Origin: Aselliscus stoliczkanus
Lineage: Eukaryota > Chordata > Mammalia > Chiroptera > Hipposideridae
Direction of reading: 5' to 3'
DNA: 64,000 bases
Assembly: GCA_033961575.1 (NCBI GenBank)
Contig: CM066729.1
Location: forward strand, 30,352,501 to 30,416,500
Shown: piece after piece, positions 1 through 64,000 of the stretch
Layout: every line of letters starts with the position of its first letter
Position numbering within the stretch: position 1 is the first letter of the stretch
Notes under the pieces: model-generated
The model's database searches: none
Told to the model about the DNA's origin: nothing
What the model saw: the letters and a program-made list of their open reading frames with translations, nothing else
Program-made: the position numbers and the translations under genes

Positions 1-1430
1 CAAGGGACCTTAGCCCCACACAAGGCTCCCCAGCCTGGAGTACTGGTGTGGGGAAAAGGAGCCCCCATACATCTGGCTGTGAAAAACAGTGGGTATTCTG
101 AACATTCTGGTGGAGGGGAAAGCTGCGGGAAACCCAGACATCCTCTTAAAAAACCCACGTACAGACTCACTCATTCGCAGGCACTCGCCCTGGGCTCCAA
201 TGGAAGGATGGTGACTCGGGAGCGTCAGAGGCATATGGAGGGCTGACTGAGCTGTGTGGCTTCATAATGAGGGCTGGAGGATGGTCACCATTTTCCCTGT
301 GAGAGGTCCTTCTGCCATGCAGCAGGCAGGCGCCATCTTTCCTGTATTGAGCCCTCCCCCTACTTGGCCAAATCTGAATCTGATTGGTCTGATAAGCTCC
401 GCTGAGACCCCATCCCACCCAAGTTCCCGAACGCTAGAGGCACTTTCTCCATGAGTAGCTGGCTCCACCCACATTGCACTCCTTTGTGGAAAACTATCGG
501 AGTCTGGAGTATGGCAGGCCCCATGCAGGTGGTAACTGGCCTCGGTGCGCTCTGAAATTTTTGCTGAGTTGCTCCAGGCTCAGCACTGGCACCAAACCAG
601 AATTTACATTAACCCGGTGACCACAACTCTTCCCACTCTAGTGACTCCCTGACACCCTGCCTCACCCAATTTGCGTACCTCATAACCACTCAGTAGCTGA
701 ACCTTAAAGGAGCTGGCAGATGGTAGCAAGCCTCAAGGTGTCCTGGCTTTTTGCAGAGCTACCCCAGGACCAGTGCTGGTGGCAGACATCCTCGGTTACA
801 GTGTGGCCCCTCCCACATGCCTCCAGGTTTATCACTGACAGCCAACAACTGTGGATTGCTTTATAGCTCCTGCAAGGTAGCCCCCAGCTGGTCACATGCA
901 GTGCCTGACCTGGGCCTGCATCACAGTCCCTCCCAAAAGGCCACGGAACTAATGTACTTAGAGGTTGGCTTCAGACTACAACAGAGCACTGCCCAATTAG
1001 CTTCACAAGCAGTATACACAAAGGGAAATCTCAATAGATACCAGAGCCCAGTGGGGCAAAGCCAACTCAGTGGGTTAAGACACCACACAGAGGCCCATAA
1101 GCCCAATCAGCTTGAGGGTCAATACCACCTACTGACATGCCAATAGCAATCAAGGCTCAACTATAATAGAAGGGCACACACACAGGGGCACTCGTGGAGC
1201 CCCCGAACCAGGTGACCAGAGAGACTGTGCCAGGGCCCCACAGGGCACCTAATACATAAGGCCAAGACTAGGGGACATAGCAGATCTACCTAACACATAG
1301 ACACAAACTCAGACAGGCAGCCAAAATGAGGAACCAAAGAAATATGTCTCAAATGGAAAAACAGGATAAAACTCCAGAAATAAAACTAAACAAAATGGAG
1401 GCAAGCAACCTACAAGAGACAGACGAAGAA
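1..1430 (+). mobile_element. LINE-1 5'UTR fragment
   Basis: GC-rich start ending in an A-rich stretch (about 1320-1430, with repeated AAACTCCAGAAATAAAAC-type sequence) typical of the 5'UTR/ORF1 junction. Parts at 30-330 repeat in the same orientation at about 20.93-21.36 kb in another LINE-1 copy. It is cut by the left window edge and breaks off near 1430. The short open frames inside are not genes. Confidence 0.7.
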
Positions 1431-2421
1431 CGCTTTCTCTGTGCACTTTGTATCTCTGATTTGGAACCCTTGACTTTGTATATAATCCTCTGGTCTATTT
1501 CATGAAAACTTTTCTCAGGCCTATTTTCTAAATGTACATTGAGGAAAAATAAGGCTATTGATTTTTTTAAAAAAAGAAAATGTCTTTGCTGTATCCTCAT
1601 TTGATTGATAGTTTAGTGGATATAAAATTACAGGTTGTAAAATCATTTTGCTTGTGACATTTTTGAGGACATTTCTTTACTTCCTTTTACGACAGTTTCC
1701 AGTTTTGTTTTTGAAAAATCCAGAACTGTTCTGATTCATGATCCCTCTTTACATAAGCTGTTTTCTATTCTCTCTAGAAACTTGTAAGATTATGTCCCCT
1801 GTGTTGTGAAATTTCATGAGACTATGCCTTGATGTGAGCCTATTTTCATCTATATTGATGGCCACTCAGTGGGCTCTTTCAATTTTCTTTAGTTCTAGGC
1901 AATTTTGTTGAACCAGTTCCTTGATGATTCCTATGCCTCCATTTTTTCTACGTTATAAAGCTTTTTCTTTATTGCCAATGTAATGAGCAAAAAACGATAC
2001 ATTTTAAAAGGCTCAGTTTTCATTTCTCTGGTTACTAGTTATGTTGAGTGTCTTTTGTATTACCTTTACTATTTTTATATCTTATGTTAATTATCTTTTC
2101 GTATCCTTTGTCCATTGCATTCCCTTCCTTGCTAGCAGGATGATACTGAAACCAAAATTGAGAGAAAAACCTATCCTGTTTTCAAGTAAAAGATTGTTCA
2201 GCCATTATAAAAGTAAAACAAAAAGAAACAAAGAAAGAAAAGAGTTTGTATAGTCTCATCACCCAAAGACAGCCAGCCACAGTAAATATTTTGGTGTTTT
2301 CTTCCATCTTCCTTTTCTTTTTCTTTTTTTCTTTTTTCCTATGCAATTGATTTTGGACCGTGTTGTCATCTGATAGTTGAATTCATCCTCTTTGTACAAT
2401 TATGTGCCTTACAATTCTTTT
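1431..2421. other. AT-rich intergenic DNA, partly old antisense LINE-1
   Basis: No gene seen. About 1975-2130 resembles the antisense end of LINE-1 ORF2 (tttctctggttactagttatgttgag). The remainder is unexplained AT-rich sequence with a pyrimidine run at 2300-2340. Confidence 0.4.
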
Positions 2422-2876
2422 TTAAAAAAAAAAAAATTTTATTGGGGAATTGGGGGAGGGGAACAGCGTTGGGGAATCGGGGAAGGGGAACAGACAAGTT
2501 GCCGTATTTTTGTTCCTCAGTCTAGTTGCGGAGGACGTTACTTCACTGGCCCATGCTGATATCATCATTGCATTCTTCCCGGATGAGGCAGATGGGTCAC
2601 TGGCCTCTGGATGGTCACTCACCGCGGCTATTGGCAGCTCACGCTGGCTGCCAGCTGCTCACGCCGGCTGCCGGCCACTCACTGTAGCCTATGGCAGCCC
2701 ACTGCAGCAGGGGCTGCAGCCCACACCATCACCGGGGCTCGCACAGCCCAGCTCCAAGTGGAGCTGTTGTTAGCTGTAGAGGGCAGTGTCACTGGCCTTC
2801 AATGTGGGATCCAAACCGGGGCCGCCGTTGGCATCCCAAAACAAGCTCTTCACCAATGCGCCACTCTGCCGGCCCT
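2422..2876 (-). mobile_element. Long-form tRNA-derived bat SINE
   Basis: Antisense copy of a SINE of about 450 bp. The right end carries the tRNA-like head (reverse of gccggcagagtggcgcattgg, with a B-box-like ggatcccaca). The left end is the CCCCAATAAAATTT tail with a poly(A) tract read as T. The same body occurs at 27.7, 30.0, 51.7 and 53.5 kb. Confidence 0.85.
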
Positions 2877-4059
2877 CTATCTTTATTTTTAAACCTCTAA
2901 AGAAGGCACATTTGAATGTGTGAGCCACTCAATTTTTTAAAAAAAAATTTTTTTTAGCAAGGAGTTCCCTACTATAATACCCTAATTTTCACTATGCCCA
3001 CATAGTAGTTGCTTTGAAATCAAAACAGGGAAAGGGCCACACCTTGGCGATATGTGGAATTGAGCATTTTAAAAATAGTTCTGTGAAGAAAGGAAATGAG
3101 CTTAAAGTAAAAGTTGTGAAACTCTAAGATTCTAAGTTCAGGAATTCCACACTCTTGGGATAGCTTCCTGATTTATCTATGTCTCCTTCTCCCATGAACT
3201 GTACCTAGGCCCTCTCTACTTTCTAAGACTCAGCTCCTTGCATCACCTTTCTTTCCAAACTGCCCATTCTAGGTCCTGGGGGCCCAAATGCCCTCATCCC
3301 TTGACCTTCTTCCCCAAGATATTTTTGTGACTCATTCCCTCGATGCCTGTAAGTCTTTACCGACCAGTCACACACACGGAGTCAATACCCTGGTCAGTGG
3401 TTCCTTTTGTTACTAATTACACAAATCTATTGAGTTTATTATTTATTCTGTGTTCCGTACCCACTGAACTCCCAAATTTAAAGATCTTTGTTATGTTCAC
3501 TGATGTATCCCATAAATGTCTAGGATAGTGCCTGATGTCAATAATTTTTTTGTCAAATGAATAAATAATTGCTCCAACAAACACCCCAGACACCTCTATC
3601 ACCTCAGCTTTCTCCCACTTTTATTGTGTCAATTTCCAAACTTGAATTTACCCAACACTCATTTTCTCAGCTTCTTATGCTGTGGCTTCTATTTTCAGCC
3701 TCCTGAGAGTTGCTGGAGAAAAATCAGACTAGTGCCAAGTGGATCCACCGCAAAATCATACTGCCAAACCTCATATGTGCCTTTAATCATGCCTAATACA
3801 ATCTTTTTATTTATCTCATGTTGCCTCCCTAGCAAATTCCATGCTGAGATGTTCTAAAACACCTTTCGCCTTTGAATTTGCACCGAGTCAGATTTGTGGC
3901 CCACCCATAACCAAAGCTGAGATTTGAGCAACTGGTTTTCATTTTTGCAGTAGGTTCTTTTCAGTTCTTATATTGTCCCTTCTCTTGTTGGCTTCTTTCC
4001 CTCACCAATTTCTAACTGAGGCAATCTTGCTGAATTTTAACAAGCTGCTTTAAATCACT
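2877..4059. other. Intergenic DNA with an L2 3' end
   Basis: About 3330-3560 (+) looks like the 3' end of ancient LINE-2 (ttcactgatgtatccc...gatagtgcctgatgtcaat...aatgaataaat). The rest shows no gene or recognised repeat. Confidence 0.45.
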
Positions 4060-4740
4060 TTTTAATGGAAATGGTTTTATGTTTTCATATTTTAATGTTC
4101 TTAGGTGATTTTTACAAGTTCTTTCTTGCTTAATTTTAATGGCCACATGATATTCCATTATATAGGAATGTATTTAACCTTTATTGATGTTGGACATACA
4201 TATATTTTCTCATTTATTTTTGTTTAAAAACCTAGGGACAGAAATCTTTATTTTGCATTTCTGCAAATTCCTTGTGGTAGATACCTAGATTTATTTGGGT
4301 CAAAAGGTATATGATTTTAAGACTTATGATAAATTTTGCCAAATTTCTTTTCAGAAAAGTTGTACTGATTTAGTTATTATCAGTGACAATGATCATTTCA
4401 TTATACTTTCACCAGGACTAGGTATTCTTGTTTAATCATTTTTTTTGCAAACTGGATAGACAAACAATGGTGTTTTCTATTAACTTCTTCTCTCTGATCA
4501 TTCACATACATGACATTTTTCACACATTCATTAGCTATTTTACTTCTCTTTTTGTGAACTGCCAATTATTGTTTTCCCATTCACCTATTGAGGTATTTAT
4601 GTTTTTGATCATTTTTTCTGTGTACTTGATAGATTTCGTGTAGTAATTATGTGTAACATTTACTGTAAATAATTTTCCAGTGCAATAATTCCCTTCTTAT
4701 TCATTTTTGTCTTTTAATGTGTATACACAGTTTTTAAACG
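4060..4740 (-). mobile_element. Old antisense LINE-1 (L1M/HAL1-type) 3' region
   Basis: Contains the degraded hallmarks atggccacatgatattccat, gggtcaaaaggtat and attttgccaaatttc in the antisense order usual for old L1 3' ends. No open frame. Similar relics are at 12.56, 15.0 and 24.0 kb. Confidence 0.5.
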
Positions 4741-5639
4741 TTGTTAAAGCAATGTACCTTTACCTTCAGCCTTAGAGTCTTCCCTGATCTAGAAATTTGG
4801 TGTTGCCTTCTAGGTTTAATTTTCAATAGTTTGACATTTATAAAAGTTATTCTTCCTATATTGGCATGTGTTAGGATATAAATTCCACCCCCCCCCAACC
4901 CCACGCAGCTAGCCAGTCACTTTTTTCTGTTTTGAAGCTTTAGCTGGACCAACAAATAACACCTTTTCCTCCTCATTAGTCAGAAACCAATTAAAAGATA
5001 AAGACACAATGTGGGAAGGTGGTGTCTTTATTTCTGAGGAAAGCTCAGAAATTCTATTAAAACATGTCATTTTAGATAAACAGCCAAAATAGTCTGCTAA
5101 TACACCTCACCTCTGGCTTATGCTGCCTCAGCCATCCAAACCCAGGCCCTGCTGGACTCGCAGCGAATCCTGGAAGGGCAGGGGCAGCAGCTTCCTCATT
5201 AAGGGGCCACAGGGCAGACAGGAGAAGGAGACACAAGGCCGAGAGCAGAAGGAGGAAGTGAGGGCTTTGGGAAAGAAGTGAGAAGTGTGAGTCCCATTGA
5301 AGACACTGTGCAAAGAAACACACACCCAGGAAAATATTTTCCCTCCATTCCTTCCTCCAACCCCACTCCCACCAATATCTAGCACCATTCACCGGAGAAT
5401 CCTTCACTTCCGTCCTGTTTTGTGACATCCTTTTTATCATCATCATAGATATCCTATGGGCTATTTCTGGCCTATCTCTTCTGTTTCACTAAACTATATT
5501 AGGGTAGAAACAAATCGATAACATGACTGCTCTCTTCTGTTGTCTTTTACTTTCTGGGAAAGCTTATTTCTCTCCGCCACCGCACCCCCTCTTTCTTTTT
5601 TTTTTCCCTCCCCAAAATGTATGAGTTACTATGGCCTGT
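4741..5639. other. Intergenic DNA, no gene recognised
   Basis: Includes a C-run at 4888-4899 and a purine-rich stretch at 5150-5350. Two overlapping minus-strand frames (124 and 86 codons) have low-complexity content and no recognisable domain; I do not regard them as genes. Confidence 0.5.
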
Positions 5640-6060
5640 TGTCCTCTAGATGCACTTTAGAATGATTCTGTCATATTCCGAAAACAACCCTGTTGGGGTT
5701 TTGATTGGAGTTATATTATAACTATAAATTAATTTGGTAGGAATTGACATCTTTATAATATTCAGTTCTCCCATCCAAGACATGGTACAGTTCTATTTAT
5801 TGAAGCCTTCTTTTATATCTTGTAGTAAAATCTTGTCATTTATTCATATAAACCTTTCACATTTCTTGTTAAGTTATTCCTAGGTAGTTCATCTCTTTTG
5901 TGACTATTGGGAATGGAGTATGTTTTTCCATTATGTTTGCTCACGATAGTTAGTCTATCGAAAATCCAGTAATTTTCAGATATTTATCTTTATCTCTGCG
6001 TGTGTGTCTTTCCTATATTAAGCTTCTCTTTTCACTCTTTTATTAATGGCAATACTTTCT
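5640..6060 (-). mobile_element. Antisense LINE-1 ORF2 fragment
   Basis: Reads antisense to the L1 ORF2 region (…attaatttggtaggaattgacatcttt…, ttctcccatccaagacatgg). Decayed. A related antisense piece follows at about 7226-7320 (tatcatctgcaaatagtgat). Confidence 0.6.
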
Positions 6061-6830
6061 CCCTAGGCTTTTCTAGACCTGAGTATTCCCATTGGTGTGC
6101 TTCACGCAGTCCACTGGTGTGCCGAGACAGGGACGCCTCGTGCTCTGTAAGGTGCTGACTGCCCCAGTAGTCAATGAAGGGCTGGTGCGGCCACTTGCAG
6201 CTGGCCACCTACAGTCATGAAGCTCCTTGGGGTCTTGAGAGAATGTCCCAAGCGGAGTAGCTCTCACTGTGTGCAGTCATTATTAGCAATGCACACAACT
6301 GGCCTCATCCAGTTTGCCCTGCTTCATGGCAATGCGTTAAACCCAGCTGAAGAGGCACCTTCCAGCCAGGGCGCTCCTCCAGCACCAGCTACAGAGAACA
6401 TCTCTGTCTTGTGCTCATGGGCCCATGTTGCTGCTGGAGGATTATGGGTCCCAGGGGCCCACTATGCCCAGATCACAGCCCACGGTGCACTTGGTTGTGG
6501 GCTCAGGACAGGCACTTCACCAGGTGACAACTTGGAATCTCGGTCCTGGCACATAGCAGATGCTGCCACTTCTTTGTGGCTGATGGATTCTTTTAGTGAC
6601 ATTCAAGCTACCCGCAAGGTGACTGCTCCAATTAACACAATTAACACTGGCCTTTCTTTTACATTAGAGCTTCATCACTGCTTTGAAGTACATGATATAA
6701 AAAAGCTTTATTGTTTTGAAAAATCTATTGACATCATCACCACAAACTTCAATATCACAGTTGTCTGTGAAAGAATGAAAGAGCTGTTAGATTCTCTTGG
6801 CAACTATTATAAATTTTAGAGATTAAGAAG
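6061..6830 (+). other. Unrecognised GC-richer segment with a 200-codon open frame
   Basis: A plus-strand open frame runs 6217-6819. The segment is GC-richer than its surroundings and sits between two pieces of antisense LINE-1, which would suit a retrocopy, but I recognise no parent protein, the codon pattern is unconvincing, and I see neither poly(A) nor target duplications. Treat as non-coding unless a homologue is found. Confidence 0.25.
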
Positions 6831-7389
6831 ATTAAATATTTTACATCAGCCACTTATGTGATCAAAGTTTCTCATTCATGTTGACTAGCAAGAGATGATA
6901 ATTAAAAAGACACCACCAACAAATGTTTAATAGCCCTTTCAGGCATATAATCTTATATTAAAGTTATGTCCCAGAAGTAAGTTTCTAAGTAAATAACATG
7001 AGAATATTTTACATGGAAGTTTTACAAAAATTCAATATTTAATATCTTCCCTAATATTTTACATTTTATTTTTATTATCACATAATATAAAAAAAAATAC
7101 TAAATTTTTCACCAAGCTACTGAAAATTGCCTCCAAAGCCCCTATGGTTTAATTCAATATATCTTACAGATATTATCATTTTCTCTGTGGGCCATAATGT
7201 GGGAAAAAGTTGAGAATCACTATTTTAGAACAGGAAACATATCATCTGCAAATAGTGATAATCATGCACCCTCTTTTATAATAGACTTTTTATTTCTTGC
7301 TTTAAGCCATTGCATCAACAAAAAATTAAAAAGAAAAAAAACAAAACCTGTGGGTTTGCTCCATTCACTTCCCGTCTTCTCCAAGGCCA
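6831..7389. other. AT-rich DNA, nothing coding
   Basis: Very AT-rich; the end (7226-7320) is an antisense LINE-1 scrap. No gene seen. Confidence 0.5.
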
Positions 7390-7770
7390 TGTGCTGACAA
7401 CCATCCCATTTCTCTCCTGAAACATTACTTTCTTCTCCTGGGCTCCTTCCTTTCAGCTTAAAAAACAGGATGAAATTCTCCATCTTAAAAAAAAAGAGAC
7501 TATTCCAGCAACTTTGCATTCTCAAGCAAGTATTTTCTCTCTCACCTTCCTTTCACCACCAAACTTTGTCAAAAAGTGTTTATAATGACTTCCCCTCCTT
7601 CCTCTGCCCTCATTTGCTCCTCAATTCAAAATAACCTGGCTTCTGCTCTGGCCAAAATCATCTCAGAAGATCATCTCCTTTTTGCAAAACCCCGTGGTCT
7701 CTTTTCAGTCCTCATCAACCTTGTCATCTTTGCTGACCACTCTCTTTCTCCTTTTTAAAAAGCTATTATT
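7390..7770 (+). mobile_element. LINE-2 relic
   Basis: The order gtcctcatcaaccttgtc…tttgctgaccactc resembles the L2 reverse-transcriptase motif region (leucine-rich, then a DH pair) after heavy decay. Ancient, inactive. Confidence 0.4.
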
Positions 7771-7779
7771 GACTCAATA

Positions 7780-7955
7780 CTTCTTGTGAGTCAGGAATTG
7801 TGCTTAGTACTTTATCTAGATTATCTCATTCAATCTTCATAACAGCCTTATTTTAGGAAGATTCTATGCTACCCATTTTACAGATGAAGAAACTGAGACT
7901 CAGAAAGAGAAGCAAAATTCCTCAAGGTCACGCAATAAGTAAGGGCGGTAATGGA
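7780..7955 (-). repeat. MIR SINE
   Basis: Contains the MIR core in antisense: ctcattcaatcttcataaca, cccattttacagatgaagaaactgag-type order, then ctcaaggtcacgcaataagtaag. Ancient. Confidence 0.7.
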
Positions 7956-8609
7956 CATTGATATGTTTAAAACCTTTTCAATCCTCGGTTGTCTTCTATG
8001 ACATTTTGTTTGCCTTGTTCCTAATTCTTATCCTGTATCTTTATTGCTTGTTTTCAAAATCTGGGGGATTTACAGTCATTACTCTCAAATTTTTCTGAAG
8101 TTTCCTCCTTCTACTCTCTTTCTGGGTCTCTGATGACACAAAAGTTAGAGCTTTCGGTATTCTCCCTCAGGAGAGAGAGGTCATGCAGTTCCTACCCTGG
8201 CCAAATCTTTTTTCTCTCTATTGTTCAGTTTGGAAAATTTCTGTTGATTTGTCTTTAAATGTAATGATCTCTCTCCATGATCTCCTTGATATTTTTCAAG
8301 TCCCTGGGACTTCCTTTTTCACCCTGGGTGTTTATTTACCCCACTCTGCCATGTCTGTCCTACAACATGGAGTACGCATTCCCTATAACATGAATTATGC
8401 ACTCAATATGATAGGGCCAATTTAAGGTCCATGTTCGCCCCTACCCTGGATCAATACCAGTCGGGGGTGGGGGATTGCTGAGTTGATTGGCTTATACCAA
8501 TCAGGACACTCCACAGGGGCTGAGGATGGGTTAGATATCTGAGAAAATCAGAGCTCTGTGAAGAACAAGGACATGGCTTTTGGGCACACAACCAGTAGTG
8601 TCTACACAC
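7956..8609. other. Intergenic DNA, nothing recognised
   Basis: Short open frames only; no recognised domain or repeat. Confidence 0.5.
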
Positions 8610-9355
8610 TGCTTCTTTCCTCCTTTTCTTCCCTAAACCACTAAATATCATCATTACTCTCCCAGCTACTCAGGCTTAAAACCTCAGAGTTTTCTTCACC
8701 TCTGTGCTTCTCCTTCCCACCCACACCCCTGTAAACATGCAGTCAGATGCTCAGCCTAAAGATGCCTCCTCTTCGATCCTCGCTGTCTAGCCAATTTTGA
8801 AAGCCTTCTCTCTAGTTCCCTTGCCCTCAGATTCCCTCTCTCCATAGTTAGCTTCCAAAAGCACAGAACAACTGGTCATCAAGTTGTTCATCCCTGTGGC
8901 CTATAAAAGAGAAGTCCTTGGTATTATGATCAAGGCTTCCCATGTCTACCCCTGTCCTTCCAGAAGTATCTATTATGCATGCTGCCAGGATCACATAATA
9001 CCCCTGTTCCCCCTATACTCCATCAACTACATTTGACTAAAAGACAATGCATAAAAATACCCTGCATTTTATGCCTTTTTTTCCGGCTATGCCCCTAACA
9101 GACTCTTCTACCCAATCACATTATTCAAGGCTCAGAATCATCTCCCTTTCCCCCTAGGTTTTATGGATGTCTCTTCTGTAGCTCTTGGTGACTAATGCCC
9201 TGAGTTACACTGCTGTCTCCTTCACTAGCACATAAGCTACTTAAAATGTGAGACAATCTCTTATTCTCTTTTGTAGCTCTCACAATGTCTGGCCCAGTAC
9301 CTCAGACACAGTAGATACTGAGGATTTGGTAGTTTCATTAGATTCAATTAAATGG
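8610..9355 (+). mobile_element. LINE-2 3' half
   Basis: C/T-rich coding-like decay followed by the L2 3' signature (tcacaatgtctggcccagtacctcag…acagtagatact). Inactive. Confidence 0.5.
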
Positions 9356-10058
9356 GCCTGACTTTTTAGCCTCTAGTGTAACAGTCTTGGGATCAATGCA
9401 ATCCAGAAAAATAATTCTCCTTCTAATGGGTTTCTGTGGGTATCTTATTCAGAAAGAAATTTAATAAGGGAAATTATTCTCTCTCCAGCATAGAGTGGGT
9501 GCTCACCTCTATGCTGTTATAGCTCCCTGTACTCCTCATTTTATACCATTAATCACTTTTTAATAACTTGGTCTGTATCTGTTCCCCCACCATGCGAATG
9601 CTTTCATATCATTCTTTGAGGGCAGGAGCTGATCTTTCTTCTTCTCCACTATATGTCTCATGCCTACAACCACAGTTTCAGGTTTGTCAAAAGCACTCAC
9701 AAATATGTATTCCTGAGTGGTGTTCAGTAATTAGCAACTGAGAAGAGATAAACAGAGGTTTAAATTTGTTATGTAACATTACAAATTGCAGTGATAAAAA
9801 ATAAACTCAGAAGTCTAGGATCAACTGAAGAACAGAAAGTGGGAAAACACCTTAAAATATAGTCTACCTTTAGCAACATAATCTTTGACTTTTTCTTCTT
9901 CCATTCTCTTTCTCCTTTTTTAACTTCCGAAATTCTTCATTCTCCTTTATTTCCCTCCTAGTTTGTACATGTTTGTCCTTCATGTCCATTCTCATCTTCT
10001 TATACATGAATAGCGCCTTCAGCTTGTCATATGACCGCCTAGGTAAAGTTGACATTTC
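9356..10058. other. Intergenic DNA, nothing recognised
   Basis: No gene or confident repeat. Confidence 0.5.
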
Positions 10059-10420
10059 TTAGCCTCTCTTGTAGCTTGGTGTAGTCATGTCACTAAAGTT
10101 CTGGCCAGTGGGACATAAGTAGATGATGTATGCAACTGTGGGGTCATATCCCTGAGGGAAAGAACTATGTGTTCCCCTTGCACTTATCCCCTTCCCAACA
10201 ACTGAAATGCAGATGTGATAGCTGGATCCAGGGCAGTTATGTTGGCCCACATGATGGAAGATGCAAGAAGATAAAAGAACCTAGATCCCTAGGCCCACGT
10301 AGCCACCAAACCCACCCTCGCTGCTTCTTCCCACATTGTTAAGAAAGTGAGCTAGAGAAACGTCTATTTTATTTGAGCTACTGCTGCCTTTGTCTCTAAA
10401 ATAACACAAATATTTACATC
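10059..10420 (+). repeat. Possible ancient LTR or MER-type interspersed repeat
   Basis: Order of gtcatgtcactaaagttctggcc, gatgtgatagctgg, ccacatgatgga and a final ttatttgagctactg resembles a known mammalian interspersed repeat whose family I cannot fix. Non-coding. Confidence 0.35.
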
Positions 10421-11730
10421 CTTAATAATACTATGCATGGCCATCTTCATGGCCATTTTTCACAACAGGAAAAAAAAAAGGATGAAGGTGCTTTTTGAAA
10501 AATCCTACACCCACAGACCAAAACTCTTTTTTTCATATTTGTTTCACTTACCATATGACAATACTACTTTTATCTGGAAGCCTCCAGAAAAGAATGGCTT
10601 GGGCTGTGGGTGCAAGTTATCTCATTCCCAAAGGACAATGTGTGTTACCACAAGGGAATTCATGCAAACATAAGATATTTTTGCAAAATTTTATATCTTG
10701 CTCTGTCTTGAGACTTACAAATGCTTGCTACTTGGTGATATTTCTATTAAAAATAGAGTAAGTTGATCTTTCAGTACCTAAATGAGAAAAAAACCGTTGT
10801 AATTGGACATCTACTGAGGATCATCTTCGTTTTAAGTAAGGGGTTAGGAAGCTATCCCCATTTGAACTTTTGGGACAAAAGAAAAAAATCCAGTAATAAC
10901 ATTGCTGATTATTATTTAATGTTACCTTGCGTAGATAACAAAAGTGATTCTATTTAGAAAACCTTTTGCATTATGTTTGTCTCTCAGAGTTCTGAATCTT
11001 TCATTCACTTCTCAATAAAAAGAACTAACTACTTAATTTATGGCCGGGCAAAGTGAAAGGAATTATTGGCCACGAAGCCCCCTAAGACACTTAGGGTGAG
11101 AACTGAGATAGTGGGCATTTCATTAATTTAGCTGCTGAGAACTTTAATTGCTTACTCATGTTTATCAACTTTTCAAACTTATTGGTAATAACTTCATATT
11201 TTGTATTAAAAAAAGCAGTACAGTCTTAGAATTCTTAGATTTAACTTCATAGGATCTAACATCCATGAAAAACTTGGGGCGTGTATGGTATGACATGATC
11301 ATACATTTTGCTTCATTTCACGGAGGAATATCCTAGAATGACCCATTTGACAGGTTCATAAAGGCCCAGAAATATTCAAGATCTCTCCTCTCGCTATTAT
11401 AACTATCCTCTCTCTTCAGCAGGATCTGAACCAGCTTATCTGGTTCAACAGACTCTGTTCATCAAGAAATTAGGGGAGGCTTCCTTTTACAAAGCCTAGG
11501 GTTTGTGGGCCCTTAAGGACCAAGAGAAGAGACCATTTCCTTTCAAAACCCTTTTGTTAGTCTGTATTGATAATAGAGAGAATCAAGTGTTAATTACTGA
11601 TCCCTCTTTCTTACAAACCATTCCCTTGCTGAAGGGGCAGAGAAAATTTTACCAGTAGATATGCAGTTGGAAAGAAGACTCTCAAGCAAGAGATCTCAAT
11701 GAGTAAGGCCCTTCATAGTGCCTCCCTGGA
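10421..11730. other. Intergenic DNA, nothing recognised
   Basis: AT-rich with no open frame of note. A tandem CATGGCCATCTTCATGGCC lies at about 10435-10455. Confidence 0.5.
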
Positions 11731-12480
11731 CCTGGAAGTTCTGGTATATTCATCGCTTTATTCAAGGACCTAGCTCAAGGTCAGGTACATAGCAGGTGCT
11801 CAACAAGTATTTGTTGATAAGTAAATAAGTGCATTCTGTGGATAATGCAAAGAGGCATAAGAAATATTTCCTGCCCTCAAGGAGTTTACCAGTCATACAT
11901 GCATAATCCATAAATTAAAAGAAGCCAGTTTTCTAAGAAGCAAAGGATTAGTACGGATTGTAAGTACTGTAGCTATTCTGGAAGTTAGTTTTCTAGGACT
12001 TAGAGGCAAAAGTTGAAGGTGAGATGAGCCTTAAGAGAAGGAGGTGCAGAGAGATGGAATTCCAGAGAAAGAGAAAGACAGGCATCAATGTGTTAGGTAC
12101 AGCCAAGGACACTGGGCAGGTGAAATGGCAGGGGAAGGGAGTGTTTGAAAATGAGGTTAGAAAAAGAAGCTAGGGTTCTGAACATAGGTGTGAGACAGTC
12201 AGCTGGGAGCTTGGACTCTCCTATGGGTCACAGGCAGCCATGTGGTTTGTGCCATTGGAGCAGATAGAAGGCGGGGTCCAGAACACCAGATAGAAGACAG
12301 CTGCCATCTGGTCCACATGACCAAGTAAGAGTCTAAATTAGGGCAGGCAGGGGCAATAGAGAAAAGGAATTGCAACATCAAGAAGCACAGTGAACAGCCC
12401 CTGTGGGAGCTGTGAGGTAAACCTACAATGCCTTTTGTTGGAATTGCAGGAAGCAAGTCAGTTAACTGTGGGCTGCTTTG
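11731..12480 (+). repeat. L2/MIR-class ancient repeat cluster
   Basis: The 11760-11825 segment (aggtacatagcaggtgctcaacaagtatttg) is an L2-like 3' end. The following 11850-12480 has the purine-rich ccctcaaggagtttacc…order typical of old L2-class repeats. Confidence 0.4.
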
Positions 12481-12559
12481 ACATAAAGTGGACTAGACTA
12501 AATCCTAAAGTAGAAAAAAACATGTTTCCCTTTTAAAATAACTCTATTAGCTTAGTTTA

Positions 12560-13070
12560 ACTTTTTTTTTTTCAGAAAGAAATAAGTTCATTTATTTTTT
12601 TAAAAATATACAATAGCATACAGAAACAAGTAAAAATTACCCCCAAATTCTACCCTCACCTACTGATATTATTGTTATTGTTTTTGGTGAATATCTTTCC
12701 ACAATTCTTGTATGCACAAATACATACATAATAGAATCTTATTAAAATGTAACCATCCATATATGCTGTTCCAGAATCGATTTTCTTTACTTGCCAATAT
12801 GTTGTAAACATTTTTCCATGTTGATAAACATTGATCTACATATCATAATGTCAATGACTTTGCCTATGCCACCATGACCCATTAATGGATATTTAGATCC
12901 TCTGTGTGTGTGTTACCATAAACAATCCTGTGATTAACCTTATTATGCATATCATTTCACACCTGCATAATTATCTCCTTAGTACAAAGCTGAGAAGCTG
13001 AATTGGCTATGTCAAAAGTATGTATCACTTTATGTTTTGATACGTACTCCCAACTGCTCTCCAGAAAAGT
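12560..13070 (-). mobile_element. Old antisense LINE-1 3' region
   Basis: Hallmarks: poly(T) start, tatgttgtaaacatttttccatg, cattaatggatatttag. Decayed. Confidence 0.5.
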
Positions 13071-13690
13071 ACGTCCATTCATTTACTTACACAATAAGTT
13101 TTTTCTCAAGCATCTAGTATGTACCAAGCACGATTCTATATACTGGGAATGTAACAGTGAATAAAATAGACAAAGTCCCTTCCCTCGTGGAGTGTACATT
13201 CTAATGCAGGACAACAGACAATAAACAAAAAAATTAAACATATAATATATTGTCAAGTGATGGTCAGGGTTAGGAAAGCAAAATAAAACAGAGTAGGGGC
13301 TGGGGAGTCACAGGGGAGGGGAGAGAATAGTGTATTTTATACAAGGTTGTGGGGAAGGGACTATGAGGAAGAGACATGTGATAAGACACACGTGTATGAC
13401 CAAGGGAACAGTGGTACAGAGAGAAGGAACAGGAAGTGCAAAACATCTGATGTGGGACCAATGCCTGGCATGTTTCATGGCCAGAAGAGCAATGTCTCTG
13501 GAGAGACTCAAACAAGAGGAAGTCTTGAGAACTGGATGGAGGTGGAGAGGTCGCCAGGTCAGACCAGATGATGCACACTGGGGCCCAGCATGTCCCTGAG
13601 TGGTTTCATAGCAATTGGCAGAGAAGTTTGGATTCACTATGATGTTGGCCAAAGGAATCTGAGATTCTAGTCTTGGGATATTAAATGGAG
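13071..13690 (+). repeat. L2-class ancient repeat
   Basis: Order of ctagtatgtaccaagcac, tgaataaaatagacaaagtc, ccctcgtggagtgtacattc, then gtgcaaaacatctgatg, matches a widespread mammalian ancient repeat. The 202-codon minus-strand frame across it (13308-13916) is a by-product, not a gene. Confidence 0.5.
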
Positions 13691-14009
13691 AAGGAGAAAG
13701 ATGGAGCAGGTCTGCTTTTATTTGTTTAACCACCACATCCCAGTCTTCTCTTCTATTTATTAGACACCGCTTAATGGATGTCTGTATTCTTCCCCACCCT
13801 TTCCCACTTATACCTCGGTCTGGCAAGGATGGAACACAGGTAAGACTATCTAGGAGGTGATGTAAACTTTTGTTGCAGGTATTATTATGAGGTATTATTA
13901 TACTTCTTAACTGCAATTGGATTTGAAAGCTCCTCTTGCCTGCCTCTTAACTAAACTGAGACTCTGCTCCCCTGGTTGGAAACCCACTGTCATCTTAATA
14001 AAAACTCAG

Positions 14010-14452
14010 GGGGCTGGCAGAGTGGCTCAGTTGATTAAGAGCACAACCTCTGAGCAACAGGGTCGCCAGTTCGATTCCCACATGAGTCATTGAGCTGTAT
14101 CGGAGCTGAGCTGCCACTGAGATGCAAACAGGTGGCAGGATGCCTCAGCTGGTAAGATCATGTGCTCTCAACAACAAAGTTGTTGGTTTGACTCCCACAT
14201 GGGATGGTGGCTATGCCCACCCGCAACTAAAATTGAACACGGCACCTTGAGCAGAGTTGCCCTGAGCTGCCAACAGGAGGTCGGATGGCATCTAGACTTG
14301 GAGCTGAGCTAGCTGAGCCTTCTACAGCTGAGACTGAAGGACAACAACTTGGCTGTTCCCCTTCCCCAATTCCCCAATACTGTTCTCCTTCCCCAATTCC
14401 TCAATGAAATCTTAAATAAAAAAAAAAAGAAAGAAAGAAAGAAAGAAAAAAC
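14010..14452 (+). mobile_element. Dimeric VES-type bat SINE
   Basis: Two tRNA-like units in a row: gctggcagagtggctcag with gttcgattccc, and gtggcaggatgcctcag with ggtttgactccc. The tail has the same ccccttccccaattccccaa block as the long-form SINEs elsewhere, then a (GAAA) run. It links the two SINE types in one copy. Confidence 0.75.
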
Positions 14453-14999
14453 TCAGGCAGCAACCCCAAGCTCATCATGGCTGATATATGAACTTTCCCC
14501 AAGCCACCTAACACAGAATCTTTAATATGGAAAGTGTTCTATAAATAGCTGCTGGATAAACAAAAGAATGTATTCACAAATTTTCTCTCATGGCACCTTT
14601 ACTTAGTGGGTGCTCTCTTCTGTGAATTGGATTAGCATCAGTTTCAGAGGATACATTCTGACTGTGTTCTCTGATTCTCAGGCTCTTTGATTATAGCTCC
14701 CAGAGCCAGGCCTTGGGATGTCTTCTTACCCCTCTGCTGGGAGGGCCTAGTGGATTTAAATGTGCCAAATAAGAGTACCTACAAGCAGCATTTAGAACAC
14801 AGGTTTGAGTAAACACAGTGCTTCACTCTGCCCAAAGATATCTGCCTGATATGACAGTTATACAGGAAAATAAATAAAAAATAAGACTAAGAACAAAATA
14901 AATTAAAAAAAAAAATTAACCCCAGGAAGAAAGGTGATTTGCTAACAACAGAAATTGTAATGTTGATTAATTTATTATTCTTTAGTTTTAAAAAATTCA
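14453..14999. other. Intergenic DNA, nothing recognised
   Basis: No gene; A-rich run near 14870-14920. Confidence 0.5.
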
Positions 15000-15480
15000 C
15001 AATATTTTCTTTGGATTATAAAAGTAATTTGTACTCATCATAGAAAAAATTTTAAATACCAAAAAGCATAAAGTAAAACATAAAAATTACCCATAATGGG
15101 TAATTTGGCTGGATTTCCTTCTGCTTTAAACATAGTTATGATCATACTATACAAATATAATTTTACATCTTTGTTTTTCACCTGACAACAAATTCTGAAC
15201 ATTTTCCTAATATGTAATATTCCAATTATATCTTTGTCATTTATATTATGTGCCTATTATGGACAATTAGTTATTTTCAACCTATATTATAAACTCTTGT
15301 TAACAGTGTTGCAGTGAACATTCTTATATATAACCATTGTTCAAATCTCTGATCAATGGCCTAAACGAGTCTCAGAAGTGTAATTTAGTCAAAATATAGG
15401 TATTTTTAAAGGGTTTTTGATAAGTGTTTCAAACTTCTTTCCAAAAAGGTTGTATTAATTTGCACTGTCCTTCTACTACC
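15000..15480 (-). mobile_element. Old antisense LINE-1 3' region
   Basis: Hallmarks: acagtgttgcagtgaacattctt, taagtgtttcaaacttctttcc. Decayed, no coding. Confidence 0.5.
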
Positions 15481-15514
15481 CTCAACCATCCCCCTTTCCC
15501 CATTTTAAAAGAGT

Positions 15515-15725
15515 AGCAAAGATATGCTGGGTTCAAATCCCAGCTTTACTATCTTAGGAGAGTTATTTAAACTCACTAAAACTCAGTTTCCTCATCTGTA
15601 AAATGGAAATGGTGTATGTTCTCTAGCTCACAGGGTTGTTATGAGGATTAAATGAAATGATAATATAAAATTGCCTAGTACAGTCCCTGGCACATCACAT
15701 GTAGTCAATGAACATTAGCAACTGC
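15515..15725 (+). repeat. MIR SINE
   Basis: Nearly full MIR: gggttcaaatcccag, cagtttcctcatctgtaaaa, cacagggttgttatgaggat, agtccctggcacat. Confidence 0.8.
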
Positions 15726-15786
15726 TACCAGTAACCAGTAAAATCACTCTGCCCCAAATCTCTCTTACCCAGAGTAATATATGGAT

Positions 15787-15955
15787 GCAAAATCCCCTAA
15801 ACACAGTCGGAAAGAGTACCAACCTTTCTTGTTTAATAAAATTATGCAATAGCTGAAATCATTCACTATATGGGGCAAAATCCCCTAAACACAGTCGGAA
15901 AGAGTACTGACCTTTCTTGTTTGATAAAATTATGCAATAGCTGAAATTATTCAAT
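15787..15955. repeat. 88-bp tandem duplication
   Basis: Two adjacent copies (starting at 15787 and 15875) share gcaaaatcccctaaacacag and the following segment to tgcaatagctgaaat, with only a few differences. The close match suggests a recent local duplication. Confidence 0.9.
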
Positions 15956-17565
15956 TATTGCATCCACACACAAAGCCATAGTATTCTAAAAATAATAGCC
16001 TATTTGATTACCACCTGGAGGCAAAGAGGATCTTCTAAAAGGTGTTTTTCTACCCATTATACATTTTAATGATGATATATTGTTCTTTATTATTTCAAGG
16101 GAAACAAATTTTTTAAGGGATAATGGCTTCAATTTGGAAAATATTTTTTCCAGAAAGAGGAACTCAACATAAATAGCTTCATAATTCATCATCATGAATA
16201 CGCTTCATAGGCATCTACTACATTTTTGTCATAGGCTGTCAAAGGAAATCAATTTTTTTTTAATACCCCTAAGCAACTTAACTAAGAAAAAGCCATTCCA
16301 ATTAATTTGAAAGGTCTGGTGGAATTTTGCATGGAATTCGGTGAGGTTTTGGTTTGGCATGCCCCAGAATTTTTGGTTGTGATAATCCCAAGATAAAGGA
16401 AATCATTCACAAAAAGCCATTTATCAGATGGGTACCCTAAAACTGTTGCATGAAATCAGTTTAGTTCTATTTAAATCCAAAATAGATCATTTTCAGTTGC
16501 TTTATGAAAATACATTTGCTTAATTTTTTTGTAAAGCTAGATATTTATTAGGTGTGGGAACATTAGTATTCAGCTTCTAGAGAGAAACCACTCAAAACGG
16601 TTCTATATCCATTGTCTAAAAGGATATTACCACAGTGAGAGAAATATACAGAACATGTTCTACATTCTTTGGAGTTCCTTGACATTGGGTAAATTTGTGT
16701 CATTATTTAGGAGAGAAAAGTTGGGGCATTTCATGCTGTAGAAACAACAGAGGAAATGAAATTGCTGCTGCTTTCACCTGGAGTTTCTTCTCTGGAAATC
16801 TACTAAATAAAAAAGCTTTGATCTGACGCCACAGGTAGCATTTGGGAACAGAAAACTGATTCAACTCTTCCCTTTCTGAAGTACAAATATGCCCAGTGTT
16901 TTCCTGTCCTATTTTCCTTCTCCTTAATCTGAGATCAGTGTTATCAGACCTGTAAATTTCCCCATCCAGTGAGTCACCAAATAAACAGAGGTATATGATA
17001 ACAAACGGTTGGGTTTAGATGTCTTCCTGTCCAACTATTTTGGCCAGAAAAGATACATAATTCCTTGTGTAAGATGGATTAGGGAAAAATTCTTACTTAG
17101 AGTTGCTCAGAACCTGAATAAGAAAAAGACGCCCCTTCCTCCATGCTGCAGTAGGGATCACAGCTTGACAAGAAAGCACAGGCTAGATTTTGTCCCAAAC
17201 TGCCTCTTTGGTTCACACAATCATATTCTGCACCCTAAATTTCATTCTCACAAATGCTATATATATTGTTGAATTCCTATAGTAACACAAAAAAAGTAGC
17301 AGGGATAAACGACAAAATAGAACTTCAAACCTCAGCTCTAATCCAGAAATCAGAATGCTTTTATTGTGAATCTACATGTGCCTAGCTCTGTGAGAGGCCT
17401 GCAATGGACAGAAATGGAGAAGAAGGATTCTACTTTCTGAAGGATGATGATGATATAAAGGTCTCTTTGTACATTTCTCATTGCTTGTATAAGCTTTAGG
17501 GGTAGGGAAGAGAAAAATTGTCATATTACTTTCTCAATAATAAAAGATCATTAAAGTCTACCCTT
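15956..17565. other. Intergenic DNA, nothing recognised
   Basis: AT-rich, no gene. An 87-codon frame at 17009-17272 has no recognisable domain. Confidence 0.5.
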
Positions 17566-17715
17566 CTGTTAAGGTGACCTCAAGAGTCAGACCACATGGA
17601 TTCAAATCCCAGCACTGCTATTTACTTGTTATATGATTTTCAGTGATTGACTTAGATCACTGTTCCTCAGTTTCTTCATTTTTTTTCTGTAAAAATGGGG
17701 ATGATAATAGTAATA
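17566..17715 (+). repeat. MIR SINE
   Basis: Contains ggattcaaatcccagcactg…cctcagtttcttcat…gtaaaaatggggatgataat. Confidence 0.7.
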
Positions 17716-17784
17716 ACCTACAAATAATAATTATTATTCTCTATCCATCACAGCTCTTCTAGTAGTAAGAACAATATTATTATT

Positions 17785-17998
17785 ATTATTTTAAAAGACA
17801 CCATTGTGGGGGAGGGGGAATGGTAGAAGAGGATAAAGGGGGTCAAATATATATATGGTGATGGAAGGAGAACTGACTCTGGGTGGTGAACACATAATGC
17901 AATACATAGATGATATATTATAGAAATGTACACTTGAAACCTATGTAGTTTTGTTGACCATTTTCACCCCAATACATTTTAATTAAAAAAAATTAAAA
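17785..17998 (+). mobile_element. LINE-1 3' end
   Basis: Carries the Laurasiatherian L1 3'UTR pattern: gggtcaaatatat, ggagaactgactctgggtgg, gtacacttgaaacctatg, caccccaatacattttaatt, then an A-rich tail. Confidence 0.75.
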
Positions 17999-18089
17999 GG
18001 ACACCATCAATTGTCATAATCACTCTGAAGTTGAGTTTCAACTTTGGAATTCTGAGCAGACCATTTTTAAAATTGTGATTTGGTTTCTA

Positions 18090-19990
18090 TTTCCAGCCAT
18101 GATAGGCTAGCTTGTAGCAGGAAAATCTTCCCATGAGAACAGCTGCCAGAGCCAAATAAAATTAAAAACAAACAAAGAAAAAAATGTCTGTAAACGTTGA
18201 AGAGTGACCAAATCAGCCAGGACTTGAAGGATCAAGATCCCTGAAAGAAGGAAAACTCACTGAGGTAAACCTAATAGTCTACACTACCCACTAAGTCATT
18301 TGCTGACTCATAAGCATAATGAATGTAGGACTGAGAAATTGAGCAGAAAGTGTCTGTTAAAAAGCAGAAAAAGTGAGTAGAGGTTTTGGCAGACACATTG
18401 AAGAAAAAAACAATTGTAGTTCAGGCCCACCAGAGTAACCAGGACTTGAAATACCAAGATCCTGGAGTGAAAGGAAGTGCAAAGAAATGATTCAGATAGA
18501 ATGAGCTGCGTCTTGCCTCTCCATATTTGACAATTAGCAAACAGAATAAGCTAAGAGTTAGAAAGGCAGAACAAAAAGTGGTTGTTAAGACACTGAGAAA
18601 TTAAACAGATGAATGACACAGTGCTGGATAAATAAACATTAACATTCAGAGCCTACCAAATCAGCGTGGCCTTGGTAAACACTTCTTGCTTTCAGTTGGA
18701 ACTCATGGAACTACATCCTAAGAAATAAGGGTAAATAAATATAGACCAGCCTTTGTAATGATTGAAACCCAGCCTCAAGTCAGCTTATTCCCTAATTGGT
18801 TTAAGGTGTTCTGCTTTTAATCTGACTGTCTGCCAGAGTTAACATCATTAAGAGGCTCTGTAATTTTGCATAGGCAATATCTGGCATTCAATAAAAAATT
18901 ATGATGCATACAGAGACACAGGGAAAAGAGAAAAATATATACAACAGAAACAGACATACAGATGATCCAGATATTGGAATTATCAAACACAGAATGTAAA
19001 ATAACTGTGATTAACATGTTCAAAAAATGAGATGACAAAATGGAAAATTTCATCAGAGAACTGAAATCTATAAAATAAACCAAGTGGAAATGTTTAAGCT
19101 GCAATAACTGAAATTAAGAATTCAATAAATGAATTTAACAACAGTTTTAGACACAGGTGATGAAAGCATTAATATCCTGGAAGATTGGTTGTCAGAAAAT
19201 ATCTGAATGAAAGCACCCAATCCCCTACTTCACCCCCCAAAAAAGTAGACAGTAGCATTAAAAACGTGAAGGACATTGTGAAAAGGTTCTAACACATGTG
19301 TAATTAGAGTTTCGAAAGGTTCTAAAAAGGGAGATTGAGTCGGGAGCAATATAAACAATATTTAAAGAGGTAATGACTGAAAATTTTCCAAAACCAATTT
19401 AAAGGGACCAAGTTATAAATTCAAGAAGTGCTACAAACCTCAAGCAGGATAAATACAAAGAAAAACAGACGTAGGAATGTCATAACCAAATTTCCTGGGG
19501 GGAAACAAAACAGAAAAAATAAAATCCTAAACAGCCAGACTATCTTCCCAAACAAATTACCTTCAAAGGAGCAATAAAACAAACAAACAAACAAACAAAT
19601 AAAAAGCAGCTGTCTTAAAGTATTGAAAGAAAATAACTGCTAAGCAAAAATATATTTTCAAAATTAATTCAAAATAAAGACAATTAAGACCAAAAAAAGG
19701 GGGGAAAGAATTTCTTGCCAGCAGACCAGTGTTTTAAAAACAGACTAAAAGGAGGGCCGGCCGAGCGGCATGGTGGTTACGTGCTGGCTTGGAAAGCCAA
19801 TGCCCCGGTTCGGTCCCACATACGGGGGCCAGTGACACTGCACTCAAAAAAAAAAACAAAAAACACACTAAAAGGAATTCTTCACGCAGAAGGAACATTA
19901 TCTCTGATAGAAGAGCATGTAAATGTGGAGGAATGGAAAACACTGGAACTAAACTGTAATGAATAGTGAGTATATAAAACAATACAAATG
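18090..19990 (+). mobile_element. Old LINE-1 5' portion
   Basis: A-rich sense strand with L1 landmarks such as gatccagatattggaattatc and atttcttgccagcagaccagt, and an oligo(A) CAAA run at 19581-19600. Heavily decayed. A short SINE at 19754-19858 is inserted, flanked by imperfect copies of acactaaaagga. Confidence 0.6.
19754..19858 (+). mobile_element. Short-form GC-rich-head SINE
   Basis: Head gggccggccgag, inner hairpin gctggcttggaaagccaatg, B-box-like ggttcggtccca, then gccagtgacactg and an A-rich tail. Flanking repeat cagactaaaagga / acacactaaaagga. Confidence 0.9.
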
Positions 19991-20299
19991 GCTGTTTGGA
20001 GACTTTACAAAGCTAGAACCAGCTAGTCTGCCTTTCAGGTCTCATACAAGTTGTATATTAAGAAGCAAAAAAGGGCAACCTTGACTAGGAATATTCTGAT
20101 TCCTTCCATATTAGGGGCCATATACTATCATAATACTAACCCCAACCATTCTACTCACTGAAGAAAAGGACATGTGATGGGGCCTTTAGGGGTTATTAAA
20201 ATCTCTTTAGTCACTGTTTAGAAAGCAATTGACAAAAGGAAACTAGCAACCTGCTAAGGGCAATGAGGCTGTGTTACAGGGCTCTACCCTCTGTCTCAC

Positions 20300-20470
20300 T
20301 GTGTATACATTATCCCAATAAATCACCCCAACAAACCCAACAGGTAGGTGTTTTACTCTCTGTTTTATAGCAGTTCAGAAAAGTTAAGGAAATTACCCAA
20401 GATTGCACAGTTAGAAAGTGATGGGGGCTGGATGTTAACCCAGGACTGCAAAGCCAATAGTCTTTGCACT
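20300..20470 (-). repeat. MIR SINE
   Basis: Antisense MIR traits: ctctgttttatagcagttcagaaaagttaagg-type order, cccaagattgcacagttagaaagtg, taacccaggactg. Confidence 0.6.
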
Positions 20471-20626
20471 CCACCAGGCCACAGGCTATAAATATTCCAG
20501 CCAGTGAAATAATGTTAGTGCACATAATAGTTCAAAGGGATGATCTAAGGATCAAGATGGCAGAGTAGGAAAACACTGTGCTTGCCTCCTCACACCACCA
20601 CCTGAAAATTAAAAGTAAACTACAGT

Positions 20627-20740
20627 GGGCCGGCCGAGTAGCGCGGTGGTTAAGCGCTGGCTTGGGAAGCCAGCGGCCCCGGTTCATCCCACATATGAAG
20701 GCCAGTGACACTGCCCTCAAAAAAATAAAATAAATAAAAT
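20627..20740 (+). mobile_element. Short-form SINE inside LINE-1
   Basis: gggccggccgagtagcgcgg head and A-rich tail. The target site AAAAGTAAACTACAG is duplicated exactly on both sides, so the insertion postdates the LINE-1. Confidence 0.92.
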
Positions 20741-22416
20741 AAAAGTAAACTACAGAACAATCCTCATTGAGAATAGCCTGAAGTCTAGCTGAACAGATGT
20801 CCTACAACTAAGGATATACAAAAGAAGCTACATCAAAACTGGTAGGAGGAGCAGAGACATAGAACAGGCTGGTCCCACACATTTAGCAGTTAAAAATTGG
20901 AAGGAATATCTCACCTGCAGAGATTCCCCTTAAAGAACAAGGGGTCCCAGCCCATACCAGGTACCCCAGTCTAGGGTTCCAGTGCCAGGAAGAGAAGTCC
21001 CCATAACTTCTGGCTGTGAAAAGCAGCAGAGATTGTAGCTGAGTGAGACGGAGGGCAGCTAACATCACAGGGTTCCTCTTAAAGGGCTCACTCATGGACT
21101 TACTTAATGCTGGACTCACTCACTCTGAACTCCAGCCCTGGAACAGCAGTTCAAAAGGCACCAGGGACATACTGGGAGGAACTGAGTTGTCTGGCTTTAG
21201 GGTAAGGACTGGAAGGGTGGCTTACTCCCAAACAGAAGTGCAAGCAGAAGCCATTGTTTCTTTGTTGAGCCTTCCCCCCACCCAGCATACAGATGCAAGC
21301 AGGTGTCATATCTGAGTCTCCATTGACCTGGCTAACACCATTCATCCCACCCCACCAACTTGTGGGCCCATCCAAGTCACTTGCAGTGGCTTTTCCATGA
21401 AATCAGTGATATCTTTAACAAAGAGATAGGAAACATGAAAAAAGAACCAGTCAGAAACAAAAAAACACAATAACTGAAATAAAAAATACATTAGAAGAAT
21501 GAACAGTAAATTAGATGAAGGAGAGTATAGAATAAACAATTTAGAAGATAAAGTAGCAGAAAACATCCAATACCAGAATAGCAAAAAGAAAAATAAAATG
21601 AGGATACTTTAAGGGGCCTCTGGGACAACACCAAGTATAATATTTGCATCATATGGGTACCAGAAGGAGAAGAGAGAGGGCAAGGAATTGAAAACATATC
21701 AGAAGAAATAATGATGGAAAATTTCCCTAACCTGACAAAGGAAATTGACATACAAGTCCAGGAAGTACAGAGTCCCAAAGAAGATGAACCCAAAGAGGCC
21801 CACACTGAGACACATCATAATTAAAATGCCAAAAGTTTAAAGACAAAGAGAAAATCTTAGAAGTGGCAAGAGAAAAGCAGTTAGTTACCTACAAGGGAGC
21901 TCCCATAAGACTGTCAGCTGGTTTCTCAACAGAAAATTTGTAGGCCAGAAGGAACTGGCACAAAATATTCAAAGTGATGAAAAGCAAGGACTTACAACCA
22001 AGATTATTCCACCAGCAAAGCTACCATTTAGAATCAAAGGACAGATAAAGAGAAAGGAAAAGCTAAAGGAGTTCATCACCACCAAAGCTGTTTTATAAAA
22101 AAATGTTAAAAAGGACTTCTTTAAGAAGAATAAAAATAAAAAAGATCAAAAATATGAATAATAAAATGGCAATAACTACATACCTATCAACAATTACTTT
22201 AAATGTAAATAAATTAAATGCTCCAATGAAATGACATGGGGTAGCTGAATGAATAAGAAAAAAAGACCACATACACATGCAGTCTGCAAGAGACTCACTT
22301 CAGATCAAAAAACAAACACAGACTAAAAGTAAAGGGATGGAAAAAAATATTTCATGAAAATGAAAATAAAAAAATAAAGAGTGGAGTAGCAATACATATA
22401 CCAGACAAAACAGACT

Positions 22417-22905
22417 TTTTTATTTTATTTTATTTTTAACTCCTTTATTGTGAAATAAACATTTTTTAAAAAAAAATTAGTTTCAGGTGTCCAACACAGT
22501 GAAATAGTTATACTTTTTACCCCTCAATGTGACAACTCCCCTCCCCCAATTCACCACTCCACTCCCCCCGTATCATACATATCTATTACAATTCCTTTGA
22601 CTCCCTTCCACAGTATACTTCACATCCCATGACTATCTATATATTAAATTATAGTTGGCATATGATATTATACAACATCAGCTTCAGGTGTACAGTACAG
22701 TGATCAAGACTCTACTCCATCCATGAAGTGGTCTCCCTAACAAGACATGTGACCATCTGACACCCCACAAAATATTTACAACATTATTATATTCCCCAAA
22801 CTGTCTTTCATACCCCTGTGGCAATATTGTAGTTACATATTTATGCTGTCTAATGCTTTCCCCTTGTCCCCTCATCTCCACCCCCCTCCCAACTAGCAAC
22901 CATCA
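22417..22905 (-). mobile_element. 5'-truncated LINE-1 3' end inserted in another LINE-1
   Basis: Poly(T)-rich left end then tttcaggtgtccaacacag, the antisense L1 3'UTR. Flanked by the duplication AAAACAGACTTT, proving target-primed insertion. Confidence 0.85.
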
Positions 22906-23615
22906 GTCAAAACAGACTTTAAAACAAGGACTATAACAAGAGACAAAGAAGGACACAGTAATTCCACTTCTGGGTATTTATCCAAAGAAACCCAAAACAC
23001 TAATTCAAAAGGACATATGCATCCATATGTTCACTGAAACATAATTTACAATAGCCAAGATATGGAAGCAATCTAAGTGTCCATCAATAGAAGAATGGAT
23101 AAAATAGAAATGGTACATATATATAATGGAATATTACTCAGCCATAAATAAGAATGAAATCTTGCTATCTGCAACAACATGGATGGACCTAGAGGATATT
23201 ATGCTGAGTGAAATAAGTCAGAGAAAGACAAATACTACATGATTTCAGTTATATATGGAATCTAAACAACAAAATAAACAAACAAACAAAACAGAAGCAA
23301 ACTCATAAATACAGGGAACATTTTGATGGTTGCCAGATGGGAGGGAGGTGGGGGGATAAGTGAAAAGAGGGAAGGGATTAAGAAGTACAAATTGGTAGTT
23401 ACAAAATAGTCATGGGGATGTAAAGTATAGCATAAGGAATATAGCCAATAACATTGTAAATAACTAAGTATGGTGTCAGATGGGTACTACAATAGATTTA
23501 TTGGGTGATCATTTCGTAAGTTACATAAATGTCTAATCACTGCATTGTATACCTGAAACTAATATAATATTGTATGTCAACTGTAATTAAAAAATAAAAA
23601 ATAATTAAAAAATAA

Positions 23616-24005
23616 ATGTGCATAGATACATATAGAATATTCTTCAAAATAAAGTAAGAAGATGGATAGATGAATAGGATGGATGGATGGAGTGAGTGAG
23701 ACACAAATTAATCCACTCACAGATTCAATGTTTGTATTGTAAATCCAGCAAGAATGATAAAACTTAAAGGAAATTCTCTGTCCAAAAACTGTCAGGATGG
23801 GCTCAGCAACTGTCTTAGCAGTTCATGTCACCTGCCATTAGGTGATCTTTTAAAATGTAAGTAAAACAAAGCAAAACAAAAATAAATAAAACTGTAATAT
23901 ATTTGCATGTTAAATAATTCAATCAGTACAGAGGGTTTATTCAATAAAAAGCAGGTTTTCCTCCCACTTCAAAGATGCAACTTCCTTCTCCAGAGGCAAT
24001 GGTCA
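23616..24005. other. Intergenic DNA with a short GGAT repeat
   Basis: A (GGAT) run at about 23675-23692. Nothing else recognised. Confidence 0.5.
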
Positions 24006-24009
24006 CTGA

Positions 24010-24885
24010 TTTTCTACAATCTTATGAGTGTAGATCTCTATCTATACTATACACATATATATGTGAGTATGTATGTATATGTAATTATATACTTTTTTCT
24101 TTGCACAAATGGAAATATACACTGATCTGAACTTTGATTTTTCACATGACTTTTCACATAATGAAGATTGTTCCTATCACATATATATGCATAAAATCTA
24201 ATTCCATGTTTTTGACAGGTTTATAGTAGTCCATTGAAAAGATGAATCATGTTTTATTTAAATGATCCCCTCTTAAAGGATATTTAGAGTGCTTCAAGTC
24301 TTTTAATATCAAAAATAATAGTTTTAATGGAAATCAGTCTTTATTTATATATGCAAATAGTTCATAAGATAAATTCCTAAAAGAGGAATTGCTGGGAAAA
24401 AGTTTATGTGCATTTTTTATTTTGACAGCTATTGCCAACTCATCCTCCACGTAGATGGCAGGCACTAAGGTACATTCCATCCAAAAGAATATGGCAACTG
24501 TTTCCACATACCTTCACACACTCTACAAATCATCAAACATTTTAGTTTTGCAAATTATAGGTTAACATCTAATCATTCTAATTTGCATTCTTTACTTTTG
24601 AGTACAGCTGAGTATTTTTCATATGTTCATAAACAATTTGTATTTCTCTTTCTTTGAACTATCTATTCATATCCTTTGCCCAGTTTTGCATTGAACTGTT
24701 GGCCTTTTCCTTATTGATAACTCATATTTACATACTAAGGACATTAACCCTTGGTCTGTCATATGCTGTTGCAAATGTTTCTTCTAAGTTATCATTTGTC
24801 TTTAAATGTTATCTATGGTAACTTTTCCTTGCAGAAATATTTAATTTTTACATGGCAAAATTTACCAATCTTTTCTTTATAATGT
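24010..24885 (-). mobile_element. Old antisense LINE-1 3' region
   Basis: Hallmarks: aggaattgctgggaaaaagt, attgccaactcatcctcc, tcctttgcccagttttgc, cttggtctgtcatatgctg. Decayed. Confidence 0.65.
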
Positions 24886-25235
24886 CTAAGCATCAGGTGA
24901 CCAATCGTTCATGAGGCTGATTGCCCAGGAGCTGTATCGTATCAGAGAGTTTGTTAAACTGTCCCAAAATGCAAAGAAGTTTGCAACAATATTAGTGAAA
25001 TCTTTATTCTGGAGCATCAATAAGCGATAGTGGCAACTTTCCTGGAATTTTTTCTTGAAGCCCATTGTCAATATTTTTGAAGTTCTTCAAGACAATATTG
25101 ATAACATATGAATGTTGCCTATAGAAATGGTGCTGTAAATATTTAGGACTCCCCTTCTCCCCTCATTGGGAAGTTGCCACTTAATATTTCAGAGTGCAGA
25201 GGCAGAAAGAAACTACCTCTCATTATATAGTGACA
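24886..25235. other. Intergenic DNA, nothing recognised
   Basis: No gene or confident repeat. Confidence 0.45.
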
Positions 25236-25239
25236 TCTC

Positions 25240-25445
25240 AGAGTCATGACATGCTACCACTTTACAAAATTCTTATCTGTCTATTATATATAATCTGACT
25301 CACTAGACAAAGCTACACAACCAAGGATCCATCTCCATTTTGCAGATATGAAAATTAGGAAAAGTAGAGGTTTGTCCAAGCTCACACAGCTACCAGAAAG
25401 GAGCTAGAACTTAGGTCTTTTGATCATAGGTCCAACGTTATTTTA
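25240..25445 (-). repeat. MIR SINE
   Basis: Antisense MIR: tttgcagatatgaaaattagg, tccaagctcacacagctacc. Confidence 0.65.
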
Positions 25446-25955
25446 GCTCTAAAAGCTAAAGTAACTGAGCCAGAAGCATTTCGCCACCAAAGAAGAAATT
25501 GCTCAGTGGAACCAGCCTCCTCAGCATGTCATGCTTGGGCTTGGTATGCAAAAAGGAACACAAAGCTCTGTTTCTTACCCTGACAGGTCACCTTTCAGGA
25601 TTAGAGCGGTACTGGACCCCAGCCTATCAGATGCCATGAGAGCACCAGCTGATTTATGCTCAAATTCAATGCCCCCTAGGACTAGAACTGCAGAAAAGTT
25701 GACAGCAGGAAGTTGATGCTATTATAAAGGACCCTAACAGTTACAGTACCTACCTACAGCTCCCCATTTACAGTTTCAACTAATCATAAGCCTCATTGGG
25801 ATCTCCCTTCTTCCAAGAATGGGCTGCCTCTCTAAATTATGGCACCAAAGACACAGCCCAAAGTTTTCTGTTCAGGGCCTATGACTAAGAACTGTCTACT
25901 TATTGAGAAGAACAATGATGAAGGCAGGCATACTGAGCTACCTGTCGGCCTCATA
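25446..25955. other. Intergenic DNA, nothing recognised
   Basis: No gene; short frames only. Confidence 0.45.
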
Positions 25956-25957
25956 TT

Positions 25958-26180
25958 GGCCAGTGTTTCTCAATTTAGCATTATTGAAAGTTTGGGGTGA
26001 GGGCGGCTATCCTGTGTACTCTAGGATGTTTAGCAGCATTTGGCATCATTCCTCTACCCATTATATGCCCATAGCAGATACACTAGAAGCTTCCCTTTCC
26101 CCATTATGACAACCAAAAATGTCTCCATACATTGCCAAATATCCCCTGGCGAGTAAGATCACCTCCAATTAAGAATCCCA
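25958..26180 (-). mobile_element. MER5A-like hAT-Charlie element
   Basis: Order of ccagtgtttctcaat, gatgtttagcagcatttgg, acaaccaaaaatgtctcc, attgccaaatatcccctgg matches non-autonomous MER5-type elements in antisense. Confidence 0.7.
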
Positions 26181-26940
26181 GATATAGGGCCTTAATATCT
26201 TCTTCCACATGCTTAAAAAGGCCCTAGATTCCCAGTGATGGGACAATTATGTAGAACCCAGATTGATTCATTGTTCAAAGTTAATGTGAAAGAAATAGTA
26301 GAAAAACTATCTGAATGTACCAAACTACAATTGAAGTTTTCAAACAACTATCTTAAGTTATCTGCTTGGAAAGGATGTCTTTATTTATCTTCATTTTGGG
26401 CAAAATAAAGACTTCAGATAAAGAGGATTAAATTGATCATATTCTTCAGTTGATGACAGCATTGGTTTCTTCTCTTATATGTGTGTATGCAGGTGTTTAT
26501 GTATTTTCTTCACCCCCCTTCTTCTTTCTAATCCCCCTCACTCCTCAGTGGGATCTATCCTAATATGTTCAACATATAGCTTTCTGTTTGTAAGTGTCCT
26601 TGTGTAAGGTGTACCATTTTGAATATATTCTTCTCAATTAAGTAAATATAGAGGTCCACAATCACTTATTCACAATTATGAAACCTACAAAGCTCCGGAC
26701 ACCAAAATTTTTTTCTTAAACTCACTTAGAAGGCTAAATATGACTCAAGGGAAGGAGGTTATTCATATTTTTCATCCACTTAGTGTAACCATTTCTACAT
26801 TTTTGCGGCAGAGATATTGTGTTCAATCATGAAATTCTGCCTCTTCCCTTTCTAAAATCCAAATTTTCTGAATTCCAAAACCAAATGAGGCTCGAAGGGG
26901 TTTAATCATCTACCTCTAATATTATATAGAGATATTATTC
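26181..26940. other. Intergenic DNA, nothing recognised
   Basis: No gene. May hold the far end of the old LINE-1 that follows. Confidence 0.4.
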
Positions 26941-26990
26941 TGTTTTTACTTTTATATTTGTTGCCAGTATTATGTTTTTAAGATCTATCC

Positions 26991-27058
26991 TAAGAAAAAA
27001 CAAAGAGAGAAATAAAAATAAATAAATAAATAAAAGAAATGAAAACAACAACAACAAA
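26991..27058 (+). repeat. A-rich insertion with target duplication
   Basis: 68 nt of A-rich sequence with an (AAAT) run, flanked on both sides by AAGATCTATCC. It looks like a retroposon so truncated that only the tail was inserted. Confidence 0.7.
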
Positions 27059-27730
27059 AAGATCTATCCATGTTGCTGCATGTACACCAAGTCCATTACT
27101 TATAACTGCTGCAGAACACCACATGAAATTAATCATATTTTACCTACTCACTCCCCCAGTGGTGGGCAACTAGATTGCCTCCAACTCCCCACAACTACAA
27201 ACAATGATTTAGTAAACATCCTTATACATGTCCCTTTAGGGGCCTGCATAAGAACCTCTTTGGGATATATACCCAAGGTAGAACACTGGTCATCAGATGT
27301 GCATATACTTAATCTAACCTAGCCAGGTTCTAGAATGCCTTCCAATATAGCTGCATCAGTCTAGTTGCATTACTAAAGGAACCTGAAATCCTACATTTCC
27401 ACCAACACTTGTCAGTGTCCATGTACTGATTTTTGCCAGTCTTGTAGTTATAAAATGATGTCTCATTCTTGTTTTCATTTGCATTTTTCTGATTATAACA
27501 TATGTGAGTGTCTCGTGATGCTGGTTAGCCTTTGGGGTTTCCTCTCTGTAAATTGCCTGTTCACAAGCTTTGTCCATTTTCACTGGGATTTCTGTCTTTT
27601 TCTTTCTGACTTAACAGGAGTTCCTTGTATACTTCCCTATTGGTTTTAGACATTGCAAAATATCTTCTCCTAATCTGTCAGCTGTCTGTTAACTTTGTTC
27701 ATGGTTAACAGGAAATCATACTGCAGAAAT

Positions 27731-28197
27731 TCTTTTTTTTCTTTTTTTTTTTTGTTAAAGATTTTATTGGGGAATTGGGGGAGAGGAACAAGCGTTGGGG
27801 AATTGGGGAAGGGGAACAGACAAGTTGCTGTCTTTTCGTTCTTCAGTCTAGTTGTGGAGGACATTGCTTCACTGGCCCATGTTGGTATCCTCATTGCGCC
27901 CTTCCTGGGTGAGGCAGATCGGTCGCCGGCCTCTGGGTGTCGCTCACCGCGGCTATTGGCAGCTCATGCTGGCTGCCGGCCGCTCATGCTGGCTGCTGAC
28001 CACTCACTGTAGCCTATGGCTGCCCACTGCAGCAGGGGCTGCAGCATACACTGTCATCGGGGCTCGCGCAGCCCAGCTCCAGGTGGAGCTGTTGTTAGCT
28101 GTGGAGGGCAGTGTCACTGACTCCCATATGTGGGATCCGAACCGGGGTCGCTGGCATCCCCAAACCAGATCTTAACCAATGCGCCACTCGGCCAGCC
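27731..28197 (-). mobile_element. Long-form bat SINE
   Basis: Same body as the copy at 2422. Flanked by CAGAAATTCTT on both sides (27723 and 28197 areas), so inserted into the antisense LINE-1. Confidence 0.9.
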
Positions 28198-29030
28198 CAG
28201 AAATTCTTAATTTTTATGTAATATTTATCAGTATTTTGCCTTATGGCTCAAAACTTTTATGTTTTTTAAGAAATCATTCCCACTCCTGGGTGACAAAATA
28301 GTCTCCTAAATTTTCTTCTACTACTGTAATAATTTTGCATTTCACATTTAGTCTTTAATCCACTTCCAAGTGGATTCACCTCTGTATTTTGTTTTAGGTT
28401 GGAGTCCAGTTTTATTTTTTACCACATAGTGAGTACTTTCTACTAAACAATCCACGTTCTCCTCATTAATCTGAAAGTCATCTGTATCTCATACCAAATA
28501 CCTATATGTACAAGTCTTTATTTTGTTTCAATGGTTTATTTGGCTTTTCTTTTGTCCAACACTATTTTTATTACTATTGCTTTGAAATATGTCTTTATAT
28601 CTGGAATTACTAATTCCACATCTTTATGATTCCTTTACAAGTTTATCTTAGATATCCATAAGCTTTTACTCTTATATACTGTAGAGTAGGCTTATTATTA
28701 AGTTCCTCAGAAAATTTATTTGTAATTTTTTTGAATTGTATTGAATATGTAAATTAATTAGAAGAGACTTGAGTTCTTTATATATTAAGACCTTCCACCC
28801 AAGGATATGGAATATATTTCCATTTCAATTAAATCACTCTACGTACTTGATTTTTAAATTTTTCTCCAAAAGCTGCCTTATACTAACTCATGTAATCAAT
28901 AAAACAACTCAAAATATAGGTACTTTTATGATCATCGTTTTCCAGATGAGGAAACTGGCCCAGAGATAAGTAACTTGACCAAGAACACACAATAACAACA
29001 CAAGTAAGTAGCAGAACCTGGATTCAACTA

Positions 29031-29107
29031 TTGGGTTGTCGGAAAAGTCATGACATTTTTCCTGTCTTTCATTGCAAAAATGCATCATGACTTTTCTGAC
29101 AACCCAA
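29031..29107. mobile_element. Mariner-type MITE, 77 bp
   Basis: Perfect-looking terminal inverted repeats TTGGGTTGTCGGAAAAGTCA / TGACTTTTCTGACAACCCAA with one mismatch, flanked by TA. It folds almost fully into a hairpin. Confidence 0.9.
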
Positions 29108-29191
29108 TAGTTTAGAGTCCGTACTCTTAACCACCATATTGCTTCTCTATCCAGTTATTTTATAGATTCACTGTTACTGTAAATAGTATCT

Positions 29192-29373
29192 TTTTCTTTT
29201 TTAAATAAATTTTATTGGGGAACAGTGTGTTTTTCCAGAACCTATCAGCTCCAAGTCAAGTAGTTGCCTTCAAACTAGTTGTGGAGGGCGCAGCTCCTTG
29301 GCCCATGTGGGAATCGAACCAGCAACCTTGGTGTGATGAGCACTGCACTCTAATCACCTGAGCTAATCCCAAA
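29192..29373 (-). mobile_element. VES-type bat SINE
   Basis: Antisense: ttttattggggaac, ctagttgtggagggcgcagc, cccatgtgggaatcgaacc (B box), then the head near gagctaatccc. Interrupts the old LINE-1. Confidence 0.8.
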
Positions 29374-30040
29374 TAGTATCTTATTTTTATCATTTATTTA
29401 TTGTCTGGTATATTATTTTTATTATATTTTCTAATTGGTTGTTGCAGGTGTAGAGAACTTGGTTGGTTTTCAAAAGTTGATATTTATATCCAGCAAAGTT
29501 GCTAAATTCTCTTATTAGTTCTACTAGTTGTTCTACTGTTTTTGTTGGGCTTTTTTTGTATATCAGCTGTAAATAATGACAATTTTGCCTTTTCCTTTCC
29601 AATTTTTAAACCTTTCATTTCTTTTTCTTTCCATATAGCATTAGCCAAGACTTCCAGTACAATGCTCCACACTATGAAGTAGTGATCATGAGCAGATAAT
29701 GTCTCTTATAGAAAAGTAATGTTATCCCAGGAGCAGGTTTTCATTTAATCTTGGCTGCAGTTAGTGCAGCATGTCAGAGACCTGTTCACAGAAGCACATG
29801 GTAGAAACTGGGTCTGGTGGCCAAGAATCTATTTTGAGCAGAGGCACTGTGCTCATTTATGCCACAGAAATTACTTTTCCATAGGAAACTGCCCTTCCAG
29901 GGGAGAAGCAGCTCAACTGTGAAAAAATTGACTTCATTCTGACTTTAAGTACATTTAACTCCATCCTAAAACCCTACAGCAACAACACAGCTCTGCACTT
30001 ATCATTTGCTTCACACAATCTCCTAGATGAAATTGTTTCT

Positions 30041-30490
30041 GGGCCAGCTGAGTGGCACATTGGTTAAGAGCTGGCTTAGGATGCCAGCGGCCCTGGTTCA
30101 GATCCCACATATGAGGGCCAGTGACACTGCCCTCTACAGCTAAGATGGTGAACAACAGCTCCACCTGGAGCTGGGCTGCTGCAAGTCCACGGTTCGGCAT
30201 AGCTGCAGCCCCTGTTGCAGTGGGCTGCCATAGGCTACAGTGAGTGGCTGGCAGCCAGCGTGAGTGACTGGCAGCCGGTGTGAGCTGCCAAGAGCCACTG
30301 TGAGTGGCCATCCAGAGGCCAGAGACCGATCTGCCTCACCCAAGAAGAACGCAATGATGATACCAACATGGGCCAGTGAAGCAATGTCCTCCACAACTAG
30401 ACTGAAGAACAAAAGGACAGCAGCTTGTCTGTTTCCCTTCCCCGATTCCCCAACGCTATTCCCATCCCCCAACTCCCCAATTTAAAAAAA
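30041..30490 (+). mobile_element. Long-form bat SINE
   Basis: Head gggccagctgagtggcac to tail attccc…aactccccaattt. GAAATTGTTTCTG precedes this copy (30030) and recurs after the next SINE (30685), so the second SINE landed in this one's tail. Confidence 0.88.
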
Positions 30491-30498
30491 AGGAAAGA

Positions 30499-30596
30499 GG
30501 GCTGGCCGAGTTGCGCTGTGGTTAAGCGCTGGCTTGGGAAGCCAGCGGCCCTGGTTCGGTCCCACATGTGAGGGCCAGTGACACTGCCCTCAAGGA

Positions 30597-30680
<84 letters not shown>

Positions 30681-30686
30681 AAAGAA
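30499..30686 (+). mobile_element. Short-form SINE with long (GAAA)n tail
   Basis: Head gggctggccgagttgcgc, hairpin cttgggaagccagc, then about 90 bp of GAAA repeats at 30594-30686 grown out of the A-rich tail. Open frames made of repeated KERKKERK or SFFLSFFL here are artefacts. Confidence 0.9.
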
Positions 30687-31229
30687 ATTGTTTCTGACGG
30701 CGCATTGGTCTCTGCTGCCACGGGGTAATTCACAGACAATAATATTGGAATGAGACTTAGTGATCAACTATTGCTCTCATTTACACACTCTATAAGTCCC
30801 TATAGTGGGTGCCTCATCACCCTTGAGTAGATGATCTGCTTAGGGGATCTGATGCCAACAACTGAGAGAGTTTGAATCAGACCAGGGGCTAACACAGCTT
30901 TCTCCCAATTGACTTCATCGCCCCATCTTCAGTAGAAGTTGGCCCTGCCAAGTAGTCATGGTAGCACCTCAGGCCTTACGGTGACCTCATCTATTCCAGC
31001 TTCAATGGGGACCCAGAGGACAGAAAGAGGAAGCACCCACTCTTCTCTCCAGTATCCCAAAAGGTTTATCCCTACCCAAGATTAGTGCATTTGCACACAG
31101 GTGGGCACTGGCAGCTCCACAGTGAAGTCCTGGGGACATAGTGGAGTAAGACCATCAGAAGCTTTGAGTGGGTGACCAAACACACCCCTCCCTTTCATAC
31201 ACACCCAGGGTGACTAACGCTTGTGGTAG

Positions 31230-32060
31230 AAATGAGTGAACTGAAAAGTCCCACAGAAACCTCAAACCCAGCACTTCCAAAATGGAACTTCTCACTGTCT
31301 CCTCCAAACTCACTCCTGTCTCACAGTAACCCCTGTGCAGGAACTGGAACAACTTCCATTCGGCCATTCTCAGTGCCTTTCTGGCCCTCACACTTGAGGA
31401 GTTATCAAGACTTGGACCTTCCGTCCCCAAGAATGTTCATGAATGGGGTCTTTGCCGCACCCTCCCAACTGCTCCCTCTGCTCCACTCCTCATCCCTAGG
31501 TGCCATCCTCAATACTACTGTTGAAAAAAAATTTTGCATCATGCAAATCCAAACATGTCTACTGCCTGAAACCCTAGAAAGGCTCCCCACGACCCTCAGC
31601 AGAATGTACACTCCTTAGCATGACATCTACGACCCTCACGCCCAGCCCCATCATCCTCTCCAATCTCGCACCCTGACAGCAGGACCCCTACATGGCCACC
31701 TCCATCTGCCCTCGGTGACTCCCTGTGCTTCTGAACCCTATTCTCCCACCTAGAACCTGCATCCCACCCTCCCACCCAACTATTGGGTTGTCGGAAAAGT
31801 CATGACACGTTTTTGCAACGAATAACAGGAAAAATAAGTCACGACTTTTCTGACAACCCAATAGAAGCGGTCTAATGCCTGCTCAGGTCAGAGGTGCCTC
31901 CTGCTCCTGGAAGCCTTTGCAGCTTCCTCACCCCCACGGCTCCTGCTGAGGTGTCCTCTGTCTGGGCGTCTCCTCCCAGGTTCTGTATATCCATCCTACT
32001 AACATGTCACAGTTCTCTCCTGGACACTATAAGAAACTGGATTCTCTAAGAAACTAGTTA
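31230..32060 (+). mobile_element. LINE-2 3' half upstream of IL12A
   Basis: Decayed L2 order: cccagcacttccaaaatgg, cctagaaaggctccccacgac, cctggaagcctttgcagc. Interrupted by a MITE at 31783-31861. Confidence 0.45.
31783..31861. mobile_element. Mariner-type MITE, 79 bp
   Basis: Same family as 29031-29107 but inverted inside; the termini TTGGGTTGTCGG and CCGACAACCCAA-like (one mismatch) and the TA flanks are shared. Confidence 0.9.
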
Positions 32061-32471
32061 TTGCATAGCAGTCTGGTTTCACCTCTTTTCATCTTTAAGA
32101 TAGTACCCATGAACAAAACACATTGAGTCATATTTGATGTGGGAGCATCTCAAAGGGGCCTGCCTGTTCACAGGCTGGGTGCCCCATGTCTGGCACAACG
32201 TCTGCGTGACACATTGTGGAACATCAGAATGAATGAATGAATGAATGCATGAACGAACGAACAAATGAATGAAGTGCCCACCCGGATCCAGGACTAGGCG
32301 GGAGGTCACGTTCAGGGCACACCCTAGATATACTAGATGAAAAGTGGATGGCACTACTCCGCGCTGCGTTATCGGGAGAGGGCTGGGTAGCTGGGGGTTG
32401 GGGGTGGGGGGCGTCCGGGCCGTCAGAGGCGGGCAGGCATGCCCGGGAGTCCTGTGTGGCGACTCTGCGCG

Positions 32472-32488
32472 AATTTCGCTTTCACTTT
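32472..32488 (-). promoter_or_regulatory. ISRE / IRF element of the IL12A promoter
   Basis: On the minus strand this reads AAAGTGAAAGCGAAATT, a near-perfect GAAANNGAAA interferon-response element, about 300 bp upstream of the IL12A start codon. IRF1 and IRF8 control of the p35 promoter is established for human and mouse. Binding here is inference from motif and position. Confidence 0.7.
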
Positions 32489-32649
32489 GGGCTAGGCTGG
32501 AGGCGGCGGGGCCGTCCCAAAGGACTGCGGCTGGGCACCCGGGGAGTTAATCCGAAAGTGCTGCAAGCCCCCAGGGCTGAACTCCACGTGTCACCGAGAA
32601 GGTGATGTACAGAGAGACAGAGAGAAAGAAAGCAAGAGACCAGAGTCCC

Positions 32650-32659
32650 GGGAAAGTCC
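32650..32659 (+). promoter_or_regulatory. kB-like site upstream of IL12A
   Basis: GGGAAAGTCC lies 20 bp upstream of the TATA box. It resembles c-Rel/CD28RE-type kB sites more than canonical p50/p65 sites. c-Rel dependence of p35 transcription in dendritic cells is known; use of this copy is inferred. Confidence 0.5.
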
Positions 32660-32678
32660 TACCGCGCCTTGGGGCAAT

Positions 32679-32686
32679 TATAAAAA
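32679..32686 (+). promoter_or_regulatory. TATA box of IL12A
   Basis: TATAAAAA lies about 100 bp before the start codon, inside a GC-rich stretch (about 32.35-32.90 kb) with many CpGs. A transcript starting about 30 bp downstream would carry a 5'UTR of about 75 nt. The upstream ATG at 32686 is followed at once by TGA, so the start used is the ATG at 32785. Confidence 0.6.
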
Positions 32687-32784
32687 TGTGACCCCCTGGG
32701 TCGGTCTCCTAAACGCCCTCACCTGCTGCATCCAGCCGTCCTCGTCCAGCTGCTGGGTCAGTGTCTGCTCAGTGCCCGCTCAGC

Positions 32785-34157
32785 ATGCGCCCACCGCTCA
32801 GTGAGTACCCGGCAGCTAGCCGACCCTCGGGGCTCCGGTGGGGAGGGGCGACAGCTGGGGGAGAGCAGGCAGACACCCGGGACCGCTAAGGGGAGACTGA
32901 AGACAATCAACAATTTCGTGTAGAGCAGAAAGAAAAGGGTGGGGAAAGACTCACTGCGCACTTAGACAATGCGCTAAATAGGACATTGTCTCATTTAATC
33001 TTGAAACAGCCCCGTGAGTTAACTATCGTTATCTCACTTCACAACTGCGAAAACTGAGGCTCCACGGGATGGTTTTTTGTCCAGGGTCCCCTCAGCTACA
33101 GCTCTAAGAGGGCAGATCCCAGCTGACTTAAACCGAGGCTTTGCCACTCTGCTTCTTCCAAAACACTGGGGTCGTGAGTCTGGGCCAGTCACTTCACCGC
33201 TTGGCCTACGTTTCCCAACTAGTAAAATAGAGACTTTTTCTGGGTGAGCTCCGAGATCAGCACCCTCGTCTGAGCTTTCAGGGTTTCCTCAGAGCTGGTT
33301 GGCTTCTAACCCTGCAATAGAGCGCTGCCTTCCAAGAACTTGATTCATCTCTCAGGTGTTCAAGGAAGATTCAAAAATGGTTGGAAGCTGGGGGTTGGTA
33401 CCCAGAAGAGGAGGATGGGCGGAGATGGCCAGAATGGATGGAAGGTACAGGCAGGCCAAATCAGGCGGACAGGCTCAGTCAGACCCTCCATTCCCTTCCA
33501 GGCCTCCTCTTCGTGGCCACCCTGGTCCTCCTAAATCACCTGGACCGCCTCGGTTTGGCCAAGAGCCTCCCCACAGCGACACCAGGCCCAGAAACCGTCC
33601 AGCGCCTCTACCGCTCCCAAAAACTGCTGAAGGCGGTCAGCAACATGCTTCAGAAGGTGAGCTTTCCAATGTCCTTGTTCCCACTCTGCAGCCTCTCTAG
33701 GGAAGGGGTTTCTCTGAACTCCTGGTCACTTGAAGGAACTGCAGGTAAATTGTGGAAGTTAATCAGGAGCTGTCAAGAGAGGAAGAGGGAACTTTACAAA
33801 TGTCCTAACTATTAGCTAAAGAGTCTCAATGAAATTGTGTCTCCAGAGAAAGCAAGAGTAGTAATAAATTATAATGGCATTCATTTTGGCTGTGTCTACA
33901 CAGAGGAAAGTGGATATTTACAGTGTTTCCTGTAGCCTGCCAACAGAAATGGAATTGTGTCAGGCCCACACTGCTTCTCTGACACACTTATCAATCCAGG
34001 AAACTGTTAGGTGCAGCCTCTGTGCTCCAGGGGCTACAAAGATGAATTAGACTTGCCCTTCACGCTACGCGCCAGCTCCCAGTCTGGTGACGCATTTCAG
34101 GAAGCCTGTGACAGTCCACATCCAGCCATCCACCCTTTATTTTCTTTCTTTCTTTTC

Positions 34158-34216
<59 letters not shown>

Positions 34217-34235
34217 CTTTCTTTCTTTCTTTCTT

Positions 34236-34319
<84 letters not shown>

Positions 34320-37300
34320 TCAGGGCATTGTCACTGGCCCTCATATGTGGGACCCGAACCGGGCCGCTGGCGTCCCAAGCCTGCGCTTAACCACCATGCC
34401 ACTCGGCCGGCCCTAGCCTTCATTTTCTAGGGGAAGAGTTACACAACTTTATTTATAGCTTCATTCATTTTTCAGCTTTCATATTTTAATGCAAACAATA
34501 AAAATTTTTCGGGGCCGGCCAAGTGGCGCGCTGGTTAAGCGCTGGCTTGGGAAGCCAGCAACCCCGGTTCGGGTCCCACATATGAGGGCCAGTGACACTG
34601 CCCTCAAAAAAAATAAAAATAAAATTTTTTTTTTTCCTTTTACAAGTGCTCTAGTAGCTATTGCTTTTTCTACAATGGCCAAAGACTGATGTTTTAAAAG
34701 GTATCCTTTTGTTTTCCTGCTCTCTAGTAAATATCTTTCTTCAATATTTTTAGCTTGTTGTTTTATGAGTATCTTAAACTCAGTGCCACAAGGCCTTATT
34801 AAAGAACTCTTTTTTTCCTTCTTATCTTTAATAATGTGCTGCCAATTGCTCCTTACAGTTCAATCAATCTTAATTAAAAAGGTGGCCTACCAAATGAAAA
34901 CTGCAGAGATAAGTACTTTGATTCCTGAAGAAAGGTTCAATATGGGTACAATTTAGGAGCTCCAGTTTAAACAGAGGCATTCTGTGAAAAAGCTGACTCT
35001 TCTACTCTCAAATGCAGCACGAAAGTTCAAAAGCTTGCAGAACTCAATTTGATATTTTTTTAAACATCATTCCTACGTCAAATTGGCCAGAACAGCGGGC
35101 CACTACAGAAAAGAGATGTGCCAAAGGCACACCACTCACAGGCCATATCCAGCACACAGATTTGTAGAGTTTGACCCATGTCTTTTATATTTTATTTTGA
35201 CACCTTTCATTTGATGCCATCGAAACAGTGGTCCTTTCATAAAAGAACCCAAATTTCCAGCTTCTCTTGAAAAGATCTGAAAAATTATAATAATGGGCCC
35301 ACATTTCCAAATCTAGCTTTTTACAACCTGCTCAGAATAGTGGCTGCCCAGGTCTGCTTGAACACCTCCAGGGACAGTGTATTTGTTTGCTATTGCTGCT
35401 GTTACAAATTACCACTAACTTAGTGGCTTTGAACAACACCAATTTATTATCTTACAGACCTGGAGGTCAGAAAGCCAAAATGGGTCCTACTGGGCTAAAA
35501 TCAAGGTGTCTGCAGAGCTGTATCCATTTCTGGAGATTCTAGGGGTGATTCTCTTTTCTTGCCTTTTCCGGCTTTTAGAGGCTGCCCACATTCCTTGGTA
35601 TATGGCCCCCTTCCATCTTCAAAGCCAGCAACGGTCCATTGAGTCTTTCTTGTGCTACATCACTCTGACCTTGATTCTTCTGCCTCCCTCTTTCCCAGTG
35701 ATTACATTGGACCCACCCAGATAATCCAAGATCACCTATTGTAAGGTCAGCTGATTAGCAGTCTTAATTTCCTCTGCAACCTTAATTCCCCTTTCTTTGC
35801 CTTTAAACGTAACTGTCTTCTCAGGTTCAGGGGTTGGGAGGTGGGTATCTTGGGGCAAGGGAGCATTAGTCTGTCTACTAGACAGGGATTTTACTACCTG
35901 TTCCCAAACATGTTCTGCACTCTCAAGCCTTGATTCATGGCTCCTGCAGTTCCCTCTGCCTGAAATCCCCGCTCCCCTGCCAGTCAGCTCTGAACCTTCA
36001 TACCTTCTCAGCACGTCTCACCTGCTGATGTGTCCCCTAGTCATTTGTGCACTTGCCTGTCTCCTCAGATGAACTTGGAATCCTGGGAGACACAACACAG
36101 TCCTCTTCTTTTTCACGTTCCTTAGTACCTAGCATACTGTCTGGCACACATCAGGCTTGTTGAATGGGAAAATGATCTCAATCTTCAATCAAAAAGTCAT
36201 TACTTCTTAAATTTCATAATTATATTCAACTATGCTTCCCAACAGGCTTGTAAGGTGACATCCTCGCGTGGGTGTGTACCACAAATTAAATCTCAATTTG
36301 TCTTTAGGGTTGCAAGTTTGTTATATCCATCAAATTGTGACCTTAACAGTTCCCCATCAGAAGTTGTAATTGAAAAAGGTTGTCATAAAACCCAGGCGCT
36401 TTGGCAAAAGAAAGAAAAAAAAAAAAAACTGTTGTCACCAGAAACAAGTGTCACAGCGTGGTGTAGATGCTGATTAGCACAGCCTGTTGAAATGATTTAT
36501 AGTGTTTACATAATGGAAAAACACATCATCCAGGGAAACAGGTCCTAAAAGCAAAGGGAGAGGAGGGAGGGAGAGAGAGTGTAAATGACCTGTTTCCTTT
36601 TGCCTTATGAAGAGCCTGAAGTTCCTACAGGTCAAAGGAATGGAGGTCAAGGGCATCAAGCTCTAGCTTTGCTGGCACCCCAAGGTATGGGGAGCCAGGT
36701 GCCTTATTCATGTGATAAACTGGGTTTCTCCTTGTTTTTTTTACAGGCCAGCCAAATTCTAGGATTTCACTCCTGCACCTCTGAAGAGATTGATCATGAA
36801 GATATCACAAAAGATAAAACCAGCACAGTAGAGGCCTGCTTACCACTGAAATTAACCATGGTATTGATGATTTTCCTCTCAAACTATGTAATACACTTAA
36901 GAGCTGTGCATCAAACCTTGTCTTCTTCCAAAAATGTGCATGTTTCTGGTCTCTGCCATCATGGGACTTGAACAGGTCCCATGTTATATTTGAAAAAAAA
37001 GTTAGATTTGAAAAAAAAATCTAAAAACAGATAAGGTTTTTCACAACAATGTGAATATATTTAACATTACTGAACTGTACACTTAAAAATAGTTAAGATG
37101 GTAAATTTTATGTATTTTTTTAACCGCAATAAGGAAACACATGTTTGGGAAGTCAGAAAATTGTATATTAAGAATTAATATCTTGGCCAGCCAAGTGGCT
37201 CAGTTGGTTAAGAGTTCGCTCAAGAGTGCGAGCTCTGAGCAACAGTGTTGCTGGTTGAATTCCCAGCCAGAGCTGAGCAGCCACTGAGCTGCCAACAGGT

Positions 37301-39285
37301 GGCAGGATGGCTCAGCTAAAAAAAAAAAAAAAAAAAGAATATCTTTGATGTATGATTTTTTTTCCCCCCCCTGGAATGAGGGTTGCCTGGTTTCCAGAGA
37401 GATCTCTTTTATAAGTCAGAAAATAAAAGGTTTCAGCCCATATTATGAATTCCTGTCTTTAATATCCGATTATTCTTTCTTCTAGAATCAGAGTTGCCTG
37501 GCTTCCAGAGAGGTCTCTGTGAAGGTAAGACACAACACTCTTTCCTCAAATGCAATGGGGGGTGGTGGGGGAAACATTTCCAGCCCATCTCAATAGTTTC
37601 TTTCCCATTTTGTCCTATCACCCAGACCCTGTGCCTTCGTAGTATCTATGAGGACTTGAAGATGTACCAGGGAGAGTTCAAGGCCATAAATGCAAAGCTT
37701 CTGATGGATCCTATGAGGCAGATCATTCTGGATCAAAACATGATGGAAGCTATTGATGAGCTAATGCAGGTAAAGCCTTCATCCTATCAGTGAGAGCAAT
37801 TTCTTCAGGCCGAGACAGCCAGCCAGAGTCCTTGATGGGGAGAGGCCTGAAATCCCCTTCTAAAACCCCTGCAGAGCTATATAGCCTTGATAGGGCCCTC
37901 TAGAGAAAAGGCAAACATGAGCAAGTCCAATTAAGAAAAGCAGCCAGCTGTCTGTTGACCAAATGGTATGCACCAGGCTCCCTGCAAATATTTTCATACG
38001 TTTTCTTCTGTCATCCCCACAACAATTATATGGGCTCTGGACAAAGGAGGAAACCACAGCTTAGAGAGTTAGCCACTTGTCTGCAGCCATACAGCTTGTA
38101 AGTGGCAGAGCCAGGATTTAACTCCCTGTCAAAAGGCTTCCACTACACTTCTCACTCACCTGTACAGGCTCCAGGATGGGCTTATGAGGGGCCAGCATGC
38201 CTATCTGCAAATAATGCTCAAGAAAACAAGCAGGGTTAATGCCTGGCTATGACCCATTCTGAATCAAAATTGTGAACGCAATAAAAGAATGACCTCTTAC
38301 CTGGAGATCCCCACAATGTGTTTCATAGACAAGAACTTGTTTTGTAATTTCTGGAGCACCACAGCACACGATGCTAATACAAAACATAGCAATATTCACT
38401 TAGGGAAGAGCAGGGTGAGTGCCATGGTGACCAGTGCATGGGATAAAAATACAGTGTCAGAAATCATTGTCAAAAAAGGAATTTGTTTTTATTTCATTCA
38501 TTCATTCATTCATGTGTTTGTGTGTGCCAAATTACTTGTTTGAAAGGCAGTGAATGTCATGCAAGTATCAAAGAATGTTACCATCTAGAGAGTTGTGAGG
38601 AACAAGTGGAAGTAGTGATCCTTGTGCAAACTGAAGGTCTTGTATGGTGTGGTCAAATCAAAAGGCGAAAACTGGGAGATCCATTGCCAGATTATTTAAC
38701 TGACATAAATGAGTGTTTCCAGTCAACAGGTCTGTTAATGATGAAGCATTTCAATCAATAGCCATCCATCACCTCCCTGTTCTAAAAAGAACTTAGCTAC
38801 TTAATGTAACATAAGAATTCATTAGATATTGCAGCAGATGTCATCTTCACAGAATTGTTCCTTTCTAAAATGCAACTTCCCCTGATGATTTTCTAAATAG
38901 CTTTAAGGGTCTTTCCAGAGCTCACTGAAGATACATGTGTTTAGATAATGAGATTTCTTCTCTTAGGTTCTGCCTGGCCATCTGGCTGGGAGTAGCTGGG
39001 CTAGGTTTAGGAGATGTAATGAGAGAGGCGGGTTGCAGGCTCTGAGATATGTGTCGGCTTCCCCCATTTTTACAGAGGGATGTTTTAACTTTGGAATACC
39101 ATATATGTCATGCGCAATGTTTATTCTCCTAGGTCCTGAATTTCAACAGTGAGACTGTGCCCCCAAATCCTTCCCTTGAAGAGAATTTTTATAAGACGAA
39201 AAAGCAGCTCTGCATCCTTCTTTATGCTTTCAGAATTCGTGCAGTGACTATCGAGAGGATGATGAGCTATCTGATTTCTTCCTAA
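32785..39285 (+). CDS. IL12A: Interleukin-12 subunit alpha (p35), five coding exons, 206 aa
   Basis: Secreted four-helix cytokine chain that pairs with IL12B (p40) to make IL-12, and with EBI3 to make IL-35. Coding exons by GT-AG junctions: 32785-32800, 33502-33656, 36747-36860, 37486-37524, 37626-37769, 39133-39285 (the first is only 16 nt; with it there are six coding segments). All phases join to an open frame of 206 codons. The N-terminus is a signal peptide (hydrophobic residues about 5-17). Recognisable p35 blocks include AVSNMLQK, CTSEEIDHEDITKDKTSTVE, SIYEDLKMYQ, AKLLMDP, DQNMMEAIDELMQ and FRIRAVTIERMMSYL. Human p35 is 219 aa from the matching start. The difference is mainly one lost 14-codon exon (fossil at 37375-37416), plus single-codon deletions in the exons at 37486 and 39133. 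Human Cys37 (from memory) is Arg40 here (CGC). Exon 3 ends in ATG before gtattg, where human has Lys. The family call is certain; expression is not shown. Confidence 0.97.
32960..33150 (-). repeat. MIR SINE in IL12A intron 1
   Basis: Antisense MIR: ctcatttaatcttgaaacag, tgcgaaaactgaggctcc. A second MIR-like scrap (cagtcacttcaccgcttgg) follows to about 33235. Confidence 0.6.
34135..34413 (-). mobile_element. Short-form SINE with expanded CTTT/CT tail, IL12A intron 2
   Basis: Antisense head at 34321-34413 (ggcattgtcactgg…actcggccggccc). Its tail has grown into about 185 bp of (CTTT)n with an inner (CT)n block at 34242-34278. The long SFFLSFFL frame here is an artefact. Confidence 0.9.
34511..34632 (+). 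mobile_element. Short-form SINE, IL12A intron 2
   Basis: Head ggggccggccaagtggcgcg, cttgggaagccagc, cggttcgggtcccac, tail AAAATAAAAATAAAA. Confidence 0.92.
35370..35850 (-). repeat. MaLR/MLT1-like LTR piece, IL12A intron 2
   Basis: Antisense pattern tttgctattgctgctgttac, ttattatcttacagacctgg, aatcaaggtgtctgcagagc, typical of old MLT1-class LTRs. No coding part is present. Confidence 0.5.
35890..36170 (+). mobile_element. LINE-2 3' end, IL12A intron 2
   Basis: ttccctctgcctgaaatccc…agtacctagcatactgtctggcacac, the L2 3' signature. Confidence 0.6.
36985..37140 (+). mobile_element. LINE-1 3' scrap, IL12A intron 3
   Basis: actgaactgtacacttaaaaatag then gttaagatggtaaatttt, the L1 3'UTR end. Confidence 0.7.
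37183..37336 (+). mobile_element. VES-type SINE 38 bp before the fossil IL12A exon
   Basis: ttggccagccaagtggctcag head, tail of 17 A. Flanked by GAATTAATATCT / GAATATCT, an imperfect target duplication. It separates the old exon 4 acceptor from all but 38 bp of its intron. Confidence 0.85.
37375..37416 (+). pseudogene. IL12A: Fossil of IL12A exon 4, splice sites destroyed
   Basis: A 42-nt stretch reads N-E-G-C-L-V-S-R-E-I-S-F-I-S in the correct phase and matches the human exon encoding NESCLNSRETSFIT. The bases before it are ctgg, so the acceptor AG has become GG; the bases after it are ca instead of gt. The frame is still open, so loss looks recent or the stretch is used in some other way. 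The only AG near the acceptor is inside the exon (37379-37380). Using it with the internal gt at 37415 would give a 34-nt exon and a frameshift. Skipping keeps the frame, because both flanking exons are phase 0. Confidence 0.85.
37960..38135 (-). repeat. MIR SINE, IL12A last intron
   Basis: gacaaaggaggaaaccacag, agccatacagcttgtaagtgg, gagccaggatttaactcc. Confidence 0.65.
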
Positions 39286-39835
39286 AAAGCTGAGGTCTCT
39301 CCCAACCTTAAAGTCATTTTTATAAAAAATCTGAACCAAAGAAATTTTACAAGGATGTGGGTTAAGAAGTAGGGAGAGGGTGGCTTTACCTCATCCTACT
39401 AGAGCAGTAAATTGTATGTTCTTTACATTAGTCGCCACCCAAAAGTTGAACGGTATGACTATTATATTCACGTGATTCCTTTCATCAAGCATGTTTCATG
39501 TTTCCTATGGATAAGTTGATTTAAAGTTGTAATGAGCAAATTGCTAAGGAGGGAAAAACTTTTTCACTGAATGTTTTTCTTTTTAATAGAAGAGCAAGAA
39601 TTTATAAGCTATTTCTATATCAAAGTATTTGCAGAAACATTCAAGCATAATTTATTTAAAAATATTTATTTATATAATTTTGGGTTCATAAAGGCATGCG
39701 AACGTTTGTAAATTATAAGTTTTTTATAAGTTATAAATCACTTATATTTATTTGTTATATTTATTAAAATATTTATTTTTGAATTGAAAAATACCATATG
39801 TTCTTCTAAAAATAAAATGACTAAATTAAAGTAAT
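39286..39835 (+). other. IL12A: IL12A 3'UTR with AU-rich element and poly(A) signal
   Basis: Many overlapping ATTTA/TTATTTAT motifs cluster at about 39645-39785, the hallmark of an unstable cytokine mRNA. AATAAA at 39811-39816 is the likely polyadenylation signal, giving a 3'UTR of about 550 nt. AU-rich control of cytokine mRNAs is established; here it rests on sequence alone. Confidence 0.75.
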
Positions 39836-41549
39836 TCTCATTGTTTTCTAATATAATTGGAGTACTTTAAGTGTTAACATATACATTGTGGGAAAATTGA
39901 AAACTCTGATAAAAATTGAACAAAATTACCTGGGGAAGCATTCTACAATATTCTTACCCTTTCCTAACTCCTTTAATCCCATTATTTTAAAGAGAGCCTT
40001 GTACGACTAGATATACTTTAACACTGAGGCCACTGAGTTCTGGTTTTGCGAGTATATTTTGTTATTTTTGTTCACATCTGAATCTAAAAGTAAAATAGAT
40101 AAAAATATTTTTCCCTGTTAGGCACAGTCCCATCACATACTGTGCATCAGACATATACATAATAATATCCTCCAACTGGGAAAAACATCATTAAGAGGCA
40201 TTCTAGTTAAATTATTCTAATTTTCGTGACCCTTGGGGCCCTCGGGAGTTGTTTCTAAATTACAATGAGAAAAACTCTCCATCTGCCTTAAATTATATAG
40301 AACTTCTGCCTGAACCACATGGATAATTGCCTTGCTTTGGCTTAAGAGATGTGCTCTTAACTGATAGGGCAGGTAGAGAGATAGAAATGAGCAGCAGAAG
40401 GAGAGACCCAGCCCGAAAGAAAGCCCCTTGCTGCAGCTCCTACTTGGGTCAAGACCCCCACAGCTGCCCTCACTTAGGGCACCAATGCCTTACTAGCCCA
40501 GCAGGATTCCAGGCATACACACGCCCCTAAACCAAAGGGTTGTTAGAAGCTAGAGAAAGAGAGAAACCATCCTGCTCATCACAATATACATCCTGCTTCT
40601 CAGGACCATTTCAAATAAAACATAGGAAGTTAACAGGCTCACACACACTCTGAGGCAACCTTGAGAACCAGGAGGGAGGATGGGACACCTCAGCTGAGAA
40701 AGAGGAAGATAACAGGGAAGGATGGGGCAGACAGTTCTATCCATGGATAAAAACCCTCGCACAATATAAGGACAGGCTAATTCCGTCTCTTGGGTCAGCC
40801 CACTCCATGCCTCGGCGTGCAGTCACTTTTACTAACAAGCTTTTTGCTGTTTTATGCTGCACAAACATAATGGCCCAAATATTAAATTCCGTCTTTTTAA
40901 TTCACTAAACCATGTGAATTGTAAAAGATTCACCTGACAGAATACCACATAATGTTAGTACCCTGACAATGATGTTCCTCTTAATATGAAAAGGCCTTAA
41001 GGAAGAAAAATGTGAATCCTCCACACCAGACCTTAATTCCTATAACCATGTGAACAGTAAGTTCGTCATCTTTGTGATGAACTTACTCATTTTTCAGATT
41101 CTCAAGCCACTTAATATACAATGAGATAGAAATCAGTGGCAGCTAGATCCCATCATAATCTCCCCTTTTTTTAGAGATGGATTCCTCCACAAGCTTGAAT
41201 GTCCCACAAGTGATTCAGAGACAGGAGTTTCTTGCCTTTCCAGTGCTGGGTTTGGGGTTTCAGCAGCTCTGACTGTGGGAGGAGCTTGATGGCTTGATGG
41301 GGCTGGGGCTGTACAGTGGCTGCCACTCCTCACACTGACTGGCGACTTGTCTCTTGTCTGTGCCCAGAAACAAGGCAAGACAGGTAGATAGTCCATCCTA
41401 TGAACTAGGTTTAGACAGAGGAACACAGGTGTTGCTTTGGTTCTAGAAATTACCATGACACCATGCTTCAAAAACATGACTGGCCCAAGAAATGTCTTCC
41501 CAACTAATTCCACCCTTCATTACATGGTTAGTTGTCCACTTTTTTCTTT
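39836..41549. other. DNA between IL12A and the next repeats, nothing recognised
   Basis: No gene or confident repeat. A short inverted match gttcgtcatctttgtgatgaac lies at 41061-41082. Frames of up to 126 codons (minus, 41133-41513) have no recognisable domain. Confidence 0.5.
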
Positions 41550-41925
41550 TAAGCCTGGGTCTGCAATTTACAAGTTGTATGTATAACATGTTGTTTTAAC
41601 CTCTCCCTGTTTCCACCTCTAAGAAATAAAGATAATACTAGAACCTGCCTCAAAGATCAGCACAAGGGTTAAATAGAACAACTCATACAAAGCACTGGCA
41701 TTGGTCTGGCACATAATACATGCACAATACATGGAGCAATTTTTGAAAAGTATTATTAGTGTTTGGGTTTGGTGACCAGACCAAATTGGTTCAAGTCTCT
41801 TTGCTACTGTTATCTGTGAAATTAAAAAAAATTGTAGCCCCTATTTCCCAGTGCTATTGTGAGGATTATATGACATAGTACAGTGCTGGCATCTAATCAG
41901 TGCTCAACATCAATTGTTTTAAATT
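41550..41925 (+). repeat. Two MIR-type SINEs
   Basis: 41550-41750 has caatttacaagttgtatg…ggcacataatacatgc. 41770-41920 has ccagtgctattgtgaggatt…gctggcatctaatcagtgc. Confidence 0.6.
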
Positions 41926-42329
41926 GTTAAGATGGTTTCCCTGAAGACCTGAGTGACGCAGCCCCTCCACAGCCCTTGGCAGGGCTTGGGCCTCGGCATT
42001 CACAGGAGGCCATCTGGTGCAAGACAGGAGGACACAAAGGCAGGGTCCTTCCATTCACAGAACAAAGGATGGGAAGTAAAGTGCCATAGTAAGACTGAGC
42101 TCCTCCATCCTCGCCCCCCCCCCCGACCCCACCCTGCAAAAAGAAATTCCCCAGTCCTAGCCTATTAGAGATTCATTTGATTAACAAATTACTTTTTTCA
42201 AAAGGAAATAAACAGTGCAAGTGTTTCGCATACCTGAGAATTACTTAATCAGATAATTAACATGAAAACCAGCTGACAACTGCCCCACTAAGGGCTCAGA
42301 GCTTTGGGGAACAGAGAAGGTTCTTGGGA

Positions 42330-43060
42330 GCTAGCCCAACATCCAAAGGTGGATATTACACAACTAAGAGATGCAAGGATCCATATATTCACTGCAGCAT
42401 TATTTACAATAGCCAAGATATGGAGACAACCTGGGTATCCATCAATGGATGGATAAAGAAGAGGTGATATATATACACACAGTGGAATATGTCAGGCACA
42501 AAAAAGAATGAAATCTTGCCATGTGCAACAATATGGATGTACCTAAAGGATACTGTGCTGAGTGGGGTAAGGCAGATGAAGACAAATACTGTATGATTTC
42601 ACATACATGTGGAATCTAAAGAACACAATAAATTAACACACAAAACAAACTCACAGATACAGAGAACATTTCGATGGTTGCCAGATGGGAGAGGGATTGG
42701 GGGATGGGTAAAAAAGGGGAAGGAATTAAAAAATACAAATTCGTAGTTACAAAATAGCCATGGGGGGTGGGCCGAGTGGTGTGGTGGTTAAGCACTGGCT
42801 TCAGGTCCCACATGTGAGGGCCAGTGACGCTGCCCTCAAAAAAAAAAAAAAAAAAAAAAAAGTCATGGGGATGTAAAGTAAAGCATAAGGAATACAGCCA
42901 ATAACACTATAATAACTATGTATGGTGATGGGTACTCCATTTATTGGGGTGATCTCTTCATAAGTTATATAAATGTTTAATCACTATATTGTACACCTGA
43001 AACTAATATATTATTGTATGTCAACTAATTGAAAAATAAAAAATTACTTTTTAAAACAGG
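42330..43060 (+). mobile_element. LINE-1 3' end with SINE insertion
   Basis: Same ORF2 tail/3'UTR as 22.97-23.6 kb: tttacaatagccaagatatgg, atggataaagaagagg, gatggttgccagatggga. A short SINE at 42767-42861 is flanked by imperfect copies of agtcatgggg. Confidence 0.85.
42767..42861 (+). mobile_element. Short-form SINE, head partly deleted
   Basis: gggccgagtggtgtggtggttaag, then a shortened middle lacking the second hairpin half, gccagtgacgctg and oligo(A). Confidence 0.85.
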
Positions 43061-43267
43061 GAGATTTAGAGGAGCTTAGACACCCTGAAAAAGAAAACAT
43101 GGGGACAAATGAGGGAAGAAAGCCAGGTTGCTCTGGGCCAGCCCTGAGGAGATCATGAAACCCCTTGGCCGTGTCACCCTGGGCTATTCAGTTGTCCTTG
43201 TTTGAGGACTAAACACTTGGATGTAGATAGCATAACTTTGGTTTCCTAGTTTAAGGCAAAGCACATT

Positions 43268-43560
43268 ACAACATTGCTACAGACTGAATGTGTTACCCTA
43301 AAATTCTTATTTTGAAGCTCTGATCCCCAGTGTGATGGTATTGAAGATGGGATTTTAGGAAGTTAATTAAGTCACAAACATGGAGTCATCGTGATGGGGT
43401 TAGTGCCCTTATCAGAAGGGACTCAGAGAGATAGCCTCCCACCCAAGATGTGGACACAGTGACAAAGTGGCTGTCTGCAAACCAGAAGGTTCCATGGAGC
43501 CTGTGTATGCAACCACTGCACGTTTTGCCTCTTGTATTAAGGCCACAGTAAGTCATGGGA
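43268..43560 (+). repeat. MLT1-type MaLR LTR
   Basis: ctacagactgaatgtgttac, gatccccagtgtgatggtat, gggttagtgcccttatcagaagg, an MLT1 solo-LTR pattern. Confidence 0.75.
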
Positions 43561-44390
43561 TGCTTTCATCATAACCATACAAACATCATCACAGTTTTTA
43601 TGTATCTCTTCTCTCTCTCACTACACCATGGGAACCTCAAGTATAGGAAATGTCACTTTACTCATGCATTTGTGTTCTCAGGCCCTGGCACTCAAAAACG
43701 GTACAAAGAGAAAGGCAAATCTTCGTGGGTTCCCACTTGCATTTCATTTCTTTTCATAATCTAGGAATAAATAAAGCTTTTATAGTCTTTAAACATCAAA
43801 TTATTCCCAATTACAAAAAAATGTTAAAAATTGTAAAGGCACATGCTTGCTTGGTTCAAAACAATTACATATGATTATATTGGGAGGTGGGGGTAGGAAA
43901 TCCAAAATTCATAAACCTGTTTATTTAAATAGTTTACATATCTATAGTTTGGGATTATGTGGTTACTATCCTTCAGAAACCATGTGCCACAGTGGTGAAC
44001 TGGAAAGTGGTTTACTACATATTGCAGATGTCTTAGAAATAACTCCTGGATGACAGTTTAAGAGACCCTAGCAACCATCTCATCAGCTGGTTCCCACACA
44101 GTACAACAGGAATGGCTCAGGGTCCAGCAGGGCTCTTCACTAATCCCTCAACAGCCCTCAGAGCCTCGCCCCACACCAGAGTTGCTCCACTTTTCAATGT
44201 TTTGCCAGTGCAGGTTCCGGGGAACATCTCCTCTCACAAATGGCATCTATAGCTCAGGAAAAGTTAAAACTCACTGAACTAGTCCAAGCTCCTCCCTGCA
44301 AAACCATTTTTTAGATTCCCCACTTGCTTGGAAATGAAGAACTGCTGTCAATTCACAGAGCATACATACCCCCTTCTAAAAACGAAACTC
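43561..44390. other. Intergenic DNA, nothing recognised
   Basis: No gene. The piece around 43978-44250 (aactggaaagtgg…gttccggggaac) may be a decayed MER-type repeat. Confidence 0.4.
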
Positions 44391-44592
44391 ATGGGGTGGC
44401 CAGTTAGCTCAGGTGTTTAGAGAGCAGTGCTCATAACACCGAGGTTGCCAGTTCGATCCCTGCGTGGGCCACGGAGCTACACCCTCCACAACTAGATTGA
44501 CTTGGAGCTGATGCGTCCTGGAAAAACACAGTTCCCCAATAAACTCCTTTAAAAAAAACCCAAGAAAAACAAACAAACAAACAAAAAAAAAA
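44391..44592 (+). mobile_element. VES-type bat SINE
   Basis: ggggtggccagttagctcagg, B box gttcgatccctgcgtggg, ctccacaactagattgac, ccccaataaa then oligo(A). The 44431-44622 minus frame is its shadow. Confidence 0.85.
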
Positions 44593-45519
44593 GCTCATGC
44601 TAGAGGTTAAAGCAAACAGCAAGATGGACTTCCACAGAATAAAGATGGCTGACTCACTCCAGGCTGTCTAACTAGCAATCTAAATCATGATTACAACAAG
44701 GTGCATCTAAGTCCACTGGAGGGCTCCTGGACAGAGCTGGAGGTCCCAGGGAAGAAGCAAGAAGAACTTCAGAACTTAGAATTCAACCCCAGGGCCTCGA
44801 GTTTAGTATCAGCAGCTACAGAGCTATTATGAGAAATGCTCAAACCATGGTATGTGGGTTGGAAAAGACACAGTCCCAGCAGAACCTCCCTGGTTGCCCT
44901 GGAGGGGATCACGCCCTTCACAGGCAGTGCATTGCCTCACCCCAAGGACTCCCGCACCAGGCAATGGGCTAGGCTCACTGCTGAAACCAACATCCTCCTG
45001 AGATACATTTAAAAATCAGCAAATACCGCAGCCTCTTTAGAAAACGGAGTTGAAAACGTGCTTCCACATGACAAAGCAACAGAGGGAACTTCTCCCTTAA
45101 AGCAATACAGTGAAATAACAAAGTGAGTCCCAAATGTGCAAGAAAATCCTATTAGAGATGTACAGGTGGAGAACTAATATGAGCCCACTTTGTTTTAAGT
45201 AAAAACACACCTTCCCATCACAGCAGTGTGTGTGTGTGGGGGGGGGGGGAATGAGGGGGTGGCAGGAGGACTCTTAAAGCATTCCTGTAGTGAGAGCTGT
45301 AGTGAAATGGGTTATGGGGATGTGGAGGTTGTCCTGAACCTGTGCAAACTCCTCAGAGAACTACTGATAGAACTCAGGTTTACACTCACGCAGCCTTGGT
45401 CCAAGAACTGGAGCACTGGGTGCAAAGCCAACTAATGTCTAAAGAGTGAAGATAACAGCAGTCAAGGAATATGATGCTTTAAAAAATAATTTGTAAGGAA
45501 ATAAGAATACAAAAAAGCC
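44593..45519. other. Intergenic DNA between the two converging genes
   Basis: No gene. Contains (TG)n(G)n at 45225-45250. Confidence 0.45.
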
Positions 45520-46970
45520 ACATTTGCACTGTACAAATGCAGATTTATTTTTCTTCCATTCATCCACAGTATGAAAACAGTTGTAAATTGTTAGGAAACC
45601 AGCTTATATACAAAGCACCGCTGAAATGATGATGCTTTTCTTCAAAAAACAACTTATAAAAAATAATAAACATTTAAAATTTCAAGTTCTTTAAGTAGTT
45701 TATTTATATTTCCGAATGTTAAAACTCCATGTGTTTCCTAAAATATAGTACAATTAAAAAAACCCACAAAACTCATAAAGTGACACTGATTTGAATTCCA
45801 CAGGATCCCTGACAGTTAAAAATATATTCTTCCCTATAAAGTAAATGTGTTCTTCACAGGCAAAACAACAGTTAAAGTGTGTTTCTCTGATTAATTCATT
45901 GAGATTTATTTTACTCTCCAGTTGATGCTGACAGAAGACTAATGGTAATTTATAGTTTCTTCAAATAAGTTAACAAAACATATCCAAAAATGTTACTCAC
46001 CACATGCATGATTCCGGGAGAGTGACAATATGTATATATATGCCCCTCCAAAAAAAAAGACATTTTACCAATTAACAAGAGCCAATGTGGCCCATGATTC
46101 CCTGGGGCAAGTCTTCTTCAAGAAGAGATGGTAGTTTTCCCTTGGTCCTGCTAAGACTATTTCTGAGTGGAAATCCCCTCCCCCACCCCACCCCACCCCC
46201 GCCAGGAAATAAATGACCCCAGGGTGAAAGTCAAGAAATGTAGCGTTTGGCCTCCTGATTTTGGAAAGTTGATGAAAACTGCAACCACTGTGACAATTGA
46301 TCCAGTTGAACTTGCCCGGTAAGGTGAGGAGATGACCTCTGGGTGTGCATACCAACACCATAATGAGATTACATTCATTTCTAATCACTCTACGGCCAAG
46401 TAACATGATTGGTCTAAGGGTTTAACAGGCCACTAGCCAGATAGGTTAGTAATGTGAGATACAGAAATCATATCCCACATAAAAAGATATATTGTAGCCA
46501 GGGGCACAGGAACCTTTCTTCATTAATGTCAATAAGACAAAAGCTGAACTAAATGGGTGCAAGTTTAACTACACCACCACTGAACTGCTAAAAATGTTTC
46601 AAACACTTGCTAGGAATTTCACAGTCCACAGACTCAAAAAAAGAAAATTACCACATTTCTCCCCTGAGTTGAGTCATTTTAAGCACCCCTTGTAATTATA
46701 CCTGTTTGGGTGAGGCAGCAGGGTGAGATGGTGTGAGGATGGGGTGCAAAAATAATAAAAAATCTTGATAGAATAGAGGTGTTTTCTTCCTGAAGTTTTC
46801 CAAATAGTTTACATTCTCTTAGCCCCTAGATAATGCGAGCTCTAGAGTGGCTGACTATAAAGATGGTCCTTCCACAGACTGTGAAGTTCAAGGTCTCATC
46901 GAGTCTATAACCAATCATTAGTGGAAATGATGTTTTGCAGATAAAAGTTCCTGAGGCTTCCTTTTGTAGT
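45520..46970 (-). other. Probable 3'UTR of the FIIND-death-domain gene
   Basis: Downstream (minus strand) of the TGA at 46971-46973 no further exon is needed. The stretch is AT-rich with several AATAAA motifs on the minus strand; the last strong one is 45544-45549. The end near 45520 is a guess. It lies about 5.7 kb from the IL12A poly(A) signal, so the genes converge without overlap. Confidence 0.4.
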
Positions 46971-49900
46971 TCATCCTCCACATTTCATTTTGCCTGTAAG
47001 AAACCTAACAAAACAGAGAATCAAACAAATTCAAGGATTCATTGTTGGAGGTAAAAGGGACACGTTTTAAAATAAAATCATTTGTCCATTTCAAAAAGGA
47101 ACTCCTGGAAGTTGCGGAGTTTTCCTGAACTTAAGAGAAGCCATTCCAATTTAAAGGCTATGGTTATAAGACACTAAAACGTCCTGATAAAAATACAAAA
47201 CTCAGCCGATTAACTGGGTACTTTGATTACAGGAGGGTATACAATATTGGTAAATTGGGGTATGTGGGGGTGGCTTGTTTGTCTTTAACTCACAGAAGAT
47301 TTTTTTTCCCTATTTAATGAGAGGTTTGGACTAATAAGTTTTATGATCTTTTTATTGCTAAAAAAAATGTCAAAAACCCTTTTATATTTCTAATGTATCA
47401 GCAAGTTCAGTGTCAGTGAGGTCAGGAGCAGATAAAAACAAAGTAACTCATTACAAAGGGTTTGTGACAGATTTTCGAGCCTTCCTTTGACAGAAGACAC
47501 TGATTCTTTGGTTATCACAGCACAGTGACCGCTGTTGTCAACAGGCAGAAGCACCTGCATGCACATGAGCAGATTTCCAAATGCGAACCTTAGTAATTTG
47601 CATAACTTCAACATATCCGAAGATAAGAATGAAGAATTTTATGTTGAAACCGCTATTCTGCTTGAGGCTTCTGCATCCAAAGCCTACAGGGCGAGTCCAG
47701 AAACCTTGTCCACCAAGCCTGAAAGCATCCTGATAGATCACCGATTGCTTTTACTTTTCATATAAACTTCTGGGGCTTTTACACACTTTTACAGCCTTTT
47801 TGGAAAAAAAGTCCAACTAGAACTCCAAACCAAAACCTCTCTGGTATTACTGAGGGTTCTGATATGTTAACACCGTATTTGTTAACTATAGTAACGATGT
47901 ATAATAATCAAAGTTTTGAATTGGTTTGACCTCGGGTATAATAGCGTGCTAAATGAAACCACAAAAGAAGTGCTTAAAAACAAAGGAAGGAACCCTGTGG
48001 TTTTCTGGATTGAGACGACCAACACTCCCTTCAGCCTCTCTGGGATCCGCTTTTTCCCTTCCCCTCTTTGCCGCCTGAGGTTCATTGGTGCCACCCGGTG
48101 GCCTCTCCGAGAACTACTTCCGAGCACCTCGGAAGGCCCAGCAAGCTCAATGCCACCAAGTTGTCTCAAGTACCATGACATTCCTATCTGTCCTGTACCG
48201 AGCCTTACTACCTGCCTGAAGTTTTACATGCATCACCTCTTTTCACTCTCACAACAGACCCGGACACAGAAGTTTTTGCATCCATCGGACAGATAGGAAC
48301 AGAGAGGCTTAACATTAGGTTAAGAATTTGCTTAGTCACAAAGCTAGCCAGCGCTTGAGTGGGGATCTGAACCCTTCCTCCGGCTCCATGCACAAATCAT
48401 TATTACTTATTATAGATTACAGCAGTTCACGTACTTACTGCTACATCTGCATAATTATCTGAACCCAAGCTTACACATAACCAAGCAACACATTCTATAG
48501 AAATTGGCTCTTCATAAAGACACAGCTTGATTCCATGTAAATGACAAAGATAATTTCCTGCTCACCTTCCAGCACAGCGTCAATTTCAGCAGAGACGCTC
48601 TTCAGGCAGTTATATAAATTCTGGACAGTGGCATTACTCTGCTGCTTTTCTTGCCACTTCTTCAGCATCCTAAACTTACAGGTTCTATCATTTTCTTTCT
48701 TCTCCCGGATAGCATCAATATCGTTAATATCCAACTCCAGATTGACAATGGCGATTTTTACCCACTCCTTCCCGAACTTCTCAGCAAGGGTAATCAACTG
48801 AGTATCTGTTACCAGGGTCTTCGCTCCATCTAAAAGCAGATGAGGAATTCAGTAGTTCTTCTCAACACTGCAGTTATTAATAGCAACTTACAATGAAAAT
48901 GTATTCTGCTTCTATAAAAAGGGATACTATGGGGTCAGCCGAGTGGTGCTGTGGTTAAGCGCTGGTTTGGGTCCCACATATGGGGCCAGTGACACTGCCC
49001 TCAAAAAAAGGATTTATAACTCTAACTGCTTTTAAAGTGTATTTAAATGCAAAAAAAAAAAAAAAAAAATCCCTGCTTTCCCAAATTAAGGACTAACGGG
49101 AGTTATTTCATATAAATAACATTGAACTGGGGTATAAGATTTACAATAATTCAGGGATGAGAATGTTTTACAGAGCAGCACAAATTAGGTTGGAATTAAA
49201 AAATTCAGACACCAAGTGATTTTGGTGGCTCAAAAAGAAAAATACATAGCTTTGCCCTTGCCCACCTCTGTGTCTCTATCTAAATGTTCGCACCACTAAA
49301 GGAGGCAGCCAGGTATCTGAACTGCAGTCTCCATTATGCCAGGTCCTGGCATAAGAGGGTAAAGCACACTCCACAGAAACGTCAGGTACCTATAATACCT
49401 CTTGGTCTCTAAGGAAGTGTCACAATCTTGGAAGGGCATATCTTTTCCAACACAAACAACCGGCCCCATAAAAATATTAGCCCTATCATTAAATCAGATT
49501 TTCGACAACACTGTTATTAGCTGGTTGTGCTATGGTGTGGGCATGCTCGCTGGTTGCAGCTTCTTCAGGTAAAGATCCTCAAGGCATTACAAACCCTGGA
49601 GAGGACATTAGAAAGGAGTGAGAGGTAAGAAGACCTCCTGCCCCTTCTCCAGGACTGCAATGCCTCTGCTCATGTAAAGCCAACGATTATTTAATGTGAA
49701 TCTAACATGTGTTCTTGGACCCTTCCCCACCTCAGTTTCCTCTCCAACTTTCTCAAGAATGGGTTCTTGAAGACGGCCCGCGCCCTCTAGTGGTTTCTTG
49801 GCACATGACCGATGTCTCCTCGCTCTCAAAACCCCCTGTCAAGGAAAACCGCACAGGAAGCCTAGGAAAAATGTTCTCAAGTTCTCAAGACCATCCCAAA

Positions 49901-52900
49901 ACCCACTGTATCAGTCTCTGAGCTGAAATTTTAACAAGTTCTCAAAGAGGTTCTGTTAAAAGTTGAGCACTGACCATATTTTGAAAAGCAACACCATGAT
50001 ATGCCATGTCTGAAACTACCAGGCTAGTGATAGGCTATCTCAAGGAATGCTGTGGGATTACCTAAAAAAAATCAATCTTTATTAATTTATTTTGATCCTA
50101 TATTGTCAACTCCAAAAAGGTTGGAAATCCTTAATCTCTCCAGGTGCGTTTGATTATTTTAATTCTATTTCTAGCTACTTGGCATTGGAGCTAATTTTAA
50201 ATAGCCAAATCATTGCATGAAATAAGAAAAACCTGTTCTCTAAATCAATTTAATATAAAATTGTGTCCCATTTAGTTATAAGATGAATAAGTTCTTAGGA
50301 TCTAATGTACAGCATGGTGACTACAACTAATAATACTGTATTAAAAAATAATTCCAGAGCCTCATTTATTTTGTTGAATGAATAAACATTTATATAGTGA
50401 TATACAGTAAAATCACCCATGTCATCCTCAAAGGCTCCTGCTCTAGAAAGTAAATATCTTATTTCACTTTAAAGAGTTTATCTGCTTTTAGAGAGTCATA
50501 TCTTCTTACAATAATAGTAAAATAAAATGTATTTTGATGAAAGGATTAATTTGGAGAGTTCCATGAGGTCCCTAAAAGCTTGAAACCTTGTCTCATATAA
50601 TTTGTGTCTGGGTTTTTAAACAAAATTGTGAATTCTTGCTGGACTTGCATTTTGAGCTACACACTCCATCTTCTGGCTCCTTAGAGTACCGTTAAGTGTT
50701 TTAAATCTCTTAATTTGTTTTCACAACTACCGGGCCTTGGTCTCTGCCATTTAATTGAAAAAATTTGAGCTCCGTCTCCAACAACTGAGCCGGGGGTGCT
50801 CCACTTGGATGTAGCTTAGAGCTGTGAAGCCAGTCCTTCACTCAGTCAGTCAGTGTTCACTATGGTCTACGTAAAGGCACCATGCTCTGTGCTGTAGGAA
50901 ATGTAAAGTGGACAGGCTATGACCCTGCCCTCAAGGGCTGCAAGGGACCCTCTTCTCCCCGCTCAATTCTGTTAAGACTGAGTGAATGGCTGGAGTGGGG
51001 AATCAAGCTAAAAAAGCAGGCTGAGGCAGGACAAAGAGGACCCTTCTGCACAACTGAGGAGGCTAGGACACAGGGAGGATAGGCACAACGGGGGCGTGGT
51101 TCCACAAAGATTGACAGCAGAGCATGTGTGTTGCATAAACATCAATGGCTGACCTCGGGGAGAATACTTTGTAGCCACTGATGACACTGTTACAAACCTG
51201 AGGTGTCAATCATCTTCATTCTTTTATCACAGGCCTCCTCATCAGGTAGGGTGCTGCTCCGTTTTCGCCTCCTCTTACCTTAAAAAAAAAAAAATCAACA
51301 AATTTAGTTTATGTTTATTATTTTCTGATCTCCGTTATTTATCTTTATTACTATGTTTTTATTAATCCATCAAGTTTATTATTTTCTAGAGACCTTCAAT
51401 CTGTTTTGTTTTTTTTAATCATCATTCAGGTAGAAACTGAAAATGGCTTCTAAGGTTGCTCAGCAGATAAAGAGAGTTACAGAGCACTTAACAGATTCTT
51501 AATGAGACCACTTTTGCGCAACAGGATAAAAGTCATAGCGGATGGAAGGAATAGAAAAGTGGGTTAAAACTCAGTTTAATGTCTAGTGACTAACACTTAC
51601 CACCTGTGCTGCTTTTCGAAACGTTCTGGCTCTGGTCTTGCTGCACCCAGTCACCTGTTCAAGTACAATGAGCATCCATTAGAAAAAGTGGTATGAAATT
51701 TGAATTAAAGAAAATCAGTTTGTGGGGGCCAGCCGAGGGGCGCATTGGTTAAGCGCTGGTTTTGGGATGCCAGCGGCCCCGGTTCGGATCCCACATGAGG
51801 GCCAGTGACACTGCCCTCTACAGCTAACAACAGCTCCACCTGGAGCTGGGCTGTGCGAGCCCCGGTGATGGTGTGGGCTGCAGCCCCTGCTGCAGTGGGC
51901 TGCCATAGGCTACAGTGAGTGGTCCGCAGCCAGCGTGAGCGGCTGGCAGCCAGTGTGACCTGCCAACAGCCGCAGTGAGCAACATCCAGAGACCAGCGAC
52001 CGATCTGCCTCATCCGGGAAGAGCGCAATGATGATACCAACAGCGAAGCAACATCCTCCGCAACTAAACTGAAGAACAAAAAGACAGCAACTTGTCTGTT
52101 CCCCTTCCCCGATTCCCCAACGCTGTTCCCCTCCGCCAATTCCCCAATAAAATCTTAAAAAAAAAGAAAAGAAAATCAGTTTGTGAAAGTATGTGAAGCT
52201 CCAGCATCTTGGAAACCTCTCAGAAGTTCAAATATGCGTTTGGGGTTTAATTTGGTATGTACGCAAATGCACAAGGCTAGACTTTTTGGGATAAATAGTA
52301 AGTACTCTTTCCAACAGATCTTGTTGGGGAAGTGTTTCCCAAATGCAAGTCCTCTGCACACCACTGTCACAAGTTTTGTCATACCCATAGGCCGAGTGAA
52401 AGGTGATTTCCTTAGTATTTCTTTAAATCTATAGCTACTGCACAGAGAAGAACACTGACATCGATTTGCCATATGGACAAGGGAGACATTAAAAATACAC
52501 ATCTTTTGGGCTGGCCGAGTGGCACGGTGGTTGGGCGCTGGCTTGGGAAGCCAGCGGCCCAGGGTTCGGGTCCCACATGTGAGGGCCAGTGACACTGCCC
52601 TCAAAAAAAAAAAAATATTAAAAAAAAACAAAACCACACATCTTTTTATTGTACATCCACCCCAAACCACATCATAGCTTCTCATTCTGTGCTTTGGAAA
52701 ACTCTGTACGTGGGGTTTTTTTGGTCCTGTCATTGTGATTCAACACCACCTTCCTGGTGTGAAATAGCTCCGGCTCTGCGAGGCGCCGACGACTCACGCA
52801 GGATACAGGTGGCTTTAGTGAAGGTGCCTTACGAGTGATGACTAATCTCATGTAACCATTAACTTAGGCCAAAAATAAATAAATAAATATGGAGACCAGA

Positions 52901-55900
52901 AACATCTTACAATGCAGAGTACTAGTAAAGAAGTTTTTTTTGTTTTGTTTTGTTTTGTTTAAATCAAACATAGCAAGAAGTCTTAGGAAGTGGTCTTTAA
53001 AACTCCCAAGAGACTTAGTTTTAGTCCAGAATGCATGTTAAATATCTCTATTACTACAGAGTTGTGGTGGCTGAAAAGGAACATCTTTCAGGTTCATTTT
53101 ATTGGAACAAATCAATGAATACCAAGAAAAACAATACAATCCACGACAAGAGTCCCAACTAGACTCCTTACAGGTTAAGTAATTTTAGCTTGGAAAAAAG
53201 GGCTTGTTTCAAACTGGCTAACTTAAGGGTATAATTTTGGGAATAAGAACCAATCACATCTACAGGAAAGGCTCATGCTTAAGCTAGAACTGAGAATTCC
53301 AAAATAAATAGATCAGGTTTCATTTCTAGAGTATAAGGGCATGACAGGAAACACAGACTCCACACATAACCCAATAGATACAAAAGATACGAGCTGAAAA
53401 AGGATTCAAATGTTGTATAGATAAAGGGGTTTTCAGAGAACAACAAATCCTCCATGTTATGGCATCTGTGCAGCAAAATAAAAATTCTGAGAGATAATCA
53501 GAATAAAGGAGTGGGTGACGGGCCGGTCAAGTGGTGCATTGGTTAGGAGCTGGCTTGGGACGCCAGCTCCAAGCAGCGGGGCCCCAGTTCAGATCACACA
53601 TATGAGAGCCAGTGACACTGCCCTCTTCAGCTAAGGTGGTGAACAACAGCTCCACCTGGTTGCCTCTATAGCTAAGATGGCCAGTGACGGTGTAGGCTGC
53701 AGCCTCTGCTGCAATGGGCTGCCATAGGCTACAGTGAGTGGCCGGCAGCCATCGTGAGCTGCCAAGAGCTGCTGTGAGCGACCATCCAGAGGCCGGCGAC
53801 CCATCTGCCTCGACTGGGAAAAGCGTAATGATAATATCAACATGGACCAGTGAAGCAAAGTCCTCCACAACTAGACTGAAGAACAAAAAAGGACCACAAC
53901 TTGTCTGTTCCCCTTCCCCGATTCCCCAACGCTGTTCCCCTCCCCCAATTCCCCAATAAAATCTTAAAAAAAAAAAAAAGAGTGGATAACAACTCCTTCA
54001 ACGTCCTGCTACTGGCACTTACCACTTGTGTTGCTTTTCAGAATGATACTGTAGTCAACACTGGACTATGTGTGATACTGGGAAAGAGTTAAGATATCAT
54101 ATCCCAAAATGCAACTGATGCAAAAATAATTTCTACTACAAACATGTGGTACTGGCAGGAGCGACCTCAGTGCCATTTGCAGATGAGGACACTACAGCCA
54201 CACGTGGGTGAGAGACTGGTCCACAGTCCCACATTGAGCTGGTTCATTCTGGAGCTGGAACTGGAGTCCATATGAACTCACTCCCAACCCAATGCTTCTG
54301 TCTCCCTTTTGGCTCCAACATGTGATCACTATACTCATGTCTGTTATTCTATAAATTTCCTTCAAGTAGAATTGAAAGTCAAGCTCAGATCTGCCTGAGG
54401 AGGGCAGCTATCTGGTGTCTCCTGAGACTCCCCTCTCCACAGGGGGTCCCACATGGACCCCCCCTCCTACCTCTCTCGGAGCAGAAGAGGACGCTAAAGA
54501 GGGGGTTGTGAGAGAGCTTCCCAGCACCAAAATATTTAACAGGGAGAAGACAGCCCCACAGCTATAATCACAGTGAGTGGGAGCTACCTGGTGAAGACCC
54601 AAGAGGCAGAATCAGGCAAATAACACATGTAATCAGCCAAAATAGAGATATAGATCTAAATCCAGGTCACGGAAGAGACGTTGTCACAATACCCCTAATT
54701 CACAGGAAAATATCTGAGATCCAAACCTCAGAACAGCAAAGGAAAAAAACAATTCTGCTGCCCAGACCCGCCCACCACGGGAAGCCTCCACACATCTCCC
54801 TGAACCAGACCGACCTCCAGGGACTGGAACGTGGGTAACTGAGAGCCAGAGCTGGCACTTCTGTTCTAGGAGCCAGGGCCTTTGTCTCTCTTCATCAGAT
54901 TTTTAAATGTTATGAAGACAGGTCAGGCCATTACTTTATTTGCTTTCCCATCCCCACTGCCCACAAACCAGTTTTCATTCAAGATACAAAACACTTACAT
55001 TCTCTTAGTTTCGCACTCCATACAACTTCCTGGGAATCTGATTCAGCCAACACTAAATGAAACTCCATTGGTTGCTCCAAATACACTTCAATATAACTTT
55101 TCAATTTTAAAAGTGAACCATCCACAAATTCAATTTCCTTTAAAAAAAAAAAAAGTGATTTTTTTTTAAATGGAAAAGTTGCATTGATTGACTGACAACA
55201 TAAATATCAAATAAGGAATGATGATAATTAGGAGGGTTAGTACTTATTTGAATGCTCACTGACCTTTTGACCTTGGAAACCTCACTCCTTAATCACAGAC
55301 CCTCTTATTCTCTTGCTTCCAGCCCTTCCTACCCCAACCTCCTTTTCTGCCTCATTGAGGCTTCCAGTCCTTGGCCCTGGTTTTCTATAGCTTAATTTTC
55401 TAGTACTTTTCCAATTTCAATGTTTCATATTCCCAAATAAGAACGTAAGTGTTTTTAAACTTCCTCACCGTTTTTGACCTAGATCATTCTACAATCTGAA
55501 ACATATTCAACAACATTTATAGAACTACGCAGGGTGTAGTTCTATACTCATTGAACGCCATCTTCCCCCAACAATTTTTTTTGTGTGTGTGTGGCTATTT
55601 TATGGATAAAGAATCTCAGAGAAGTGAATTAACCTGCCCAAGTCCACCTCTACGAAGTGGTAGGACTGACTGTGAACCCACACCTTCCGACTCCAAAGTG
55701 TGAGCTCTGAGCCACTACACTTTGCCTCCTGCCTTCTGCCGCCTCTGCCCCTCTCCTGACTGGCTAGCAAGCTTGAATGGAGAAATGCATTTAAAAAAAA
55801 CACAGGCATCCCTCATTTTATTGTGCTTTGCTTTACTGTGCTTCACAGATATTATAGTTTTTATAAGATGAAGGGTTGTGGCAATCCTACATGAAGAAGT

Positions 55901-58900
55901 CCATCAGTGCCATTTTTCTAACGACATTTGCTCATTTCATATGTCTCTGTGTCACATTTTGGTAATTCTCACAATATTTCAGACTTTTCCATTATATTTG
56001 TAATGACGATCTGTGATCAGCAATCTTGATGTTACTTTTGTAATTGTTTTGGGGCGTCATGAACCGCGCCCATATAAGCACTTCATTGATAAATGTTGTG
56101 TGTGTTCTGACTGCTCCACAGACTGACTATTCATTCCCCCATCTCTCTCCCTCTGCTCAGGTCTCCCTATTCCCTGAGACACAACAATATTAAAATCAGG
56201 CCAATCAATAACCCTGCAATGGCCTCTATGAGTTCAAGTGAAAGGAACAGTCACACATCTCTCACTTTAAATCACAAGCTAGAAATCATTAAGCTTAGTG
56301 AGGAAAGCATGTCAAATGCTAAGACAATGCCAAAAAACAAGGCCTCTTACACCAAACAGTTAGCCAAACTGTGAGTACAAAGAAAAAGTTACTGATGGAA
56401 ATTAAAAATGCTACTCTGGTGAACACATGAATGATACGAAAGGGAAACAGCCATATTGCTGATACAGAGAAAGTTTCAGTGGTCCGGAAGTGAAATCCGA
56501 CCACAACATTCCCTTAAGCCGAAGGCTAATCCAGAGCAAGTCCCTAACTCACTTCAGTTTTATGAGGCTGAGAGAGGTGAAGAAGCTGCAGAAGAAAAGT
56601 CTGAGGAGAGCAGGGTTTTAAGGAAAGAAGCCGTCTCCATAATATAAAAGTGCACGGTGAAGCAGCAAGTGCTGCTGTAGAAGCTGCAGCAAATTATCCA
56701 GGAGACCAGCTAAATGATTAGTGCAGGTGGTGACCCTAAGCATCAGATTTTCAGTGTAGATGAAACAACCTTACACTGCAAGAATACGTCATCTAGAACT
56801 TTCATGGCTAGACAGAAGTCAATGCCTGGCTTCAAAGCTTCAAAGGACAGGCTGACTCTCTTGTTAGGGGCTAATGCAGCTGGTGCCTTTAAGTTGAAGC
56901 CAATGCTCATTTTCCACATTCCAAAAATCCTAAGGCCATTAAGAATTATGTTAAATCTACTCTGCCCATGCTCTAGAAATGGAACAACAAAGTCCGTATG
57001 ACAGCACTCCTGTTTACAACATGGCTTACTGAACATTTTAAGTCCACTGTTGAGACCTACTGCTCAAAGAAAAGATGACTTTCAAAATACTACTGCTCCC
57101 TGACAACATACCAAGAGCTCTGATGAAGATGGACAATGAAATTAATTTGTTTTCATGCCTGCTAACACAACATCCATTCTGCAGCCCATGGATTAAGGAG
57201 TAATTTCAACTTCCAAGTCCTATTATTTAAAAATACATTTCCTAAGGCTATAATTGCCCTAGATAGTGGTTCCTCTGATGGATCTGGGCAAAGTCAATTG
57301 AAAACCTTCTGGAAAGGATTCACCATTCTAGATGTCATTAAGAACACTTGTGATTCATAGGAAGAGGTCAAATATCAACATTAACAGGAGTTTGGAACAA
57401 GTTGATTCTTCTAACCCTCATGGATGACTTTGAGGGGTTCAGACTTCAGTGCAGGAAATAACTGGAGATGTGGGGGGAACAGCAAGAGAACTAGCACTGA
57501 AAGTAGAACCTAAAGATGTGACTGAATTGCTACAACCTCAGGATAAAATTTTAACAGATGAGGAGTTGTTTCTTATGGATGAGCAAAAAAAGTGGTTTCT
57601 TGAAATGGAATCTACTGGTGAACATGCTGTGAAGATTGTTGAAATGACAAAAAAGGATTTACACTATTACATAAACTTAGGTAAAGCAGTGGCAGGGTTT
57701 GAGAGGACTGACTCCAATTTTGAAGAAGTTCCACTGTGGGTAAAATGCTATCAAACAGCACTGCATGCTACACAGAAATGGTTCATGAAAGGAAGAGTCA
57801 ACTGATGCGGCAAATTTCATTGTTGTCTTATTTTAAGAAATTGCCACAGCCACCCCAACCTTCAGCAACCACCACCCTAATCAGTCAGCAGCCATCAACA
57901 CTGAGGCAAGCCCTTCCACCAGCAAAGAGGTTATGACTGGCTCGCTGAAGGCTCAGATGATGGTCAGCATTTTTTAGCAATTAAGTATTTTTTTAATTAT
58001 AGTATGTATATTATTTGTTAGACATAATGCTATTGCACACTTAACAGACTCCAGTAGCGTGTAAACATAGCTTTTATATGCACTGGGAAACCAAAAAATG
58101 TGTGACTCCCTTTATTGCAGTATTCGGTTTATTGTTGAACAGAACCTGCATGGTCTCCAATGGCGTTGCCACCATTACATTAATCAATGGTCTTAACCAG
58201 TCCCTCTCCTTTTCCATTCCAAATCACTAGCATTATCCTCACAACCTTCAAAGGGTCACCAGGGCCTTGAAAGCCAAGATGACATCTCCTCTGGCCCCAC
58301 TCTTCCCAGAGCCCTCTGCTTTCCAGTTTCCCAGAAGCGATCTCAGGGCCTTGAGCCCAGCTGCACACTCCCATGACCCCAGGCACTACAGCTCCTTCTT
58401 CCAGAGAGGTCATCTCTTCCGGTGATGCTCTCACCCTTCACACCCAAAACAAATGTCACCACAAGGAAAGCCTTCCTGAAAACCCACTGCATTCTGGACC
58501 CATCTCGATGGAAACACCACATTGTATTAAAATTATTTCTTTACAGGACTCTACTATTTCTCCCTCTATGCTGGCATCTTTGGAGGAAAAAGATCGTGAC
58601 TTACTCGTTTTTTTTTAATGCTTAGGCTATTTTCCCAGGCTGACTTGTAATAGGCACTTTTGGTAAATGTCAGTTAAATAAATCATTAATGGTATAAAAT
58701 GAGTAAGAACACCTCAGATTTACATAGAGTTTTACAAACTTCAGAGTGCCCCCAAACCACTACCTTATATGATTCTTACAGCAATCCTGGGAAAGTATCC
58801 CCATTTTTAAAGGCCTGAAATTTGGTTAAGAGAGAGCACACTATTAGACTATTCAAATTCCTCCAGCCACCAACCCCTTTGTATGAAAGAATTCTTGCGA

Positions 58901-61900
58901 CCATTTCCCATCTCCCATCTCCCATCTCCCATCTCTGTCTCTTCCCTCGTACATTCTCGCATTCAGTACACATTGTTCCCTCTCCTAGTGGCTCTTAACC
59001 TTGGCAGCACATTACAGTCACCTTGGAGCTTTAACAAGCCCAGTGCCCTGGCCATTCCCAGAACAATTAAGTCAGTATCTCCGGAAGTGAGAGCCTGCCC
59101 AGACTTCCTTAAAGAACCTCAGGGAATTACATTATGCAGCAAAGGCCAACAACACTGTCCTAAGCAAACCCTTCAAATCATTCCCACCTCCCACAGCAGT
59201 TTGCTTCTTGTGCCTGCTTTGTATAGGAATTTCCTCAGCTGAACTGTTGTTATTAGGCTCCCACAGGCACTGGGTTGGAAAAGACCCTTTGAAAGGGAAC
59301 AGGTCAGTATGCGTGCAAAAATTAAGGAAGCCTGACCAACCTGATAGCTTCTACACAGGGCACTAAGACCCTAATAATATAATAAAATATATTGCTTCTC
59401 ATTTTAATATAATGGAATGAAAACATGTTTTCAACTTTTCCTGCACTATAAAAAACAAACAAACAGAATGAGGTGTACAAAAGGAAATTCCACACAGATG
59501 TCCAAGCTAGATAAGTTATTGTACACATTCAGAGCACATAATGAACATGTTTTAAAAATAACTTAATCATTTATGAGAAACCAAAATCACTTATAAATGC
59601 CATGGTGTGTAGTGAATAGTTTAAATCGAAATGACTGTATGTTCCCATTACTAGTTTTCAAATGCCTTCCTGTAAGAAAAGCCCAGTATCCCTTGTTAGC
59701 AATTCCTTTCCATTAACCTTTAATGCTCTGTGACTTAAGATTAAACTTAAGTTTGTTATTCCTTTGAAGCTAACACTGTTTGAAGAATTTAATAAAATAT
59801 TAAAGAACATTTCAAGCCTTTTATAAAGGAATGTGATTAGTCTATTTTTGCAATGGTTGCAAATAATCCTGAAATTCAATAAGCTACAAGGTTAGCAAAA
59901 CAGCTCTTTTTTCATAAATGGGAAATAAAAAGTGAGAACAAAACACATTATTTTTAAACCTTCCAAATACCATATATCTAAGAAATATACATCCCTGCTC
60001 CTATTCCAAGCTGATTTTTAAAATCTGTACCTCTGGGGTAATATCAACTACCGGTCCACCACTCAGTCTGTATTTCTTCCCATTCTGCAGTAACTTCTGG
60101 CAAACAGGAGGCTTGTCAATTTTCATGAATTTCTTAGATGAGTGCTTCACAGACTTGGAAATATCCTAAAGATGGAAACAGGGTTTGGTTTTGGAATTCA
60201 TCAGCAACAACGGTCAGAACTGTAAGTGTCCAAGCAGTGCAATGCCAGCCTGCCTTATCTTCATTTCCTCCTACAAAATGATAGCAGCGGAGTAACTGTC
60301 AGGGGCTGAGGTGCCTTCGATGTGCACTGCAGGCTCCGACATCGCCCAACATCTTTCTGCAAAAGCACTACAGCCCAAAGCAACACATACGACCTGGGTG
60401 GCACCAATTTGCTTCTAAAGGACTTGAGAAAATTAAATGAGCACCAGCATTATACATTTGTACTAATTACAGGCCCGTCTTGGGAACAGAAAGCAACTAT
60501 TTTACTGGACTCAGTTCCAGTTGACTCCAAATTTGTTTCTACCCAGCACTTTATATGCTTCCATCCTTATTTTCATGTTTCCCTCTACATGGCCCTGGAG
60601 GGGACACTGATTTGATATGCATTGTTTGTATGCCCCAAAGAGGCTAAAGTAATCTTTGGCTCTAGTTCTCTTTGTAAAGCAGCAATATACAGCTGACACG
60701 AAATTTAGGTTTCCTGAAGGCAAAGTTCAAGGAAATGTTTTCCTGCATGGGAAAAAAAATCAACCCAAGAAGAAGAAAGTAAGCATAAAACACCCACCAA
60801 GAAGGACTTCCTGCTGTACCCGTACCCTGCTCCCTATTGTCTATTGGCATTCTGCTCTACCTCTGCTGATACAGTCAGCTCCTTACCCTAGCTTCCCAGC
60901 AAGCACGGGTAATGCCTTCTTAACTAACTGAATTTACTTTAAAAAAGTATAAACTTCAAATTACGTATATATATAAAGCTCACTAAATAACATACTTATT
61001 CCGAAGCTATGCTAATTATATTTTAGATGGGATTGTTTTTAATACCATTTGGAAGACTAGCTTCCCAAGTTGAACATATTAACTTTAATGAATTACTGGA
61101 AGTATATTTTACCTTCTTAGGAAGAAACTAAAAGCCTATTAATTAGTTAATAAAGTTTCTAAACTTTCATATATAATGCTAATTTTAATCAACAGAACTT
61201 ATTTTTAAGAAGACAAGTAAATAAACACTACAACCTAATACATTGGGAGTAGTTTCATGTAAATCCATAACTCAAACTATAACTAATCAATTTTTACACT
61301 TTATTATAGATCTAATGGTTATATTTTTAACTTATGTCAAACTCTGATCTCAACTCTCAAAGTATAGTTTTGAGTCACTATTTTATCTGTCTACTATATT
61401 TACTTCACTTCTCTAACCACCTCTGAGCCATTATAACTATACTGACAATGGCTAACAGTATGAAAGGAAGTTCAGTTACCACTATTCTAATTTATATAGG
61501 AGTTCAAAAAGTGGGCTAAATATCATAGCCTTTTTCTACACTCTGGAAAACGGAACCATTATGAATATCCAAACCCCCTCTCCTTCCCACAAGTACAATA
61601 CATGAATCATGAATATTTCCTGTTACAAAACACAGAAAGCTGGGCCGGCTGAGTGGCGCGGTGGTTAAGCGCTGGCTTGGGAAGCCAACGGCCTCAGTTG
61701 GGGTCCCACATATGAGGGTCAGTGATACTGCCCTCAAAAAAAAAAAAAAAAAAAAAACCACAGAAAACTGAACCCATGAACCACAGGTCAATTTTTATCC
61801 AAAACACTGCTCTGAATGAAATGAGTTAACCTGGGAGGCCCATTCATCTGAGGAGCTTTAGGCCACGGAGAAATCTCAAGTCAGCCACCCTACATTTGAT

Positions 61901-63701
61901 CCAATGACCTCAAACGTCTCCCCAGTGTATTCCAGAGCAAGTGCTTCTCACACTCTGAAGTGTGTATGACTCCCCCCCGCCCCGCAGGAATCCTGTGGAG
62001 TGCAGGCTCTGATTCTACAGGTCTGGAGTGGGGCTGAGGTTGTGCTAAAATTTTAAGAAGCTCCCAACCGATGCCGATGATCCTGGTCCCGTGGCCACAT
62101 TTTGAGTAGCAATGTAGCAGAGGATAGCTGGCCACAGCTGTCCATCAGGCAGCCATCTCCAGGCCAGGCCTGCTTGCCTGGGCCAACCCCATCTTTGGAG
62201 AGCTAGTCCCTATCTGTTGTCTTCTTGATACTGCTTACATGTATACACAACCCCACTCCATGGATCTGAGGACTCGGCTACACCCAGGCCTGACCTTATC
62301 GTCTCTGTGGCTGAGTGCCAAATCGGACCCAGGCTGTGGGGGTATTTAACAGGGACAGGGCTACACCTAAACATGGTGTCATGTTTGAACACAAAGTATA
62401 GTCAATATTTATCATTCATTTTTATTGGCTTTACCTTGATGAAGGACTCGTTATTGGTTGCTACATACACACGAAAAGACAAGGATGGATTATGGTCAAC
62501 GACTTTGTACAGAATCACAGCCCCATGGTGGTATAACGCCTCTTCGCTTTGAATAATAGGTCCCACAGGAGAAAGAGAGCTCACATGCCATTTGACATGG
62601 GTTGTAGAATGATCCACAGCATATTCTAATGAGGCCCCAGAACTTCTGACATGTAAGACTTTGAATGTCATTTTGGCGTCATGGTCTGTTAAAATACGAA
62701 GGTAAATTAGCTTTCCAGGTGTTGTGTGGGTTACACACATACTCTCACACATAAATACATGCGCACAACAATTAAAATTTTAGCAAACAAGTACTTACAA
62801 CCCAAGCAGAGGGAATGTGGCAACTGAATGGAGGTAAGACAGGCTGGGTCACATTTAACATCAAACAAGGGTCCCCCAACAGCCCAGGGCTTAACAACCA
62901 GGTCTGCGTATTTGCTCCAGGACAAAATGCAATACTTGATGTCAACTTTTCTGTTAACCTCAAATATCAGGCCAGTTTCCGTGCACTCGTAAATTCCCTC
63001 CATGTCCACCTTCATTCTGCATTGGACAGATAAGAACATCTGTTCAGTCCTAATGTTTGGTTAGGAGAGAACTTCTTAAAATTATTTATGTTTTTAATTT
63101 CATTCAAAAACACTAAGGGAACTCTATAGCATTTTGAAGAAGCATTATCAAAGAAAACAATCTACGTAATTACATAAAATGTGTGAAGTTAGTTATGCTG
63201 TTTTGTGTTTCCCCTACTTGGGGTTATTTTTACGCAGAAATTTAAATGACTGATGATATTATGTCTCCTGTATTTAAAATTACTTACAAGAACTGTCCCC
63301 TGGAAAGAAGTCTGGGGGTCACTTTTTCATTGTGTTTCTGGAGAAAAAGTACATAGATAAGTTAAGTAATATAAAAGTAAATGTTTTCTTAAATAAAGCA
63401 TATTAGAGCATCATATTTTATAATTAAAAGATACTTACATTTTCAGCTTTACAGTGTTCACAGTGAGGTTGAATTTTAATAAATTCTAAATGGCAGAAAC
63501 AAAGTTTTACCTATATGAATGTGCTTGGCATTTTCAAATAAAATTTATAAAATAAATATATATGATATGCCCAGATTATAAAATTCAAAGGTATATGCCC
63601 CTCAGCTCTAATAATATTTAAAAGAATATTTTGGAAAACATTTAAATTCATACCTGAATTCAAATGATCTGTGGGCAAGTCTTTATCCTCCCATTCTTTA
63701 G
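46971..63701 (-). CDS. FIIND (ZU5-UPA) plus death-domain protein, 5'-incomplete
   Basis: Minus-strand exons, 5' to 3': 63654-63701, 63439-63485, 63288-63337, 62799-63016, 62435-62685, 60031-60165, 54999-55137, 51601-51654, 51198-51278, 48566-48829, 46971-46993. All have AG acceptors and GT donors, and the phases fit at every join: 435 codons then TGA. Residues about 48-250 follow the FIIND fold of CARD8/NLRP1: YECTETG (57-63), [15 protein letters not shown] (95-105), LPHSLCL (113-119), VLH with His132, SLSPVG with Ser159, KIDKPP, YRLSGG, then EVVWSAKL in the UPA-like part. Residues 314-340 are a basic linker with KRRRKR. Residues about 350-428 are a death domain ([29 protein letters not shown]). 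The tail is GKMKCGG. FIIND proteins self-cleave and release a C-terminal effector; PIDD1 has ZU5-UPA-death domain, CARD8 and NLRP1 end in CARD. This mix is CARD8-like in FIIND sequence but PIDD1-like in its ending. I cannot name it (DTHD1-like or CARD8-like annotations are possible). A scaffold in cell death or inflammation is inference. Confidence 0.85.
46994..48565. other. Last intron of the FIIND-death-domain gene
   Basis: No recognised repeat. A GC-richer patch at 48030-48150 holds the weaker CTCF look-alike. A MIR-like piece (minus) lies at 48210-48370 (gacagataggaacagagagg, aaagctagccagcgcttgag). Confidence 0.4.
48930..49012 (+). mobile_element. Short-form SINE, internally deleted
   Basis: ggggtcagccgagtggtgctg joined directly to gtcccacatatggggcc, lacking the inner hairpin. 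Confidence 0.85.
49013..51197. other. Intron of the FIIND-death-domain gene
   Basis: An L1 3' scrap (agatgaataagttcttagga) lies at 50280-50345, an L2-like piece at about 50840-50950. The rest is unexplained and includes the strong CTCF-like motif at 49780. Confidence 0.45.
49780..49793 (-). promoter_or_regulatory. Strong CTCF-like motif
   Basis: The minus strand reads CCACTAGAGGGCGC, matching the CTCF core CCASYAGRKGGC without a mismatch. It lies in the intron between the death-domain exon and the linker exon, outside recognisable SINEs. A weaker look-alike, CCACCCGGTGGC, lies near 48091-48102. Occupancy is not shown. Confidence 0.55.
51725..52167 (+). mobile_element. Long-form bat SINE
   Basis: Full copy from ggggccagccgaggggcgc to ccccaataaaatctt plus A tail. 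GAAAATCAGTTTGTG is duplicated exactly on both sides, showing a young insertion, about 70 bp upstream of the linker exon acceptor at 51654 in the gene's sense. Confidence 0.93.
52508..52628 (+). mobile_element. Short-form SINE
   Basis: Head gggctggccgagtggcacgg, cttgggaagccagc, ggttcgggtcccac, A-rich tail. Flanked by ACACATCTTTT / ACACATCTTTTT. Confidence 0.92.
52629..53519. other. Intron of the FIIND-death-domain gene
   Basis: Simple runs (AAAT) at 52870-52890 and (GTTTT) at 52940-52960. No exon seen. Confidence 0.45.
53520..53979 (+). mobile_element. Long-form bat SINE
   Basis: Head gggccggtcaagtggtgc to ccccaataaaatctt plus oligo(A). Flanked by GAGTGGGTGAC / GAGTGGATAAC. It splits the duplicated linker-exon flank. 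Confidence 0.9.
54017..54072 (-). pseudogene. Decayed duplicate of the linker exon at 51601-51654
   Basis: The minus strand shows the same 3' end as the real exon (AAAAGCAACACAAGTG against AAAAGCAGCACAGGTG) followed by the same gtaagt donor, and the flanking intron is alignable for about 50 bp past the donor. In the matching frame a TAG falls four codons from the start, so it cannot replace the real exon. A SINE split the duplicated intron flank at 53520-53979. Confidence 0.6.
55803..58163 (+). mobile_element. Tigger1-like DNA transposon, nearly full length, dead
   Basis: Begins CAGGCATCCCTC, the Tigger1 terminus, and follows the element through ggttgtggcaatcctac, ttggggcgtcatgaaccgcg, the transposase region (ttcaaaggacaggctgactc, gcccatggattaaggag) and the 3' part (cactgggaaaccaaaaaatg). 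The terminal repeat at the right end is eroded. The pogo-type DDE transposase frame survives only in pieces (for example 56714-57001 and 57449-57805) with stops and frameshifts between. It lies in the intron between the exons at 60031 and 55137, antisense to the gene. Confidence 0.93.
58164..60030. other. Intron with a hAT-Charlie-type scrap
   Basis: About 58988-59100 (ctcttaaccttggcagcacatt, agtcaccttggagcttt) is like a non-autonomous hAT-Charlie element. A (CATCTCC) run lies at 58905-58935. No exon recognised. Confidence 0.45.
60166..62434. other. Intron with SINE and hAT-type scrap
   Basis: Short SINE at 61641-61757. About 61925-62115 (gtgcttctcacactctgaag, ctgattctacaggtctggagt, ttttgagtagcaatg) looks like a hAT-Charlie non-autonomous element. 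The rest is AT-rich and unexplained. Confidence 0.45.
61641..61757 (+). mobile_element. Short-form SINE
   Basis: gggccggctgagtggcgcgg, cttgggaagccaacgg, ggggtcccacatatgag, oligo(A). Flanked by ACACAGAAAGCT / CCACAGAAAACT. Confidence 0.92.
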
Positions 63702-63776
63702 CTGTAAAAGGTATCGTCACACATGTATTAACACATGTCAATCACTGGGCAAATCACCTACTACTTAAACACACAC

Positions 63777-63800
63777 CTTCCGTTCCACAATCAATAGGAA
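63777..63800 (-). CDS. Possible 24-nt upstream micro-exon of the FIIND-death-domain gene
   Basis: On the minus strand, ttaaag precedes and gtgtgt follows a 24-nt segment. Its phase (2 nt, seven codons reading P-I-D-C-G-T-E, 1 nt) fits the next exon at 63701. Against it: the pyrimidine tract is weak, and a mariner-type insertion ends about 12-20 bp upstream of the acceptor. It may be a real exon, a dead one, or chance. Confidence 0.3.
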
Positions 63801-63811
63801 CTTTAAACTTA

Positions 63812-64000
63812 CAAAGGGTGCCAAAAATATGTGTACACATTTTAAGATGTGAAAATTGTATTAAAATTATAATACTCAATATGTATCGATAACAAAAGAT
63901 GAATACAACTCACGTTTGACTTCTGCAATTACAAGAGGTGCTCAAAGTGGTTACCATCGAGTGTCCAGACACTTCGGATTACAGTGAACTACTCCTTGAG
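63812..64000 (-). mobile_element. Tc1/mariner-type transposon end, cut by window edge
   Basis: Left boundary near aaagggtgccaaaaatatg. On the minus strand the last codons of a transposase are visible (63929-64000), ending VWTLDGNHFEHLL then TAA at 63929-63931. HFEHLL at the C-terminus is usual in IS630-Tc1-mariner transposases. A TAG lies 20 codons before the end, so this copy is dead. The family is not fixed. Confidence 0.65.

Follow-up and report, generated by a model that had tools for sequence, protein, structure and literature searches.

A gene model joining a FIIND to a death domain beside IL12A in a bat genome

The gene beside IL12A

The stretch of DNA analysed here, referred to below as the window, is 64,000 nucleotides long and corresponds to C3:30352501-30416500 of an assembly that has 2.19 Gb in 146 contigs. 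Its minus strand carries eleven exons (E1 to E11; Table 1) which join in phase from 63701 to 46971 and read through 435 codons without a stop, as an earlier reading made from the sequence alone had proposed; the intact splice sites described in that reading are also present, with AG at 11/11 acceptors and GT at 10/10 donors. The gene, with its FIIND and death domain (DD), was further said to lie beside IL12A, and a fragment of human IL12A indeed matches plus-strand frames at 37449-37790 and 39133-39282. As IL12A is read from the plus strand and the FIIND-DD gene from the minus strand, the two lie tail to tail (convergent). An Rfam search of the window gave no match.

Table 1. Exons and alternative 3' end of the FIIND-DD gene (window positions; those of the upstream exons are in the same style of numbering)
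Feature	Position	Strand	Basis and remarks
Upstream in-frame exon	75199-75168	minus-strand gene	AG/GT sites
Upstream in-frame exon	72324-72280	minus-strand gene	AG/GT sites
Upstream in-frame exon	68570-68529	minus-strand gene	AG/GT sites
Upstream in-frame exon	64372-64328	minus-strand gene	AG/GT sites
E1, N-terminal part, predicted disordered	63654..63701	(-)	In frame, AG/GT; also in retrocopy
E2, N-terminal part	63439..63485	(-)	AG/GT, open frame; also in retrocopy
E3, N-terminal part	63288..63337	(-)	AG/GT, open frame; also in retrocopy
E4, ZU5 (FIIND) first half	62799..63016	(-)	PF13553, E 2.4e-24 on the E4 open frame
E5, ZU5 second half (conserved His, Glu, SLS site) and UPA start	62435..62685	(-)	PF13553, start of PF23679, NLRP1/CARD8 alignment; preceding intron phase 1, as in NLRP1
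E6, UPA first half with KPP motif	60031..60165	(-)	Pfam match; flanking introns both phase 0, as in NLRP1
Alternative 3' end: E6 read-through into intron, stop after VQILKISLE, then untranslated	59401..60030	(-)	Retrocopy alignment past the E6 donor
E7, UPA second half	54999..55137	(-)	PF23679 match to profile position 116/117; following intron phase 1, as in NLRP1
E8, linker exon, phase 1-1, 54 nt	51601..51654	(-)	Splice sites and open frame only
E9, basic linker exon (KRRRKR), phase 1-1, 81 nt, weak donor GTTTGT	51198..51278	(-)	Splice sites and open frame only
E10, death domain, phase 1-1	48566..48829	(-)	PF00531, E 9.7e-11 on the E10 open frame
E11, candidate last coding exon, 23 nt, ends TGA	46971..46993	(-)	Acceptor and stop only; weakest part of the model

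Two acceptors are available to E4. The start at 63016 lies 33 bases after that at 63049, in frame with it and also following an AG, and gives a product of exactly 435 aa; with the start at 63049 the product would be 11 residues longer, still in frame (446 aa, or 501 aa with the upstream exons), and this start is the less supported of the two. We adopted 63016 because it gives the better alignment with a retrocopy of the gene (score 1602.5 versus 1578.5, and better in 3/3 scoring settings) and because it coincides in place and phase (2) with an exon start of NLRP1. Towards the 3' end, the lengths of E8 and E9 are divisible by three and both exons have phase-1 borders, so that the frame from FIIND to death domain is kept with or without them, and E10, if it ran on past its own donor, would reach a stop 23 codons later.

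Several repeated or mobile sequences lie among these exons. A second copy of the 3' half of E8 with its donor is found at 53980-54100 on the minus strand (local score 44; the best of 200 shuffles reached 30), where no in-frame exon was seen by eye. The intron between E6 and E7 holds, at 56714-57805 on the plus strand, open frames that by eye resemble the remains of a Tigger-type DNA transposon. One short interspersed repeat, by eye tRNA-derived, occurs at 51726-51818, 52508-52626, 53517-53625 and 61642-61755, and again near the retrocopy.

With the four in-frame exons found upstream, the gene yields a partial product of 15 exons and 490 codons with no stop. Neither the start codon nor the first exon was found in the neighbouring sequence upstream of the window, and the 99 kb upstream of exon U1 hold nothing that convincingly matches the retrocopy sequence preceding U1. 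Within the first 102 residues of the 15-exon product there are 11 Asp and 15 Glu (26 acidic residues) together with 17 Ser, and this N-terminus is presumably disordered. The four upstream exons encode the acidic lead, which recalls the unstructured N-terminus of CARD8, and contain neither NACHT nor LRR, the first exon being missing from the model.

A spliced retrocopy and the constraint on the gene

Elsewhere in the genome, at about C7:58538060-58539666, there is an intronless retrocopy of the FIIND-DD gene. In it E1-E6 follow the four upstream exons, and at 9/9 junctions the join has neither intron nor indel, so the gene was once transcribed and spliced as modelled from U1 to E6, presumably in the germ line. 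The retrocopy continues for 630 bp past E6 into what is intron sequence in the gene, as far as 59401, and the stop after VQILKISLE stands at the same place in both; judged from this alignment, one ancestral transcript ended early by read-through past E6. Since the retrocopied transcript ends before E7, it is silent on E7-E11 and on the joining of FIIND and death domain in one mRNA. No clear poly(A) tail of the retrocopy was found, nor was a target-site duplication established, the 23-column local match being reached by 218/1000 shuffles.

Gene and retrocopy differ by JC 0.177 in the 3' extension. Taking 2.5e-9 per site and year as an approximate neutral rate, the retrocopy would be some 35 million years old. 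Over 281 codons we obtain dS 0.199 and dN 0.155, a ratio of 0.78 with a bootstrap range of 0.52-1.23 and 14% of replicates at or above 1, which does not exclude 1. Split by region, and on small counts, dN/dS comes to 1.13 in the N-terminal exons and to 0.67 in E4-E6; because the retrocopy side is free to drift, the latter value, which is not significant, would fit a gene-side ratio near 0.3-0.4. Insertions and deletions are more informative. Under the main alignment setting there are 14 in 913 coding bases, nine of them frame-changing, and 17 in the 630-base 3' extension; two other settings give 9 and 12 frame-changing indels. All nine can be placed on the retrocopy side because the frame of the gene is open, and with two neutral sides changing at equal rates the chance of 9/9 falling there would be 0.5^9, about 0.002. 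Starting E4 at 63049 instead gives 11 frame-changing indels and a dN/dS of 0.82 (0.55-1.29). The suggestion in the sequence-only reading that the gene is under selection is thus upheld in part: the frame-changing indels, all on the retrocopy side, speak for it, but the range of the dN/dS ratio includes 1.

Domains, cleavage-site residues and family placement

The sequence-only reading had placed a FIIND in the middle of the product and a death domain at its C-terminus, and the Pfam profile search for PF13553 and PF00531 found both there. In the 435-aa product, hmmscan reports FIIND PF13553 at residues 46-168 (E 9.1e-37, 126.1 bits against a cut-off of 25.8), UPA-FIIND PF23679 at residues 173-292 (E 1.5e-23, 84 bits against 27) and Death PF00531 at residues 351-419 (E 9.3e-10, above the Pfam cut-off), and as profile matches all three are far beyond chance. 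Pfam lists no match to the ZU5 family for the joined product, placing it in FIIND instead, and a CARD is absent both from the joined product and from the 6 other open frames of the window that were scanned. The predicted layout is an acidic and serine-rich N-terminus, then ZU5, UPA, a basic linker and a death domain.

By sequence, the nearest solved structures to the FIIND part are rat NLRP1, human NLRP1 and CARD8 (phmmer, 250 residues aligned: E 2e-19, 3.5e-16 and 2.2e-10 respectively). For the death domain the best PDB sequence matches are ankyrin-1 and ankyrin-3, then THOC1, FADD and CRADD; a single-sequence fold of this domain alone (mean pLDDT 46.7, pTM 0.32) was too low in confidence to use. 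In a DNA search of its own genome the only match to E10 is E10 itself, and the next protein matches have 33% and 29% identity (E 0.058 and 0.082); from their open frames, and from the alignment in the case of THOC1, we take these to be THOC1 and CRADD. With no second copy of the exon and next matches at only this level, nothing points to a recent capture of the death domain.

The FIIND of CARD8 and NLRP1 is described as cutting itself at SF/S, with the fragments staying together (PMC3210808, PMC8081665). In CARD8, mutation of His-252, His-270, Glu-279 or Ser-297 blocks or lowers cleavage, the roles given to them being catalytic for H270, tuning of cleavage for E279, stabilising for H252 and nucleophile for the Ser (PMC3210808). 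When equivalents are numbered by counting from the papers' positions in the alignment, all four are the same residues in the FIIND-DD protein; the position of CARD8 Glu-285 is a Ser. The cleavage motif itself is SLS and not SFS, with Leu at P1 in the place of the buried Phe, and SFS is reported as completely conserved in the FIIND alignment published in 2011 (PMC3210808). Self-cleavage is thus likely from the residues present but uncertain, because UNC5b also has Leu at the P1 place and the CARD8 mutant F296H is severely defective (PMC3210808). The predicted new N-terminus after the cut, SPVG, is close to the SPLG/SPMG of NLRP1; according to PMC8081665, the N-terminal loop of the UPA enters DPP9. 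The UPA also keeps the PP pair that forms part of the UPA-UPA contact.

A FIIND profile search of the genome, in which 12 candidates were scored, gave 7 matches (4 on C13, 2 in the FIIND-DD gene and 1 on C7), which correspond to four loci: the FIIND-DD gene, its retrocopy on C7 and two NLRP1-like genes on C13. The latter lie at C13:10090001-10110000 and 10145001-10165000, on the same strand and about 57 kb apart, and both have a CARD frame (PF00619, E 9.9e-21 and 7.6e-22). A CARD8-type FIIND is not among the 7 matches of this one search. Microbats are reported to keep NLRP1 and to have lost CARD8, with orthologues called at >50% identity (PMC10249858), and two NLRP1-like genes with no CARD8 match are in line with that pattern. 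In one of the NLRP1-like copies the acceptor of the CARD exon is in phase 1, the same phase as that of the death-domain exon; in the other copy the AG of this acceptor reads AA and the UPA has KPL for KPP, and this copy may be impaired.

Between the beginning of ZU5 and the end of UPA, the FIIND-DD gene and both NLRP1-like copies have five introns at the same positions and in the same phases (2,1,0,0,1), which indicates common descent with NLRP1. The identity of its FIIND is 28.0% to rat NLRP1 (69/246), 26.9% to human NLRP1 (66/245) and 24.2% to CARD8 (58/240). NLRP1 and CARD8 are 52-54% identical to each other in this region, and because of this difference the FIIND-DD gene seems to fall outside the split between NLRP1 and CARD8, unless it has evolved much faster, a placement judged from pairwise identities. 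It apparently represents an old FIIND lineage separate from both. Identity with NLRP1 itself was rejected, as the two NLRP1-like copies with CARD exons lie elsewhere in the genome, and so was identity with CARD8, given 24-25% FIIND identity against the >50% rule and Death instead of CARD. We also considered 'Dog_ded', which we take to be an old NLRP1/DEFCAP name, as a prior sighting. This too was rejected, as 'Dog_ded' is far closer to CARD8, being given as 47% identical to the human protein (PMC3210808).

Interpretation and relation to known systems

The explanation that we favour, at a probability of about 0.6, is that the FIIND-DD gene encodes a CARD8-like and probably self-cleaving sensor whose released part, UPA-DD, recruits a death-domain adaptor. 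We infer here that the death-domain exons share an mRNA with the FIIND, and the steps after translation follow by likeness to the known proteins. The ZU5-UPA module would cut itself between Leu and Ser, the N-terminal fragment would remain attached as a lid, and UPA-DD would be freed once that fragment is destroyed. The UPA would then drive clustering of the freed part, and the clustered death domains would recruit an adaptor like RAIDD/CRADD or FADD, in place of the CARD-based ASC/caspase-1 route; judging by PIDD1, RAIDD and FADD are the first candidates to consider. Through its basic KRRRKR linker the released part could be directed to the nucleus.

Other explanations can be given for parts of these data. 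The protein may fold as a ZU5-UPA-DD scaffold like that of the UNC5 receptors, with no self-cleavage, and both the Leu at P1, as described for UNC5b (PMC3210808), and the ankyrin-1 and -3 matches of the death domain, followed by THOC1 and FADD, would suit such a protein; however, the cleavage site keeps its Ser, His and Glu, the Pfam family is FIIND with no ZU5 match listed, and we regard a scaffold as unlikely. Quite unlikely, in our estimate, is that the short form is the main or only product, a lid or decoy of ZU5 and half a UPA, with the death-domain exons belonging to a neighbour or a remnant. The sole fossil transcript found did end by read-through of E6, at a stop common to gene and retrocopy, but a single retrocopy may derive from a minor transcript, E7 is open, completes the UPA profile to 116/117 and has the intron place and phase of NLRP1 on both sides, and the death-domain exon has an open frame in a fitting phase and lies on the same strand.

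Very improbable is that the gene is a recently dead pseudogene whose frame has yet to decay. A dN/dS against the retrocopy that is not clearly below 1 (0.78 overall, 1.13 in the N-terminal exons, 0.67 in E4-E6) would be expected of one, as would linker and last exons (E8, E9, E11) marked by splice consensus alone; against it, 490 codons run over 15 exons without a stop, AG/GT is found at the modelled introns, and none of the nine frame-changing differences from the retrocopy breaks the gene (about 0.002).

Beyond the sensor reading, it is a tentative and somewhat doubtful idea that the gene is a third mammalian FIIND lineage in which, as in a CARD8-like tripwire, a pathogen protease cuts the presumably disordered lead and UPA-DD starts a death-domain pathway and not an inflammasome, and that it has been retained in a genome where one FIIND search showed no CARD8. 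The gene may also keep an older ZU5-UPA-DD layout, from which NLRP1 and CARD8 would have arisen when one phase-1 exon was swapped for another; since the CARD and death-domain exons both have phase-1 borders, the origin of the NLRP1/CARD8 architecture can be tested directly. Should the gene be functional, a CARD/caspase-1 output would not be the only one open to FIIND proteins that sense proteases, and the loss of inflammasomes in lineages of this kind would have to be reinterpreted.

A recent paper states that a CARD8-like gene ending in a death domain is absent from mammals, and no mammalian FIIND-death-domain gene is named in the titles and abstract openings of the open-licence literature that we searched; in public annotation the gene may well go under an automatically assigned label. 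A different fusion, of FIIND to TRADD-N domains, is described in PMC8195603, and in the accounts of NLRP1 in PMC12436146 and PMC5142783 that protein is described with a CARD only.

Among known systems, CARD8 has the same disordered N-terminus, FIIND (ZU5-UPA), four residues important for cleavage (equivalents of His-252, His-270, Glu-279 and Ser-297) and single C-terminal death-fold domain, although it has SFS and a CARD where the FIIND-DD gene has SLS and a death domain, and FIIND identity is 24%. NLRP1 resembles the FIIND-DD gene in the positions and phases of the five introns, as compared within this genome, in the SP at the predicted new N-terminus, in the KPP of the UPA and at 27-28% identity, but has NACHT/LRR and a CARD, whereas the FIIND-DD gene has a death domain and shows no NACHT/LRR in the four upstream exons, its first exon being absent from the model. 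PIDD1 likewise places a death domain after ZU5-UPA and is described as cleaving itself (PMC3210808); it differs in its LRRs and HF/S sites, set against the Pfam FIIND type and SLS here, and the death domain of the FIIND-DD gene matches PIDD weakly (E 0.13). UNC5B and the ankyrins, finally, have the order ZU5-UPA-DD, UNC5B has Leu at the P1 place and the ankyrin death domains are the best PDB matches, but these are netrin receptor or ankyrin-repeat proteins, whereas the FIIND-DD gene has no listed match to the ZU5 family.
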